Below, in pieces: positions 1-64,000 of a stretch of DNA of 64,000 nt. The DNA lies in NCBI GenBank assembly GCA_946493765.1, contig CAMMAZ010000001.1:1-64000 (forward strand), written 5' to 3'. Under the pieces are notes generated by a model. That model had not been told where the DNA came from, ran no database searches, and saw only the letters and a list, made by a program, of their open reading frames with translations. Position 1 is the stretch's first letter, and every line of letters starts with the position of its first letter. The translations under genes and the position numbers were made by a program. This DNA is from an uncultured Clostridia bacterium (GTDB lineage: Bacteria > Bacillota > Clostridia > Oscillospirales > Acutalibacteraceae).

Positions 1-83
1 ATTCGTCACTTCTTTTTTTATTCTTTTTGTAACACATCTATTGTAAACCTACAGCGAAACCAATAAAAATTGAAATATTTTGG

Positions 84-112
84 TTGACAATCCATTATAA
101 TTATTGTATACT
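84..112 (+). promoter_or_regulatory. Sigma-A type promoter (TTGACA-17-TATACT)
   Basis: TTGACA at 84-89, 17-nt spacer, TATACT at 107-112. Confidence 0.8.
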
Positions 113-146
113 GTACCAAGATTTTATCAGAAAGGAGGAAAAATCG

Positions 147-305
147 TTGACAAGCAGAGTGATTTATGCTGCAAAAGTAGAAAATCCGGAAATGAATCGG
201 CACACAAATCTTGTGGATGCAAGGAATTTTTGCGCGATTTTTCACCATCAAAAACAGTCAGATTTTGCTTTGTTGCGATTTTTCCGTTCGATTTGCTTGA
301 GCTGA
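147..305 (+). CDS. Possible 52-aa leader peptide/small ORF
   Basis: AAAGGAGG at 131-138 placed 8 nt before TTG at 147; lies between promoter and terminator-like hairpin; no recognised family. Confidence 0.35.
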   Translation: MTSRVIYAAKVENPEMNRHTNLVDARNFCAIFHHQKQSDFALLRFFRSICLS

Positions 306-319
306 AACGGTAGGATGCG

Positions 320-356
320 AAGCGCTTATCTGATGAAAGTCAGATAAGCGCTTTTT
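320..356 (+). terminator. Intrinsic terminator/attenuator in the leader of the ABC-DUF1854 operon
   Basis: Perfect 14-bp stem AAGCGCTTATCTGA (320-333)/TCAGATAAGCGCTT (340-353) with 6-nt loop and T tract, just upstream of RBS AAAGGAGGGG. Confidence 0.8.
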
Positions 357-375
357 CGTTAAAGGAGGGGACAGG

Positions 376-2715
376 ATGCCGAAAAAAGAAGCGGTCAATC
401 AAATACCGCCCAAATTATTGCAAGTCTATCAAACAAAATATCAACAGCCGGTGCTGGTTTATGCGCAGGCAGACATGAACTGTGATTGTGAATTTCAATG
501 GTTTCATTTCTTTTTGACCAAAACAGAATGTATCATTGCGATGCAGCCGGAAGTCACGCATGAACGCGTGCTTTCTGGTTATGGTGTTGATATTCGGGAA
601 AATGCAGTCAAAAATCCCAAAAATCTTGTTTGGCGCAGCATTCCTGTAGAAAACATTGCAAATCCCTACATTACCAATTTAGTGGTCGGCGGTCTCTTTC
701 ATTTCGAGATCGATGGGGAAGACACGAAAATCGCTGCTTTTACCAATACATATACCGCCAGAATGAAAAAGCTGGTTGAGATTCTAAAAGCGCTCACTGA
801 AAAGAAAGAAATAACACAGGATATGCTCACAGAGGAATCCAGAGAGGATTTCTGCCCGAAGTGCGGAACGGTCTATGCGGAAAAGGACAGAAAGATCTGT
901 CCGAAATGCATGGACAAACGGTCGATCTTTTTCCGTCTGTTTGAATATTTCAAGCCCTATAAAGGTTTACTGATTTTGCTGGTTATTTTATGCATTTTCA
1001 ATGCGCTGATGAATGCGCTGTGGCCATATCTCAGCGGCACGCTGCTTTATGATAAGGTGCTTAGTCGAAACGTCGGTTTTGTCGGAGAATGGTTTCCGGG
1101 CCCGGACGGCATTTTTACGATTTTGCTGCTGCTGGCTTTAACGATGCTGGTTGCCAAAACCATTCAACAGGTGTTTGGCGTTATCCAAGGGCGGATTGTT
1201 GCCAAAGTTGTGCCGGGGGTTGTCTGTAATCTGAAAAACCAGGTTTTCAAATCGATCCAGTCGCTGTCTTTAAGCTTTTTTGCCAGCCGGCAGACCGGGG
1301 GACTCATGACCCGCATTTTGGACGATGCGGGGCAGGTTTCCGGTATTTTTATCGATGGCATGCCCTATATCATTCCGAATTTTCTAACAATTGTTTTTTC
1401 TTGCGTTGTCATGTTCACCACCAACTGGCAATTGGCATTGATTTCAGTTATCATGCTGCCGTTTTTGGTTGTTATCAGTGTGAAAATGCAGCCGCGGCTT
1501 TGGCACTTTTTCAGTAAACAGCACCAGGCAAACCGGAATTTGCGCGCGCAGCTCAATGATAATATCGTCGGTGCACGCGTGGTCAAAGCGTTTGGTCAGC
1601 AGGACGTGGAAATTCAACGATTTGATAAGGTGAACACAAAAGTGCGGCAGGCACAGATGAATGTGGTCGGGTTTGATACCAAATTCATGGCGCTGTATCG
1701 GTTTGTGGAAATCATGTCGGTGGTATTGGTCTGGGGTTTTGGTTCCATGTATGTTTTGAATTTCATGGATATTAAAATGTCCTATGGTACGCTCGTGACC
1801 TTTGTCGGCTATGTTTCGCTGCTGGCAGGACCATTAGACTTTTTCTCACATATATTCCGCTGGTGGTCCAATTCCATGAACTCCGCACAGCGTATTTTTG
1901 AGATTATCGATTCCAAAGCGGATGTGGTGGAAACTTTAAAACCGGTTGAGATGGACAAAATCAAAGGCGAGATCAAGATGGAACACGTCTCCTTTGAATA
2001 TGAAGCCAACAAACCGATTTTAAAGGATATCAGCCTTGATATTGAAGCGGGGAAAATGCTCGGTATTGTCGGTAAATCCGGTGCCGGAAAATCAACCCTT
2101 GTTAATTTGATCACAAGGCTTTATGACCCGCAAAAGGGAAATATTTATATCGATGGGGTGAATATCCGGGATATGCGGCTTTTGGATGTGCGCCAAAATG
2201 TGGCGATGGTCAGCCAGGAAACGTATATTTTCAGGGGAACGGTGTTTGATAATATCGCTTATGCCAATCCGGAATGTTCGCGCAAAGAAGTGATCCAGGC
2301 GGCGGTCGCCGCCGGCGCACATGATTTTATCTGCAAAATGCCGGACGGATACGATACCTTCGTCGGTTCCGGCGGACGGACGCTATCCGGCGGGGAACGG
2401 CAGCGTGTGTCCATCGCAAGGGCGATTTTAGCCAACCCTAAAATATTGATTTTGGATGAAGCGACCGCTGCAGTTGATACCGAAACGGAACGCAAAATCC
2501 AGGCGGCGCTTGAAAAACTGATCGTCGGCAAGACGACGATTTCCATCGCACACCGGATATCGACGCTGAAAAACGCGGATAAGCTGATTGTGATTGAGGA
2601 CGGAAAAATCACAGAACGCGGCACACACAAGGAACTCATCCAGCAGAAAGGAACCTATTTTAAATTATTGCAGATTCAGAGCAAAGCTTTGGCGATGAGA
2701 GGAGTGGCAGATTAA
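376..2715 (+). CDS. ABC exporter (TMD-NBD fusion) with N-terminal accessory domain and zinc ribbon
   Basis: Zinc ribbon CPKCG..CPKC; Walker A GKSGAGKST; LSGGERQ signature; LILDEAT Walker B. Confidence 0.93.
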   Translation: MPKKEAVNQIPPKLLQVYQTKYQQPVLVYAQADMNCDCEFQWFHFFLTKTECIIAMQPEVTHERVLSGYGVDIRENAVKNPKNLVWRSIPVENIANPYITNLVVGGLFHFEIDGEDTKIAAFTNTYTARMKKLVEILKALTEKKEITQDMLTEESREDFCPKCGTVYAEKDRKICPKCMDKRSIFFRLFEYFKPYKGLLILLVILCIFNALMNALWPYLSGTLLYDKVLSRNVGFVGEWFPGPDGIFTILLLLALTMLVAKTIQQVFGVIQGRIVAKVVPGVVCNLKNQVFKSIQSLSLSFFASRQTGGLMTRILDDAGQVSGIFIDGMPYIIPNFLTIVFSCVVMFTTNWQLALISVIMLPFLVVISVKMQPRLWHFFSKQHQANRNLRAQLNDNIVGARVVKAFGQQDVEIQRFDKVNTKVRQAQMNVVGFDTKFMALYRFVEIMSVVLVWGFGSMYVLNFMDIKMSYGTLVTFVGYVSLLAGPLDFFSHIFRWWSNSMNSAQRIFEIIDSKADVVETLKPVEMDKIKGEIKMEHVSFEYEANKPILKDISLDIEAGKMLGIVGKSGAGKSTLVNLITRLYDPQKGNIYIDGVNIRDMRLLDVRQNVAMVSQETYIFRGTVFDNIAYANPECSRKEVIQAAVAAGAHDFICKMPDGYDTFVGSGGRTLSGGERQRVSIARAILANPKILILDEATAAVDTETERKIQAALEKLIVGKTTISIAHRISTLKNADKLIVIEDGKITERGTHKELIQQKGTYFKLLQIQSKALAMRGVAD

Positions 2716-3266
2716 TGGACACACGAAAAGAAAAAGACATATTGGAAATCGAAAAGGAAAATGTCGCAGAATTATTAAAAATCAACTATCTCACCCCTGA
2801 AAATGCAGAATTTCAGCATACCAAAGGTGGTTTTGTCAGCCTGAAAACAAACGATCGGTTTTATAAACGGGTCAATTTTCACCGAACGTTTCCTTTCACC
2901 GATAAAGACAGTTTTATTTCGGTTCGGGAACCGGACGATAAAGCAAGAGAAATCGGAATCATTGAGAATTTGCAGGCGTTTGACGCTGAAACAGTCAAAA
3001 TACTGAATGAGCAGATGAATCTTCGGTATTTTACACCGAAAATTTTGAAGATTTTCAGCATCAAGGAGGAATACGGCTACGCCTATTGGTCGGTGCTTAC
3101 CGATAAAGGTCCCTGCAAATTCACCATGTCGACAGGTTCGGGCAGCACGGCAAAAGTGACAGACCGGCATGTCCTGATCAAAGATATCGATGAAAACCGC
3201 TATGAGATCATGGATCTGGATGATCTGACCACAAAAGAACTCAAAAAAATCGATCTATACATTTAA
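2715..3266 (+). CDS. DUF1854 family protein
   Basis: RYFTPKILKI..GYAYWSVLTDKGPCKF..DIDENRYEI pattern of DUF1854; overlaps preceding stop; sits between two ABC exporters. Confidence 0.8.
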   Translation: MDTRKEKDILEIEKENVAELLKINYLTPENAEFQHTKGGFVSLKTNDRFYKRVNFHRTFPFTDKDSFISVREPDDKAREIGIIENLQAFDAETVKILNEQMNLRYFTPKILKIFSIKEEYGYAYWSVLTDKGPCKFTMSTGSGSTAKVTDRHVLIKDIDENRYEIMDLDDLTTKELKKIDLYI

Positions 3267-3295
3267 AATGAGTTTCCGAAAGGAAGTGAGAAACA

Positions 3296-5488
3296 GTGGA
3301 TCTAAACATAGCTTTGCCGAAAGAATACCAAAAAATATTAAAACAGCAAACAGAAGAAACACAGCGGTATTGCGGCGCGTGCGACATTGACCTTGATGGC
3401 AATTATACTTCGGATTTTTATATCTGCGTTACCAACAGGGAATTGTTTATTTTCAAAGACCATTCCTTTACAAAATACGAGCTGCAATCCCTGGAAAAGG
3501 TGAAAAACGATAACCAGGTCAATTGCGGTATATTGATTGCTACAATCGATGGGGAAGAAATTCTGCTTGCAAAATACAGCATGAAAAATCTTTCCCGGTT
3601 TGCCTATATTGCCAGAGGCATCCAGCTGTTGATCGAAAAAAATGAAACAAAGCAAATTGTCAGCACCGAACGGGAACGGGTCTGTAAAATTTGCGGTCGT
3701 GTTTTGCCGGGCACGATGCATTGCCCAAAATGCGATAAGGAACACCGCAATTTAAAACATTTCTATGAAATCTGCAAACCTTATAAATGGCCATTGTTGA
3801 TCGTTTTGATTATGATGATGATCGGAACGACGCTGGATTTAGGACAGCAGTTTGTTTTCCGTTATTTTATCGACGGTTTTTTGATCCCACAAACCGGAAC
3901 GCTTTTGAATATCGCTTTGTTTTTTCTGGCGCTTTTGTTTGTGTCGGTGACTTCAGCGGTGTTGTATCTGGTTCGGTATTTTATCTGCAACCGGTTGGGA
4001 ACCAGCATCAGCCTGGATTTGCGCAGTAAATTATACAATAAAATCCAGGAACTGTCGTTAACCTTTATCAATAAACGGCATCCCGGCGCGCTGATTCATC
4101 GTGTCAGCGGAGACACAGACAGAATCCGTACCTTCATGCAGGATACATTTTGCGATATGTTCGGGCAGTTTGTCACACTCATTGCTTTAACAGTTGTGAT
4201 GTTGATCCTAAACTGGAAATTGGCGTTGGCAGCGTTTGTTTTTGTCCCGCTGATTATTGTTTCTGCAAGGATCTTCTGGCCGCATGTCGACCGGATTTAT
4301 CGAAAACAATGGTTCAAATATGATAAAATCAACAATAAACTGCAGGATGTTTTATCCGGTATCCGGGTCGTGAAAGTTTTCGGTAAAGAGAAAGATGAAA
4401 CGGATAAATTCACCGATTTAAATATCGAGTATGCACATGTGGAAACTTCCAATGAAAAATTTTTCGCGACCTTTTATCCATTGCTTAGCTTTTTACTGGC
4501 AGCCGGTTCCTATTTGATTGTTTATTTGGGTGGTACAGACGTTTTGCAGGGCAAGATGTCACCGGGTGAACTGGTGCAGTTTGTCTCTTATTCCAGCATG
4601 TTGTTGGGACCGCTTAGCTGGATGTCGTTCCTGCCGCGCCGAATCATCCAGATGACCACAAGCTTAGAGCGTGTTTATGATGTGCTGGATGAGGTGAACG
4701 ATATTCTGGAGCAGCCCAATACCATTCAAAAACCGATCGAGGGGAATATCAGCCTTCAAAATATTGTTTTTGGTTATAAGAGCTTTGAACCGGTGATCGA
4801 CGGCATCAGCCTGGATGTGAAAAAGGGAGAAATGATCGGCATTGTCGGTTCGTCCGGCAGCGGAAAATCCACCATTATCAACTTGATTATGCGGCTGTAT
4901 GACGTGGACGACGGCAGCATTTTGGTGGACGGCATCAATATCAAGGATTATGATATTCGGAATTATCACAAGCAGCTGGGTGTTGTTTTGCAGGAAACCT
5001 TTTTGTTTTCCGGCACCATTTTAAACAACATCCGGTTCGCCAAACCGGATGCGACGATGGAAGATGTGATCTACGCTGCAAAACGCGCCAATGCGCATGA
5101 GTTTATCTGCAAACTGCCGGATGGATACAACACCTACGTCGGTGAGCGCGGCTATACCTTATCCGGCGGTGAAAAACAGCGTATTTCCATTGCCAGAGCG
5201 ATTTTGAACGATCCTAAGATCCTGATTCTGGATGAAGCGACTTCCGCTTTGGATACCGAGAGTGAATATCAGATCCAGGAAGCGATGGAACGGCTGCGGC
5301 AGGGCAGAACGACCTTTGCGATCGCGCACCGTTTATCGACGCTGCGCAACGCCGACCGTATTATGGTGATCGACGATCATAAATGTGCGGAAATCGGGAC
5401 GCATGATGAGCTTTTGCGCAAAAAAGGTATTTACTATGGCTTGGTCATGGCACAGCTGCAAATGAGCAAAACACCGGTAGAAAAATAG
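3296..5488 (+). CDS. ABC exporter (TMD-NBD fusion) with N-terminal accessory domain and zinc ribbon
   Basis: CKICG..CPKC ribbon, Walker A GSSGSGKST, LSGGEKQ, LILDEATSALD. Confidence 0.93.
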   Translation: MDLNIALPKEYQKILKQQTEETQRYCGACDIDLDGNYTSDFYICVTNRELFIFKDHSFTKYELQSLEKVKNDNQVNCGILIATIDGEEILLAKYSMKNLSRFAYIARGIQLLIEKNETKQIVSTERERVCKICGRVLPGTMHCPKCDKEHRNLKHFYEICKPYKWPLLIVLIMMMIGTTLDLGQQFVFRYFIDGFLIPQTGTLLNIALFFLALLFVSVTSAVLYLVRYFICNRLGTSISLDLRSKLYNKIQELSLTFINKRHPGALIHRVSGDTDRIRTFMQDTFCDMFGQFVTLIALTVVMLILNWKLALAAFVFVPLIIVSARIFWPHVDRIYRKQWFKYDKINNKLQDVLSGIRVVKVFGKEKDETDKFTDLNIEYAHVETSNEKFFATFYPLLSFLLAAGSYLIVYLGGTDVLQGKMSPGELVQFVSYSSMLLGPLSWMSFLPRRIIQMTTSLERVYDVLDEVNDILEQPNTIQKPIEGNISLQNIVFGYKSFEPVIDGISLDVKKGEMIGIVGSSGSGKSTIINLIMRLYDVDDGSILVDGINIKDYDIRNYHKQLGVVLQETFLFSGTILNNIRFAKPDATMEDVIYAAKRANAHEFICKLPDGYNTYVGERGYTLSGGEKQRISIARAILNDPKILILDEATSALDTESEYQIQEAMERLRQGRTTFAIAHRLSTLRNADRIMVIDDHKCAEIGTHDELLRKKGIYYGLVMAQLQMSKTPVEK

Positions 5489-5494
5489 ACAATA

Positions 5495-5530
5495 AAGCAG
5501 GTCAAATTGCATTGACCTGCTTATCTTTTT
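5495..5530 (+). terminator. Intrinsic terminator of the ABC-DUF1854 operon
   Basis: AAGCAGGTCAA (5495-5505)/TTGACCTGCTT (5512-5522) followed by T-rich tract. Confidence 0.8.
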
Positions 5531-5540
5531 CTGTTATACT
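5512..5540 (+). promoter_or_regulatory. Sigma-A type promoter (TTGACC-17-TATACT)
   Basis: TTGACC 5512-5517 inside terminator arm, TATACT 5535-5540, ATG at 5570. Confidence 0.7.
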
Positions 5541-5569
5541 TATTGCAAATAATGATTTTGGAGAAATAT

Positions 5570-6436
5570 ATGAAAAAACATAAAAAAAAGAAAAAAGACG
5601 GATTTTATAAACAGCTGCTCGGCGAAATCAAGGAAAACAAAAGCACATTTATTGTTTATCTGGTGCTTAGAACCTTTGTGCTCGGCGCTTTGATCTGGTC
5701 TGCTATTCGCGGAAATTATGAAAATGTCCTGCTTTGTGCGTTATCGCTGGTTTTATTCCTGTTGCCGGCATTTTTGGAAAAGCAGTTGAGAATCCAACTG
5801 CCGTCTGTTCTTGAAATTACTATTCTATTATTTATTTTCAGTGCGGAAATGCTGGGGGAACTTTCAAATTTTTATATCAATGTCCCTTTTTGGGATTCCA
5901 TGCTGCATACCATCAACGGCTTTTTATGCGCTGCAATTGGATTTGCACTTGTCGATATCATCAATCGGAACAAACGTTTTAAGTTTCAATTGTCTCCGTT
6001 TTTTCTTGCACTGGTTGCATTTTGCTTTTCCATGACAGTAGGGGTCTTATGGGAATTTTTTGAATTCGGATGCGATATGCTATTTCACCTTGATATGCAA
6101 AAGGATACCGTGATTCATCACATATCCTCTGTGGCATTGGACCCGACGAACTCCAATCACACCGTTATCATCAATGGTATCGAAAGTGTTATCGTGAACG
6201 GTGAAGATTTAGGGCTTGGCGGCTATCTGGATATCGGATTGATTGACACCATGAAAGACCTGCTTGTCAATTTTATCGGCGCGGTTGTTTTCAGCGTGAT
6301 TGGCTTTTTCTTTGTGAAAAGCAGAGGAAAGGGGAAATTTGCACGTTTCTTCATTCCGACATTGGATGATGAAGCAGAAACAGTGAAAGCAACGGACACA
6401 GCATCAAAAACACAGCAAGATTCATCAAAGGACTGA
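5570..6436 (+). CDS. Conserved multi-pass membrane protein
   Basis: Hydrophobic segments; start moved to ATG 5570 (after TTGGAG) because upstream part is promoter. Confidence 0.75.
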   Translation: MKKHKKKKKDGFYKQLLGEIKENKSTFIVYLVLRTFVLGALIWSAIRGNYENVLLCALSLVLFLLPAFLEKQLRIQLPSVLEITILLFIFSAEMLGELSNFYINVPFWDSMLHTINGFLCAAIGFALVDIINRNKRFKFQLSPFFLALVAFCFSMTVGVLWEFFEFGCDMLFHLDMQKDTVIHHISSVALDPTNSNHTVIINGIESVIVNGEDLGLGGYLDIGLIDTMKDLLVNFIGAVVFSVIGFFFVKSRGKGKFARFFIPTLDDEAETVKATDTASKTQQDSSKD

Positions 6437-6988
6437 ATCTTCCTTAATGACCGGACAATAGATAGAAAAAGTTTTGTTTTTTAACATCACAATCGTCATA
6501 ACAAAATCCGACGTGAATAAAATCATCAGTACTGCTGTGACAAAGGGAGAGAAATTGTAAAGATAAACGTTCATCGCAGGCGCGAAAAAATAGACGTAGA
6601 GCACGGATAAAACACACCAAAAAACGGCGAAGCGCGGACAGATCAGTCCTTGCAGATTGTGTTTTTCCGTGCGATAGTCCCATAGCATAACGTGAAAGAC
6701 TTTCAGGCAAAATAAACCATATAAATATTCAACAAGTGTTCCGGCGCAAACGCCGAAAAACAGCACAAGCAAAACGGAATCCGCAAAATCCACAATAAAC
6801 ACCTGCAATGTCAGCGCGCCGATACCATAAACAGGACACAGTGGCAAAAACCGCATTGTTTTGCGATTTTCGATCACGCCGCGCACGGTATAAGCAAAAG
6901 CAGTTTCTATGATAAATCCGATGAAGGAATAAACAAAAAACAAATTGAAATAAAACAAAAAAGCACCCCAAAAATGATGTTTTGTCAT
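6425..6988 (-). CDS. Putative ABC transporter permease-like membrane protein (CmpB/PF06541-like)
   Basis: FFVYSFIGFIIET... pattern, multi-pass; start uncertain. Confidence 0.65.
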   Translation of the reverse strand: MTKHHFWGAFLFYFNLFFVYSFIGFIIETAFAYTVRGVIENRKTMRFLPLCPVYGIGALTLQVFIVDFADSVLLVLFFGVCAGTLVEYLYGLFCLKVFHVMLWDYRTEKHNLQGLICPRFAVFWCVLSVLYVYFFAPAMNVYLYNFSPFVTAVLMILFTSDFVMTIVMLKNKTFSIYCPVIKEDSVL

Positions 6989-7008
6989 TAGTTTGGAGTG
7001 CTTTTTTT
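6957..7008 (-). terminator. Intrinsic terminator on minus strand
   Basis: Minus-strand arms AAAAAAGCACUCCAAA/UUUGGGGUGCUUUUUU (one G.U), directly after stop of the 7007-8587 gene. Confidence 0.7.
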
Positions 7009-8587
7009 AAGAATATGCATGGATAATTTTTTCTGCACATTTGATACCGTCTACAGCGGCAGACATAATGCCGCCGGCATATCCCGCGCCTTCTCCGCAG
7101 GGATATAACCCTGCAATATCCGACATGCCGTTTTCATTTCTTAAAATCCGAACGGGAGACGAACTACGCGTTTCCGGTGCGGACAAAACGGCATCATCGG
7201 CGGCAAAGCCTTTGATTTTTCGATCCATCAGCAAAAGACCTTCTTTTAACGCTTCGGTGATGGTTTGCGGAAAAATCGAATGCAGATCACAAACTTTGAA
7301 TTTAGGCAGGACGCTTGGCAAAACGGTTTGAAAATCTGTTTGCCGCTTTCCCAGAAAGCTGCCGAGTGTTTGCACCGGAACGGCATAATCGCCGCCGGCA
7401 ATCTGAAAGGCGGCTTTTTCGATTTTTTGCTGGTATTCCATGCCGGCCAGCGGATGATCGGAACCGAAATCTTCCGGCCCTATGCTCACCAAAACGGCGC
7501 TGTTGGCATTGACTGCATCTCTTTTAAAATTGCTCATACCGTTCACCGCCAGCATACCCGGCTCACTGGAAGCGTTGACCACATAGCCGCCGGGACACAT
7601 GCAAAAGGTATAGACGCCGCGATGATTCGTTGTATGCACGGCAAGTTTATAGTCTGCAGGCGGCAAAAGATGCTTTGGATAGTGCTTGCCATACTGCGCC
7701 TGGTTGATAAACGCCTGTGTGTGCTCAATGCGAACACCGACTGCAAAGGGCTTGGCTGTCATTGGAATTTTGGACAGATAGACAGATCGAAAGGTATCCC
7801 TGGCGCTATGTCCGATCGCCAGCACCGCCTTTTCGCAGGGGATTTCAGATTGCAGGTTATGGCTTTGGAGCACAGCGGAATGAATTTTCCCGTTTTGGAT
7901 GGAAAAGGATAAAAAGCGTGTCTCGAATCGGATTTCACCGCCAAGCGATACAATTTTGTTTCGCAGATTCACGATCGTTTCCCGCAGCCGGTCGGTGCCG
8001 ATATGTGGTTTTTGCTGCCATAAAATTTCCTTTGGCGCACCACAGTCTGCAAAAGTCTTCAAAACAAAAGCGATGCGCGGGTCTTTGATGCCGGTGTTCA
8101 ATTTTCCGTCTGAAAAAGTACCGGCGCCGCCTTCACCAAATTGAACATTGGATTCCGGATTTAAAATACCGGTTTTCCAAAACCGCTCCACTGCTTCCAC
8201 ACGTTTGGCGATTTCCTGTCCGCGTTCGATCACGATCGGATGCAATCCCGCTTGTGCCAGAACATATGCGCAAAACAGTCCCGCAGGTCCGGCGCCGATC
8301 ACTAACGGACGAACTTTGGGCAACATCCGTGCTTTTTGAATTTGAAAATCTTGATTTGTAACTTGTTTGACATCGCGGTTTTGTAGGAGTTGCTCTTCAT
8401 TTTTTACTTCTGCCCAAAATGACGCATTGAAATGAATATGCTTTTTATTCCTAGCGTCCACCGATCGTTTTACCAACCGGCATGATAGCAGATCCTGTTG
8501 TTTGATCTGCAATTTTTTTGCAACAACCGCCGGATAATCATCCGGTTTGCAGGTCAGCGGAAGTTTAACATTTGAAATTTGAATCAT
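7007..8587 (-). CDS. NAD(P)/FAD-dependent dehydrogenase-like protein
   Basis: VIGAGPAGLFCAYVLAQAG FAD-binding motif; EGAGYAGGIMSAAVDG C-terminal motif. Confidence 0.88.
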   Translation of the reverse strand: MIQISNVKLPLTCKPDDYPAVVAKKLQIKQQDLLSCRLVKRSVDARNKKHIHFNASFWAEVKNEEQLLQNRDVKQVTNQDFQIQKARMLPKVRPLVIGAGPAGLFCAYVLAQAGLHPIVIERGQEIAKRVEAVERFWKTGILNPESNVQFGEGGAGTFSDGKLNTGIKDPRIAFVLKTFADCGAPKEILWQQKPHIGTDRLRETIVNLRNKIVSLGGEIRFETRFLSFSIQNGKIHSAVLQSHNLQSEIPCEKAVLAIGHSARDTFRSVYLSKIPMTAKPFAVGVRIEHTQAFINQAQYGKHYPKHLLPPADYKLAVHTTNHRGVYTFCMCPGGYVVNASSEPGMLAVNGMSNFKRDAVNANSAVLVSIGPEDFGSDHPLAGMEYQQKIEKAAFQIAGGDYAVPVQTLGSFLGKRQTDFQTVLPSVLPKFKVCDLHSIFPQTITEALKEGLLLMDRKIKGFAADDAVLSAPETRSSSPVRILRNENGMSDIAGLYPCGEGAGYAGGIMSAAVDGIKCAEKIIHAYS

Positions 8588-8593
8588 GATCGT

Positions 8594-9823
8594 TCAATCC
8601 TTTGCGGCATGTTCGCCCGCAAGACAACCGGAAGAAAATGCCCATTGCAGGTTATAACCGCCGCAGTCTCCGGTAATATCCAGAATTTCTCCGGCTGCAT
8701 ATAAATGCGGGACCAAGCGGGATTCCATCGTTTTGTCATCAAAATCTTTGGTTAAAATACCGCCTAAAGTGACCTGTGCATTAGAAAAGCCCTGCACACC
8801 GGTCACCTGCAATCGAAAATCCTTGATTGCCGCAGCGATCTTTTTTCTGTCTGCCTGTGTTATATTCTTTACCGGGGTGGATAATGAAAATCCGGTGGAT
8901 TTTAAAATAATTTGCCCCAAACGTTTGTGAAATAAGGTAGAAAGCAGCATATCGGTTTTCATGTCCCGCATGCATGGAGACTTACAAATCTGTTCTAAAA
9001 GCGACAATAAATCATGAAACGGCATGTCCGGCGCCAAATCAAGCGACAGCATGCAATTTTTAGGACTTTTTACTACATATGCAGATAATTGCAGTACCGG
9101 CGGTCCGGATAAACCGTAATCGGTAAACAGGACTTGTCCGAACTCTTTTCGTGTTAAGTGATTTTTTTCCAAAGCAGAAACAACGGCGTCGATTTTTAAG
9201 CCCTTGACTTGTTTGACAAGGGTATTGTCCGTTTTGATCTGGGTAATTGCCGGATATAAGGGGGACAATTGATGCCCAAATTGCGTGAGCAGGCAATAAC
9301 CGCTGCCGTCGGAACCAAGATGAGGACTTGCTTTTCCGCCGCAAGCGATCACACAGCGGTCAAATGCTTGCTGGTCCACAATAAATTTTTCGTTTTTCAG
9401 CTTGATCTGAGAAGTGGGGGATGAAAGGCAAAAACGAATGCCTTTAGAAGCAGCGGTAAATCTTAAAACATCCAAAACAGTGGAAGCCGTCAGGGAATAG
9501 GGAAATAATTTCTCCTCTTCAAACCGCACCGGCATGGAAAGCTGCTTGAAAAAATCGATCATGTCGTCAATTGAATGGGCTGCGAGCGCGTGATTTGCAA
9601 AAGAGGGGGCCTGTCCGTGATAGTGCAAAAGACGTCCGTTTTCCAGTTTTCCTGCCTGCCGGTTGGATAAATTGCAGCGTCCGTTTCCGGTTGCAAGAAT
9701 CTTTTTACCGCAGCGGTCCAACCGCTCAAAAATCGTGATTTTGCAGTCTGGGTTTTGTCCGGCAGCGGTGATGGCGGCAATCAATCCTGCAAATCCGCCG
9801 CCGATAATTGCAATGCTTTTCAT
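8594..9823 (-). CDS. NAD(P)/FAD-dependent oxidoreductase (HI0933/BaiN family)
   Basis: IIGGGFAGLIAAI; KKILATGNGRCNLSN; GEILDITGDCGGYNLQWAFSSG. Confidence 0.9.
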   Translation of the reverse strand: MKSIAIIGGGFAGLIAAITAAGQNPDCKITIFERLDRCGKKILATGNGRCNLSNRQAGKLENGRLLHYHGQAPSFANHALAAHSIDDMIDFFKQLSMPVRFEEEKLFPYSLTASTVLDVLRFTAASKGIRFCLSSPTSQIKLKNEKFIVDQQAFDRCVIACGGKASPHLGSDGSGYCLLTQFGHQLSPLYPAITQIKTDNTLVKQVKGLKIDAVVSALEKNHLTRKEFGQVLFTDYGLSGPPVLQLSAYVVKSPKNCMLSLDLAPDMPFHDLLSLLEQICKSPCMRDMKTDMLLSTLFHKRLGQIILKSTGFSLSTPVKNITQADRKKIAAAIKDFRLQVTGVQGFSNAQVTLGGILTKDFDDKTMESRLVPHLYAAGEILDITGDCGGYNLQWAFSSGCLAGEHAAKD

Positions 9824-10530
9824 GCCTTTTTAAGCGCTCCCTTTGGAGAGCGGACCTGTTCCAAAATCAACATCACAAGCCCCAGCGCGCCGACCGCCGC
9901 GATCAGGATGCCGTAGATCACGAACGACACGGTATCGACGGAAGTTGCAAAACCGGCAGATAGAGTCATCACAATAAAAAGAATATCTGCGACCAAAATC
10001 ACGACACAGAAAACGGACGTGATAATATAGGAGACGATCCTTTGCCATTTGCTTTGCCGGTCCAACAATCCGGTGCAGACCAAAGCCGACAGCAGCCAGA
10101 ACGCGGGGACAAACAAGGACATAATGATCGAATAATTTTTATTTTGCAGGCAGCTGGTGATAAAGGTCACCGTGTCTGTAATCAAAGACAAAATCAGATA
10201 GAAAAAGCAAAAACGCCGCTGCGCCTTTTCGTTTTTATAAAACGAGAAAACGACCAGCAAAAGGCTGGGAAGCAGAGAAACGACCGTTAACAAGATCATG
10301 ACGTTTTGAATTCGCAGTGTGTCCAGATAATACCAGCTGATGATTTCCGACAAGGCGTCCGTTTGCAGATATACTGCGCTAAAACAACAAAATAGTCCTA
10401 AAAATACGCTGTAAACCCCAACAAGAACTTTCCGGTATCCACTGGTTTTGAAAAACAGAATATAAATAAGTGCGCAGAGCACAGCAAGACCCGCGGAAAC
10501 CCACAATAAAACATTCATGCTTTTATCCAA
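9820..10530 (-). CDS. Uncharacterised multi-pass membrane protein
   Basis: Long ORF, hydrophobic, ATGA overlap with downstream gene. Confidence 0.7.
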   Translation of the reverse strand: MDKSMNVLLWVSAGLAVLCALIYILFFKTSGYRKVLVGVYSVFLGLFCCFSAVYLQTDALSEIISWYYLDTLRIQNVMILLTVVSLLPSLLLVVFSFYKNEKAQRRFCFFYLILSLITDTVTFITSCLQNKNYSIIMSLFVPAFWLLSALVCTGLLDRQSKWQRIVSYIITSVFCVVILVADILFIVMTLSAGFATSVDTVSFVIYGILIAAVGALGLVMLILEQVRSPKGALKKA

Positions 10531-10555
10531 TCCTTTTTATTATTATTTCTCACTT

Positions 10556-10584
10556 ATTATACTAAAAAGAAACGCCGTTGTCAA
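10556..10584 (-). promoter_or_regulatory. Consensus sigma-A promoter (TTGACA-17-TATAAT), minus strand
   Basis: TGTCAA 10579-10584 and ATTATA 10556-10561 on + strand; 17-nt spacer. Confidence 0.8.
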
Positions 10585-11279
10585 AGCAATTCGTTATCGG
10601 TCATTTTCAAGTATAATTCCTGCAAAATTTTCTTTTCAATCCTTGATACATAGGAACGTGAAATATTTAGAAGCTGCGCGACTTCCCGCTGTGTCAGTTC
10701 CGGTTTTCCATTCAGCCCGTAACGGTATTCGATAATCGTTTTTTCGCGGCCGTCCTGCATCTTTCCTATTAATTCTTTGAGCTTTCTGCATTTGATTTTG
10801 GTATCGATATTTTCAATAATGTCGTAGTCGTCAGAAATGACGTCCACCAATGTCAAAGCATTTCCGTCCTTATCCACATCGATCGGCTCGCTCATATAGA
10901 CGTCCTGCGCCGTTTTTTTCTGGTTGCGAAAATGCATCAAAATTTCGTTGTCAATGCAGCGGGAGGCGTAGGTTGCAAGCTTTGTTCCTTTGGAATTTTT
11001 ATAGCTGGAGATGCCTTTGATCAGTCCGATCGTTCCGATGGAGATCAGATCCTCCTGCTCATAGCCTGCGGAATAATACTTTTTGATAATATGCGCGACC
11101 AGCCTTAAGTTATGTTCAATGAGTTTCGCTCTTGCGTTTTTATCGCCCTGCTGCATCTGCTGCAAATATCGTTCTTCCTCTTCTTTTGTCAATTTTCTGG
11201 GAAATTCATTGGAATTGCCGACATGCAGAATAAAAAAGATATTTTTTGCAATCAGCTGCAAAAGTTCGCCAAAATTCAT
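10581..11279 (-). CDS. sigK: RNA polymerase sporulation sigma factor SigK
   Basis: GNSNEFPRKLTKEEEERYLQQMQQGDKNARAKLIEHNLRLVAHIIKKYY; region 4 HTH; start set to MNFGELL. Confidence 0.92.
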   Translation of the reverse strand: MNFGELLQLIAKNIFFILHVGNSNEFPRKLTKEEEERYLQQMQQGDKNARAKLIEHNLRLVAHIIKKYYSAGYEQEDLISIGTIGLIKGISSYKNSKGTKLATYASRCIDNEILMHFRNQKKTAQDVYMSEPIDVDKDGNALTLVDVISDDYDIIENIDTKIKCRKLKELIGKMQDGREKTIIEYRYGLNGKPELTQREVAQLLNISRSYVSRIEKKILQELYLKMTDNELL

Positions 11280-11370
11280 ATTTCTCACCCAAAATAAAGA
11301 TATGAATTTGAAGCTGTTGTTTTGCGTGTCCGTCAAAAGAAATCTCAAAAGACCGATAATAAAATAATTG

Positions 11371-11399
11371 TTGCAGAATCCGTCGCATTATGTTATAAT
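11371..11399 (+). promoter_or_regulatory. Sigma-A type promoter (TTGCAG-17-TATAAT) for the polysaccharide locus
   Basis: TTGCAG 11371-11376, TATAAT 11394-11399, ATG 11432. Confidence 0.7.
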
Positions 11400-11431
11400 A
11401 ATCCAAAATATAAGTATATATCGGAGAGCAC

Positions 11432-12622
11432 ATGAACATTTTATTTTTATCTGATGAATTTCTGCCGAAAGACGGACCCTGCACAAAACGGATACAAACG
11501 CTTGCAGAATATCTGCGGGATCAGGGGCATTCGATTCGGATTATCACCAGTTCTCAGAATAAAAAAGGAAAACAAAAGGCACAGCTAGAGGGGATTCGCA
11601 TCCGTTATGTGCCGGCATGGCCGATGAAAAGGAAAAGCGCCATCAACCGGCTTCTCAATAATGCCACTTTTGCGGTATCTGCTTTTTTCGGTGCCTTGTT
11701 TTTTGGAAAAACAGATGTTATCTTCACCACTTCACCGCCGGTTATGTCTAGCATAGCCGGTGTTTTGGCGTCAAAGCTCAAACGCGCAAAGCTGGTTTTC
11801 GACGTTCGGGACATCTGGCCGGACGTTGCGGTGGAAATGGATTCGTTCGGAGAAAACAGCCTTTATTATAAAGTTTTTTCCAAAATTGCCAACCGTGCTT
11901 ATCAACAGGCGGCGCTGATCACAACGGTTTCTCCCGGAAAGGTTGAAAAGATAAAAGAAAAGGTCTCAGCATTGCAGCAAAATCCCGACAAGGTTGTCTA
12001 TATCGGGAACGGATTGGACGAAAATTTTTTGAAAAATCAGATCGATCCCGAAATTGTGCGGCAATATGACCTTGAGAATCAATACACCTGTCTGTATATC
12101 GGCAATATCGGATTGGCACAGGGATTGGGGAAACTGATTGATCTTGCGGAAAACACAAGAGATCTTCCGGTGCAGTTTTTGCTTTTTGGAGATGGAGCCG
12201 AGCGTGAAAAGCTGGAAGCGCAGGTTGTTGATAAACAGCTGTCAAACGTCCGCTTTTGCGGAACGATCGAAAATCGCCTGGTCTACACGCTTTTGTCCAA
12301 AGCCAATTTGAGTTTTATTTCTTTGAAAAGCAACAAAATGACCGATAGCATCCCGACGAAGATCTATGAAGCATTGGGCTGCGGCTGTCCGGTATTTTTA
12401 ATTGCCAGCGGCGACAGCGTTGATATTTTAAAGGAAAGCGGACTTGGCGTTGCGTCTGATGGGTTAGATCTGCAAAAAATGACTGAGGACTTTCGATCCT
12501 TGTATCATCATGTGTACACAAAGGAACAAAAGGAATACGCCAGCCGGCTGATGTGTGAAAAGTATTCCCGACAGACATTTGCCGCCGCATTGCAGCAGTG
12601 CCTGCTGCAAATAGAGGATTGA
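11432..12622 (+). CDS. Glycosyltransferase family 4 (WbuB-like)
   Basis: FLSDEFLPKDGPCTKRI...; DVRDIWPD; C-terminal GT-B ALGCGCPV. Confidence 0.9.
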   Translation: MNILFLSDEFLPKDGPCTKRIQTLAEYLRDQGHSIRIITSSQNKKGKQKAQLEGIRIRYVPAWPMKRKSAINRLLNNATFAVSAFFGALFFGKTDVIFTTSPPVMSSIAGVLASKLKRAKLVFDVRDIWPDVAVEMDSFGENSLYYKVFSKIANRAYQQAALITTVSPGKVEKIKEKVSALQQNPDKVVYIGNGLDENFLKNQIDPEIVRQYDLENQYTCLYIGNIGLAQGLGKLIDLAENTRDLPVQFLLFGDGAEREKLEAQVVDKQLSNVRFCGTIENRLVYTLLSKANLSFISLKSNKMTDSIPTKIYEALGCGCPVFLIASGDSVDILKESGLGVASDGLDLQKMTEDFRSLYHHVYTKEQKEYASRLMCEKYSRQTFAAALQQCLLQIED

Positions 12623-12626
12623 TAAA

Positions 12627-14462
12627 ATGATCAAATCATTGCTTACTGAATATAAACCGGGCTGGCTGATTGATCGCAGCTTATATGCTTTCAAGCTAAA
12701 GCTTTTATGCAAACTTCCGAAAACGGAAGCGCTGTTTGAACATGCTGTACATATCAAACGAATAGACTTATTCCGTTTTGACGGACAAGCGTTGCGCGCA
12801 TTTTTGAAAGCCTTGCCCAAAGGAAAGACAGAAGAGATTTTGTCGGTTGCCGATCAGGCGGTAAGCGGAAAAATTTTCGCGTTTTCCTCCATGATGCTGG
12901 ACTACCAAGATCCGATCGATTGGCATTATAATCCGCAAACGGGTCAGAGAACCGCCGCGGATAAAAAATGGTACACAATACCGGATTTTGACCCCAAAAC
13001 CGGTGATATAAAGGTTGTTTGGGAAGCGTCGCGATTTACCCATTTTTGGTATTTTATCCGCGCGTTTTTATTGACCGAAGATCAAAAATATTATCAGGCT
13101 TTCTCCACCCAGCTGGACGCTTGGCTGGAAAAGAATCCTTATCCCTTTGGCGCTAATTTTAAATGCGGGCAGGAATGCTCCCTGCGCATGATCAATGCGC
13201 TGGCCGCCTTTTGTGTGTTTGCCGATGCGGGGCTTTGCACGTCAAAAGACTGTGAAAATTTAAAAGAATTGGTCACGCGCTGTTACAAAAAGGTGCGTTC
13301 CAACTTTTTTTATGCACACAGATGCATTCAAAATAATCACACGTTTTCGGAAATTTGCGGGCTGATCGTCGGCGCGTGGTGCGAAGAAAATGATAAAATG
13401 CTGCAAAAAGCGTTTGGTCTTCTCGAAAAAGAGATTCAAAAGCAGTTTTATCAAGACGGCGGCTATAAGCAATTTTCCTTTAATTATCAGCGCTTTACCT
13501 TTCAGATTTTGGAATGTGCGCTGTATATTGCAAAAAAATGCGGAATCACGCTGTCACAAGCGGCAAAAACGCGCATACAAAACAGTGTGCAGCTTATGTA
13601 TCAGTGCCAGGCGCCAAACGGCGACGTCCCGAATTACGGGTCTAACGACGGTGCGTTGATTTTTCCGCTGTCCGTTTGTGATTATAGGGATTTCCGTCCG
13701 GCAATGAATGGTTTGTATCACCAGCTTTGCGGGAAGCATCTGTATCCCGATCCCGGCGATTATCGGGAGGAAACGCTCTGGTTTTCCGATTCCGGCGGCG
13801 GCGCCGATGCGGAAGAACAAAAATCCACCGCGTTTGAGGTTTCCGGATTTTTCACATTGCGGCAGGACGACGTTTTCGCCATGCTCTGCCTGCAAAATTT
13901 TCAAAACCGGCCATCTCATATGGATCAGCTGCATTTGGATGTCTGGAAAGGCGACGTCAATATTTTCTGCGACAGCGGAACTTATTCCTATGCCAGCGAA
14001 CTGGGGACACAGTTGTCCGCAACCTACGGACATAACACGGCCTATGCAGGTGTGGAACAGATGAACAAACACGGCGCTTTCATGGTGAACGACTGGACGA
14101 AGCGAACCGATGTTACCGCTTCCAAAACCACATTTTCCGGCCGGTTTGTTTCTCAAAACGGTTATGCGCACCGGCGATCTGTCTATTTGGACACTAACAG
14201 TATTTCTGTAACCGACACGATTGAAAACGCACAGACAGCCGAAATTTTGTGGCACACGCCGCTGGACTGCGAGATAGAAGGGTCGCTTGTGCGTTTGAAA
14301 AATACCGACGGCGAAGTGCTGGCGCAGCTCGTTTGCGGGGAAAACCAGGCAATCAGTTTGGAAAAAGCGAAACGCAGCCTTTATTATTTAAAAACGGAGG
14401 AAATCAACTGCATTCGGGTGACCGCCCCTGCCGGCAAATCGGTGATAACGATTAGATTTTAA
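12627..14462 (+). CDS. Heparinase II/III family (alginate lyase-like) protein
   Basis: HFWYFIRAFLLTEDQKYYQAF N-terminal helical region; DQLHLDVWKGDVNIFCDSGTYSY C-terminal heparinase II/III-like. Confidence 0.85.
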   Translation: MIKSLLTEYKPGWLIDRSLYAFKLKLLCKLPKTEALFEHAVHIKRIDLFRFDGQALRAFLKALPKGKTEEILSVADQAVSGKIFAFSSMMLDYQDPIDWHYNPQTGQRTAADKKWYTIPDFDPKTGDIKVVWEASRFTHFWYFIRAFLLTEDQKYYQAFSTQLDAWLEKNPYPFGANFKCGQECSLRMINALAAFCVFADAGLCTSKDCENLKELVTRCYKKVRSNFFYAHRCIQNNHTFSEICGLIVGAWCEENDKMLQKAFGLLEKEIQKQFYQDGGYKQFSFNYQRFTFQILECALYIAKKCGITLSQAAKTRIQNSVQLMYQCQAPNGDVPNYGSNDGALIFPLSVCDYRDFRPAMNGLYHQLCGKHLYPDPGDYREETLWFSDSGGGADAEEQKSTAFEVSGFFTLRQDDVFAMLCLQNFQNRPSHMDQLHLDVWKGDVNIFCDSGTYSYASELGTQLSATYGHNTAYAGVEQMNKHGAFMVNDWTKRTDVTASKTTFSGRFVSQNGYAHRRSVYLDTNSISVTDTIENAQTAEILWHTPLDCEIEGSLVRLKNTDGEVLAQLVCGENQAISLEKAKRSLYYLKTEEINCIRVTAPAGKSVITIRF

Positions 14463-14504
14463 AGGTTATACAAAATATTTAAGAAACAAGAAGGAGGCCT
14501 TATC

Positions 14505-15530
14505 ATGATTTGTTTTATAGGTCCTGTTGCAAACGCAGGCGGACCGGCGATTAAAAATAAATTGCTAGTCGAATATCTGCAAAAACATACCGATGTAAAA
14601 CTGATTAATACCTATAATCAATCCGTCTGGAACAGAATAAAGTCGATTTTATTGCTGATATTCACACCGAGCAAACAAATTATTATTGGTGTTTCTCATA
14701 AAGGCCGAAAAATCATGTATCCAATACTGCGGATCAAAAAATGCTTTTCAAAAAGATTAAAGTTTTCTTGTATTATTATAGCGGGGAGTTTTATCAATAA
14801 GTTAAAGCAGGGAGATAAAGGATTAAAAAAGACATTGTTTCTCGCAGATTTGGTAACGGTTGAAACGCAAACGCTGAAAAAAGAAATGAACGCACTGGGG
14901 TTTGAAAATGCTTATTATCTACCAAATTATAAGGTATTAACCGGTTTAACGAACGATCAAAAACATGATTATTCCACCGAAGCCCTGCGTTTTGTGTATA
15001 TGTCCAGTTTGCGAAACGTCAAGGGACTGCGCACGATGATAGAGGCCTTTTCCAATCTGTTGGAAAAACATCCTGCGGCAATTTTAGATATTTATGGACC
15101 GATCAAAAATGATTTTGACCTTTCTGTTTTAGATGGAATCAAGGAAAATAAAAGCATCAATTATCGCGGTGTTATCGAGAATAAAGACGTTGTAGAGAAA
15201 TTAAGTCAATATGACGTGTTTGTGTTTCCGTCGGAATGCAAGACAGAAGGCTTTCCGGCGGTTCTGGTGGATGCACAGGCGGCGGGGCTTCCGGTGATTG
15301 CAAGCGACATTCAATTCAATTGTGAAATCATTGCGGATCGCAAAAACGGGTTTATTTTTAAGGCAGGCGACGTGGAAGCGTTGACCGACTGTTTCCTGCT
15401 ATGTTTTAACAATGCGGAAAAAATGATGGAAATGGCAGAATGCAACCGCGAAAATGTAAAAATATACGACCGGGATACAGTGGTTCAGAAATACATCGAA
15501 GCTTTAAAAAAACATGGGTGGAAAATATGA
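14505..15530 (+). CDS. Glycosyltransferase family 4
   Basis: VFPSECKTEGFPAVLVDAQAAGLPVIASD. Confidence 0.85.
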   Translation: MICFIGPVANAGGPAIKNKLLVEYLQKHTDVKLINTYNQSVWNRIKSILLLIFTPSKQIIIGVSHKGRKIMYPILRIKKCFSKRLKFSCIIIAGSFINKLKQGDKGLKKTLFLADLVTVETQTLKKEMNALGFENAYYLPNYKVLTGLTNDQKHDYSTEALRFVYMSSLRNVKGLRTMIEAFSNLLEKHPAAILDIYGPIKNDFDLSVLDGIKENKSINYRGVIENKDVVEKLSQYDVFVFPSECKTEGFPAVLVDAQAAGLPVIASDIQFNCEIIADRKNGFIFKAGDVEALTDCFLLCFNNAEKMMEMAECNRENVKIYDRDTVVQKYIEALKKHGWKI

Positions 15531-16735
15531 AAAAGGCGCTGGTTTTTTATTTATATGGCTGCCGGAATGCCGGAGACATGGCGATTTGCCTTGGTTTGAT
15601 CGAAGTGTTGAAAAAACAGAATTATGATGTCACTTTTGTTTCGCGCTTCGGCGACGCAGAGCCGGAATATATCAGAAGCTGCGAATACATTCACAGTTAT
15701 TATCCACAAGTCAATGTAAAACCGGGTATATTTAAATTTGACAGAGAAGGCTCTGTATCTCAAAAATTGTTGTCTTACATGCACGGACTATGCAAGGTCG
15801 TGAATCCGGTAAAAGATAAACGCATAAAAGAACTGATTGCAAAAAGTGATGTCGTTTTTTTTAACGGCGGCAATCTTCTCCGCGCGGATAAATGGGCTGA
15901 TTATCTCCGGCTTTGTGCATTGTTTTATCCGATCAACATGGCATATAAGGCAAAGAAAAATATTATCTGTATGCCGCAATCGACGGCCCAAATCAATAAA
16001 ATCGGACATTTTTTATTGAACCGCTATTTGAAAAAATTTGATCAGATTTATATCCGAGAAAGCGATTCTTATCAGAAGATCTCGGACACTTTCCCGCATA
16101 TTCGTTTTAAAAAATCAACCGATCTGGCTTTTTTTATTAGGGACAACGATCATGCCGCTGTTTGTTTTAGGCAAAAATATCCGGATCTTATCAACAAGAA
16201 GAAATCGAATGTTGCCTTGATTTTGCGCCACAGTGGGATCGGGGACATCGGTCTGCTGCCCGAAGAACGCAGAAGGGTTCTCATGAAGGTGCTGCGCCGT
16301 TTTATTGTCGATCATCCGGAAAACGCTTATCGGATCGTTGTGCAGACCGAAAAGGATCGGGCAGTTTCATCTGCGTTTATTGGCATGTTGCCCAAAGAAA
16401 CGGATGTTAAACTGGTCGAAGAACACGATGCGTTTTTGCTGCGAGAATTGTATAAGCAAATGCAGTTTACCGTGAGTATGCGTTTGCATGCCTGCATTTT
16501 GTCATTGTCCGCGTTAACGCCGGTTATCGGCATATTCGATCATGCGTGGGGTCTGAAAAACAGCGGTATATTGAGCGATTTTGCAATGCCCTTTGTTTTT
16601 CCCCAAAACACCGACTGCGTGGATATAAACGATTTGGTGCGGCAGCTGCCGGCAAGTGAAATGATCGATGCGAAAATCAAAAAATATGCGGATGCATTAT
16701 TAAATTTGGAAGAGGATATTGAGCATGAAAAATAA
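15527..16735 (+). CDS. Polysaccharide pyruvyl transferase family protein
   Basis: GCRNAGDMAICLGLIEVL...; FFNGGNLLR; SMRLHACILSLSALTPVIGI. Confidence 0.88.
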   Translation: MKKALVFYLYGCRNAGDMAICLGLIEVLKKQNYDVTFVSRFGDAEPEYIRSCEYIHSYYPQVNVKPGIFKFDREGSVSQKLLSYMHGLCKVVNPVKDKRIKELIAKSDVVFFNGGNLLRADKWADYLRLCALFYPINMAYKAKKNIICMPQSTAQINKIGHFLLNRYLKKFDQIYIRESDSYQKISDTFPHIRFKKSTDLAFFIRDNDHAAVCFRQKYPDLINKKKSNVALILRHSGIGDIGLLPEERRRVLMKVLRRFIVDHPENAYRIVVQTEKDRAVSSAFIGMLPKETDVKLVEEHDAFLLRELYKQMQFTVSMRLHACILSLSALTPVIGIFDHAWGLKNSGILSDFAMPFVFPQNTDCVDINDLVRQLPASEMIDAKIKKYADALLNLEEDIEHEK

Positions 16736-17795
16736 AGTAGCGATTGTTATACCGCATTTTGGAAACGGCGGGGCGGAACATATGACCTCACAGTTGATTT
16801 GCGCCTTAAACCAGGAGGCATTTGCAATCAAAGTGTTTTGTATATTCGGCGATTATCAGGGGAATGCGCTTGAAAACCGCATCAAGGAAGCCGGAATCGA
16901 TATTGTTTACCTGAAAAAAGGCGTCGGTTTTTCTCCCAAAGCCGTTTTGAACATGTGGAAACAGCTGCGCGCTTTCAAACCCGACGTTGTGCATACCCAT
17001 TTATCTGCCTGCGTCTACTGTGCGCCGTGGGTTTTGTTTCACAAAGCTAAAATGGTGCACACCATCCACAACATTCCTCAAAAAGAGGGAAATAAAGTTC
17101 GCAGGACATTGATGCGTTTCATGTATAAAATCAAAAAGGCGGTGCCGGTCGCCATTTCCGACACCAATCACGATCTGGTGTGTGCGGAATATCATCTGAA
17201 ACCGGAAGCGGTGCAGACGATCTATAACCCGGTCCAATGTGAAAAGTTTTATAGATCTGATACACATGGGGAAACTGTAGAACTGATCACCGTTGGGCGG
17301 TTGTCTGCGCAAAAAAATCAGAAACTGCTGATCGATGCGTTTGGCACTGTCGCGCAAAAGCGGGAAGACGTTCGTTTAACAATTGTTGGAACAGGTGAGC
17401 TTGAGCAGCAACTGAAAGCGCAGGCGCAAACGCTGGGGTTAGCGGCAAAAATCCGATTCACGGGCGTGGTGGAAAACCCGCAGGATTATCTGGCGACTGC
17501 CGACATCTTTGTGCTTTCCTCCAACTATGAGGGGCTGCCCCTGGCCGTGCTGGAAGCGATGGCGGCGGGGCTGCCGATCGTTTCCACCGACGTGGGCGGG
17601 GTGAAGGACATTGTTACCGATAATGGTATTTTGGTGCCGCCCGGCGATCAAAACGCTTTAGCAAAAGCTTTATCACAGTTGATTGAAGATTCCGCGCTTC
17701 GTGAACGGTTGGGAACAAAATCTTTAGAATATGCGCAAAATTATGCGCTGCCCACAATTGCACGAAAATACATGGAATTATATCAAAAGATTTGA
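16725..17795 (+). CDS. Glycosyltransferase family 4
   Basis: GNGGAEHMTSQL; LSSNYEGLPLAVLEAMAAGLPIVSTDVGG. Confidence 0.92.
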   Translation: MKNKVAIVIPHFGNGGAEHMTSQLICALNQEAFAIKVFCIFGDYQGNALENRIKEAGIDIVYLKKGVGFSPKAVLNMWKQLRAFKPDVVHTHLSACVYCAPWVLFHKAKMVHTIHNIPQKEGNKVRRTLMRFMYKIKKAVPVAISDTNHDLVCAEYHLKPEAVQTIYNPVQCEKFYRSDTHGETVELITVGRLSAQKNQKLLIDAFGTVAQKREDVRLTIVGTGELEQQLKAQAQTLGLAAKIRFTGVVENPQDYLATADIFVLSSNYEGLPLAVLEAMAAGLPIVSTDVGGVKDIVTDNGILVPPGDQNALAKALSQLIEDSALRERLGTKSLEYAQNYALPTIARKYMELYQKI

Positions 17796-17868
17796 TCCGT
17801 AAACCGGGAAAACATCTTGTCTGATTTAATTTTTGTGAAAATATCACAGGATTTTGATCATTTTTTTG

Positions 17869-17897
17869 TTGCAAATTCAGTCTTTTTATTTTATAAT
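17869..17897 (+). promoter_or_regulatory. Sigma-A type promoter (TTGCAA-17-TATAAT)
   Basis: TTGCAA 17869-17874, TATAAT 17892-17897. Confidence 0.65.
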
Positions 17898-17966
17898 AAA
17901 AGTTGTTGTAGTTTACATGAATTTAATGTAAAAACCTGCATAAAAACAGGGTAAAATGGTGATTTT

Positions 17967-18497
17967 TTGAGTAAATTTGCAAACGATTTTTTTCGGTATG
18001 GCGCCAAAAGAGGGAAATGGGCGATGTTTTGCAGCGTGCTGACCAATTACACGATTCGTTTTTTGTGGGTCATGCGGCTTGCAGAAACCAGACCGTTTGG
18101 AAAATTCTTTAAACTGGTGCGATTTCGTATGAACCGGAAATACGGTTTGAATATTTCCGGCAAAAACATCGGTGCGGGACTGTATCTCGGACATGCGCAC
18201 AATATTGACGTGAACCCAAGCGCAGTTTTGGGAAAAAACTGCAATCTTTCCAAAGGTGTGACGATCGGGCAGGAAAACAGAGGCGCCCGCAAAGGAGCGC
18301 CGAGCTTGGGCGATTGTGTTTGGGTCGGCACAAATGCCGTGATCGTCGGAAAAATCACCATTGGCGACGATGTGCTCATCGCACCGAATACATATGTAAA
18401 CTGCAATGTTCCGTCGCATTCGATCGTTCTGGGCAATCCCTGCCGGGTCATTTCCCGGGCAAACGCAACGGCGTGTTATATTGAAAATAAAGTTTAA
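17967..18497 (+). CDS. Serine O-acetyltransferase-like hexapeptide acyltransferase
   Basis: GAGLYLGHAHNIDVNPSAVLGKNCNLSKGVTIG; TTG start. Confidence 0.85.
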   Translation: MSKFANDFFRYGAKRGKWAMFCSVLTNYTIRFLWVMRLAETRPFGKFFKLVRFRMNRKYGLNISGKNIGAGLYLGHAHNIDVNPSAVLGKNCNLSKGVTIGQENRGARKGAPSLGDCVWVGTNAVIVGKITIGDDVLIAPNTYVNCNVPSHSIVLGNPCRVISRANATACYIENKV

Positions 18498-18540
18498 CTG
18501 CAAATTCTTTCCATTATTCATATTGTGAAAGGAAATAAGA

Positions 18541-19683
18541 ATGAGTTTTACAACTGTATGTTTTACAGGCATCTTTTACTGGGTTATTGCTCACATTATA
18601 TTATCATTAACCAGAAATGATAAAATTACAATAAAGATAAACAGTTGCTCAAAATGTTCATTTTATCGTTTTCAGCTTGTTTTGGCGTTTATCATTTTAT
18701 GTGTGTTTTCAACATTTCGGTTGGTGACAAGTGATGGTACCGGTGGAACAGACGCTTATACTTATATCTTGAATTTTCTATCTGTTACGCCGCAGGAATT
18801 TTTTAAGTCGATTACTTTAGATAATATATTTCATAAAACTACCTTTGAACCTTTATATACATTATTAGCCTTGGCGGTCAGGCAGATAACGAGCGATTAT
18901 CATGTTTTTTTTGCTGTGGCATATGGTTTTATTTCGTTTTCAATCATTTTATGTCTGAAAACTTTTATTGTTAAAAATCAGAATGGATATATTCCATTAT
19001 TATATTTCATTTATTTACTGCTTATTACATTCAATATTTTAAGAACAGGACTTGCTGTTTCATGGGTCTTGCTTGCCATTGTCAAGCTGAGCAAAAATAA
19101 AAATTTATCTGCCGTTTTATGCGTTGCGATTGGAATTCTGTTCCATTATTCAACGGTTGTGTTTCTGTTGTTTCTTTTTTTGTATTTTATTTTTAGAAAA
19201 AATATATGGGAACATATTTTTATCAAGACAATCGTGTGTTTGGCTGCATGTTATTTTTTGTCTATGATTTCCAGATCGTTTATTGCGGAAACCTCATACT
19301 CAGGTTATTTGAGAGATTTTGACGAAGTTTCAATTTGGGGTAGATTGCCTATTGTTCTATTATGGCTTTGTGTGTTACTGTTGCATAAGCAGCTCAAAGA
19401 AAAATTACAGGGAAACACTCTTTTGATATTGTGCTGTATGTTCGACTTCGTTGCGCTTCCTTTTAATTTTATAAGCTTTTGGCGCATGCAGTATTATTTT
19501 TTGATTCCTAGATTATTTATGTGGAATGAATTGGTCGACATAGTGGATCAGCAATATTTAAAAAATGATGTTACACGCGTTATTTTCAAAATTTTGGTTT
19601 ATGCTTTATTTTTTTCGTGGTTTATATTTAGACTTTATCGGTCAGATGGATCCAATTTGGTTCCGTATCAATTTTCGTTTTAA
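18541..19683 (+). CDS. EpsG-family/Wzy-like polysaccharide polymerase
   Basis: Multi-pass; GTDAYTYILNFL motif, AT-rich, within polysaccharide cluster. Confidence 0.75.
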   Translation: MSFTTVCFTGIFYWVIAHIILSLTRNDKITIKINSCSKCSFYRFQLVLAFIILCVFSTFRLVTSDGTGGTDAYTYILNFLSVTPQEFFKSITLDNIFHKTTFEPLYTLLALAVRQITSDYHVFFAVAYGFISFSIILCLKTFIVKNQNGYIPLLYFIYLLLITFNILRTGLAVSWVLLAIVKLSKNKNLSAVLCVAIGILFHYSTVVFLLFLFLYFIFRKNIWEHIFIKTIVCLAACYFLSMISRSFIAETSYSGYLRDFDEVSIWGRLPIVLLWLCVLLLHKQLKEKLQGNTLLILCCMFDFVALPFNFISFWRMQYYFLIPRLFMWNELVDIVDQQYLKNDVTRVIFKILVYALFFSWFIFRLYRSDGSNLVPYQFSF

Positions 19684-19707
19684 AAGATGAATCTGAAAGG
19701 GGATTTT

Positions 19708-21219
19708 ATGGCAGATAAAAAATTATATAACAGTCCTTCTTTTGATTCGTTGTTATTATCTTTTGTAAAGGTTTTCACCATCGGCGTCGGCATTGTGTCG
19801 ACCATGATTCTGTCCAAATTTTTGTCTTTGTCTCAGATCGGTACATATTCGCAGGGAAATCTACTGATTTCTTCCGTCACTTCTGTTACCGTTTTAGGAT
19901 TGGTCGATGCAGGCAATTTTTTTTATAACCGTTCAAGAGATAAGGCGGAGCGCGGGAAATACATCAACACCATTTTCGGCATTGAACTGCTCGTCGGCAT
20001 TGTGACCGCGATCGTGATGCTCGCCTGCACGGCGCCGATCACCGCCTACTTTGAAAATCCGGAGCTTGCCGGCATTATTGTTTATATTGTGCTGCGGCCG
20101 ATGATCAGCAACATGACGACGACTTTGCAGGTGCTGCAGGTGGCGATCGGTCGCGCGAAGAGCATCGCCGTGCGCAACGCCATCATGTCGGTGTTTAAAC
20201 TTACCGTTGTTTCCATCACGGCGTTTGTGACGCAAAACATCATCACGATCTTTGCTTCCTATCTTGTGATGGACATTTTGATGCTTTTGTGGTTTGCCTT
20301 TAATTATTTCAAAGAAGAGCAACTGATCAATCCGCTGAAAATCAGCAGGAATCTGATCCGGCCGATCCTTGCATTCAGCGTTCCGATGGGCGTTTATGTC
20401 ATGACAAATTCGCTTGCCCGCGATCTGGACAAGTATGTGATCGGCTGGTTTGAGTCCACAGAACGGCTCGCGATTTATTCCAACTGCGCCACGCTGCTGC
20501 CTTTCGATATTGTGTCTTCCGCTTTTTTGACCATCATGATCCCGATGATGACGCGGTTTATTGCCAATAAGCAGTATGAACAAGGAAGACAGTTGTTCCA
20601 ATGCTATCTTCGGATCGGTTATTTATCCACCTTTGTTTTTACCGTGGCGGCGATTATCTGTTCCAGAGAAATGATTCTGGTGCTTTATTCTGCGGAATAT
20701 CTGCCGGGACAGAATGTGTTCATTCTTTACACCATCGTCGACATGTTAAAATTTGCAAATTTATCGCTTGTGCTCAGCGCAAAAGGGAGAACCAAAACGC
20801 TGATGTGCATATCCTTAGCGTCTTTAGGGCTCAACCTTGTGCTCAATATTTTGTTTTATTGGGCGTTCGGGTTCACAGGACCTGCGATCGCCACCGTGCT
20901 GATCACGCTGCTGTCAAGTGTTGTTCTTTGCTCGATCAGCGCCGGTATTTTGCATACCAAGATCGTAAAACTTTTGAACTTTAAGGAAATCGGCATTTTT
21001 ATTTTGGAATTGGCTGTTTTCGGCGCAGGCGCATATGCGCTGCAATCAGTTTTAGATAGGGCGGGCTGGAGCCCTTATCTGATTTTGGTATTGGTCGGCG
21101 GCGCGTTCTGCGGCATTCTGTTTCTGATCAATTTCAGAAAAATAAAGTCGCTGTTCCGCGAGATCGATCAAATCGGAAAAAAGAATGATGAAATGAGGAT
21201 GGAAGAAAACAATGGTTAA
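19708..21219 (+). CDS. Polysaccharide flippase (Wzx/MOP superfamily)
   Basis: Multi-pass MOP-like protein; AAAGGGG RBS before ATG 19708. Confidence 0.88.
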   Translation: MADKKLYNSPSFDSLLLSFVKVFTIGVGIVSTMILSKFLSLSQIGTYSQGNLLISSVTSVTVLGLVDAGNFFYNRSRDKAERGKYINTIFGIELLVGIVTAIVMLACTAPITAYFENPELAGIIVYIVLRPMISNMTTTLQVLQVAIGRAKSIAVRNAIMSVFKLTVVSITAFVTQNIITIFASYLVMDILMLLWFAFNYFKEEQLINPLKISRNLIRPILAFSVPMGVYVMTNSLARDLDKYVIGWFESTERLAIYSNCATLLPFDIVSSAFLTIMIPMMTRFIANKQYEQGRQLFQCYLRIGYLSTFVFTVAAIICSREMILVLYSAEYLPGQNVFILYTIVDMLKFANLSLVLSAKGRTKTLMCISLASLGLNLVLNILFYWAFGFTGPAIATVLITLLSSVVLCSISAGILHTKIVKLLNFKEIGIFILELAVFGAGAYALQSVLDRAGWSPYLILVLVGGAFCGILFLINFRKIKSLFREIDQIGKKNDEMRMEENNG

Positions 21220-22432
21220 TGTGATCGGACTGGGTTATATCGGGCTTCCGACTGCGCTGATGCTGGCGTCGCACGGTCTGGAGGTTGTCGGAACGGACTA
21301 CAAAAAAGAGCTTGTGGACACCCTGCGGGCAGGCGAGACCACCTTTGATGAGGCAGGTCTGGACGAACTGTTCAAACAGGCGGTGGAAGCCGGTATTCGG
21401 TTTTCGACCGAATATATGCGCACCGATATGTATATCGTTTCGGTGCCGACGCCTTATGACAAGGCTTCTAAAAAAATCGATCCGCATTTTGTGGTCGATG
21501 CGGTGAAAGCGGTGTTGACAGTCTGTCAAAAGGGTGCTATCGTGGTGATCGAATCGACCATATCACCCGGAACGATCGATCGGTTTGTGCGGCCGGTGAT
21601 CGAAAACAGCGGTTTTCACATTGGAGAAGATATTCATCTTGTGCATGCGCCGGAACGCATTATTCCGGGAAATATGATCTATGAATTAAAACACAACGCC
21701 CGGACCATCGGCGCCGACAGTCCCGAAATCGGGGAAAAGGTCAAAGATGTCTATGCTTCTTTCTGCGAAGGCGATATTGTCGTGACCGACATCCGCACGG
21801 CCGAAATGACCAAGGTGGTTGAAAACACCTTCCGCGATATCAATATCGCGTTTGCCAACGAACTGGCAAAAATCTGCCGCAGCGACAACATGGATGTTTA
21901 TGAGATCATCCGCATTGCAAACAAACATCCGCGCGTTAATATTCTTTCGCCGGGTCCCGGTGTGGGCGGACACTGCATTTCTGTTGATCCGTGGTTTTTG
22001 GTCGGCGATTATCCCGGACTTGCCAATCTCATTCGCACCGCCCGGCAGATCAATGATTCCATGCCGGAATTTGTGCTGGGACGCATTGCGGATATTATGG
22101 AGGAAAACGGTATTTCCGACGCTACTAAGGTCGGCTTATATGGACTCACCTACAAGGAAAATGTTGACGACACGCGCGAAAGTCCCACCTTGCAGCTGCT
22201 CGATTGCATGAAACGGCATTTAGCGAGCGGGATCAAGGTCTATGATCCGTTTATCAGCCGGGATATAGTCGCCAATCAATATCATGATCTGGATGCTTTT
22301 TTGCAGGACGTCGACATGGTGGTGATTATGGTCGGACACAATGAAATCAGAGAAAACTTAGATAAACTTGTAGACAAGGTCGTTTTGGATACGCGGAATA
22401 TCTGCAAAGAAGGGGACGTGTATCATCTATGA
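21212..22432 (+). CDS. wecC: UDP-N-acetyl-D-mannosamine dehydrogenase
   Basis: VIGLGYIGLPTALMLASHG; GPGVGGHCISVDPWFL. Confidence 0.9.
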   Translation: MVNVIGLGYIGLPTALMLASHGLEVVGTDYKKELVDTLRAGETTFDEAGLDELFKQAVEAGIRFSTEYMRTDMYIVSVPTPYDKASKKIDPHFVVDAVKAVLTVCQKGAIVVIESTISPGTIDRFVRPVIENSGFHIGEDIHLVHAPERIIPGNMIYELKHNARTIGADSPEIGEKVKDVYASFCEGDIVVTDIRTAEMTKVVENTFRDINIAFANELAKICRSDNMDVYEIIRIANKHPRVNILSPGPGVGGHCISVDPWFLVGDYPGLANLIRTARQINDSMPEFVLGRIADIMEENGISDATKVGLYGLTYKENVDDTRESPTLQLLDCMKRHLASGIKVYDPFISRDIVANQYHDLDAFLQDVDMVVIMVGHNEIRENLDKLVDKVVLDTRNICKEGDVYHL

Positions 22433-23523
22433 AAACGATTCTGATCGTTTTCGGCACACGACCGGAAGCTATCAAAATGTGCCCGCTTGTGAAAGAATTT
22501 AAGGCGCGCAAAAACGTGAAAACAGTCGTTTGCGTTACCGGTCAGCACCGGCAGATGCTGGATCAGGTCCTGCATGCCTTTCATGTCAAGCCGGATTTTG
22601 ATTTGTCTGTCATGCAGAGCAATCAGACGCTGTTCGAGGTGACCGAAAAGGTGCTGCACGGCATCAAACAGGTGCTCAGTGAAGTCAAACCCGACGTTGT
22701 GCTGGTGCATGGGGACACGACAACCACCTTTGCAGCGGCGCTTGCCTGTTTTTACATGCGCATTCCTGTGGGTCATGTGGAAGCCGGCCTACGCACCCAC
22801 AATATTTATTCGCCCTATCCGGAAGAATTCAACCGGCAGGCCGTTTCCATTGTTGCAAAATACAATTTTGCCCCGACCGAACAGGCAAAGCAAAATTTAA
22901 TTGCCGAGGGAAAAGATGAAAATAGCATTTATGTGACCGGGAACACCGCCATTGATGCATTGCGGACAACCGTTAAGAAAAATTACACCCACGAATATCT
23001 GGATTGGGCAAAAGACGCACGACTGATCCTGATAACTGCACACCGGCGTGAAAATCTGGGTGAACCGATGTGCAATATGTTCCGGGCAATCAAACGTATT
23101 ATCGACGAATACGACGATGTGAAAGCGATTTATCCGATCCATTTGAATCCGGTTATCCGTAAAACGGCCAATATGATCTTCGGCAACGATGAAAAGATCA
23201 AACTTGTAGAGCCGTTGGATGTGTTGGACTTTCATAATTTCCTGGATCGCTGTTATCTTGTTTTAACAGATTCCGGCGGCATTCAGGAGGAAGCGCCGAG
23301 CCTCGGAAAACCCGTTCTTGTCATGCGGGACACGACGGAACGGCCGGAAGGGATCGCGTCGGGGACGCTGCGTCTTGTCGGTGTAAAAGAAGATGTGATT
23401 TATGAAAATTTCAAATTGCTGCTCGACGACAAAAAGACCTATCAGCAAATGAGCCGCGCCTCCAATCCCTATGGAGACGGACTTGCATCCAAACGTATTG
23501 CCGATGTGCTTTGCGGCGGGTAA
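22429..23523 (+). CDS. wecB: UDP-N-acetylglucosamine 2-epimerase (non-hydrolysing)
   Basis: VFGTRPEAIKMCPLV; GHVEAGLRT; SGGIQEEAPSLGKPVLVMRDTTERPE. Confidence 0.95.
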   Translation: MKTILIVFGTRPEAIKMCPLVKEFKARKNVKTVVCVTGQHRQMLDQVLHAFHVKPDFDLSVMQSNQTLFEVTEKVLHGIKQVLSEVKPDVVLVHGDTTTTFAAALACFYMRIPVGHVEAGLRTHNIYSPYPEEFNRQAVSIVAKYNFAPTEQAKQNLIAEGKDENSIYVTGNTAIDALRTTVKKNYTHEYLDWAKDARLILITAHRRENLGEPMCNMFRAIKRIIDEYDDVKAIYPIHLNPVIRKTANMIFGNDEKIKLVEPLDVLDFHNFLDRCYLVLTDSGGIQEEAPSLGKPVLVMRDTTERPEGIASGTLRLVGVKEDVIYENFKLLLDDKKTYQQMSRASNPYGDGLASKRIADVLCGG

Positions 23524-23576
23524 TTTGTTTTCCGTTGAACTTAAATTTGAAAGTTGATCTATGAAAGGGGACCGGC

Positions 23577-24680
23577 ATGACCGCAAAGCAATATTTGATT
23601 CACTGCGTTTCCTGCGCACTGCACGGACGCAAAGCCATATTGTCGGATGACATAAGACTGGACTCATTTTATGCGCTTTGTGAAAAACATCATGTCGCAC
23701 CGATGGTGTATGACGCGCTGGAAGGAGTCGCCTCTGCAGCGCAGCTGCACCCTTTTGAACAAAGCCGCAATAAAGCGATCGCCCGAACAGCCATTCAGCA
23801 AAATGAAAGTGCATTGTTATCCGGAATTTTTCAAACACAGGGAATCAAGGCCGTTCATTTTAAAGGGGATAACATTTCCCGGCTTTATCCTTCGCCGGAG
23901 ATGCGTGTTTCCTCCGATATCGATTTTCTGATCGATGCAAAACAAAGAGACAATGTGAAAGCTGTTATGGAACAGCAGGGTTACCAAACGATGCATTTTA
24001 AGGATTCGGATGTTGATGTTTATTATAAGCTGCCGGTTCTGAATGTGGAAATACATACCTGTTTGTTTGAAGATCATGGCTTTAACGGTTATTTTGACGA
24101 TTATTTGAAACGCGCGGTCATGTGTGGCGAAGGTTTTCGTTTTTCACAAGCCGATTTCTATATTTATGCTGTGGCGCATTTTTATAAACACTATAACGCT
24201 TCGGGCTGCGGCATCCGTTTTTTGATCGATCATTATTTATTAGGGCGGGCTGTGGCAGATGCAGATCTTCAAGTCAATGACGAACTTGAAAAGATCGGGT
24301 TATTGGATTTTAAAATGAAAATGGATACAATCGCCCAAAAATGGTTTGCCGATGTTTATGCACCGGCAGCTATGGATGATTTTGAAGGTTACATTCTTGC
24401 AAGCGGCATCTATGGAACGACAGAGGGCAACATCCAAAACAAAAAAGCAAAGCTCACAAAAAAATATGGGAAGCGTTCCGCTGCTTTTATTTATTGCTTG
24501 AAAAGACTTTTTCCGACTTACAGGCAGCTGTGCACCCCTTTTCCGGTGTTGCGCCGTTATCCTTTTCTGCTGCCGTTTGTTTGGATATTCCGGTGGGGAA
24601 AAGGCCTTACGAAAATAAAGAAAATAGCGCATGAAATCAAACTGCTCTTAAAAAAAGAAAAATATCAGAAAGATATTTAA
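23577..24680 (+). CDS. Uncharacterised nucleotidyltransferase family protein (NTP_transf_5-like)
   Basis: FKGDNISRLYPSPEMRVSSDIDFLID. Confidence 0.8.
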   Translation: MTAKQYLIHCVSCALHGRKAILSDDIRLDSFYALCEKHHVAPMVYDALEGVASAAQLHPFEQSRNKAIARTAIQQNESALLSGIFQTQGIKAVHFKGDNISRLYPSPEMRVSSDIDFLIDAKQRDNVKAVMEQQGYQTMHFKDSDVDVYYKLPVLNVEIHTCLFEDHGFNGYFDDYLKRAVMCGEGFRFSQADFYIYAVAHFYKHYNASGCGIRFLIDHYLLGRAVADADLQVNDELEKIGLLDFKMKMDTIAQKWFADVYAPAAMDDFEGYILASGIYGTTEGNIQNKKAKLTKKYGKRSAAFIYCLKRLFPTYRQLCTPFPVLRRYPFLLPFVWIFRWGKGLTKIKKIAHEIKLLLKKEKYQKDI

Positions 24681-24720
24681 ATAAATTGATTTATATTATT
24701 TTTTAAGAAAGGATGTCTTT

Positions 24721-25419
24721 ATGGCAGAGAACCTTGAAGTGCGGGACGCCGCTTCTGTCGTTTTGGAACCTGCTGCACCCGCTTCGGTTACATATCAACC
24801 CGAATATACCGTTGAAACGATCGATGTTGTAGATGCGATCTCCCTCTATTCGATCACAAAACGGCTTTTCGACCTTGTTGTTTCCTTTTTGGGTATCATT
24901 GTGAGCCTGATCCCGCTGTTGTTCATTGCGGTGGCTGTGAAGCTGGATTCCGAAGGACCAGTGATCTACAAACAGGAACGACTGGGAAAGGGCGGTAAAC
25001 CCTTTATGATGCTAAAAGTCCGCTCCATGAAAGTAAATGCGGAGGAAAACGGATGTCAGTGGGCTGCGGTCGACGACGACAGGGTCACGCGCGTGGGGAA
25101 ATTCCTGCGAAAAACCAGGATGGACGAGCTGCCGCAGTTTTTTAATATTTTTGTAGGGCAGATGAGTTTTGTCGGTCCCCGGCCGGAACGGAAGGTTTTT
25201 TATGATCTGTTTGAAGGATACATCCACGGATTTCATCAACGACTGCTGGTGAAACCGGGATTGACAGGTTGGGCGCAAATCAACGGCGGCTATGATTTGA
25301 AGCCGGAAGAAAAAATTTTATTGGATATTGAGTACATAAAGAAGCGTTCGATTTTATTTGATTTGAAATGTCTTCTGTTGACCGTCAAGGTCTTTTTTAC
25401 CCACGACGGCGCAAGATAG
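24721..25419 (+). CDS. Polyprenyl-phosphate sugar-1-phosphate transferase (priming transferase)
   Basis: [63 protein letters not shown]. Confidence 0.95.
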
Positions 25420-25464
25420 GAATCATATTTTCTATTTAACTTTTGTTGCAGGAGAAAAATAACA

Positions 25465-25493
25465 TTGACTCCCGACAGAAAAATTAGTATAAT
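25465..25493 (+). promoter_or_regulatory. Sigma-A promoter (TTGACT-17-TATAAT)
   Basis: TTGACT 25465-25470, TATAAT 25488-25493, upstream of AGGAG and ATG 25525. Confidence 0.8.
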
Positions 25494-25524
25494 ACCAATA
25501 CATATAGCATTAGGAGAAATCAAT

Positions 25525-26202
25525 ATGGAAATCGATATTTTCAGTCTTATAAAATCCGTCCTGAAAAGATGGTACCTCGTTTTGCTCAGCGCTCTTTTAG
25601 GGGCAGGCATTTTATTTGTTTACAGTTATTTTTTCGTTACGCCCATGTATACCTCTTCTGCATCGCTGTATATCAGTATGACGACGGTATCGGACGGCAT
25701 TGAAAAACAAACTTCAAACGATATAGCGGCCGCGCAGAGAATTGCAATGTCTTATGCTGAGATTTTTCAAAGTTCTTCTGTTTCCGAAGCCGTTGCGGAT
25801 CAAATGAACAATCAATATTCTGCAAGACAGATCCAAAACAGTATGAGCGTCGAGGTGCCGGAAGACACGCAGCTCATCATGGTTTCCGTTTCGACCTCGA
25901 ATGCAAAAACCTCTCAGACCATCGCAAGTTTGATTGTCAGCGAAGGAATTGCCAAAGTACAGGAAGTTTCTGTTTCAGACAGTATCACTGTCATGGACGA
26001 AGCGGATCTGCCGACGGCTCCGTCTTCTCCGAACGTAAAACTCAACACGGTTTTGGGCTTTCTCGCCGGTTTATTGGTGTGTGTTGTTGTCGTTTGTATT
26101 ATTGATGTTTATAACACACGTATCAAATCCCCGCAGGACTTTATCGATACCTTTAAAGATATAGCGGTAATTGGTGTTATTCCGAAAATGCAGGAGGATT
26201 AA
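25525..26202 (+). CDS. Wzz/YveK-type chain length determinant / BY-kinase modulator
   Basis: Two TM segments flanking extracellular loop; PTAPSSPNVKLNTVLGFLAGLL. Confidence 0.9.
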   Translation: MEIDIFSLIKSVLKRWYLVLLSALLGAGILFVYSYFFVTPMYTSSASLYISMTTVSDGIEKQTSNDIAAAQRIAMSYAEIFQSSSVSEAVADQMNNQYSARQIQNSMSVEVPEDTQLIMVSVSTSNAKTSQTIASLIVSEGIAKVQEVSVSDSITVMDEADLPTAPSSPNVKLNTVLGFLAGLLVCVVVVCIIDVYNTRIKSPQDFIDTFKDIAVIGVIPKMQED

Positions 26203-26204
26203 CA

Positions 26205-26912
26205 ATGAAAAAAAGAGAAAAGAATAATTCAAATACTATTAATCAAAGCACACCTTTTTTGATTACGGAAGCATATAAAGCTGCCAGAACCAACTTGATG
26301 TTTATGATCAATAAGCAGGAACAAAAAAGGGGAGTTGTTTTTACCAGCTATCTGCCGATGGATGGAAAATCGACAACCTGTGTCAACATGGCGATCACCT
26401 TTGCGCAAACAGGCGCTAAAATATTGGTGATCGACGCTGACATGCGAAATCCAACGGCACATGAGTTGTTGCAGGTGCAGGCCGGACCGGGGCTGTCCGA
26501 TAAACTCGGCGGTATTGTGCAAGAAGAGCTTTGTATTTACAGAACATCGGTGGAAAATTTGTTTTTGATGCCAGCCGGAACACAGCCACCTAACCCGACA
26601 GAACTGCTGCTGCGGCGCAGTATGGATGAACTTTTGGATACCCTTTCACCTTTGTTTGATTATATTTTTATCGATGCACCGCCGATTGGCCTTGTAACTG
26701 ACGCGGTCGTTCTGGGATCTAAAACGGATGGGGTCATTTTTGTTGTTAATGGGGAAACGACAAAAAAGGAATATGTCCGTAAAATGCAGAATGACCTGCA
26801 GCTTGCTGGTGTCAATCTGATCGGTTGCATTTTAAATTCATTTAACAATGCAAATGTGTTTAGTAAAGCCAAGAGGAATCCTCATTATAAAAATTATTAT
26901 GGGGTAAATTAA
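26205..26912 (+). CDS. CpsD/CapB family bacterial tyrosine kinase
   Basis: Walker A-like DGKSTTCVNMA; DADMRNPT; DYIFIDAPPIG; C-terminal tyrosines YKNYYGVN. Confidence 0.93.
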   Translation: MKKREKNNSNTINQSTPFLITEAYKAARTNLMFMINKQEQKRGVVFTSYLPMDGKSTTCVNMAITFAQTGAKILVIDADMRNPTAHELLQVQAGPGLSDKLGGIVQEELCIYRTSVENLFLMPAGTQPPNPTELLLRRSMDELLDTLSPLFDYIFIDAPPIGLVTDAVVLGSKTDGVIFVVNGETTKKEYVRKMQNDLQLAGVNLIGCILNSFNNANVFSKAKRNPHYKNYYGVN

Positions 26913-26967
26913 TATTCTGTTATTTGTATCGGATATTGTCTTTTATATTTGTATTGGGAAGTTCAAA

Positions 26968-27669
26968 ATGTTATATGTTGATTTTCACGCGCATGTGCTG
27001 CCGGGCGCGGATCACGGAAGCGACGGTATTGAAACATCGCTTGCACAATTAAAACAGGCATCTTTGTCAAAGATTGGAACGATCGTTGCAACGCCCCATT
27101 TTTATTTACATAAGGATACAATTTCCAATTTTTTAGAACGGCGGGAAACAGCATTTCAAACGCTGCAATCTAAAATGCAGCAGATGAATTTGTCCATTCG
27201 GATTGTAAAGGCATGTGAAGTGAATTTGCAGGTTGATCTGTGTGATTTGCGCGATTTGGAATTGCTGTGCATTGAAAAAACGCATTATATGTTGCTGGAA
27301 CTACCGTTTCATTTGTCATGGACCAATTGGGTATATAACAGTATCCTGCAATTACGAAACAGGGGAATCGAACCTATTTTAGCGCATATCAATCGATATG
27401 ATCCCAAACAAATGGAACCTTTTTTTGAAATGGGTGTCCTAATGCAGATCAATGCTGAAACTGTTCGTTCATTTAAAATGCGGCACAGAATGCTACAATA
27501 TTTAAAAAATCAGAAAGTGCATTTTCTGGGCAGCGATGTGCATGGGGGTTCCGGTGAACACTATGAAATGTTTCGCAAGGCAACGCGTATTTATGGCGCG
27601 TATATGCAAACATTAACGCAAAATTCTAATGCCATTTTAAAAAATCAAAAACCGGATATATATATATAG
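26968..27669 (+). CDS. CpsB/CapC family tyrosine-protein phosphatase (PHP domain)
   Basis: VDFHAHVLPGADHGSDG; ILAHINRY; FLGSDVHG. Confidence 0.93.
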   Translation: MLYVDFHAHVLPGADHGSDGIETSLAQLKQASLSKIGTIVATPHFYLHKDTISNFLERRETAFQTLQSKMQQMNLSIRIVKACEVNLQVDLCDLRDLELLCIEKTHYMLLELPFHLSWTNWVYNSILQLRNRGIEPILAHINRYDPKQMEPFFEMGVLMQINAETVRSFKMRHRMLQYLKNQKVHFLGSDVHGGSGEHYEMFRKATRIYGAYMQTLTQNSNAILKNQKPDIYI

Positions 27670-27680
27670 ACAATATGCGA

Positions 27681-27720
27681 AAAGCATCTTTGGTGGAGGA
27701 TTTTTCCAGAGATGCTTTTT
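27681..27720 (+). terminator. Intrinsic terminator after the polysaccharide locus
   Basis: AAAAGCATCT...AGATGCTTTTT inverted repeat with T tract. Confidence 0.75.
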
Positions 27721-27745
27721 GTTATACCAACTGAAAATATAGTGC

Positions 27746-27774
27746 TTGAGAAACCATGAAAAATGGTGTAAAAT
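27746..27774 (+). promoter_or_regulatory. Sigma-A type promoter (TTGAGA-17-TAAAAT)
   Basis: TTGAGA 27746-27751, TAAAAT 27769-27774. Confidence 0.6.
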
Positions 27775-27804
27775 AAAGAAAATGTGCAAAAAGGAGAGGC
27801 AAAC

Positions 27805-28701
27805 ATGGAAAGAGAAGATCGGCTGTTTTTCGCAAAGCTGCATCCAGGCGTTTTGCTAATTTATTTTCTATGTGTCATTGGTTTGACGATGTTTTCTTTT
27901 CATCCTCTTTTTTCACTTCTCTCTTTCTTGGGCGGACTTGTTTTTCTGGGCTTTTTGCTTTCCCACCGACAGTGGCTGCGCTATTTTTTCATCGATTTGC
28001 TGATGATATTGGTGATCGCGGTCACGAATCCGCTTTTTTCCCATTATGGCGTGACGGTTCTGTTTTATTTGTTTGACAATCCCGTAACGTTGGAATCTGT
28101 TTTTTATGGACTGAACATGGCGGTGATGCTCGTGTCCGTGATGGTCTGGTTTACCTGTTTTGGAAAGATTATTGCAGCGGATCAATTTTTGTATTTATGC
28201 GGCGGGTCGCTGCCGAAAACTGCTTTAACGCTGACAATGGCCATGAAATTTATTCCGCAGTTTCAAAAGCAGGCGGTCAGAATCGCAAATGCACAAAAAG
28301 CACTCGGCGTTTACAATGATTCCTCCAAAAAAGATAAATTGAAAAATCAACTGCGTATTTTTTCGACATTGCTGACCGATGCACTGGAAAATGCCGTGAT
28401 CACTGCACAGTCCATGCGTTCCAGAGGATTTGGAACGCAAAAACGCAGCAATTATGCCGCTTATCGTTGGCGGCATTCGGATTTTGCGTTTTTGGCAGTT
28501 TTTTTATTGGTGTTGTGCGGAATTTTATTTTCTTTGTCATTTCCTGAACTGCATTTTTCCTTTTATCCGACGATTGCAAAATTCCAAGTCACACCGGTTG
28601 CCATTGTTGCTTTTTGCTGTTTTGCTGCTGTTGTGTTTCTACCATTTATTATTGAAGTGAAAGGAAATCTCAAATGGAAATTTTTAATGTCAAGGATTTA
28701 A
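27805..28701 (+). CDS. ecfT: ECF transporter transmembrane protein EcfT
   Basis: Multi-pass, SMRSRGFGT signature; gene neighbourhood. Confidence 0.85.
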   Translation: MEREDRLFFAKLHPGVLLIYFLCVIGLTMFSFHPLFSLLSFLGGLVFLGFLLSHRQWLRYFFIDLLMILVIAVTNPLFSHYGVTVLFYLFDNPVTLESVFYGLNMAVMLVSVMVWFTCFGKIIAADQFLYLCGGSLPKTALTLTMAMKFIPQFQKQAVRIANAQKALGVYNDSSKKDKLKNQLRIFSTLLTDALENAVITAQSMRSRGFGTQKRSNYAAYRWRHSDFAFLAVFLLVLCGILFSLSFPELHFSFYPTIAKFQVTPVAIVAFCCFAAVVFLPFIIEVKGNLKWKFLMSRI

Positions 28702-30281
28702 CTTTCACATATCCAGGCTGTGCATCACCGACACTGAACAAAATTTCTTTCTCTGTTCAAACAGGGGAATTTATCGTCATTTGCGGAGAAACCGGATGTG
28801 GAAAGACAACGCTGCTGAAAATGCTTAAGCCCCAGTTGACACCCCGTGGACAGGTGTCAGGATCGGTTGTTTATTGTGGAAAAGCAATCGATGAAAATGA
28901 AAAAGTAACTGCCGGATCGATTGGGTTTGTGCAGCAAAATCCGCGTCAACAGATTGTTGCAGATAAGGTTTATAAAGAACTGGCTTTTGGTCTTGAAAAC
29001 CAAAATACCGATCCCGTGTTAATGAAACGAAAAATTGCGGAAATCGTGAATTGGTTCGGCATCGAATCTTCGTTGCACAAAAGCGTCGATACATTGTCTG
29101 GCGGAAGCTGCCAGTTGTTGAATCTCGCCGCCGTGATGGTCCTATCCCCGAAAGTGATTATTTTGGATGAACCCACAGCGGGACTTGATCCAATTGCTGC
29201 CGAAAGGCTGATGAGCACTTTACGGCGGCTTAACCGGGAACTGAACATCACCATTATTTTAACAGAGCATCATTTGGATGCTGTTTTAAACGGCGCAGAT
29301 CGGTTGATGGCAATGGAGAAGGGAGAAATTTTGTGTTTCGACCGGCCCAAGGTGGTCTTTTCTCAATTGCGAAATCACAAGCTGCATCATGTGCTGCCTG
29401 CGGCAACACAAATATTTTACGGATTAGAGCAGACCGGAGACAGCCCTATATCGGTCAAGGAAGGGCATGCTTTTATCGCAAATCGATATAAAAATGAAAA
29501 AAAATCGATATCTGTGCCACAAACAGATATCCGCAGCATGCCGGTCATTCAAATGAAAAACATTTATTTTCGCTATGAAAAGCATGGTAAGGACATTTTA
29601 AAAGGCGCGAACTTGTCGGTCAATGCGGGCGAATGTTTCGCACTGCTTGGTGCAAACGGTTCCGGAAAAAGCACCTTGTTCGGTCTGTTATCTGGTATTT
29701 TTAAGCCCTATAGCGGTAAAATCCGTTTGCACGGAAAGGTTGCCTGTTTGTCCCAGTATCCGACAGACTTGTTTGTGCATGATACGGTTTTGGAGGATTT
29801 CAAAGAAATTGCGGATCTTTTAAAAGCAGATGATAAAATCCTGGATACATTGATCGATACCTTGCAGATCCGTCATCTTTTATCCCGCCATCCTTTTGAT
29901 TTAAGCGGTGGAGAACAGCAAAAATGTGCTTTAGTCAAGGTGTTGCTGACCTCTCCGCAAATCTTATTGCTTGACGAACCGACAACCGGTATCGATGCGT
30001 TTTCCAAACTTGCATTATCCGATTGGATGCATCGATTACAGGCCGCAGGTATCACGATCGTAATGGCAACGCATGATATCGATTTTGCTGCTGAACATGC
30101 CGATCGATGCGGAATGCTTTTTGACGGTGAAATGATCGGGATCGATACCGCAAACCGTTTCTTCTCACAAAACAGGTACTACACAACCAGCGCACATATC
30201 ATGACCCAGGATCTTTTTGAAAACGCAGTGACAAACAAGGATGTTATCAAGCTTTGTCTGGAAAACGGGGTCAAATCATGA
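28674..30281 (+). CDS. Fused ECF/cobalt-type ABC ATPase (two NBDs)
   Basis: Two Walker A (GETGCGKTT, GANGSGKST), LSGGS and LSGGE signatures, two LDEPT Walker B. Confidence 0.93.
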   Translation: MEIFNVKDLTFTYPGCASPTLNKISFSVQTGEFIVICGETGCGKTTLLKMLKPQLTPRGQVSGSVVYCGKAIDENEKVTAGSIGFVQQNPRQQIVADKVYKELAFGLENQNTDPVLMKRKIAEIVNWFGIESSLHKSVDTLSGGSCQLLNLAAVMVLSPKVIILDEPTAGLDPIAAERLMSTLRRLNRELNITIILTEHHLDAVLNGADRLMAMEKGEILCFDRPKVVFSQLRNHKLHHVLPAATQIFYGLEQTGDSPISVKEGHAFIANRYKNEKKSISVPQTDIRSMPVIQMKNIYFRYEKHGKDILKGANLSVNAGECFALLGANGSGKSTLFGLLSGIFKPYSGKIRLHGKVACLSQYPTDLFVHDTVLEDFKEIADLLKADDKILDTLIDTLQIRHLLSRHPFDLSGGEQQKCALVKVLLTSPQILLLDEPTTGIDAFSKLALSDWMHRLQAAGITIVMATHDIDFAAEHADRCGMLFDGEMIGIDTANRFFSQNRYYTTSAHIMTQDLFENAVTNKDVIKLCLENGVKS

Positions 30282-30955
30282 AAAAGAGCTTTTTGAAATA
30301 TCTGATTTTATTTTTCATGCTGCCGCTAGTCGTGATCGGTGGTTCCTATTTATTCCGGGACAGGCAGTTTGTCTTTTTGTTGGTTTGTGTCACACTCATT
30401 TCTTTTCTGCCGTTTTTTTTAAGCTTTGAAAAAAGAAGCCACAGGGAAGAAAAAATTGTGCTGCTGGCAGTAATGGTCGCGTTATCCGTTGTCGGACGTG
30501 TTTTGTTTTTCATGCTGCCGAGCTTTAAACCGGTCACTGCTATTGTGATATTGACCGGCATGTATTTAGGCGCCGAAAGCGGTTTTCTGTGCGGCGCGTT
30601 ATCTGCGCTTTTATCCAACTTTTTTTTCGGACAAGGCGGCTTTACCGTGTTTCAAATGTTGGGATGGGGTATGATCGGCGTTTTTGCAGGTTTGCTTTCG
30701 GTGATTTTAAAAAAGAACCGTCCGGTTTTATTGTTGTTTGCGGCGTTTTCGGGATTTTTGTATTCCATGATCGTCGACTTGTGGACGGTGATCTCCATTG
30801 ATAATTCGTTGAATCTTGCGCGATATTTGACCTTACTTGCCGCTGCTTTGCCCACCACAATCATCTATGTCATATCTAATGTGCTGTTTATGTTGGCGCT
30901 TGCCGGACCAATCGGCAGGAAACTGAACCGTGTGATCGAAAAATATGAGATTTAA
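30278..30955 (+). CDS. ECF transporter S component (substrate unknown)
   Basis: Six-TM-like hydrophobic protein following EcfT and ATPase, ATGA overlap. Confidence 0.8.
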   Translation: MKKSFLKYLILFFMLPLVVIGGSYLFRDRQFVFLLVCVTLISFLPFFLSFEKRSHREEKIVLLAVMVALSVVGRVLFFMLPSFKPVTAIVILTGMYLGAESGFLCGALSALLSNFFFGQGGFTVFQMLGWGMIGVFAGLLSVILKKNRPVLLLFAAFSGFLYSMIVDLWTVISIDNSLNLARYLTLLAAALPTTIIYVISNVLFMLALAGPIGRKLNRVIEKYEI

Positions 30956-30970
30956 GGGGGAATTTTTCCT

Positions 30971-32104
30971 TTGAAACTGATGCATCTGTCGGATCTGCAT
31001 ATTGGTAAAAAGATCTATGCTTTTTCCATGCTGCCCGATCAGGAATATATTTTAAAACAAATTGTGCAGATCGCAAAGGAGCAAAAGGTCGAAGGTGTGA
31101 TCATTGCCGGGGACATCTACGATAAACCGGTGCCGCCCGCAGAAGCTGTCTCGCTGTATGACTGGTTTTTGACCGCACTGGCGCAGCTTTCAATTCCGGT
31201 TTTCGCAATCAGCGGTAACCATGATTCCGCCGAGCGAACAGCTTTTGCAGCCGGTTTGCTCAAAAGCCGCGGCATTTATATGTCGCCGGTATTTTCTGGT
31301 GATATTCAGCCGGTTCGGCTAAAAGATGCCTATGGCGAACTATTTGTTTATTTGCTGCCGTTTATCAAACCTGTGCATATTAAAAAAGAATATGAACAGA
31401 CGGATTTCGATTCCTACACCGCGGCTTTTTCCTTTTTGATGCAGCAATGGAAGATCGACTGCACGAAACGCAACATTTTGGTTGCGCATCAGTTTATCAC
31501 AGGCGCTAAAAAATGTGATTCCGAAGAGCTTTCCATCGGCGGACTGGATCAAATTGACGCAGATGTTTTCAAAGATTTTGATTATGTGGCGTTGGGGCAT
31601 CTGCACAGTCCGCAGAATATCGGCGGCAGCACCATGCGGTATTGCGGAACACCGCTTAAATATTCCTTTTCCGAATGGCGGCACCAAAAATCGGTGACGA
31701 TCGTCGAACTTCAGGATAAGGGCAACCTGACGGTAGATACCATTCCGCTTGATCCCATGCGGGATATGCGTGAGATCAAAGGTCCTTTTGCAAAGATCAC
31801 CAGTTTGGATAATATCTGCAAAACGGATGACTATATCAAGGTCATTTTAACAGATGAAAACGACATTATCGACGCAGCTGCCAAGCTAAAAGCGATTTAT
31901 CCGAATTTGATGTGTTTGGAATACCAAAACAGCAGAACCGCTGCCAACGCATCTTTCACTGCGGTTGCCGACCTGCGGCAAAAATCCAATTTTGAGTTGT
32001 TTTCCGCATTTTTTGAACAGCAGAACAACATGCCGCTGTCACAACCGCAAACGGCGTATATCAAAGAAAAAATGGAAACGGTATGGGGGGAGGACGCGCA
32101 ATGA
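30971..32104 (+). CDS. sbcD: Exonuclease subunit SbcD
   Basis: LMHLSDLHIGKK; GDIYD; ISGNHDS; ALGHLHSPQ metallophosphatase motifs. Confidence 0.95.
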   Translation: MKLMHLSDLHIGKKIYAFSMLPDQEYILKQIVQIAKEQKVEGVIIAGDIYDKPVPPAEAVSLYDWFLTALAQLSIPVFAISGNHDSAERTAFAAGLLKSRGIYMSPVFSGDIQPVRLKDAYGELFVYLLPFIKPVHIKKEYEQTDFDSYTAAFSFLMQQWKIDCTKRNILVAHQFITGAKKCDSEELSIGGLDQIDADVFKDFDYVALGHLHSPQNIGGSTMRYCGTPLKYSFSEWRHQKSVTIVELQDKGNLTVDTIPLDPMRDMREIKGPFAKITSLDNICKTDDYIKVILTDENDIIDAAAKLKAIYPNLMCLEYQNSRTAANASFTAVADLRQKSNFELFSAFFEQQNNMPLSQPQTAYIKEKMETVWGEDAQ

Positions 32105-34872
32105 AACCGGTCGATTTGATTATCAGCGCGTTCGGCCCTTATGCCGGACGTGTGGAAATTCCGATGCATCGGTTAGGCAACAGCGGATTATATTTGATTA
32201 CGGGAGAAACCGGCGCCGGGAAAACGACAATTTTCGACGCGATTACTTTTGCACTCTATGGCGCTGCCAGCGGCAGCAGCCGGGAACCGGCCATGCTGCG
32301 CAGCAAATATGCCGACAGCAGCACCAAAACTTTTGTGCATCTTTCTTTTTTGTATCACGGCGAGCTTTATAAAATCGAACGCAATCCGGAATATGAACGG
32401 CCCAAGAAGGCAGGAGAAGGCCTCACCAAAGAAAAAGCGAACGCCGTGCTGTATTACCCGGACGGCCGAATCGAAACCGGCGCCAATGCGGTCACAAAAG
32501 CAGTTGAATCTTTGATCGGTTTGGATAAAAATCAGTTTTGTCAGATTGCAATGCTGGCACAGGGAGATTTTTTAAAGCTGCTGCTTGCCGGAACCGAAGA
32601 AAGAGGCCGCATTTTCCGAAAAATATTTAACACAGCTCCTTTTTCCAAGCTGCAGGATGCGCTGAAAGCCGATTATTTGCATCAAAGCGCAGCTTATGCG
32701 GATGACAAAAAAAGTATTGTGCAGTATGTAAACGGTATTTTATGTCCGCAGGAGAGACCTGTGTCTGTTCAGTTGGCACAGATCAAGGAAGAAACGGATG
32801 TCGTTCTGATCGACGAAATCCTCCAACTGTTGCAGCGGTTGATTGATGAAGATGCAAATCTTGAAACAGAAAATCAAAAACAGTTGCAAAATGTTGATAA
32901 GGCCATTTCAAACAATCAGCTGACCATCGGTAAAGCCGAAGAACAGGCAAAAAACGAAAAAAACGCTAAGGAAATACAAAAGCAGTTGGACGCGCTCTCT
33001 GTGAAACTGCAAAAGGAGAAACAGGCTTTTGAAGTGCAGCAGGCAGCTTTTTCAAAAACAGAAAAAATGGCCGCGCAGATCGAACTGTTAAAAGAAAAAA
33101 CCAAAGTTTATGACCAGTATGAAGCGTTATGCGCGCAAAAGGCGGAATCCGAAAAGATTTTTCTTGCCAAACAGGAAAACGGCAAACAAATCCTTTCTGC
33201 GCTGCAAATGCTTGAGCAGCAACGGGAGGAAAACGAACAAAATCTGCAAAAACTCAAAAGCATCGATTTGATGAAAGAAAAATGCGAGCATGAGATCGCT
33301 ATGCTTCGACAAAAAGGCAACGACTGTGCGCGGTATAATCAATTATTGTCAGATTTAAAAACCGCGCAGACACAGCAAAAAACCGCACAGAGCGCCTACT
33401 TATCTGCCAGTGAACGGCAGCGCGAAATCACGGATGCCTATCAGTCTGCCGAAAAACAGTTTTTGGATTCACAGGCAGGAATCTTGGCAAAATCCTTAAA
33501 AGACGGAGAAAAATGTCCGGTTTGCGGTGCAGTGCATCATCCGGAACCCGCAAAACTGGCAGGCTCTTTTGTCGATGCAAAACAGCTGGAACAATTGAAA
33601 CTGCAAAAAGAATCTGCCGATCAGACAGCAATCAAGCACAGCAGGGAAGCGGCAACTATTAACAGTCGGGTCGAAACGCTGCAAAATCATTTAAAAACAA
33701 TGCTCGATAATTTAAAACAAAATTATCCGGCGGATGAAAACCTGGAAAAAACGCTGCAGAATCCTGCCTTCATAACAGCAGCGCTAACCAATAAACAACA
33801 ATTGTTGGAAAAAATCGAGCGAAACATAAAAAAGAAAAAAGAAATTGAGTCGCAAGCCCCGCTGCTTACCAAAAAGGCGGAAGACATGCGCGCAAAACTG
33901 CAAACGCTGCAAACTGAAAATGCAGCACTAAAAGCCCAACAGAACAGTTTAGCAGCACAAATCGAATCATTGCAAAAATCGCTGGAATTTGAAAGTTTGC
34001 AGGCTCTAAAAGCGCAAATGCAGCAGTTGATCGATCAAAAGGAAAAAATACAGGCAGCGTATCAGACCGCCAAAACTGCACTGGAGACAACGCAGCAGCA
34101 GGTTATTCGTTTGGAATCAACACTTTCCACGCTGCAAAAACAAATCAATGAGAATGAATTGCCGGATTTGCAGCAGCTATATGCGCTGCAAAGTCAATTG
34201 CAGCAGGAAAAGGCGGGTTTGCAGGCGCAAAAAAACGAGTTGTATGCCAGACTGCAAACCAATCGCGGTATTTTTTCCAAAATCACTGCGCGGCATAAAC
34301 AAATGCAGGAAACAGAAGCTAGGCTCACAATGATCGGCGCACTATCCAAAACTGCAAACGGCAATCTGTCGGGAAAAGAACGCATCACCTTTGAAACCTA
34401 TGTGCAAATGACCTATTTCGACCAGATCATTCAAAAGGCGAATCTGCGTTTTTCGGCAATGTCCGGCGGACAATATGAATTGATCCGAAAGGCCGACGCG
34501 GAAAATCTGCGTTCACAAAGCGGTCTGGATCTGGATGTGATCGATCATTACAACGGGACGATACGCAGCGTCAGGACGCTCTCAGGCGGGGAATCCTTTA
34601 AAGCGTCGTTATCTTTGGCGCTCGGCATGTCGGACGTGATCCAATCCATGGCGGGCGGCGTGCAGCTGGATGCTATGTTTGTCGATGAAGGGTTCGGCTC
34701 TCTGGACGATGAGTCGCTGGAATATGCGATCCGCATTTTAAATGATTTAACGGGATCTGATCGAATTGTGGGCATTATATCACATGTGACCGAATTGAAA
34801 AACCGCATTGATAAAAAGATCATTGTCAGGAAAGATAAGATCGGGAAAAGTCAAGTGGAAATCGAAGTTTAA
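32101..34872 (+). CDS. sbcC: Exonuclease subunit SbcC (SMC-like ATPase)
   Basis: ITGETGAGKTTIFDAITFALYG; zinc hook CPVC; LSGGESFKASLSLALGMSD. Confidence 0.96.
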   Translation: MKPVDLIISAFGPYAGRVEIPMHRLGNSGLYLITGETGAGKTTIFDAITFALYGAASGSSREPAMLRSKYADSSTKTFVHLSFLYHGELYKIERNPEYERPKKAGEGLTKEKANAVLYYPDGRIETGANAVTKAVESLIGLDKNQFCQIAMLAQGDFLKLLLAGTEERGRIFRKIFNTAPFSKLQDALKADYLHQSAAYADDKKSIVQYVNGILCPQERPVSVQLAQIKEETDVVLIDEILQLLQRLIDEDANLETENQKQLQNVDKAISNNQLTIGKAEEQAKNEKNAKEIQKQLDALSVKLQKEKQAFEVQQAAFSKTEKMAAQIELLKEKTKVYDQYEALCAQKAESEKIFLAKQENGKQILSALQMLEQQREENEQNLQKLKSIDLMKEKCEHEIAMLRQKGNDCARYNQLLSDLKTAQTQQKTAQSAYLSASERQREITDAYQSAEKQFLDSQAGILAKSLKDGEKCPVCGAVHHPEPAKLAGSFVDAKQLEQLKLQKESADQTAIKHSREAATINSRVETLQNHLKTMLDNLKQNYPADENLEKTLQNPAFITAALTNKQQLLEKIERNIKKKKEIESQAPLLTKKAEDMRAKLQTLQTENAALKAQQNSLAAQIESLQKSLEFESLQALKAQMQQLIDQKEKIQAAYQTAKTALETTQQQVIRLESTLSTLQKQINENELPDLQQLYALQSQLQQEKAGLQAQKNELYARLQTNRGIFSKITARHKQMQETEARLTMIGALSKTANGNLSGKERITFETYVQMTYFDQIIQKANLRFSAMSGGQYELIRKADAENLRSQSGLDLDVIDHYNGTIRSVRTLSGGESFKASLSLALGMSDVIQSMAGGVQLDAMFVDEGFGSLDDESLEYAIRILNDLTGSDRIVGIISHVTELKNRIDKKIIVRKDKIGKSQVEIEV

Positions 34873-36879
<2,007 letters not shown>

Positions 36880-36883
36880 GATA

Positions 36884-36924
36884 AAAGCCTGCAATGGTTT
36901 TTTAAGTCATCGCAGGCTTTATCT
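36884..36924. terminator. Bidirectional terminator between convergent genes
   Basis: AAAGCCTGC (36884-36892)/GCAGGCTTT (36912-36920). Confidence 0.7.
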
Positions 36925-37803
36925 TTATTGCTTCACATTGATTTTTTTCTGTTTTGGCGTGATCCCTTTCACAGCGCGGGTAACGACAATGCTGTCAAAG
37001 GTCTTTTTAAAGCGAACAGTCAATCCGTATTTTTTATTGCAGGTTTTGCATTTAAAGATAGCATGGAACGCTTTATCGTGCATTTTGATGGAAGATATTT
37101 TGTTCATTGTCGTTTTGCAGGCAGGACAGGACACGATAAATTCCTTTTGATCGATAGCAGGGTCGTTCAAATCGGTGATATAATAGGGTTTAAACAAAAG
37201 CCGTTCATAATAATCGGTTTCTTTCACCTTAATGACATGCGCTCCAAATTGTTTTTTCTGATAGGTCAATTTTAAAATCTGTGCGCAAATCATGCTGTCG
37301 TCACAGGCACGATGCAGCGAAAACTGATCTGTGTCGATCTCAAAATAGTCCGCAGCCGAAGAAAGTGAGATCTGTTGATTGGAATCGTTGTTGATAAACT
37401 GCATGCTGTATTTTTGAAGATCACAATATTTCTGCATAAACGGAATGTCCCGCAACTGAAAAAATGTGATATAATTTTCAAGCAGCACATGCAGATCCGT
37501 GTTGCTCCAACTCAAAAAAACACAATCTTTATCGATGCGCCGGCACCAGTCTGCAAAAGTGTTGATCGCCGTTTTAAAATCTTCGGCGTTTTTAAGCTCA
37601 TCCTCAGTGATATGCGTCAGTTCCCGCACATATTTATTCAGCTTTTTGCTGATGACCGGTTTCACCGGCTGGTGAAACAACTGTGTTTTTTTGAATCTGG
37701 CATCCATCGCACAGGCGCCGATCTCAATGATTTCATTTATATATTTACCGTCTTTCGGACTTTTTACACTGTTCCATTCCAAATCAAAGACAATATAATG
37801 CAC
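36925..37803 (-). CDS. DnaQ-like 3'-5' exonuclease with C-terminal zinc ribbon
   Basis: IVFDLEWNS...; HRACDDSMICAQIL; CPAC...CKTC; GTG start after AGAGGTGA. Confidence 0.82.
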   Translation of the reverse strand: MHYIVFDLEWNSVKSPKDGKYINEIIEIGACAMDARFKKTQLFHQPVKPVISKKLNKYVRELTHITEDELKNAEDFKTAINTFADWCRRIDKDCVFLSWSNTDLHVLLENYITFFQLRDIPFMQKYCDLQKYSMQFINNDSNQQISLSSAADYFEIDTDQFSLHRACDDSMICAQILKLTYQKKQFGAHVIKVKETDYYERLLFKPYYITDLNDPAIDQKEFIVSCPACKTTMNKISSIKMHDKAFHAIFKCKTCNKKYGLTVRFKKTFDSIVVTRAVKGITPKQKKINVKQ

Positions 37804-37881
37804 CGGAGTCACCTCTCGAACCATATTACCACAAAAAAGGAAAGGTTACAACTTAATTTTTGATGTTTTTGAAAAAAACAC

Positions 37882-37910
37882 TTGCAATCGGCTGGGTTTT
37901 GTGATAATAT
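37882..37910 (+). promoter_or_regulatory. Sigma-A type promoter (TTGCAA-17-TAATAT) for rpmE
   Basis: TTGCAA 37882-37887, TAATAT 37905-37910. Confidence 0.6.
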
Positions 37911-37982
37911 TGTATCGTTAAAGTAAAAATGGTTCATTATGTGGTGCCATATTTGTAATACTGTTAGAAAGGATGTTAGAAG

Positions 37983-38186
37983 ATGAAACAGGGAATTCAT
38001 CCGAATTATGATGTTGCCGTTGTGAAATGTGCATGCGGAAATGAATTTGAAACAAGATCTACAAAGAAAGAACTGAAGGTTGATATTTGTTCCAAATGCC
38101 ATCCGTTCTTTACCGGCAAACAGAAACTGGTTGACACGGGCGGACGTGTAGATCGCTTTAACAAGCGTTTCAATGCCGCAAAATAA
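37983..38186 (+). CDS. rpmE: 50S ribosomal protein L31
   Basis: [26 protein letters not shown]...[26 protein letters not shown]. Confidence 0.98.
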
Positions 38187-38205
38187 AAAGGCAAAAATAA
38201 AAATG

Positions 38206-38242
38206 AACCGCAGCTGTCAACACATGATAGCTGCGGTTTTTA
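38206..38242 (+). terminator. Intrinsic terminator after rpmE
   Basis: AACCGCAGCTGTCA/TGATAGCTGCGGTT stem then TTT. Confidence 0.8.
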
Positions 38243-38269
38243 CTTTTTTAATCAAAGGCGGTGTTTTGC

Positions 38270-38890
38270 ATGGATGCTTATCAAACGTTAAAGCAAAAAG
38301 GAACCAGCGAATATATTGAGAAAAAATCCCGGTTTATCGGCGTTGCCGTTCCGGTGCAGACAGAGCAGCAAGCGCTTTCCTTTTTGCAGGAGGTTAAAAA
38401 GCAGTATCCGGATGCGCGGCATCATGTCTATGCCTATATGCTCCGGCAGGACAATAAACAACGCTATTCCGACGACGGCGAGCCGCAGGGGACCGCCGGT
38501 CTGCCGGTTCTGGAAATATTAAAAAATCAAAATTTAACCGACTGCGCCATTGTTGTGACCCGCTATTTCGGCGGGACATTGTTAGGCACCGGCGGGTTGG
38601 TTCGCGCGTATTCCACTGCTGCCAAAGAAGCGGTGGAGGCTTCCCAGATTGTCACAGCGAGCCGTGCCGCGCTTTGCAGCGTGCAGTGCGACTACCGGCA
38701 ATACAGTCTTGTGCAGTCCGTTTTGTTGGGCCATGCCGCCGTGCTCACACAAACCGATTTTTTAGATACCGTGCAGATGCGGTTTTATATTCAAACACAA
38801 AAGCTAAAAGCCTTAAAAGATCAGTTAACAGAAGCGACAGCCGGCACAGTCACCATTTCGCAGGAAAAAGAAGAATTTATGTTTTTTTAA
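38270..38890 (+). CDS. yigZ: YigZ/IMPACT family protein
   Basis: EKKSRFIGVA; HHVYAYML; YSDDGEPQGTAGLPVLE; VTRYFGGTLLGTGGLVRAYS. Confidence 0.95.
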   Translation: MDAYQTLKQKGTSEYIEKKSRFIGVAVPVQTEQQALSFLQEVKKQYPDARHHVYAYMLRQDNKQRYSDDGEPQGTAGLPVLEILKNQNLTDCAIVVTRYFGGTLLGTGGLVRAYSTAAKEAVEASQIVTASRAALCSVQCDYRQYSLVQSVLLGHAAVLTQTDFLDTVQMRFYIQTQKLKALKDQLTEATAGTVTISQEKEEFMFF

Positions 38891-38940
38891 AAAACATTAC
38901 GATATTGTTTTTATTCTTTCTAAAAAAGTGTTAAAAAGCA

Positions 38941-38967
38941 AGGAGAAAAACATCTTTTGTCGAATAT
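38941..38967 (+). promoter_or_regulatory. Sigma-H-like promoter overlapping Spo0A box-like TTTTGTCGAATAT
   Basis: AGGA (38941-38944) - 17 nt - GAAT (38962-38965); TGTCGAA at 38958-38964. Confidence 0.55.
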
Positions 38968-39011
38968 ATTTATTGAAAGCTTGAAATTCTGCTTGCATTG
39001 GAGGTGTTCTG

Positions 39012-40010
39012 TTGCCTTCTATCAGAGAAATCACGCAAGAAAATGAAAAACGGATTTTGTCGGAATATGCCGTTTTAAGCTGCAACACAAAGGGCCGCGA
39101 ACGAGAGGAACCGGAATGTTCAGTGCGCACTGCGTTTCAGCGGGATCGTGACCGGATTTTGCATTGCGCGTCCTTTCGGAGATTAAAGCATAAAACACAG
39201 GTTTTTATTGCGCCGGAGGGCGACCATTACCGCACGCGGTTAACGCATACCCTGGAGGTTTCGCAAATCGCACGGACGATCGCGCGTGCTTTGCGGTTGA
39301 ATGAAGATTTAACAGAAGCCATTGCTTTGGGGCACGATCTTGGGCATACGCCGTTCGGGCACGCAGGGGAACGGGCGCTGTCACGTTGCATTGGCGGCGC
39401 ATTTCACCATTATGAGCAAAGCGTTCGGGTGGTCAAACTGCTTGAGAAAAACGGACAAGGGCTAAATTTGACTTATGAAGTTTGCGACGGCATTTTGTGC
39501 CACACAAACGGACAAGCGAAAACGCTGGAAGGCAGAGTCGTTAAGTTTGCGGATAAAATCGCATATATGAACCACGACATCGACGATGCGCAAAAAGCAG
39601 GCGTTTTATCCGAAACAGATATCCCGCCGCATCTGCGAGAGGGGTTAGGCGGTTCCAAAAGCGCCAGAATCAACACGATGGTCAATGCGCTGATTGCCGG
39701 CAGCGGGGAAGACATTACCATGCCGCCGCAGTATTTGCAGCTGTTTGACGAACTGCACCGTTATTTGTTTAAATCCGTCTATACCAATCCGGTAGCAAAA
39801 GGCGAAGAACATAAGGCAGAAGATTTGATCGCAACATTGTTTTCCTATTTTAGCGCACATCCGGAGCTTTTGCCCGCGGAATACCAAACCATCCTGCAAA
39901 AGGAGGGCGTCACCCGTGCGGTGCTGGATTATATTGCCGGCATGACGGATCGATATGCCGTGTTTACCTATAATAAACTGTTTATTCCGAAATCATGGAG
40001 TATTTATTAA
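39012..40010 (+). CDS. Deoxyguanosinetriphosphate triphosphohydrolase (dGTPase-like HD protein)
   Basis: FRRLKHKTQVF; TRLTHTLEVSQIART; LGHDLGHTPFGHAGE. Confidence 0.95.
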   Translation: MPSIREITQENEKRILSEYAVLSCNTKGREREEPECSVRTAFQRDRDRILHCASFRRLKHKTQVFIAPEGDHYRTRLTHTLEVSQIARTIARALRLNEDLTEAIALGHDLGHTPFGHAGERALSRCIGGAFHHYEQSVRVVKLLEKNGQGLNLTYEVCDGILCHTNGQAKTLEGRVVKFADKIAYMNHDIDDAQKAGVLSETDIPPHLREGLGGSKSARINTMVNALIAGSGEDITMPPQYLQLFDELHRYLFKSVYTNPVAKGEEHKAEDLIATLFSYFSAHPELLPAEYQTILQKEGVTRAVLDYIAGMTDRYAVFTYNKLFIPKSWSIY

Positions 40011-40032
40011 AGATTTAAAGAGGTGAGCTTTT

Positions 40033-41799
40033 ATCAGACTTCCAAATGACTTTATTGCCGAACTGCGGTTTCGCAATCCTGTTGAAGAGGTCATTTCTTC
40101 TTATGTCCAGTTAAAGCGCACCGGAAATACATATAAAGGCTTGTGTCCTTTTCATAATGAGAAAACGCCGTCGTTCACCGTTTATCCACAGACTGCGTCT
40201 TATTATTGTTTTGGCTGTCAAACCGGCGGCGATGTGATTCATTTTATTAAAAACATTGAAAACCTCGATTATATGGAAGCGGTCAAGCTGTTAGCCGACC
40301 GTGCGGGTTTGTCATTGCCCGAAAGCGGTTATGATGATTCGGCGGAAAAGATGCGCCGCCGGATCTATGCGATCAATCGTGAAACGGCAAAATTTTTTCA
40401 TGCCTGCCTTTTGGACGCCAAAATTGGGCTGAAAGGGCGGCAGTATTTTGCGCAGCGGAAGTTGACGCCTAAAACGATCACCCATTTTGGATTGGGCTAT
40501 GCGCCCGACAGCTGGAATGCGCTTTGCGATCATCTGCGGAAAATGGGATATTCCAATGCGGAGCTGACACTTGCCAATGTTGCAAACAACGGAAAAAACG
40601 GCGGTGTTTACGATCGGTTCAGAAACAAGATCATGTTTCCGATCATCGATGTGCGCGGAAATGTGATTGCCTTTGGCGGTCGGAAATTTCCCGGCGAGGA
40701 AGGCGCAAAATATATCAACACCTCCGACACGCCTGTTTATAAAAAAAGTCAGAATATTTATGCATTAAACTTTGCAAAAAATGATGCCTCCGGCACGTTG
40801 ATCCTTTGCGAGGGATATATGGATGTGATTGCGCTGCATCAGGCGGGATTCACCAATGCCGTTGCGGCACTTGGCACTTCTTTTACCGAAGACCAGGCGC
40901 ATATACTAACAAAATATGCAAAAGAAATTATTGTGACGATGGATGCGGATGAGGCCGGGCAGAAAGCTACCAGGCGAACGATCGATATTTTGAAAAAAAC
41001 CGGCGTGCAGGTGCGGGTTTTGCAGATCGAAGGGGGAAAAGACCCCGACGAATTTATCAAAGCGTATGGCGCTGAGAAATTCAAAGCCCTGTTATCCGGC
41101 GCTAAAAATGATATTGAATATCAGTTGTTTCGTTTGCAGGGAAAATATGACATCACCACCGATGCCGGAAAGCTGCAATATTTAAATGAAGCGATCGATG
41201 TGCTCACCGCTGTCGATTCGATTGCCGAAAACCTATATGCGGGACGGCTGTCGATGGAACTTTCAGTCGATAAACAGGTCATTTTAAAGCAGATCCAGAG
41301 AAAAAGGGCGCTCAAACGAAAAAATATTGAAAAAAAACAATTTCGTGCGCTCACAACGCCGGCACCTGTGCGAAATGCAGTCAACAGGGAAGAGGTGCAG
41401 CACCGACGTGCCTGCATTGCGGAAGAAAAGATATTGTCCGTCATGATGCTGCATTACGATTTGTATCAAAAATATTCCGCTGTTCTTTTAGCGGATGATT
41501 TTGTCACCCAATTTAATCAGACTTTGTATCAAAATTTAAAAGACAGTTTTTATCAAAATGAGTTTGTGCTTTCGATGTTGAATGACCGCTACAGTCCGGA
41601 ACAAATCAGCAAGATCGTGCAGATTCAGAATCTTGAAACAGGCAATCCAAATCCTGAAATCACCTTGAAAGATTGTATAAATGTATTAAAAGAAGAAAAA
41701 GCTAAACTGAAAGTATTTGCCGCGGAGGATATGTCCGATGACGATTTTCAGTCTGCTTTGAAAAGTATAGGCAAAAACAAGATCGGAAAGGATAAATAA
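40033..41799 (+). CDS. dnaG: DNA primase DnaG (apparent ATC start)
   Basis: [20 protein letters not shown] zinc-binding motifs, [17 protein letters not shown]; conserved N-terminus [29 protein letters not shown] extends upstream of ORF-track start; in-frame TGA at 40024-40026. Confidence 0.9.
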
Positions 41800-41801
41800 A
41801 A

Positions 41802-42854
41802 ATGGAAGAAAACAAAAAAGTGCATGAAGAAATGGATGAAAATATGCATCACATGTATAAAGAAGAGGACATAGATGCCGATGCATTTGCGGACATCCCG
41901 GAAAATCTCGATGAAGATTTAAAGGAAGCCCCGCTTTTGGACTTGGATGATTTTACCGAAGAACCCGATCTGGAGGATATTGAGGAAATCACGCCGGAAG
42001 AGCTCGAAAATGCACTCAATATCGACGATATTTCTTTAAACGATCCGGTCAAGATCTATTTAAAGGAGATCGGACGTGTCCCGCTTTTGAGCAGTGATGA
42101 AGAAATTGAATTGGCAACGAAGATTTTGGATGGAGATGTCAAAGCAAAACAGAGACTGACGGAAGCGAATCTTCGTTTGGTTGTCAGTATTGCCAAACGT
42201 TATGTTGGTCGCGGCATGCATTTTCTGGATCTGATTCAGGAGGGTAATGTCGGTCTGATCAAAGCGGTTGAAAAATTTGACCACACAAAGGGCTTTAAAT
42301 TTTCCACCTATGCGACCTGGTGGATCCGGCAGGCCATCACACGCGCCATTGCCGACCAGGCGAGAACCATCCGCATTCCGGTGCATATGGTGGAAACCAT
42401 TAATAAGCTGAAAAAAGTGCAAAGCCAGCTGCTGCACGAAAATGGAAAAGAAGCAACCGAGGAGCAGATTGCGGAAGAAATGGGTTTGCCGGTCAGCCGT
42501 GTGCGTGAAATCATGCGTGTGGCACAGGAACCTGTTTCCATGGAAACACCGATCGGTCCCGAGGAAGACAGCCGTTTGATGGATTTTATCCGGGATGAAG
42601 ATGCGCTTGCACCGGATGAAGCGACCATGAAAGTGATCACAAACGAGGATATCGATGCTGTGCTGCGCACATTGACACCGCGTGAGGAAGATGTGATCCG
42701 GCTGCGGTTCGGTTTGAGCGACGGCAGATGCCACACACTGGAAGAAGTCGGAACAGAATTTAACGTGACCCGTGAACGGATCCGCCAAATCGAAGCAAAA
42801 GCGCTGCGCAAATTGCGGCATCCTGTCAGAAGCAACAAATTCAAGGATAAGTAA
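41802..42854 (+). CDS. rpoD: RNA polymerase primary sigma factor (RpoD/SigA)
   Basis: [76 protein letters not shown]. Confidence 0.98.
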
Positions 42855-42858
42855 GCTT

Positions 42859-43254
42859 ATGAAAATCAGTCTGGAAACGGATTATGCAATCCGTATCGTT
42901 CAATGCCTTTCCAATTGCGGATGTCGCGTTGATGCTGCCTCTATTTCTAAAAAAACCGGTGTTTCCCAACGGTTTGCGCTTAAAATTTTACGAAAGCTGG
43001 TCAGCGCCGGTCTGGTAAAATCTTTCAAAGGGGTAGGGGGAGGCTATATTTTAAATCGGGCACCGGAAGCGATTACGCTGCGTGAAGTGATCGAAACGGT
43101 CGAAGGACCGCTGGTGATCAGCCGCTGCCAATTGGCAGATTATCAGTGTGACCGTCCGGAAGACTGCGCCTGTTATTTTCGGCAGGTTTTTGAATCCGCT
43201 GCTAAGGACATGGCTGAAAAATTTGAAAAGATAAATTTTGCGCCTCAAAAATAA
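42859..43254 (+). CDS. Rrf2 family transcriptional regulator
   Basis: MKISLETDYAIRIVQCL; winged-helix; three-Cys cluster region CQLADYQCDRPEDC. Confidence 0.92.
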   Translation: MKISLETDYAIRIVQCLSNCGCRVDAASISKKTGVSQRFALKILRKLVSAGLVKSFKGVGGGYILNRAPEAITLREVIETVEGPLVISRCQLADYQCDRPEDCACYFRQVFESAAKDMAEKFEKINFAPQK

Positions 43255-43270
43255 CAAATCGAAAACAACA

Positions 43271-43305
43271 AAAATCCCGCGTATATAGAAACTGCGGGAT
43301 TTTTT
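43271..43305. terminator. Bidirectional terminator between convergent genes
   Basis: AAAATCCCGC (43271-43280)/GCGGGATTTT (43294-43303). Confidence 0.8.
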
Positions 43306-43314
43306 GTTTGTCGC

Positions 43315-44286
43315 TTATTTTTGCTTTACCTGTGCTAAAGGATTGGCATCTGCTGCATGCTTGATTTGTTCATTGGACAGATGCGTATATATTTCGGTCG
43401 TTCCCAGATTTTCGTGCCCCAGAATTTCCTGCAAAATGCGAATATCGACATTGCCTTGCTGATACATTAAAGTCGCGGCAGTATGTCTTAGTTTATGCGC
43501 TGAGAATCCTTGTCCTGCAAGACCCGATTTTTCCAAGCAATCATACACAATCTGTTCCACCATCCGCCGGCTGATTCTGGATCCCGTGCGGCTTAAGAAC
43601 AATGCATTTTTATCTTTGGCAGAGTCATGCTTTCTTGTTGCAAGATATGTCTTGATCGCATGCATACATGCGTCATTTAAATAGACAATGCGTTCTTTGT
43701 TGCCTTTTCCGGTAACGCGCAGATATTGTTCGTCATAATGAATATCATTTAAATTCAGAGAACATAACTCCGACAAACGAAGACCGCAATTCAAAAATAT
43801 GGTAAAAATCGCATAATTCCGTTCTTTAAACGGTCCATCGACATTTTTTAACAATTTTAAGCACTGATCCAGCGTTAAATATTTCGGCAGTGATTTTTTT
43901 AGTTTCGGCGCTTCCAATTCTTCCATTGGATTCACTTTTAAAACCTTTAACCGCACAGTCAAATATTTAAAGAATGACTTTAATGTGGAAACTTTTCTTG
44001 ATCTGGTTTTTTCATTGTTGTGCCGTTCATTTTTGCAGTAATACAAAAATTCATAGCCATCCTTTAATGTAATCTTTTCAATCAAATCCATATCAACATC
44101 AGAAATATCAATTTCGTCGATCGGTGTGTTAGGATCGACCAAATGATAACTGTGTTTGATGAATCTGAAAAAAGTTCGCAGATCACGATAATAACCGTCG
44201 GATGTCGACGCTGATTTTCCTTTGATGGTTTCGTTATAAATCATAAAGTCGCGGATGACCGGCGGCGCTTCTTTAAAATCAATCAT
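43315..44286 (-). CDS. Tyrosine recombinase (XerC/XerD-like)
   Basis: N-terminal SAM-like domain; catalytic GLRLSEL, HKLRHTAATLM, LGHENLGTTEIYTHL. Confidence 0.93.
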   Translation of the reverse strand: MIDFKEAPPVIRDFMIYNETIKGKSASTSDGYYRDLRTFFRFIKHSYHLVDPNTPIDEIDISDVDMDLIEKITLKDGYEFLYYCKNERHNNEKTRSRKVSTLKSFFKYLTVRLKVLKVNPMEELEAPKLKKSLPKYLTLDQCLKLLKNVDGPFKERNYAIFTIFLNCGLRLSELCSLNLNDIHYDEQYLRVTGKGNKERIVYLNDACMHAIKTYLATRKHDSAKDKNALFLSRTGSRISRRMVEQIVYDCLEKSGLAGQGFSAHKLRHTAATLMYQQGNVDIRILQEILGHENLGTTEIYTHLSNEQIKHAADANPLAQVKQK

Positions 44287-44342
44287 TGCTTTTCATCCTC
44301 GCATTTTTTAAATTTAAAAACAAATCTTTTTTGGCTCCCCTC

Positions 44343-44420
44343 AATTGCGCAAAATATTCATTTTGCGCAATTGCTAGCGACAATTGTGAAGTGAACGCAA
44401 AATTGGCTGTTTTGCGCAAT
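44343..44420. repeat. Cluster of TTGCGCAAAA inverted repeats in the recombinase leader
   Basis: Perfect AATTGCGCAAAAT/ATTTTGCGCAATT (44343-44355/44360-44372) plus CGCAAAA/TTTTGCG (44396-44402/44410-44416). Confidence 0.8.
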
Positions 44421-44481
44421 CGGTTTCCCCCTGAATTCACTATCACTGAATCGGAAGCTCCTTTCGCCATGCTTTGCTTTT

Positions 44482-44510
44482 ATTTTACTCGAAATTCCTC
44501 CTATTGTCAA
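44482..44510 (-). promoter_or_regulatory. Sigma-A promoter (TTGACA-17-TAAAAT), minus strand, upstream of recombinase
   Basis: TGTCAA 44505-44510 and ATTTTA 44482-44487 on + strand. Confidence 0.75.
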
Positions 44511-44523
44511 ACTCGTTGAAAAT

Positions 44524-44559
44524 GCAAAAAGAATCCGCATGTAAACGGATTCTTTTTGC
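44524..44559 (-). terminator. Intrinsic terminator downstream of GNAT gene
   Basis: Perfect 14-bp GCAAAAAGAATCCG/CGGATTCTTTTTGC, T-rich on both strands. Confidence 0.8.
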
Positions 44560-44567
44560 GAAATGAT

Positions 44568-45107
44568 TTAAAAATCAATTTGATAAAGCCGGAATATCAC
44601 TTTAAAATTTTTAGGCTGCCATTGCTCCACATAGGAATACCGAAAGGTCATGCCTACTTTTTGCATTACTGCACCGCTTGCCGGATTGTTCACATCGTGT
44701 GTTGCAGTGATGCGTGCAAATCCGTTTTCTTTGGCAGTTTCTAGAACCTTTGACGCAGCTTCTGTGATAATACCTTTATTCCAATATGTCTTTAACAATC
44801 CATACCCCAAATCTGCACAGCATTTTTCAATATGGATATCGCACAAAGACACATATCCGATCACTCTGCTTGTTGCTTTTTCTTCTATCGCATACCGGTA
44901 AGCGATCGGTTTTTCATATTCCGGCAAAATATCTTTTTTCAGATATTCCCTCGCCTCTTCCATGGTTTCCAAAGGATACCATGGAAGAAACCTGTTAACC
45001 TCATGGTCGCTATAAATTAAAAAGATATCCTGCAAATCATTTTCACTAAATTTGCGAAGAAACAAACGTTCTGTTTCCAAAAAAGGTGTATTTGCTTTTT
45101 TTAACAT
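44568..45107 (-). CDS. GNAT family N-acetyltransferase (RimJ/RimL-like)
   Basis: LETERLFLRKFSENDLQDIF; GYVSLCDIH; GLLKTYWNKGIITEAASKVL. Confidence 0.9.
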   Translation of the reverse strand: MLKKANTPFLETERLFLRKFSENDLQDIFLIYSDHEVNRFLPWYPLETMEEAREYLKKDILPEYEKPIAYRYAIEEKATSRVIGYVSLCDIHIEKCCADLGYGLLKTYWNKGIITEAASKVLETAKENGFARITATHDVNNPASGAVMQKVGMTFRYSYVEQWQPKNFKVIFRLYQIDF

Positions 45108-45141
45108 CGGATTTGATCGTTTCCTTTTAAAATGAATTGAA

Positions 45142-46392
45142 TCAGGTTGCAAAGAGACTTTGAATCAGTTTTGAGAATAAAAATGAAACATTGATTTTTT
45201 CTACTTTTTCTGTTGTATAAACCTTATATTCGTTCAAAACCTTATCGCCGAGCATGACTTTCACTGTGCCAACTACCTCATTTTTTTCTACCGGTGCTTC
45301 CACGCTTTCAGAAATATCCGCCTGAACAGCGATCTCTTCTGCACCGCTGCTGTTCAACAGCTCGCTTTTGATGGGTTCCATTTCAATATTTACCGTTTCT
45401 GATTTACCTTTTATAACAGGGATCGGCTGCAAAGAGGATTCATCGAATTCGGGCGTTTTGATTTTCCAATTTGCAAAACCATAGTTGAGCAAAGCTTTCG
45501 CACCGTTGAACCGCGCGTCTGAAGAAGCGCCGCCCATCACAACAGCGATCAGTTCCATACCGTCGCGTTTGGCGGTGGCACTCAGACAAAATCCTGCTTC
45601 ATCGGTGGTGCCGGTTTTCAATCCCGTTGCCCCAAGATAATAGCGCACCAGTTTATTGGTGTTGACAAGCTGCGTTTCTCCGCCGCGCAGGGAATCCATC
45701 CAGATGGTAGTGAATTGTTTAATGGTATTGTGCGAAATCAGCTCTTTTGACATAATCGCAACATCCCTTGCGCTGGTCACGTGTCCTTCGGCATCCAGAC
45801 CGCAGGCATTGACAAAATTGGTGTTTGTCATTCCCAATTCTTTTGCGCGATTGTTCATTTGTGCGACAAATGCTTCTTCACTGCCTGCAATAAATTCTGC
45901 CAAAGCGACGCTGGCGTCATTTGCGGAACCGACGGCAACTGCTTTTAAAAGATTTTCCACCGTCATCGTTTCCCCGGCTTCCAGCCAGATCTGCGATCCA
46001 CCCATCGAGGCGGCATGCTCGGATGTCGGAACGGAATCATTCATGCTGATTTTACCATTATCCAACGCTTCGACAACCAAAAGCATCGTCATGATTTTGG
46101 TGATGGAGGCTGGTGACAAAACCACGTCTGAATCTTTTTCATGCAGAACCTTTCCGGTGGACGCTTCCATTAAAATAACGGATTTTGCATCTACTTCCGG
46201 CGGCGTGGTTACCGGAACCGTCGCGACCGATTCAACGGATGAATCTTCCAGAATATCATCAGTGTAATATTCTGTGACAATTTTCCCATTCACTGTTTCA
46301 TTCACATCTTCATCGATCCGATCTGCCTGGACAGACAAAGAAAACAGACATGCGAAAATCAGAAAACAAGATAGAAATCTCTTCAATTTCAT
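45142..46392 (-). CDS. D-alanyl-D-alanine carboxypeptidase (DacF-like, peptidase S11)
   Basis: Signal peptide; SPASITKIMTMLL SxxK; SANDASV SxN-type; KTGTTDEAGFC KTG. Confidence 0.95.
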   Translation of the reverse strand: MKLKRFLSCFLIFACLFSLSVQADRIDEDVNETVNGKIVTEYYTDDILEDSSVESVATVPVTTPPEVDAKSVILMEASTGKVLHEKDSDVVLSPASITKIMTMLLVVEALDNGKISMNDSVPTSEHAASMGGSQIWLEAGETMTVENLLKAVAVGSANDASVALAEFIAGSEEAFVAQMNNRAKELGMTNTNFVNACGLDAEGHVTSARDVAIMSKELISHNTIKQFTTIWMDSLRGGETQLVNTNKLVRYYLGATGLKTGTTDEAGFCLSATAKRDGMELIAVVMGGASSDARFNGAKALLNYGFANWKIKTPEFDESSLQPIPVIKGKSETVNIEMEPIKSELLNSSGAEEIAVQADISESVEAPVEKNEVVGTVKVMLGDKVLNEYKVYTTEKVEKINVSFLFSKLIQSLFAT

Positions 46393-46456
46393 GAAACACG
46401 CAACCCTTCAATTTTATGATGCTATTGAAAGATATGCGTTTTGTCCCATAAAAATG

Positions 46457-46960
46457 TTATTCTTTGCAAAGAACTTTTTCAATGATCCCCACATAGGCAA
46501 AATGAAAATCCTTTTGCGGATACCATTGATCGATCAATGATCGATCAACAAAATATTCCGGCTTCATTTCCTGAACATAAGCCTTTTTGCAGATCAAAAC
46601 AAGCCTTGCCTGCTCAAAATAAACCGTATTGTCGGCAAAAACCGGCGTTAATCCGGTTTCTTTGGTTTTGTCCACCTCCCTGCCGGATTTGGAGCCGCAA
46701 ACCTGATGAATGGATTTTAAGTCTCCATAAAAGGAAATCGAAAAATGATCGGTCTGGTCCAGAAACGTTTTGGTGTACCGCTGCGGACGGATAACCGTTA
46801 CCGCACAGGGTTTCCCCCACATTTCTCCGATACTTCCCCAGCTGGCAGTCATCATGTTATAACCTTCCTTGTCGCCTGCTGTGACCAGCATCCATTCCTG
46901 TGAAATGATTTTTTCAAAATTATCGGTTAGATCTTTGATATTGATTTCTTTGAATCCCAT
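46457..46960 (-). CDS. Flavin reductase-like domain protein
   Basis: TASWGSIGEMWGKPCAVTVIRPQRYT; start at ATG 46960 after GGAGTG. Confidence 0.85.
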   Translation of the reverse strand: MGFKEINIKDLTDNFEKIISQEWMLVTAGDKEGYNMMTASWGSIGEMWGKPCAVTVIRPQRYTKTFLDQTDHFSISFYGDLKSIHQVCGSKSGREVDKTKETGLTPVFADNTVYFEQARLVLICKKAYVQEMKPEYFVDRSLIDQWYPQKDFHFAYVGIIEKVLCKE

Positions 46961-47157
46961 TGTCAATCACTCCTTTATAATTAAAGTATATTCCGGTTTT
47001 TTATAAAAATCAATAAGGATTTTGATCTTTCATAGAAAACCCATCCGCTTTATAAAAATAAAAATTAGGAAAAATGTTAAAAATTCTGCTTTTAAAATGA
47101 CATATCTTATAGTATAATAAAACACAAAGTGAAATAAAATGAAAGGAATGTTGCTGT

Positions 47158-48126
47158 ATGCAAAAATTTACCGTTTCATTGGAAAAAATCATTAAGGAAT
47201 TTTCACTTGAAGTCATCCACATGCCGATTTCTCCTGACCAGATTCTGTTGGATGTTGCTGATTTAAACCGCCCGGGATTGCAGTTAAGCGGCTTTTTTGA
47301 ATATTTCGACAGCGAACGTATTCAGTTGATCGGCAGAAATGAAATCAGTTTTTTGCGGGAATTGCCGGAGCAGGTTTATCAAAAAAGAATCGACGATCTG
47401 TTTAGTAAGCAACCGCCTGCGGTGATTATCACACGCGGATTCGATGTTGACCCGCAGATTGCGTCAGCTGCTGAAAAATTCAGCGTTGCCCTGCTGCGCA
47501 CGACCGACACCACTTCCGCATTTATGACGGCGCTGAATTCCTTTTTGAATGTTCATCTGGCGCCTCGTATCACAAGGCACGGTGTTTTGGTCGAGGTCTA
47601 TGGTGAAGGTATTCTTTTGCTGGGAGAAAGCGGTGTTGGTAAAAGCGAAACTGCTATTGAGCTGATTAAGCGCGGACACCGTTTGATCGCGGACGATGCA
47701 GTCGAGATTCGGCGTGTTTCTTCTAAAACGCTTGTCGGAACGGCACCCGAGAATATTCGTCACTTCATAGAGGTGCGAGGTATCGGGATTATCAACGCAC
47801 GGCGTATTTTCGGTATGGGCTCCGTGAAACTGACGGAAAAGATCGATATGGTCATTCATCTGGAACAGTGGGACAGCAATAAAGTCTATGACCGGATGGG
47901 ACTTGACCAGGAAACCACCGAAATTTTGGGGATCAGCGTTGCATCATTGACCATCCCAATCAAACCGGGCCGGAACCTGGCGGTTATTATCGAGGTTGCC
48001 GCTATGAACAACCGGCAGAAAAAGATGGGCTATAATGCGGCGCAGGAACTGATGCACCGGCTGGGTATGCAGGATGATCAGTTGGTTGAACCTGAGGTTA
48101 AAGCGGATTGGGAATCGTTTAATTAA
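47158..48126 (+). CDS. hprK: HPr kinase/phosphorylase
   Basis: LLLGESGVGKSETAIELIKRGHRLIADDAVEI; EVRGIGIINARRIFG. Confidence 0.97.
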   Translation: MQKFTVSLEKIIKEFSLEVIHMPISPDQILLDVADLNRPGLQLSGFFEYFDSERIQLIGRNEISFLRELPEQVYQKRIDDLFSKQPPAVIITRGFDVDPQIASAAEKFSVALLRTTDTTSAFMTALNSFLNVHLAPRITRHGVLVEVYGEGILLLGESGVGKSETAIELIKRGHRLIADDAVEIRRVSSKTLVGTAPENIRHFIEVRGIGIINARRIFGMGSVKLTEKIDMVIHLEQWDSNKVYDRMGLDQETTEILGISVASLTIPIKPGRNLAVIIEVAAMNNRQKKMGYNAAQELMHRLGMQDDQLVEPEVKADWESFN

Positions 48127-48172
48127 GGCAATAAAAATTTAAAAATAAAGATTTTTTAAAGGAGAGAACAAT

Positions 48173-49129
48173 ATGATGTATACCATTGGAATTGATCTTG
48201 GCGGCACAAATATTGCAACGGCGGTCGTCAACGAAAATTTTAAAATTTTAGGCAAAGGCGAACTACCGACCAATGCGGACAGAGATGCACTCTCTATTGC
48301 CAAGGATATGGCCAAAACCGTGGATATGGCGTGTGAGGCGGCGGGCGTTTCCAAGGAATCGATTGAATGGATCGGCGTTGGCTCACCGGGTGCGGTCAAT
48401 AAAAAGACCGGCGTGATCGAATATGCAAATAATCTGCATTTTTCCAATGTTCCCCTCAAACAATATATTGAGGAACTGACGGGAATAAAATGTTATGTTG
48501 AAAATGATGCAAATGCTGCGGCTTACGGCGAATTGCTTGCAGGTGCGGGACGCGGCTACAGTGATATGGTCGCTATTACACTTGGCACCGGCGTCGGCGG
48601 TGGTGTGATCATCGACGGGAAAATTTTTGACGGCTCCAATTCCTTTGGCGCCGAACTTGGACATACCGTTATTATGGTGGACGGTGAGCGTTGCACCTGC
48701 GGACGGGACGGATGCTGGGAAGCCTATGCGTCTGCCACGGCGCTGATCCGGCAGACTAAAGCGGCCATGGAAGCGGATAAAGATTCTTACATGTGGAAAA
48801 TTGCCGATTCGCTCGATCAAGTCAATGGAAAAACTGCTTTTGACGGTATGCGTGCCGGGGATCAAACCGCCACGGCAGTTTGTGAAAAATATATTGAATA
48901 TGTCGCGTGCGGCATTACCAACATGATCAATATCTTTCAGCCGCAGATTCTTTGTATCGGCGGCGGTATTTCCAAAGAAAAGGATAACCTTTTGATCCCG
49001 ATCAAGGCTTATGTTGAAGCGAATAGATACAGCAAAGAGGCCAAACAGCAAACAGAACTGAAAATCGCACAGCTTGGCAATGATGCGGGTATTATCGGCG
49101 CTGCAATGCTCGGAAAACTTTATCAATAA
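48173..49129 (+). CDS. ROK family glucokinase
   Basis: IGIDLGGTNIATAVV; GAELGHTVI; CTCGRDGCWEAYASATAL. Confidence 0.95.
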   Translation: MMYTIGIDLGGTNIATAVVNENFKILGKGELPTNADRDALSIAKDMAKTVDMACEAAGVSKESIEWIGVGSPGAVNKKTGVIEYANNLHFSNVPLKQYIEELTGIKCYVENDANAAAYGELLAGAGRGYSDMVAITLGTGVGGGVIIDGKIFDGSNSFGAELGHTVIMVDGERCTCGRDGCWEAYASATALIRQTKAAMEADKDSYMWKIADSLDQVNGKTAFDGMRAGDQTATAVCEKYIEYVACGITNMINIFQPQILCIGGGISKEKDNLLIPIKAYVEANRYSKEAKQQTELKIAQLGNDAGIIGAAMLGKLYQ

Positions 49130-49148
49130 TGAAACGGAGACTGTTTGA

Positions 49149-50066
49149 ATGGATGCAACGTTAAATCAATTGAAAAAATTTGCAGAAGAAAAAGGCTGTC
49201 TTTGTTTTGTGGATGAACCCATGAAAAATCATACAACCTTTAAAATCGGCGGCTCTGCGGATTTGTTTTTGCAGCCGGTCGACACTTCCTGCATAGCGGA
49301 TTTGATTTTACAATGCAATCTATTGTCTGTTCCTTATTTTATTTTGGGAAACGGTTCAAATATTCTTGTTTCCGATAAAGGCATTCGCGGCGTTGTCATC
49401 AGCACCGCGAATGCCTGCAACGCAATATCGCTGATCGATGAAACGACCATTCGCTGCGGTGCGGGCGTGCGCACCTCCCAGTTGTGTCAATTTGCTTTGC
49501 AGCATGCGATTGGCGGGTTTGAATTTTTGTGGGGTATTCCCGGAACGATCGGCGGCGCCTTGTTTATGAACGCAGGCGCCTATGGCGGTGAAATGAAGGA
49601 TATCGTATGCAATGCAGAACATATTGACGCTTCCGGCAATATCGCAACTTTTAAAAAGGATCAGCTGGAACTTGGTTACAGATCCAGTGTTTATCAAACC
49701 TGTCCGTGTGTGATTACCACCGTTGTTTTAAAAGGGCAAAAAGCCGATCAGCAAACGATCAAAAACCGGATGGATGCATTGATGGAAAAACGCAAAAGCA
49801 AACAACCGCTCGAATATCCGAGCGCCGGCAGCACATTTAAACGTCCGGAAAACGGTTATGCGGCAGCGTTGATCGAACAAAGCGGGCTCAAAGGCTTTCA
49901 TGTCGGCGACGCGATGGTAAGCCCAAAACACAGCGGTTTTATTATCAATACCGGAAACGCTTCGGCAAACGATGTGAAAGAACTGATTCGGCAGGTGCAA
50001 AAAATCGTTTTTGAAAAAACAAACACGCATTTGCAATGTGAAATTAAAATGATCGGAGAAGAATAG
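49149..50066 (+). CDS. murB: UDP-N-acetylmuramate dehydrogenase
   Basis: NHTTFKIGG; LGNGSNILVSDKGIRGVVI; GIPGTIGGALFMNAGAYGGE; PSAGSTFKRP. Confidence 0.97.
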   Translation: MDATLNQLKKFAEEKGCLCFVDEPMKNHTTFKIGGSADLFLQPVDTSCIADLILQCNLLSVPYFILGNGSNILVSDKGIRGVVISTANACNAISLIDETTIRCGAGVRTSQLCQFALQHAIGGFEFLWGIPGTIGGALFMNAGAYGGEMKDIVCNAEHIDASGNIATFKKDQLELGYRSSVYQTCPCVITTVVLKGQKADQQTIKNRMDALMEKRKSKQPLEYPSAGSTFKRPENGYAAALIEQSGLKGFHVGDAMVSPKHSGFIINTGNASANDVKELIRQVQKIVFEKTNTHLQCEIKMIGEE

Positions 50067-50107
50067 ACCTTTTGTTCCACCTATAACCAGAAGAAAGGAG
50101 TCCCAAA

Positions 50108-50983
50108 ATGAATTTTGTGATCGTGACAGGTTATTCCGGCGCAGGCAAAACAAAAGCGATCAGTGTGTTTGAAGACATGGGCTATTATTGTATTGACAAT
50201 ATCCCCCCTGCCCTGATCAAAAGTTTTGCCATGCTTTTGAAAGAAAGCGGTAACTTTGAAAAGGTCGCAATCGTCACCGACACCCGCGGTAAAGAATTTT
50301 TCAGCGGTTTGTTAAGCGGTCTGCATGAGCTGCAGGCTGCCGGGGTGAATTACCGCGTTTTGTTTTTGGAAGCGAACGACGATGTGATCGCCAACCGGTA
50401 TAAAGAAACACGTAAAAAACATCCGCTATATGACGAGGCGGGCGGCTCTACCCGAAAAGCGGTGGAATATGAAAAAGAGTTGTTGGCGCCGATCCGGGAA
50501 CATGCCGATTATGTGATCGATACTTCGCTGACCACGCCGGCAGAACTCAAAGAGCGCATCATCAAGAACTTTGCGGATAATCCCGAAAATTCCTTTACGA
50601 TCCAGTGCATGTCCTTCGGCTTTAAATACGGTCCCGCCATCGAAGCGGATCTGATGTTTGATGTGCGCTGTCTGCCCAATCCGTTTTATGTGGACAAACT
50701 CCGGCAGAAAACAGGATTGGACAAAAACGTGCGGGATTATGTGCTTGCGAATCAGACGGCAGTGGATACACTTCAAAAAATCACCGATCTTTTGGATTTT
50801 TTGATTCCATTATACCAAAAAGAAGGAAAAACACAGTTGGTGATCGCGTTCGGCTGTACCGGCGGAAAACACCGTTCCGTCACCTTTGCGGAACAGTTAT
50901 ACCATCATTTTTATGAACAGGGCAAACGTGTAACTGTTGTGCACAGAGATATAAAAAGACATACCTTATCCAACGGAGTGTGA
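50108..50983 (+). CDS. rapZ: RNase adapter RapZ (YvcJ family)
   Basis: IVTGYSGAGKTKAISVFEDMGYYCIDNIPPAL; MSFGFKYG; FGCTGGKHRSV. Confidence 0.97.
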   Translation: MNFVIVTGYSGAGKTKAISVFEDMGYYCIDNIPPALIKSFAMLLKESGNFEKVAIVTDTRGKEFFSGLLSGLHELQAAGVNYRVLFLEANDDVIANRYKETRKKHPLYDEAGGSTRKAVEYEKELLAPIREHADYVIDTSLTTPAELKERIIKNFADNPENSFTIQCMSFGFKYGPAIEADLMFDVRCLPNPFYVDKLRQKTGLDKNVRDYVLANQTAVDTLQKITDLLDFLIPLYQKEGKTQLVIAFGCTGGKHRSVTFAEQLYHHFYEQGKRVTVVHRDIKRHTLSNGV

Positions 50984-50988
50984 TCCGA

Positions 50989-51858
50989 TTGTCCTTTTCC
51001 ACGGATGTTAAAAATGAAATTTTAAACACATGGTCGAAAAAGGCTTGCTGTAAAAACAGTGAGACTTATGGTCTATTATTGTTTGGCGGGACATTTTCAT
51101 CCCGGAATATCACCTGCACATCGGAAAATGAAAATGTGATCCGGCACTTCAAATCCATGCTATGGAAAACACAAAATGCAGAATGTGAAATGCAAATCCA
51201 GCATAATAATTATACCGCTGTGGTAGATCAAGCCCGGACAAGCGATGTTTTTCTGCATTTTGAAACCTATAACCTTGATTTTGACCGTTTATTTGTGTGC
51301 GAAAAATGCAGATCAGCTTTTATCCGCGGCGCTTTTTTAACAGGCGGATTTATCAGCGATCCGCAAAAAGAATACCATCTGGAATTCACTTCAAAAAGTG
51401 AGATCGCTGCATGGAATTTGTGTAAAACATTAAACGAAACCGGCATTTTTGCTAAACTGACCGAGCGCAGCCGAAAATTTGTGGTTTATCTGAAAGAAAG
51501 CGAACAGATTGAGGATTGCCTGACACTGCTTGGAGCGACCGGCGCCGCTTTGGAAATGATGAACACAAAAATATATAAGGATATTCGTAACAATGTCAAC
51601 CGTGTGACCAATTTTGAAACCGCCAACATCAAAAAAACTGCGCAAAGCAGCGCCAGACAATTGGAAGCGATCGAAAAAATTGAATTTGCCGGCAAAATGG
51701 CTTCCCTGCCGGATGAACTGCAAACCGTCGCTAAGATACGACTTGAAAATCCGGAAGCATCAACGGCTGAAATCGCAAAGCTGCTGGGACTGAGCCGGTC
51801 GGGTGTGCATCACAGGCTGGCAAAATTGATCGACATTGCAAAAGAGCTGCAAGGGTGA
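50989..51858 (+). CDS. whiA: DNA-binding protein WhiA
   Basis: LSFSTDVKNEI; RGAFLTGGFISDPQKEYHLEF; C-terminal HTH KLLGLSRSGVHHRLAKL; start could be GTG 50980 or TTG 50989. Confidence 0.94.
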   Translation: MSFSTDVKNEILNTWSKKACCKNSETYGLLLFGGTFSSRNITCTSENENVIRHFKSMLWKTQNAECEMQIQHNNYTAVVDQARTSDVFLHFETYNLDFDRLFVCEKCRSAFIRGAFLTGGFISDPQKEYHLEFTSKSEIAAWNLCKTLNETGIFAKLTERSRKFVVYLKESEQIEDCLTLLGATGAALEMMNTKIYKDIRNNVNRVTNFETANIKKTAQSSARQLEAIEKIEFAGKMASLPDELQTVAKIRLENPEASTAEIAKLLGLSRSGVHHRLAKLIDIAKELQG

Positions 51859-51865
51859 ATCGTTT

Positions 51866-54800
51866 ATGTCTTTTTGTCATTTACATCTGCATACGGAATA
51901 CAGCTTGCTCGACGGCGCGTGCCGGATAAGCGAGCTGATTTCTGATGTCAAAAAGAAAGGCATGGACGCTGTCGCTATCACCGATCACGGCGTGATGTAT
52001 GGTGTGATCGACTTTTATAAGGAAGCGAAAAAGCAAGGTATCAAACCGGTAATCGGCTGCGAAATCTATGTTGCCGCGCGAACGAGATTTGATAAAACGC
52101 ATGCTTTAGATGCACAAAGTAATCATTTGGTACTGCTTTGTGAAAACAACAAGGGCTATGAAAACCTGTGCAAAATCGTTTCACAGGCCTTTATTGAAGG
52201 CTTTTATTATAAGCCGCGGGCCGATCACGAACTGCTTGCACAGCACAGCGAGGGGCTGATCGCCCTGTCCGCCTGTTTGCAGGGCGAGATTCCGCAGGCG
52301 CTGTTAAACGGTAATTATGAAAAGGCAAAAGAAACGGCGCTCAACTATCAATCGATTTTCGGAAAGGACAACTTTTTTCTGGAAATCCAAAATCACGGTA
52401 TTCGTGAGCAGCTGCAGATTCTACCCTTACTTGCCAAACTTTCCGAAGAAACAGGCATTCCCCTGGTTGCGACAAACGATGCGCATTATATCCATAAAAC
52501 CGACAGCAGAATGCAAAAATGCCTGATTTTGATCGGCACGAATAAGACTGTTAACGACGACGACACGCTGGAATTTCAAACAGAAGAATTCTATGTGAAA
52601 ACAGAAGATGAAATGCGCGCGCTGTTTTCCAATTATCCGCAAGCGGTCGATATCACGCAGCAGATTGCTGACCGATGCGATGTCGATCTGGAATTTGGAA
52701 AAACAAAACTCCCCCATTTTCAACTGCCGGACGATTCGATCAGTCATGAAGACTATTTTAAGCAGTTATGTTATGCGGGCCTTGAAAATATCGCGCACAA
52801 AACCGGCGATCCGGAATATGAGCAACGTTTGTCTTATGAAATCGATGTGATCACAAAAATGGGATTCATCGATTATTTTCTGATTGTAAGCGATTTTGTC
52901 AATTTTGCAAAATCGCAGGATATTCCGGTGGGTCCCGGTCGTGGATCCGGCGCTGCAAGTCTTGCGGCATACTGTCTTGGCATCACTGCCATTGACCCGA
53001 TTCGATATAATCTTTTGTTTGAACGTTTTTTAAATCCGGAACGGGTCACGATGCCGGACTTTGATATTGATTTTTGTTATATCCGCAGGCAGGAAGTGAT
53101 CGATTACGTTGTGCGCAAATACGGGAGCGATCATGTCGCGCAAATCATCACGTTCGGAACACTGGCGGCAAGAGCAGCCGTTCGCGACGTCGGCAGAGCG
53201 CTCGCTATTCCCTACGGTACGGTGGACGCCACGGCAAAGCTGATTCCGAATGAACTGAATCAAACGATCCAAAACGCCATGCGTGAATCTAAGGAATTAA
53301 AGGAACTTTATGACAATAACGAGGATATTCACGCTCTGCTTGAGATGGCGATGCGCGTGGAGGGCATGCCGCGGCATGCGTCCACCCACGCGGCCGGCGT
53401 TGTCATCACGCAAAAGCCGGTTTCTTCTTATGTTCCGCTGGCTTTGAATGATGAAAGCGTCGTCACCCAGTATACCATGACGGAGCTGGAAGAAATCGGT
53501 CTTTTGAAGATGGATTTTCTCGGACTGCGCAACCTGACGGTCATCAACGACTGTGTGACGCTGATCCGCCGCAAAGAACCGGATTTTAAAATTGAAAACA
53601 TTCCGCTGGATGATCCGGCTGTTTTTGATATGTTTTCTAAAGGGCTGACCGAAGGCGTTTTTCAGTTTGAATCGCCGGGCATGAAACGCGTGATGGTTGA
53701 ATTAAAACCACAGTCGCTGGAAGATCTGATCGCGCTGATTTCTCTTTACCGTCCCGGTCCGATGCAGTCGATCCCGAAATACATTCAAAACCGGCATCAT
53801 CCGGAAAATGTTTCCTACCCCACTCCCCTTTTAAAGCCGATTTTGGACGTGACCTATGGTTGTCTGGTTTATCAGGAGCAGGTCATGCAGGTGTTCCGGC
53901 AACTGGCGGGATATTCGTTGGGAAAAGCGGATATCGTTCGCCGTGCAATGGCGAAAAAGAAGCATGATGTTCTGGAAAAGGAACGCGTTCATTTTATTGC
54001 GGGCTGTGAAAAAAACGGAATCGATAAAAAAGTTGCCGTTTCCCTGTTTGATGAAATCAGTGCCTTTTCCTCCTATGCGTTTAACAAGGCGCATGCTGCG
54101 GCTTATGCGACCGTTTCATATCAAACGGCCTATTTAAAAGCGCATTATAAAACGGAATATATGGCAGGACTTTTGACCAGTATTTTAGACCGGCAAAATA
54201 AAATCCGAAGCTATATCACCGAATGTGAACGCTTAAAAATCAAGCTTTTGCCGCCGCATGTCAACAAAAGTCACTATAATTTTTCTGCGGAGGGAAAAAA
54301 CATCCGTTTTGGCTTGCTGGCGATTAAAAATGTCGGCAGAGGTCTGTTGGATCATTTGGTAAAGGATCGGGAGCAAAACGGAGAATTTACCGACTTTTAT
54401 GATTTTTGCAAACGCATGTATTCCCGCGATTTAAACCGCCGCGCACTCGAAAGCCTGATCAAAAGCGGTTCGCTTGACAATCTGGGCGCTAATCGGCATG
54501 AAATGCTCGACAGCATTGATTATCTGCTGGAAACGCTTAGTGCAGACAGAGCCAAAAATGTCGAAGGACAGCTGGGGTTGTTTGATTTATCCGGTGAAAA
54601 ACAAAAGGCGTTTACCATTCGGAAAACAGAAGAATTTCCAAAAAGCGAACTGTTAAAGTTTGAAAAAGAAGTTGTCGGTTTTTATTTGTCCGGTCATCCG
54701 ATGCAGCAGCTGCATATTCCCGGCGGTATACCGATCTCTGCATTTTTTGAAGAAGACAATGAACAGGCATTGCCGGACAACCAACGGGTCATTGTTGCGG

Positions 54801-55249
54801 CCATGATCGAAAAAATCAAGAAAAAAACAACCAAAAACGGCGATACAATGGCATTTTTAACGGTAGAAGATAACAGCGCTTCGATCGAAATGCTGGTATT
54901 TCCGAAAACGCTTTCCAAATATGGCACGCTGATCAGAGAAGGAAATATTTTAAAAATCACGGCGCGGCTCAGTTTGCAGGAGGACAAGGAACCGCAGCTG
55001 ATCTGTGAAGCATTGGAGCCATACAAACAGCAAAAAACGATGTATTTAAAAATTCCCGCTTTAGAAAGTGAGATCTTTCAAAGCTGCTGTGACCTGATCC
55101 ACCGTTATCCGGGCGATTGTGAAGTGATTTTTTACTGCGCGGATAATAAGAAAACCTTAAAATATAAAAAAAGCTGCGATCCCATCCCCCCGCTGCAAGC
55201 TGCGCTTGCGAAATTACTTGGTGAAAATAACCTAAAAATAAAAGCATGA
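51866..55249 (+). CDS. dnaE: DNA polymerase III subunit alpha
   Basis: HLHTEYSLLDGACRI PHP; GPGRGSGAASLAAYCLGI; PDFDIDFCYIRR; start moved to ATG 51866. Confidence 0.98.
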   Translation: MSFCHLHLHTEYSLLDGACRISELISDVKKKGMDAVAITDHGVMYGVIDFYKEAKKQGIKPVIGCEIYVAARTRFDKTHALDAQSNHLVLLCENNKGYENLCKIVSQAFIEGFYYKPRADHELLAQHSEGLIALSACLQGEIPQALLNGNYEKAKETALNYQSIFGKDNFFLEIQNHGIREQLQILPLLAKLSEETGIPLVATNDAHYIHKTDSRMQKCLILIGTNKTVNDDDTLEFQTEEFYVKTEDEMRALFSNYPQAVDITQQIADRCDVDLEFGKTKLPHFQLPDDSISHEDYFKQLCYAGLENIAHKTGDPEYEQRLSYEIDVITKMGFIDYFLIVSDFVNFAKSQDIPVGPGRGSGAASLAAYCLGITAIDPIRYNLLFERFLNPERVTMPDFDIDFCYIRRQEVIDYVVRKYGSDHVAQIITFGTLAARAAVRDVGRALAIPYGTVDATAKLIPNELNQTIQNAMRESKELKELYDNNEDIHALLEMAMRVEGMPRHASTHAAGVVITQKPVSSYVPLALNDESVVTQYTMTELEEIGLLKMDFLGLRNLTVINDCVTLIRRKEPDFKIENIPLDDPAVFDMFSKGLTEGVFQFESPGMKRVMVELKPQSLEDLIALISLYRPGPMQSIPKYIQNRHHPENVSYPTPLLKPILDVTYGCLVYQEQVMQVFRQLAGYSLGKADIVRRAMAKKKHDVLEKERVHFIAGCEKNGIDKKVAVSLFDEISAFSSYAFNKAHAAAYATVSYQTAYLKAHYKTEYMAGLLTSILDRQNKIRSYITECERLKIKLLPPHVNKSHYNFSAEGKNIRFGLLAIKNVGRGLLDHLVKDREQNGEFTDFYDFCKRMYSRDLNRRALESLIKSGSLDNLGANRHEMLDSIDYLLETLSADRAKNVEGQLGLFDLSGEKQKAFTIRKTEEFPKSELLKFEKEVVGFYLSGHPMQQLHIPGGIPISAFFEEDNEQALPDNQRVIVAAMIEKIKKKTTKNGDTMAFLTVEDNSASIEMLVFPKTLSKYGTLIREGNILKITARLSLQEDKEPQLICEALEPYKQQKTMYLKIPALESEIFQSCCDLIHRYPGDCEVIFYCADNKKTLKYKKSCDPIPPLQAALAKLLGENNLKIKA

Positions 55250-55270
55250 CAAAAGTCATGCTTTTATTTT
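55240..55270. terminator. Bidirectional terminator overlapping both stop codons
   Basis: AAAAGCATGAC (55240-55250)/GTCATGCTTTT (55255-55265). Confidence 0.8.
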
Positions 55271-56490
55271 TGTATGCGCAAAAATGCACCTTTCTTTAGC
55301 GGTGGACTTTTAAATTTCACGATCTGCGCCGCATGCTTTGCACTTTCGATTTGCTGCATATCCTTGTCAAACAACGCGTCCACTGTGATCAAAAACTGTC
55401 TGCCCGGTTCCAGCACATCATAGTTTCCAGGATAAAATTTGTTGCGCTGTAAAACCGTTGCAATACCGTCTTGATAATCCTGCACAACGCCGATCAATTC
55501 ATATTCCCGGATATATCCGCCATTGTCATAAACCTGTCCGGATCTAGGCGTGCCGAAATAAAATCCGGTCGAATAAACGCGATGGCTGATTTTATAAACC
55601 TCTTCAACGATCGCAGGATCCGGACGGTAACCGGCGCTGTATCCGCTATTGATAAATCCGTCCGCCGCCTGCCGGTATGCATAGGTCACCGCCGCAGTAT
55701 AGTATTCCGTTTTGGCACGGCCTTCGATTTTAAAGCTGGTGATCCCTGCCTGATACAATTCTGGCAGGTGTTCGATCAAACACAGATCCTTTGCATTTAA
55801 AATATAGCTGCCGGTATCTTCCTGCACGACCGGCATGTATTCTCCCGGACGTTTTTCTTCGACCAGCCGGTATTTCCAGCGGCAGGGCTGTGCGCAGTCT
55901 CCCCGGTTGGCATCCCGTCCTGTTAAATAATCGGATAATAAACACCGGCCGGAAACGGACATGCAGATCGAGCCGTGCACAAACGCTTCCAATTCCAGAT
56001 CCTGCGGCGTTTGCGCTCGGATTTGAGCGATTTCCTCCAATGTCAATTCCCTAGCCAACACCACGCGGTTAGCGCCGAGATTATAATAAAACATCGCCGA
56101 CTGGTAATTGACAATCCCCGTTTGCACCGAAATATGCAGTTCGCAGTGCGGCGCATATTTCTTAACAAGATCGATGCATCCGACGTCAGTGACAATAAAT
56201 GCATCAACGCCCGCATCTGCCGCAGTTTCAATAAACTGCGGCAAAGCCGGCAATTCATCGTTGCGCGGCAGCGTGTTGAGCGTTAAATAAGCCTTTTTAT
56301 TTGCAGTATGTGCGTAAGACACAGCGGTTTTCATTTCATCCGCCGTTAAATTTCCGGGCGCCGCACGCATGCCAAACTGCTTGCCGCCGAAATAGACCGC
56401 GTCGGCGCCAAAATCAACAGCCGCTTTAAAACGTGTGAGATCGCCTGCAGGGGACAAAATTTCAATCGGATGATTCAAGTCTTTGCTCAT
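55264..56490 (-). CDS. U32 family peptidase
   Basis: ILSPAGDLTRFKAAVDFGADAVYFGG; EAFVHGSICMSVSGRCLLSDYLTGRDANRGDCAQPCRW. Confidence 0.95.
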   Translation of the reverse strand: MSKDLNHPIEILSPAGDLTRFKAAVDFGADAVYFGGKQFGMRAAPGNLTADEMKTAVSYAHTANKKAYLTLNTLPRNDELPALPQFIETAADAGVDAFIVTDVGCIDLVKKYAPHCELHISVQTGIVNYQSAMFYYNLGANRVVLARELTLEEIAQIRAQTPQDLELEAFVHGSICMSVSGRCLLSDYLTGRDANRGDCAQPCRWKYRLVEEKRPGEYMPVVQEDTGSYILNAKDLCLIEHLPELYQAGITSFKIEGRAKTEYYTAAVTYAYRQAADGFINSGYSAGYRPDPAIVEEVYKISHRVYSTGFYFGTPRSGQVYDNGGYIREYELIGVVQDYQDGIATVLQRNKFYPGNYDVLEPGRQFLITVDALFDKDMQQIESAKHAAQIVKFKSPPLKKGAFLRIQK

Positions 56491-57704
56491 TATGCCCATT
56501 TTCCCTGGCTTTTTAGATCCGCGATGGTGGCTTCGTGCTCTTGCAGCGTATCACTATAATAAAAATTCATGTCTGTGTCGGTCACAAAATAAAAGGCTGT
56601 CACGCTGGTATCCGGTTCCAGTGCCGCTTCGATCGCCGCAATACTCGGGCTGCAAAGCGGTCCGGGCGGCAATCCTTCGATCTCATAGGTATCATAGCGG
56701 CTGCTGACATATTCGGAAGTGGGATCCGATTGCAGATGTAAAAACGACGGATCCGCAAGCCGGTTATAAAATACCTGCGCCACTTTTGGCATATCGGCGG
56801 CAGAGCTGCCGGATTCCAATTCGACCATTGACGCCATCGTCATGATCTCATGCATGGAATACCCCATTTCTTCCGCTTTAGCATACATATCGTCTGTCAG
56901 CAAGGAATCCAATTGTGCCAGCATTTTATTAATGGCGATCTGCGCGTTTTCCACACCGTCTATTTCATCGCCTTTGTAAAACATATAAGTTTCCGGATAC
57001 AAATAACCCTCCAGCAAATAATAAACCGATTCGCTTGGAATATCGTCGATAAAGGCATAGTTATATCTTCCGGTTTTCATCGCCGTCATAAAATCATCGA
57101 CCGAACAAACGCCTTTTTCCTCAAGAAGCGCACTGATTTCGTCGATTGATGCGCCCTCTTTGATGGTCACTTCCACCTGTTCGGCCTGTGCGCCAACTGA
57201 TTGCAACTGACTGATCAGTCCCGCATATCCCATGGATTTATCTAAGGTATAAACACCGTATTGGTATGTACCGTCGGCTTTTTTCAGCTTTGAATAAACC
57301 CGGAAAATCAAGGGATGTTCTATCAATCCGTTATCATGCAGGATATTGGCTATATCTTCTGTAGATGCGCCTTTCGGAATTTCCACCTGGACTTCCGTGA
57401 CCCGGCTGGTTGTCGCACCGATCACATCCATAGCGACCGATAAAATGCCGAGCGCCAAGCCGGCGGAAATCAAGACGATCACCACCACCCAGATGATGCT
57501 TTTTAAGAGTCTGTATTTTTTCGGGCGTTTAGGTGGTTTTTCTTTTTTCACCGGTTTTTCTTCCGGTATTTGCGCCTTTTCTTCCGGCATTTCAACTTTC
57601 TGCGTTTTTGAAAGCGGATCCGTGCTTTGGTCATTCGGATCTTCATCAAATTTTAAATTCAATTCATCAAAAATTTCATTTAAATCTGTGTTTTTGTTTT
57701 CCAT
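56490..57704 (-). CDS. mltG: Endolytic transglycosylase MltG
   Basis: Single TM; IPKGASTEDIANIL; MASMVELESGSSAADMPKVAQVFYNRL; DPTSEY. Confidence 0.95.
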   Translation of the reverse strand: MENKNTDLNEIFDELNLKFDEDPNDQSTDPLSKTQKVEMPEEKAQIPEEKPVKKEKPPKRPKKYRLLKSIIWVVVIVLISAGLALGILSVAMDVIGATTSRVTEVQVEIPKGASTEDIANILHDNGLIEHPLIFRVYSKLKKADGTYQYGVYTLDKSMGYAGLISQLQSVGAQAEQVEVTIKEGASIDEISALLEEKGVCSVDDFMTAMKTGRYNYAFIDDIPSESVYYLLEGYLYPETYMFYKGDEIDGVENAQIAINKMLAQLDSLLTDDMYAKAEEMGYSMHEIMTMASMVELESGSSAADMPKVAQVFYNRLADPSFLHLQSDPTSEYVSSRYDTYEIEGLPPGPLCSPSIAAIEAALEPDTSVTAFYFVTDTDMNFYYSDTLQEHEATIADLKSQGKWA

Positions 57705-58323
57705 TTTGATTTCCTTTCTGCTGGTTTTTCCTGCCGACGTGCGCGCGAATCACAAATCGGTCGGTCACGACGGTATCCGACGCTCTGTCGAATCTTCCGA
57801 AAATCAATTTGTTTTTAATACAGTTATGGTAACATAAACCGATCGTCGGTCCATGATAGTTTGATAAAAAACGGTCATAATAGCCCTTGCCGTAGCCCAA
57901 ACGGTAGCCTTGCCTGTCGAAACAAAGACCCGGAACAATGCAAACACTGTTTTGAAACAGTTTGACTTTATTGGCTTCCACTGCTTCCGGTTCATCCACG
58001 CCAAATGTGCGGGGTTTGAGCTCCTCCAGAGATCGAATCAAATAAAATTCCATTTCTCTGGTATTTTCCACACAACGCGGCACGGCAACCTGCTTGCCGC
58101 TTTCCAATGCATAGCGAATCAACGCCCGCGTGTCCACTTCGATCGGTGTGGACACATAGGTCAAAATAAGCTTTGCATTTTGGAATTTATGAAGCTGTTT
58201 GACCCGCTGCAAAACAGCCTCATCCATTTTTTGTTTTTGTTCGGTTGTTAATGCATTGCGTTTTTCTTTATAAAAAGTACGCAAATTACGTTTGTATTCA
58301 CGAATATCTTTTATTTGCCCCAT
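57676..58323 (-). CDS. 5-formyltetrahydrofolate cyclo-ligase
   Basis: CIVPGLCFDRQGYRLGYGKGYYDRFL. Confidence 0.95.
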   Translation of the reverse strand: MGQIKDIREYKRNLRTFYKEKRNALTTEQKQKMDEAVLQRVKQLHKFQNAKLILTYVSTPIEVDTRALIRYALESGKQVAVPRCVENTREMEFYLIRSLEELKPRTFGVDEPEAVEANKVKLFQNSVCIVPGLCFDRQGYRLGYGKGYYDRFLSNYHGPTIGLCYHNCIKNKLIFGRFDRASDTVVTDRFVIRAHVGRKNQQKGNQNGKQKHRFK

Positions 58324-58853
58324 TGCATTGCATCCTTCACAGCATTCGCCTTTTCTTCTCCGACAAATACCTTTGCAATGGCAAAAGCGAACAAATGTGC
58401 AGCCCCCGCACCTTTGGCGGTGATGATATGACCATCGGTTTCTACCGGATTCCCGGTCACCTGTGCGCCGTTCAATTCTTTTTCAAAACCGGGAAAGCAG
58501 GTGGCTCTTTTCCCATTCAGCAAATCTTTGTGCCCCAAAATCGAAGGCGCCGCACAGATCGCACAAATCAATTTCTTTTCCTTTTCGCAGAAATCCACAA
58601 ACGTCTGCACCATATCGGATTGTTCAAGATTTAAAGTGCCGGGCATGCCGCCGGGCAAAATCACAGCGTCTGCCTGTTCCGGAGAAACAAGCTTTTCCTC
58701 TGTATCCGCCGTGACGGTGATCCCATGCGCACCGGTGATCTGCCGACCGCCGACACCAACTGTTTTCACCTGTAGTTCACACCGGCGCAGAATATCCACA
58801 ACGCTTAACGCTTCGATTTCTTCAAATCCGTTTGCTAAAAATAAATAGATCAT
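58311..58853 (-). CDS. DJ-1/PfpI family protein
   Basis: ANGFEEIEALSVVDILRR; ICAICAAPSILG nucleophile-elbow Cys. Confidence 0.94.
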   Translation of the reverse strand: MIYLFLANGFEEIEALSVVDILRRCELQVKTVGVGGRQITGAHGITVTADTEEKLVSPEQADAVILPGGMPGTLNLEQSDMVQTFVDFCEKEKKLICAICAAPSILGHKDLLNGKRATCFPGFEKELNGAQVTGNPVETDGHIITAKGAGAAHLFAFAIAKVFVGEEKANAVKDAMQWGK

Positions 58854-59551
58854 TTTTTTATCTCCGTTTCTTTTTCAAAGTCATTTTCAAACAGCAGCGG
58901 TTTGATCAGACTTTCAATTTGTTTTGCAATGGTTTCAATCGCAAGCGGTTCATCCTCACAAAAGCACTGCACAACGTCCCAGTTTAGTTTTTGCGCTGCA
59001 TAAAGCGCTGCGGCTCTGCAATGTTCGAGATAATCGACATCCCGTTCATGAATATCCTTTTGCTTTTCATCTCCCTGATACCGGTGACTCATCAGCTTTT
59101 GCGAAATCGCCGGCGGCATATCCAGAAAGATGACTTTGTTCGGGCTCGGAATCCCCAAAAGACGGAATTCATAATCATAAAGCCAGTCAAGATAAGCATC
59201 CCACTCTTTTTGCGGCAGCTTTGACGCCTGGTGCACGGCGTTTGATGACGTGTAGCGGTCGGCTAAGATCAATGTTCCGTTTTGGAAATCGGTCTGCCAG
59301 TGCTGCTTAAAACTTGCATAGCGGTCAACGGCATAAAAGCTGGAGGCAGCATAGGCGTTCACATCCCCCGGATTTTCACCGAACTTTCCTGCCAGATACA
59401 TCTGCACCAGCGTGCTGGACGGATCGTCATAATCCGGTAATTTGATTTGTTTAAACGGGATTTGTGCGGTATGCAGAAAGTGCTTCAAAAGTGAAACCTG
59501 CGTTGATTTTCCACTGCCGTCCAAACCCTCGATCACAATTAATTTTCCCAA
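58850..59551 (-). CDS. tmk: dTMP kinase
   Basis: IVIEGLDGSGKSTQVSLL; LADRYTSSNAVHQ. Confidence 0.92.
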   Translation of the reverse strand: MGKLIVIEGLDGSGKSTQVSLLKHFLHTAQIPFKQIKLPDYDDPSSTLVQMYLAGKFGENPGDVNAYAASSFYAVDRYASFKQHWQTDFQNGTLILADRYTSSNAVHQASKLPQKEWDAYLDWLYDYEFRLLGIPSPNKVIFLDMPPAISQKLMSHRYQGDEKQKDIHERDVDYLEHCRAAALYAAQKLNWDVVQCFCEDEPLAIETIAKQIESLIKPLLFENDFEKETEIKK

Positions 59552-59567
59552 AATGAAAAGACCATCC

Positions 59568-60329
59568 TCACAATGTTTTATATTTTTCGCGCACTTTCAC
59601 CATTTGTCCGCAGCTCATTTTTCCTTCCGGACACCCGCCGCGCAAACAAGGCGGGCCGGAATACTTGAATAAATTTGGGGCAACAGCTTTAACAAGTTTT
59701 AGCATTTCATCCGCCACCGCACGGATTTCCCACTGTGCGCGATTGCAGCAGCGATGAGAAAAGAAATTATATAAGCTCCTTGCGTTCATGGTGACGATCA
59801 TTTTGGTGTCACATGCGTTTGGCAACACAAATCTTGCGTCCTCGATCGCTTTTTTCTGTGCATTGCGTTTTGCGGTTTTTTCATCGATACCCTGCGCTTT
59901 CATCTGTTCAAAATGCTTGTTTTGCAAAATATCCGTTAAAGTTTCATAATGCTGCTGCGCCTGCTGCATCGCCGTTAAAAACGCCGCTTTTGCTTCCGGA
60001 ACGGCCTCGATTTCCGGCGGGACGACATATTCAAATTGATGTTCGGTCACATACCGCTGACTCTGCACCGAATAAGACCCGATCCGATGCCTTGTGATCT
60101 GTGCCAATAACGATCTGGAAACGCCCTCGATGCCAAATGTGAACGAAGCATGTTCAATCGGACTTTCGTGACCGATTTCGGCCAGCATTTCCACAAAACC
60201 GGCAGTTTTTTCATCTGTCAGTCCATCAAAAATATCCTGGATCTGCGCCGGCGAATAGCACAGTTTTGCAGCGGCCGCAACCACTTTTTCAGGTTCCGGC
60301 GTGTGGGAAATCAGCGTGACTTTCATCAT
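59568..60329 (-). CDS. thyX: FAD-dependent thymidylate synthase ThyX
   Basis: ThyX motif RHRIGSYSVQSQRY; HRCCNRAQWEIR. Confidence 0.95.
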   Translation of the reverse strand: MMKVTLISHTPEPEKVVAAAAKLCYSPAQIQDIFDGLTDEKTAGFVEMLAEIGHESPIEHASFTFGIEGVSRSLLAQITRHRIGSYSVQSQRYVTEHQFEYVVPPEIEAVPEAKAAFLTAMQQAQQHYETLTDILQNKHFEQMKAQGIDEKTAKRNAQKKAIEDARFVLPNACDTKMIVTMNARSLYNFFSHRCCNRAQWEIRAVADEMLKLVKAVAPNLFKYSGPPCLRGGCPEGKMSCGQMVKVREKYKTL

Positions 60330-60409
60330 TTATTTGCTCCGTTTCTTGTTTTTTTCTCTCATTATAACAAATCTTGCAGATAATATCAATTTATTTCTTT
60401 AGAATTGTC

Positions 60410-60438
60410 TTGTAATTTTTCGGGAAATTTAGTATAAT
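60410..60438 (+). promoter_or_regulatory. Sigma-A type promoter (TTGTAA-17-TATAAT)
   Basis: TTGTAA 60410-60415, TATAAT 60433-60438, then GAGGTGAGG RBS. Confidence 0.65.
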
Positions 60439-60459
60439 GCATAACATGAGGTGAGGAAA

Positions 60460-61182
60460 ATGCTAATGGAGTTATGGACCGCTGTTCGGAATGGCGACAT
60501 TTATTCTTTGATCGCTATTGTTTTAACGGCCGGTATCCTGCTTTTAATCTGTCTGCCGGTGCATGAACTGGCGCACGGTTATGCTGCTTATCGTCTTGGC
60601 GATAACACGGCCAAAAACATGGGCAGGCTCAGTTTTAACCCTTTTCGGCATCTGGACCTTTTGGGTTCGCTGATGATTTTGATTGTCGGGGTCGGTTATG
60701 CAAAGCCTGTTCCTGTCAATATGATGAATTTCAGAAATCCGAAAAAAGACATGGCGCTCACAGCTTTTGCAGGGCCCTTTTCGAATTTGTGCATGTGCAT
60801 TCTATTCACGCTGCTTTGGATTTTGCAATTAAGGTTTGTCCCTTTTCCTACCACGACAGCAGGATTGATCGTTTATCAGATTTTCTATTTTATCTTTGCA
60901 ACGGCGGCACAGATCAACATTTCTCTCGCTATTTTTAATTTGATTCCCGTTCCGCCGTTTGACGGTTCGAGGATTCTCGGCTATTTTATCAGCGACAGAC
61001 TGTATTATAAAATCATGGCGCATGAACGGGAGATTTTTATCATTGTGCTGATCGTGTTGGCAACCGGCTTTTTAAGCGGTCCGTTTTCTATTTTTGTCAG
61101 CAAAGTTTATCGCGGTATTGTCTGGCTGTTGTCGCTGCCTTTCGGAGGATTAACAGGGATTATCGGATTCGGAGGAATTTGA
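60460..61182 (+). CDS. Site-2 protease (M50) family protein
   Basis: LPVHELAHGYAAYRLGD; NLIPVPPFDGSRI. Confidence 0.93.
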   Translation: MLMELWTAVRNGDIYSLIAIVLTAGILLLICLPVHELAHGYAAYRLGDNTAKNMGRLSFNPFRHLDLLGSLMILIVGVGYAKPVPVNMMNFRNPKKDMALTAFAGPFSNLCMCILFTLLWILQLRFVPFPTTTAGLIVYQIFYFIFATAAQINISLAIFNLIPVPPFDGSRILGYFISDRLYYKIMAHEREIFIIVLIVLATGFLSGPFSIFVSKVYRGIVWLLSLPFGGLTGIIGFGGI

Positions 61183-61183
61183 T

Positions 61184-61930
61184 GTGACACAGGTCATGCA
61201 GTTTAAAATCGATGTTTTTGAAGGTCCGCTGGATCTTCTTTTGCATCTGATTGCAAAAAATAAATTAAATATCAATGACATTCCGATTTCGATTTTGGTG
61301 GATCAATATATCGAGCAGATCAATTTCTATAAAGAAAATAACATGGATGTCGCGAGTGAATTTCTGGAAATGGCTGCGCGGTTGATTTACTTGAAAACCG
61401 TTTCGCTGCTGCCAAAACACGAAGACGCCGATGCATTAAAATCCGAATTGACCGGCGAATTGATCGAATACCAGCTTTGCAAGCAAATGGCGGACAAGCT
61501 GTCCCAAATGACCGGCGGCTTCAAAACCACTGTGCGGGAACCTGTGAAGATTGATATTGATAAAGCCTATAAACGGGTGCATCCGGCAGATATTTTGATC
61601 GGCTATTATTTTGATGCTGTCGGCCGTGGCCAACGCCGGCTGCCGCCGCCGTCTGATGCGTTTGCCGGCATTGTTTCCAAAAAAATTGTTTCGGTTTCGT
61701 CAAAGATCGTTCATGTGCTGCGCAAATTGTGGAACGGCAGATCCATCCGGTTTTACACGCTGTTTTCCGACGCGAAATCCAAATCGGATATTGTCGCAAC
61801 ATTTTTGGCTGTGCTGGAACTTGTGAAATCCAAACGCATTGTCACACAGGACAAGCACGGTGAAACCATAGTAAAAATTGATAAAGGCGGAAGAACGCGT
61901 GGAAGAAAACAAAAACAAATCGATTCTTGA
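61184..61930 (+). CDS. scpA: Segregation and condensation protein A
   Basis: FEGPLDLLLHLIAKNKLNINDIPIS. Confidence 0.95.
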   Translation: MTQVMQFKIDVFEGPLDLLLHLIAKNKLNINDIPISILVDQYIEQINFYKENNMDVASEFLEMAARLIYLKTVSLLPKHEDADALKSELTGELIEYQLCKQMADKLSQMTGGFKTTVREPVKIDIDKAYKRVHPADILIGYYFDAVGRGQRRLPPPSDAFAGIVSKKIVSVSSKIVHVLRKLWNGRSIRFYTLFSDAKSKSDIVATFLAVLELVKSKRIVTQDKHGETIVKIDKGGRTRGRKQKQIDS

Positions 61931-62489
61931 AGCAATTTTATTCGCCTGCGGCGAACCGGTGGAAACGGAACGAATCGCCCAGGTGATGCAGCTGGAACAA
62001 CAGGAGGTCGACCGGCTTGCCGATTTATTGGCACAGGAATATGATGAAAAAAGCGCTGGGTTTCAGCTGATCCGGTTAAATCAGAAATTGCAGCTTTGTT
62101 CCAGACCGGAATATTTTGACTATGTGCGTGACATACTGGAATTAAAACGGAACACGCCGTTATCACAGGCGGCTTTCGAGGTGCTTTCGGTGGTTGCCTA
62201 TAACCAGCCGGTCACCAAAAGTGTCATCGAACAGGTGCGCGGCGTGGATTGCTCCGGCGTGATCGCAAGCCTTTGCGAAAAAGGTTTGATCGAAGAAAAA
62301 GGGAGACTGGATCTGCCCGGCCGTCCGCTATTATACGGCACGACAGACGATTTTCTGCGATGTTTTTCCATGCGGGATTTATCCGACCTTCCCCCGTTGC
62401 CGGAGGATCCGGAGTCTTCAGAAGAAACGGAAGATTCTAAAGAATCCACGGTACCTGTAAACACAGATGAGGATTTGTTGCAATCATGA
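61899..62489 (+). CDS. scpB: Segregation and condensation protein B
   Basis: ILEAILFACGEPVETERIAQVM; LSVVAYNQPVTKSVIEQVRGVD; GTTDDFLRCF. Confidence 0.95.
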   Translation: MEENKNKSILEAILFACGEPVETERIAQVMQLEQQEVDRLADLLAQEYDEKSAGFQLIRLNQKLQLCSRPEYFDYVRDILELKRNTPLSQAAFEVLSVVAYNQPVTKSVIEQVRGVDCSGVIASLCEKGLIEEKGRLDLPGRPLLYGTTDDFLRCFSMRDLSDLPPLPEDPESSEETEDSKESTVPVNTDEDLLQS

Positions 62490-63106
62490 TCGCTGTTTGG
62501 ATTTTGCTTTTTATTTTCTTGGTTTTAGTGTTGGCGCTTTTTGCAAAGATTCAGATTCTCGTTTCTTATGAAAAAGAATTGCAAATCAAATTGAAATTTG
62601 GCTTTTTGCGCTTCACCCTGCTTCCCGCCAAAACAAAAAAGAAAAAGCGGACAAACCGGAAAAAAGCGACTAAGACAGATGAAAAGGTCTCCAAAAAAAA
62701 TGAGCCGGGGGTCAAACCGGATTATATGAAAATGCTAAAAAACATCCAAAACGCAATCTCCCCTTTTATTGAAATATTTAAAAAGTTCAAACGCCATGTT
62801 ATCATTGATCCTTTTCGTCTGCGGGCGGTGATGGTATCCGACGACGCTGCGGCGCTCGCCATACAGTACGGTGCGGTCTGTTCTGTGTTATATCCGGCAT
62901 TGTCAATGATGAACAACTGGTTTGATGTCAAAAACATGCAGGTCGATTTATCAGTCGATTATTTAAAAACAGATTTTGAATTGTTTTTCAAAACCGGTGT
63001 TCAGTTTCGGCTGATTTATGCATTGCATGCGGTATTTGGGTTATTAAAACAACTTGTGATATTCCGACAAAAATTTATGAAAACAAGAAGGAAGGAAGAA
63101 AAATGA
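62486..63106 (+). CDS. DUF2953-like membrane-associated protein
   Basis: N-terminal TM, position between scpB and gerW. Confidence 0.75.
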   Translation: MIAVWILLFIFLVLVLALFAKIQILVSYEKELQIKLKFGFLRFTLLPAKTKKKKRTNRKKATKTDEKVSKKNEPGVKPDYMKMLKNIQNAISPFIEIFKKFKRHVIIDPFRLRAVMVSDDAAALAIQYGAVCSVLYPALSMMNNWFDVKNMQVDLSVDYLKTDFELFFKTGVQFRLIYALHAVFGLLKQLVIFRQKFMKTRRKEEK

Positions 63107-63495
63107 GCGAAAAAATTAAAGAGATGATGGATGTAACGCTTGAAAAAATTAAGGCAATGGCAACTGCGGATACCATTATCGGCAACCCGATCCACGTCGA
63201 GGATACCACGATTCTTCCGGTTTCCAAAGTCACCTATGGATTTGCATCCGGTGGATCCGATTTTGCGGCGAAAAACCAGCCCGGGAAAGATCTATTTGGC
63301 GGCGGTGGTGGCGCCGGTATGACAGTGACACCGGTCGCTTTTCTTGCCATTCACAATGACAATGTAAAAGTGCTGTCAATCGATCAATCCGGCGATGGCA
63401 ATGCAATCGTAAATTTAATTCCGGAGTTGTTTGATAAGGTGACGTCTTTATTTAAAAAGAACGAAAAAGATAAGGACACATCCGAACAGAATTAG
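63103..63495 (+). CDS. gerW: GerW/YtfJ family spore protein
   Basis: ADTIIGNPIHVEDTTILPVSKVTYGFASGGSDF...GGGGGAGMTVTPVAFLAI. Confidence 0.95.
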   Translation: MSEKIKEMMDVTLEKIKAMATADTIIGNPIHVEDTTILPVSKVTYGFASGGSDFAAKNQPGKDLFGGGGGAGMTVTPVAFLAIHNDNVKVLSIDQSGDGNAIVNLIPELFDKVTSLFKKNEKDKDTSEQN

Positions 63496-63500
63496 TAATG

Positions 63501-63543
63501 AATCATCACCTGCCGCATATACTTTTATCGGCGGGTGATGATT
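63501..63543 (+). promoter_or_regulatory. 15-bp hairpin covering the RBS of the downstream carboxypeptidase gene
   Basis: AATCATCACCTGCCG/CGGCGGGTGATGATT (one T.G), ending one base before TTG start. Confidence 0.7.
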
Positions 63544-64000
63544 TTGATCAAAAAAATACTCTGTTTTTTCTGTGCTTTATGTTTAGTCGTCCCCTATTGC
63601 AGAACACGCGCTTTGTCGGTTTCAGCACAGGCTTATGTGTTGTATTGTCCATCGACAAGTGAAGTTGTTGCATCCGGAAACGCTACAAAGCGTATGTCAA
63701 TGGCCAGTACAACCAAAATCATGACAGGCCTTTTGTTATGTGAAAGCGGCGATTTGGACAAAACTGTCGCAATCAAAAAAGAAATGGTGATGGTGGAAGG
63801 TACCTCTGCCGGTTTGCGCGCCGGCGATGTTATTTCCCGAAAAGATCTGTTATATGGTCTGATGCTGGAATCCGGAAATGATGCAGCAAATGTGATCGCT
63901 TATGAAATCGGAGGCAATAAAGAAAATTTTGCAAAACTGATGAATCAAAAAGCGGCACAGATCGGCATGAAAAACACGAATTTTATCACACCCAGCGGAT
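63544..64000 (+). CDS. D-alanyl-D-alanine carboxypeptidase (peptidase S11), truncated by window end
   Basis: Open from TTG 63544 to window end; MASTTKIMTGLLL SxxK; ESGNDAANVIAYEIGG SxN. Confidence 0.9.
   Translation, partial: MIKKILCFFCALCLVVPYCRTRALSVSAQAYVLYCPSTSEVVASGNATKRMSMASTTKIMTGLLLCESGDLDKTVAIKKEMVMVEGTSAGLRAGDVISRKDLLYGLMLESGNDAANVIAYEIGGNKENFAKLMNQKAAQIGMKNTNFITPSG

Follow-up and report, generated by a model that had tools for sequence, protein, structure and literature searches.

The DNA primase gene dnaG of an uncultured Clostridia bacterium is probably translated from an AUC codon, at position 40033 of the window (the whole 64,000-nucleotide stretch of DNA analysed); we put the probability of this reading, drawn from sequence comparison, at about 0.88. 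That this AUC is the true dnaG start, made usable by a strong Shine-Dalgarno (SD) sequence, appears well supported. No canonical start is found at the homologous N-terminus, a strong SD (GAGGTGA) precedes the ATC in normal register, and dnaG is the only well-supported gene of its kind (i.e., no SD-backed canonical start near the 5' end, and a strong SD before a non-canonical codon) in a set of 59 long ORFs from the window. The features of the region are as follows.

38985..40010, + strand: dgt (dGTPase-like), upstream gene; start TTG 39012, stop TAA 40008-40010
40018..40026, + strand: SD AAGAGGTGA, with a seven-base perfect run GAGGTGA at 40020-40026; from duplex and register
40023..40025, + strand: GTG within the SD, out of the dnaG frame in the window and in frame in L087; rejected as a start
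40024..40026, + strand: TGA in the dnaG frame, closing the frame upstream; from the sequence
40033..40035, + strand: ATC, inferred dnaG start codon; from comparison with relatives and SD register
40033..41799, + strand: dnaG, DNA primase, 588 aa; Pfam Zn_ribbon_DnaG, DNAG_N, Toprim and DnaB_bind
40141..40143, + strand: TTG, first canonical in-frame codon, taken as the start by mechanical ORF calling; initiation here would truncate the zinc domain
41802..42854, + strand: rpoD/sigA, downstream gene; ATG start with an SD

The dnaG start region and the primase N-terminus

A preliminary description of this DNA had proposed the ATC start, and its account of the local sequence holds on re-reading. 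The TGA at 40024-40026, which overlaps the SD run GAGGTGA (40020-40026), is in frame with dnaG and blocks any earlier start; from this stop to TTG 40141 the frame contains no ATG, GTG or TTG; and ATC 40033 follows the GAGGTGA by six bases, the frame after the SD and TGA reading GCT TTT ATC AGA CTT CCA AAT GAC TTT ATT. Pairing of the SD with the 16S tail gives a duplex of -11.7 kcal/mol at the window dnaG ATC, in register 4. The SD had also been called perfect, which is right for the seven-base run and too generous for the whole, AAAGAGGTGA being one G short of the full AAAGGAGGTGA. In the same gene cluster, the window dgt has another weak start, the canonical TTG 39012 with GGAGGTG. The operon is rearranged within the genus, two genus mates (L003 in G001 and L005 in G003) having another gene, not dgt, directly upstream of dnaG.

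The gene product is a bacterial DnaG primase, for which the Pfam zinc, DNAG_N, Toprim and DnaB_bind domains all score above cut-off. The DnaG CHC2 zinc domain in Pfam (PF01807) matches residues 5-96 as numbered from the ATC, so that initiation at TTG 40141 would remove part of this domain; this bears out the earlier proposal that the primase N-terminus is encoded upstream of that TTG. Protein-level constraint can be followed by comparison with L087, the dnaG locus of G083, which is the nearest relative by identity (61%, in a different genus). Differences between the two at codon positions 1/2/3 number 12/4/22 over dnaG codons 2-36, and 7/8/7 over the 36 bases upstream of the ATC. Such variation, biased to third positions within codons 2-36 and even upstream, argues that translation starts at or very near the ATC.

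Homologous starts in related bacteria

We read the homologous dnaG start in 80 public contigs and in the genomes of the family, as the preliminary description had suggested for related genomes. Of the dnaG start regions, 271 were distinct, and in 264 of these a canonical codon with some SD pairing lies close to the aligned start (ATG 179, GTG 47, TTG 38), an automatic count that is lenient in that L206, L207 and L214 are credited with a GTG inside their SD. ATG, GTG or TTG lies exactly at the codon aligned to the window ATC in 212 of the 271. The window ATC is thus the counterpart of the canonical starts in relatives and shares their SD register, and it is common to a second genus: G083 has ATC at the homologous dnaG codon (start region AAGAAGGTGAGCGTT followed by ATCAGATTAAGT). 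The three genus mates of the window genome start dnaG with TTG, TTG and GTG, and in them the same GGTGA serves as SD only, its GTG being out of the dnaG frame.

A third genus, comprising 14 genomes including G169, is mixed within itself, with dnaG starts of ATC (3), ATT (1), CTG (1), TTG (2) and ATG (7). Its non-canonical starts are L206, L207 and L215 (all ATC), L212 (ATT) and L214 (CTG), of which L215 and L212 are clear further cases; in L215 the ATC comes directly after an in-frame TAA, a case as strict as that of the window. L087, L206, L207 and L214, which carry an in-frame GTG three codons upstream of the dnaG start as part of the SD itself, are less strict cases than the window and L215. 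The codon class is therefore shared by G083 and five of the 14 genomes of the G169 genus, and not by the three genus mates. In the wider group, L063 has ACG at the homologous start (AAAAAGGAGGCGGACGTA followed by ACGGCACTG), and its frame is free of canonical codons as far back as the preceding stop.

Register sets these codons apart from the GTGs within the SD. Canonical dnaG starts fall almost entirely in registers -1 to 5, the majority in 1-4, with a peak at 2 (n = 210), and the non-canonical codons in registers 2-4, whereas the in-frame GTGs inside the SD fall at -6 to -10, where none of the 210 canonical starts lies. On the dnaG tree, the non-canonical starts stand on separate branches among canonical sisters, which requires at least 8 changes when L213 and L216 (ATG one codon off the aligned position) are scored as canonical. 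As judged from these sequences, the non-canonical dnaG start arose several times in related bacteria.

Folding of the RBS gave no useful difference between ATC and TTG relatives, and the exact 30-mer of the dnaG start region had no match in viral contigs. A degenerate DNA pattern (SD plus ATC) run across 398 genomes was dropped as far too unspecific. Several dnaG matches in family genomes, those in G183, G184, G072 and G064 among them, include a single in-frame stop, which may simply be the gene's natural stop codon close to where the alignment ends.

Three other genes served as rough controls. For dgt, 3 of 81 relatives are without a well-placed SD start, and one of these (L068) simply has ATG, which leaves 2 of 81 apparently without a canonical start; the start habit is thus not exclusive to dnaG. 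The first of the two, L238, appears to start dgt with ATT (GGAGTGATATTT followed by ATTTCTACAATC) and the second, L236, with ACG or ATT (GGCGGTGAGATTACG), neither having a canonical codon at the proper distance. No rpoD without a canonical start was seen among 35 relatives. In the affected clades (20 genomes), every dnaB has a canonical start codon (a few with a weak SD) and 7 dnaG have a non-canonical one, a contrast that is no proof of a dnaG-specific excess, these genomes having been picked after the fact for their odd dnaG starts.

Alternative readings of the start

A sequencing or assembly error, either an ATG misread as ATC or an extra T in the TTTT at 40029-40032, would remove the need for an AUC start. 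The window reads TTTTATCAGA, and an error would mean ATG or TTTATCAGA over 40010-40040; with three T, GTG 40023 would enter the frame (M-S-F-I-R-L-P), much as L087 has an in-frame GTG AGC GTT ATC AGA, one base shorter than the window GTGAGCTTTTATCAGA. Such a GTG would, however, sit within its own SD (in L087 at register -10, with a duplex of -0.6 kcal/mol vs. -11.5 kcal/mol for the ATC), and the genus mates use their GGTGA as SD only. The other genes of the window read intact. As the nearest relative, an independent genome, also has ATC at the same codon and five of the 14 genomes of the third genus have ATC, ATC, ATC, ATT and CTG, we consider an error improbable; a single extra T is the main technical doubt, and it would leave the strict cases elsewhere unexplained. 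A start further downstream, yielding a shorter primase, is less probable still. TTG 40141 is indeed the first canonical codon, but none of ATT 40054, CTG 40063 and TTG 40141 has a proper SD, the first canonical codon with one being codon 264 of the open frame, and all three would lose conserved residues of the N-terminal helix and zinc domain that are under protein-level constraint. ATT 40054 and CTG 40063 were rejected on both grounds, and TTG 40141 for cutting the zinc domain. GTG 40023, which is out of frame and lacks an SD (duplex -1.8 kcal/mol), was likewise rejected as the dnaG start; a reading in which this GTG is used and the ribosome then shifts +1 at AAA TGA C (40044-40050), superficially prfB-like in having an in-phase TGA then C eight codons on, is not conserved in the relatives, which start directly, and can be regarded as extremely improbable.

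The AUC start might also be real and of no regulatory consequence, i.e., drift tolerated because of the strong SD and a low demand for primase, and we see this as a serious possibility, at somewhat below even odds. Its occurrence is scattered and shallow, ATG sisters are frequent, closely related genomes have ATG or TTG, and the frequency of ~3% among sampled dnaG genes resembles that for dgt. Against drift can be set the contrast between dnaG and dnaB in the affected clades, for what an after-the-fact comparison is worth, and the discrimination of such codons by IF3 in the bacteria tested, from which some IF3 sensitivity would be expected, selected or not.

IF3 and known non-canonical starts

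The infC gene is the textbook case of an IF3-discriminated start. That of the window genome starts with ATT after CGGAGGTG (L114, G000:C5:53905-54114, minus strand), and at the same codon all three genus mates (L198, L200 and L203) have ATC. In sister genera infC starts with ATT (G083 and G115) or ATC (G201), and in the genus of G169 with ATC in nine cases, ATT in two and ATA in one. In these bacteria AUC therefore ranks as a normal start of the IF3 class, which strengthens the plausible proposal that primase is kept low through a weak, IF3-discriminated codon.

Under the AUC reading, the strong SD GAGGUGA would place the ribosome on the dnaG AUC despite the codon mismatch, and AUC 40033 would be decoded by initiator fMet-tRNA at low efficiency. 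IF3, by destabilising 30S complexes on such codons, would then reject a share of the dnaG complexes, so that primase synthesis may be throttled and tied to IF3 activity, as in infC. The IF3 repression and low yield of such non-canonical starts are established (PMC5472188, PMC13009471); for dnaG, reduced yield and IF3 sensitivity would be expected by extension from those other genes. A selective reason may lie in the few primase copies needed, from a gene placed between the differently expressed dgt and rpoD. We give IF3-limited dnaG expression with a selected role about an even chance. It is tempting, if rather doubtful, to go further and place primase in an IF3-controlled gene group of the family, the infC codon class having been repeatedly adopted at dnaG and at times at dgt; if true, such a group would link the state of translation-initiation fidelity to the supply of replication enzymes.

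More practically, gene calling limited to ATG, GTG and TTG cuts the primase zinc domain in these genomes. The natural series of dnaG starts in related species (ATG, GTG, TTG, CTG, ATT and ATC) would bear on the cell's need for primase and on the reach of IF3 into DNA replication.

To our knowledge, AUU and AUC starts are known for very few bacterial genes, and our literature searches found no AUC or AUU start of dnaG. The dnaG case resembles infC (AUU, AUC or AUA start, autoregulated) in codon class and strong SD, but infC is under autogenous feedback, whereas primase would be a target and not the regulator. E. coli pcnB, with an AUU start, is translationally limited in its expression (Binns and Masters, 2002, as cited in PMC13009471); like dnaG it is a nucleic-acid enzyme gene with a non-canonical start, although gene and codon differ and its limitation was measured in E. 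coli, whereas dnaG here is known from sequence. The ATC start of Listeria monocytogenes rnhC has been experimentally confirmed (PMC13068326) and offers the same codon in a different nucleic-acid enzyme gene; there it is fixed within the species, whereas the non-canonical dnaG start is sporadic across genera. IF3 repression was shown for Streptomyces sigR (GTC start) and reduced yield for S. aureus cvfC1 (AUU) and ccpN (AUA; PMC5472188, PMC13009471), all three sharing with dnaG a non-canonical start and an extended SD, but being regulators where dnaG is an essential replication enzyme. The dnaG AUC joins the known non-canonical-start genes infC, pcnB, rnhC (ATC) and sigR (GTC).
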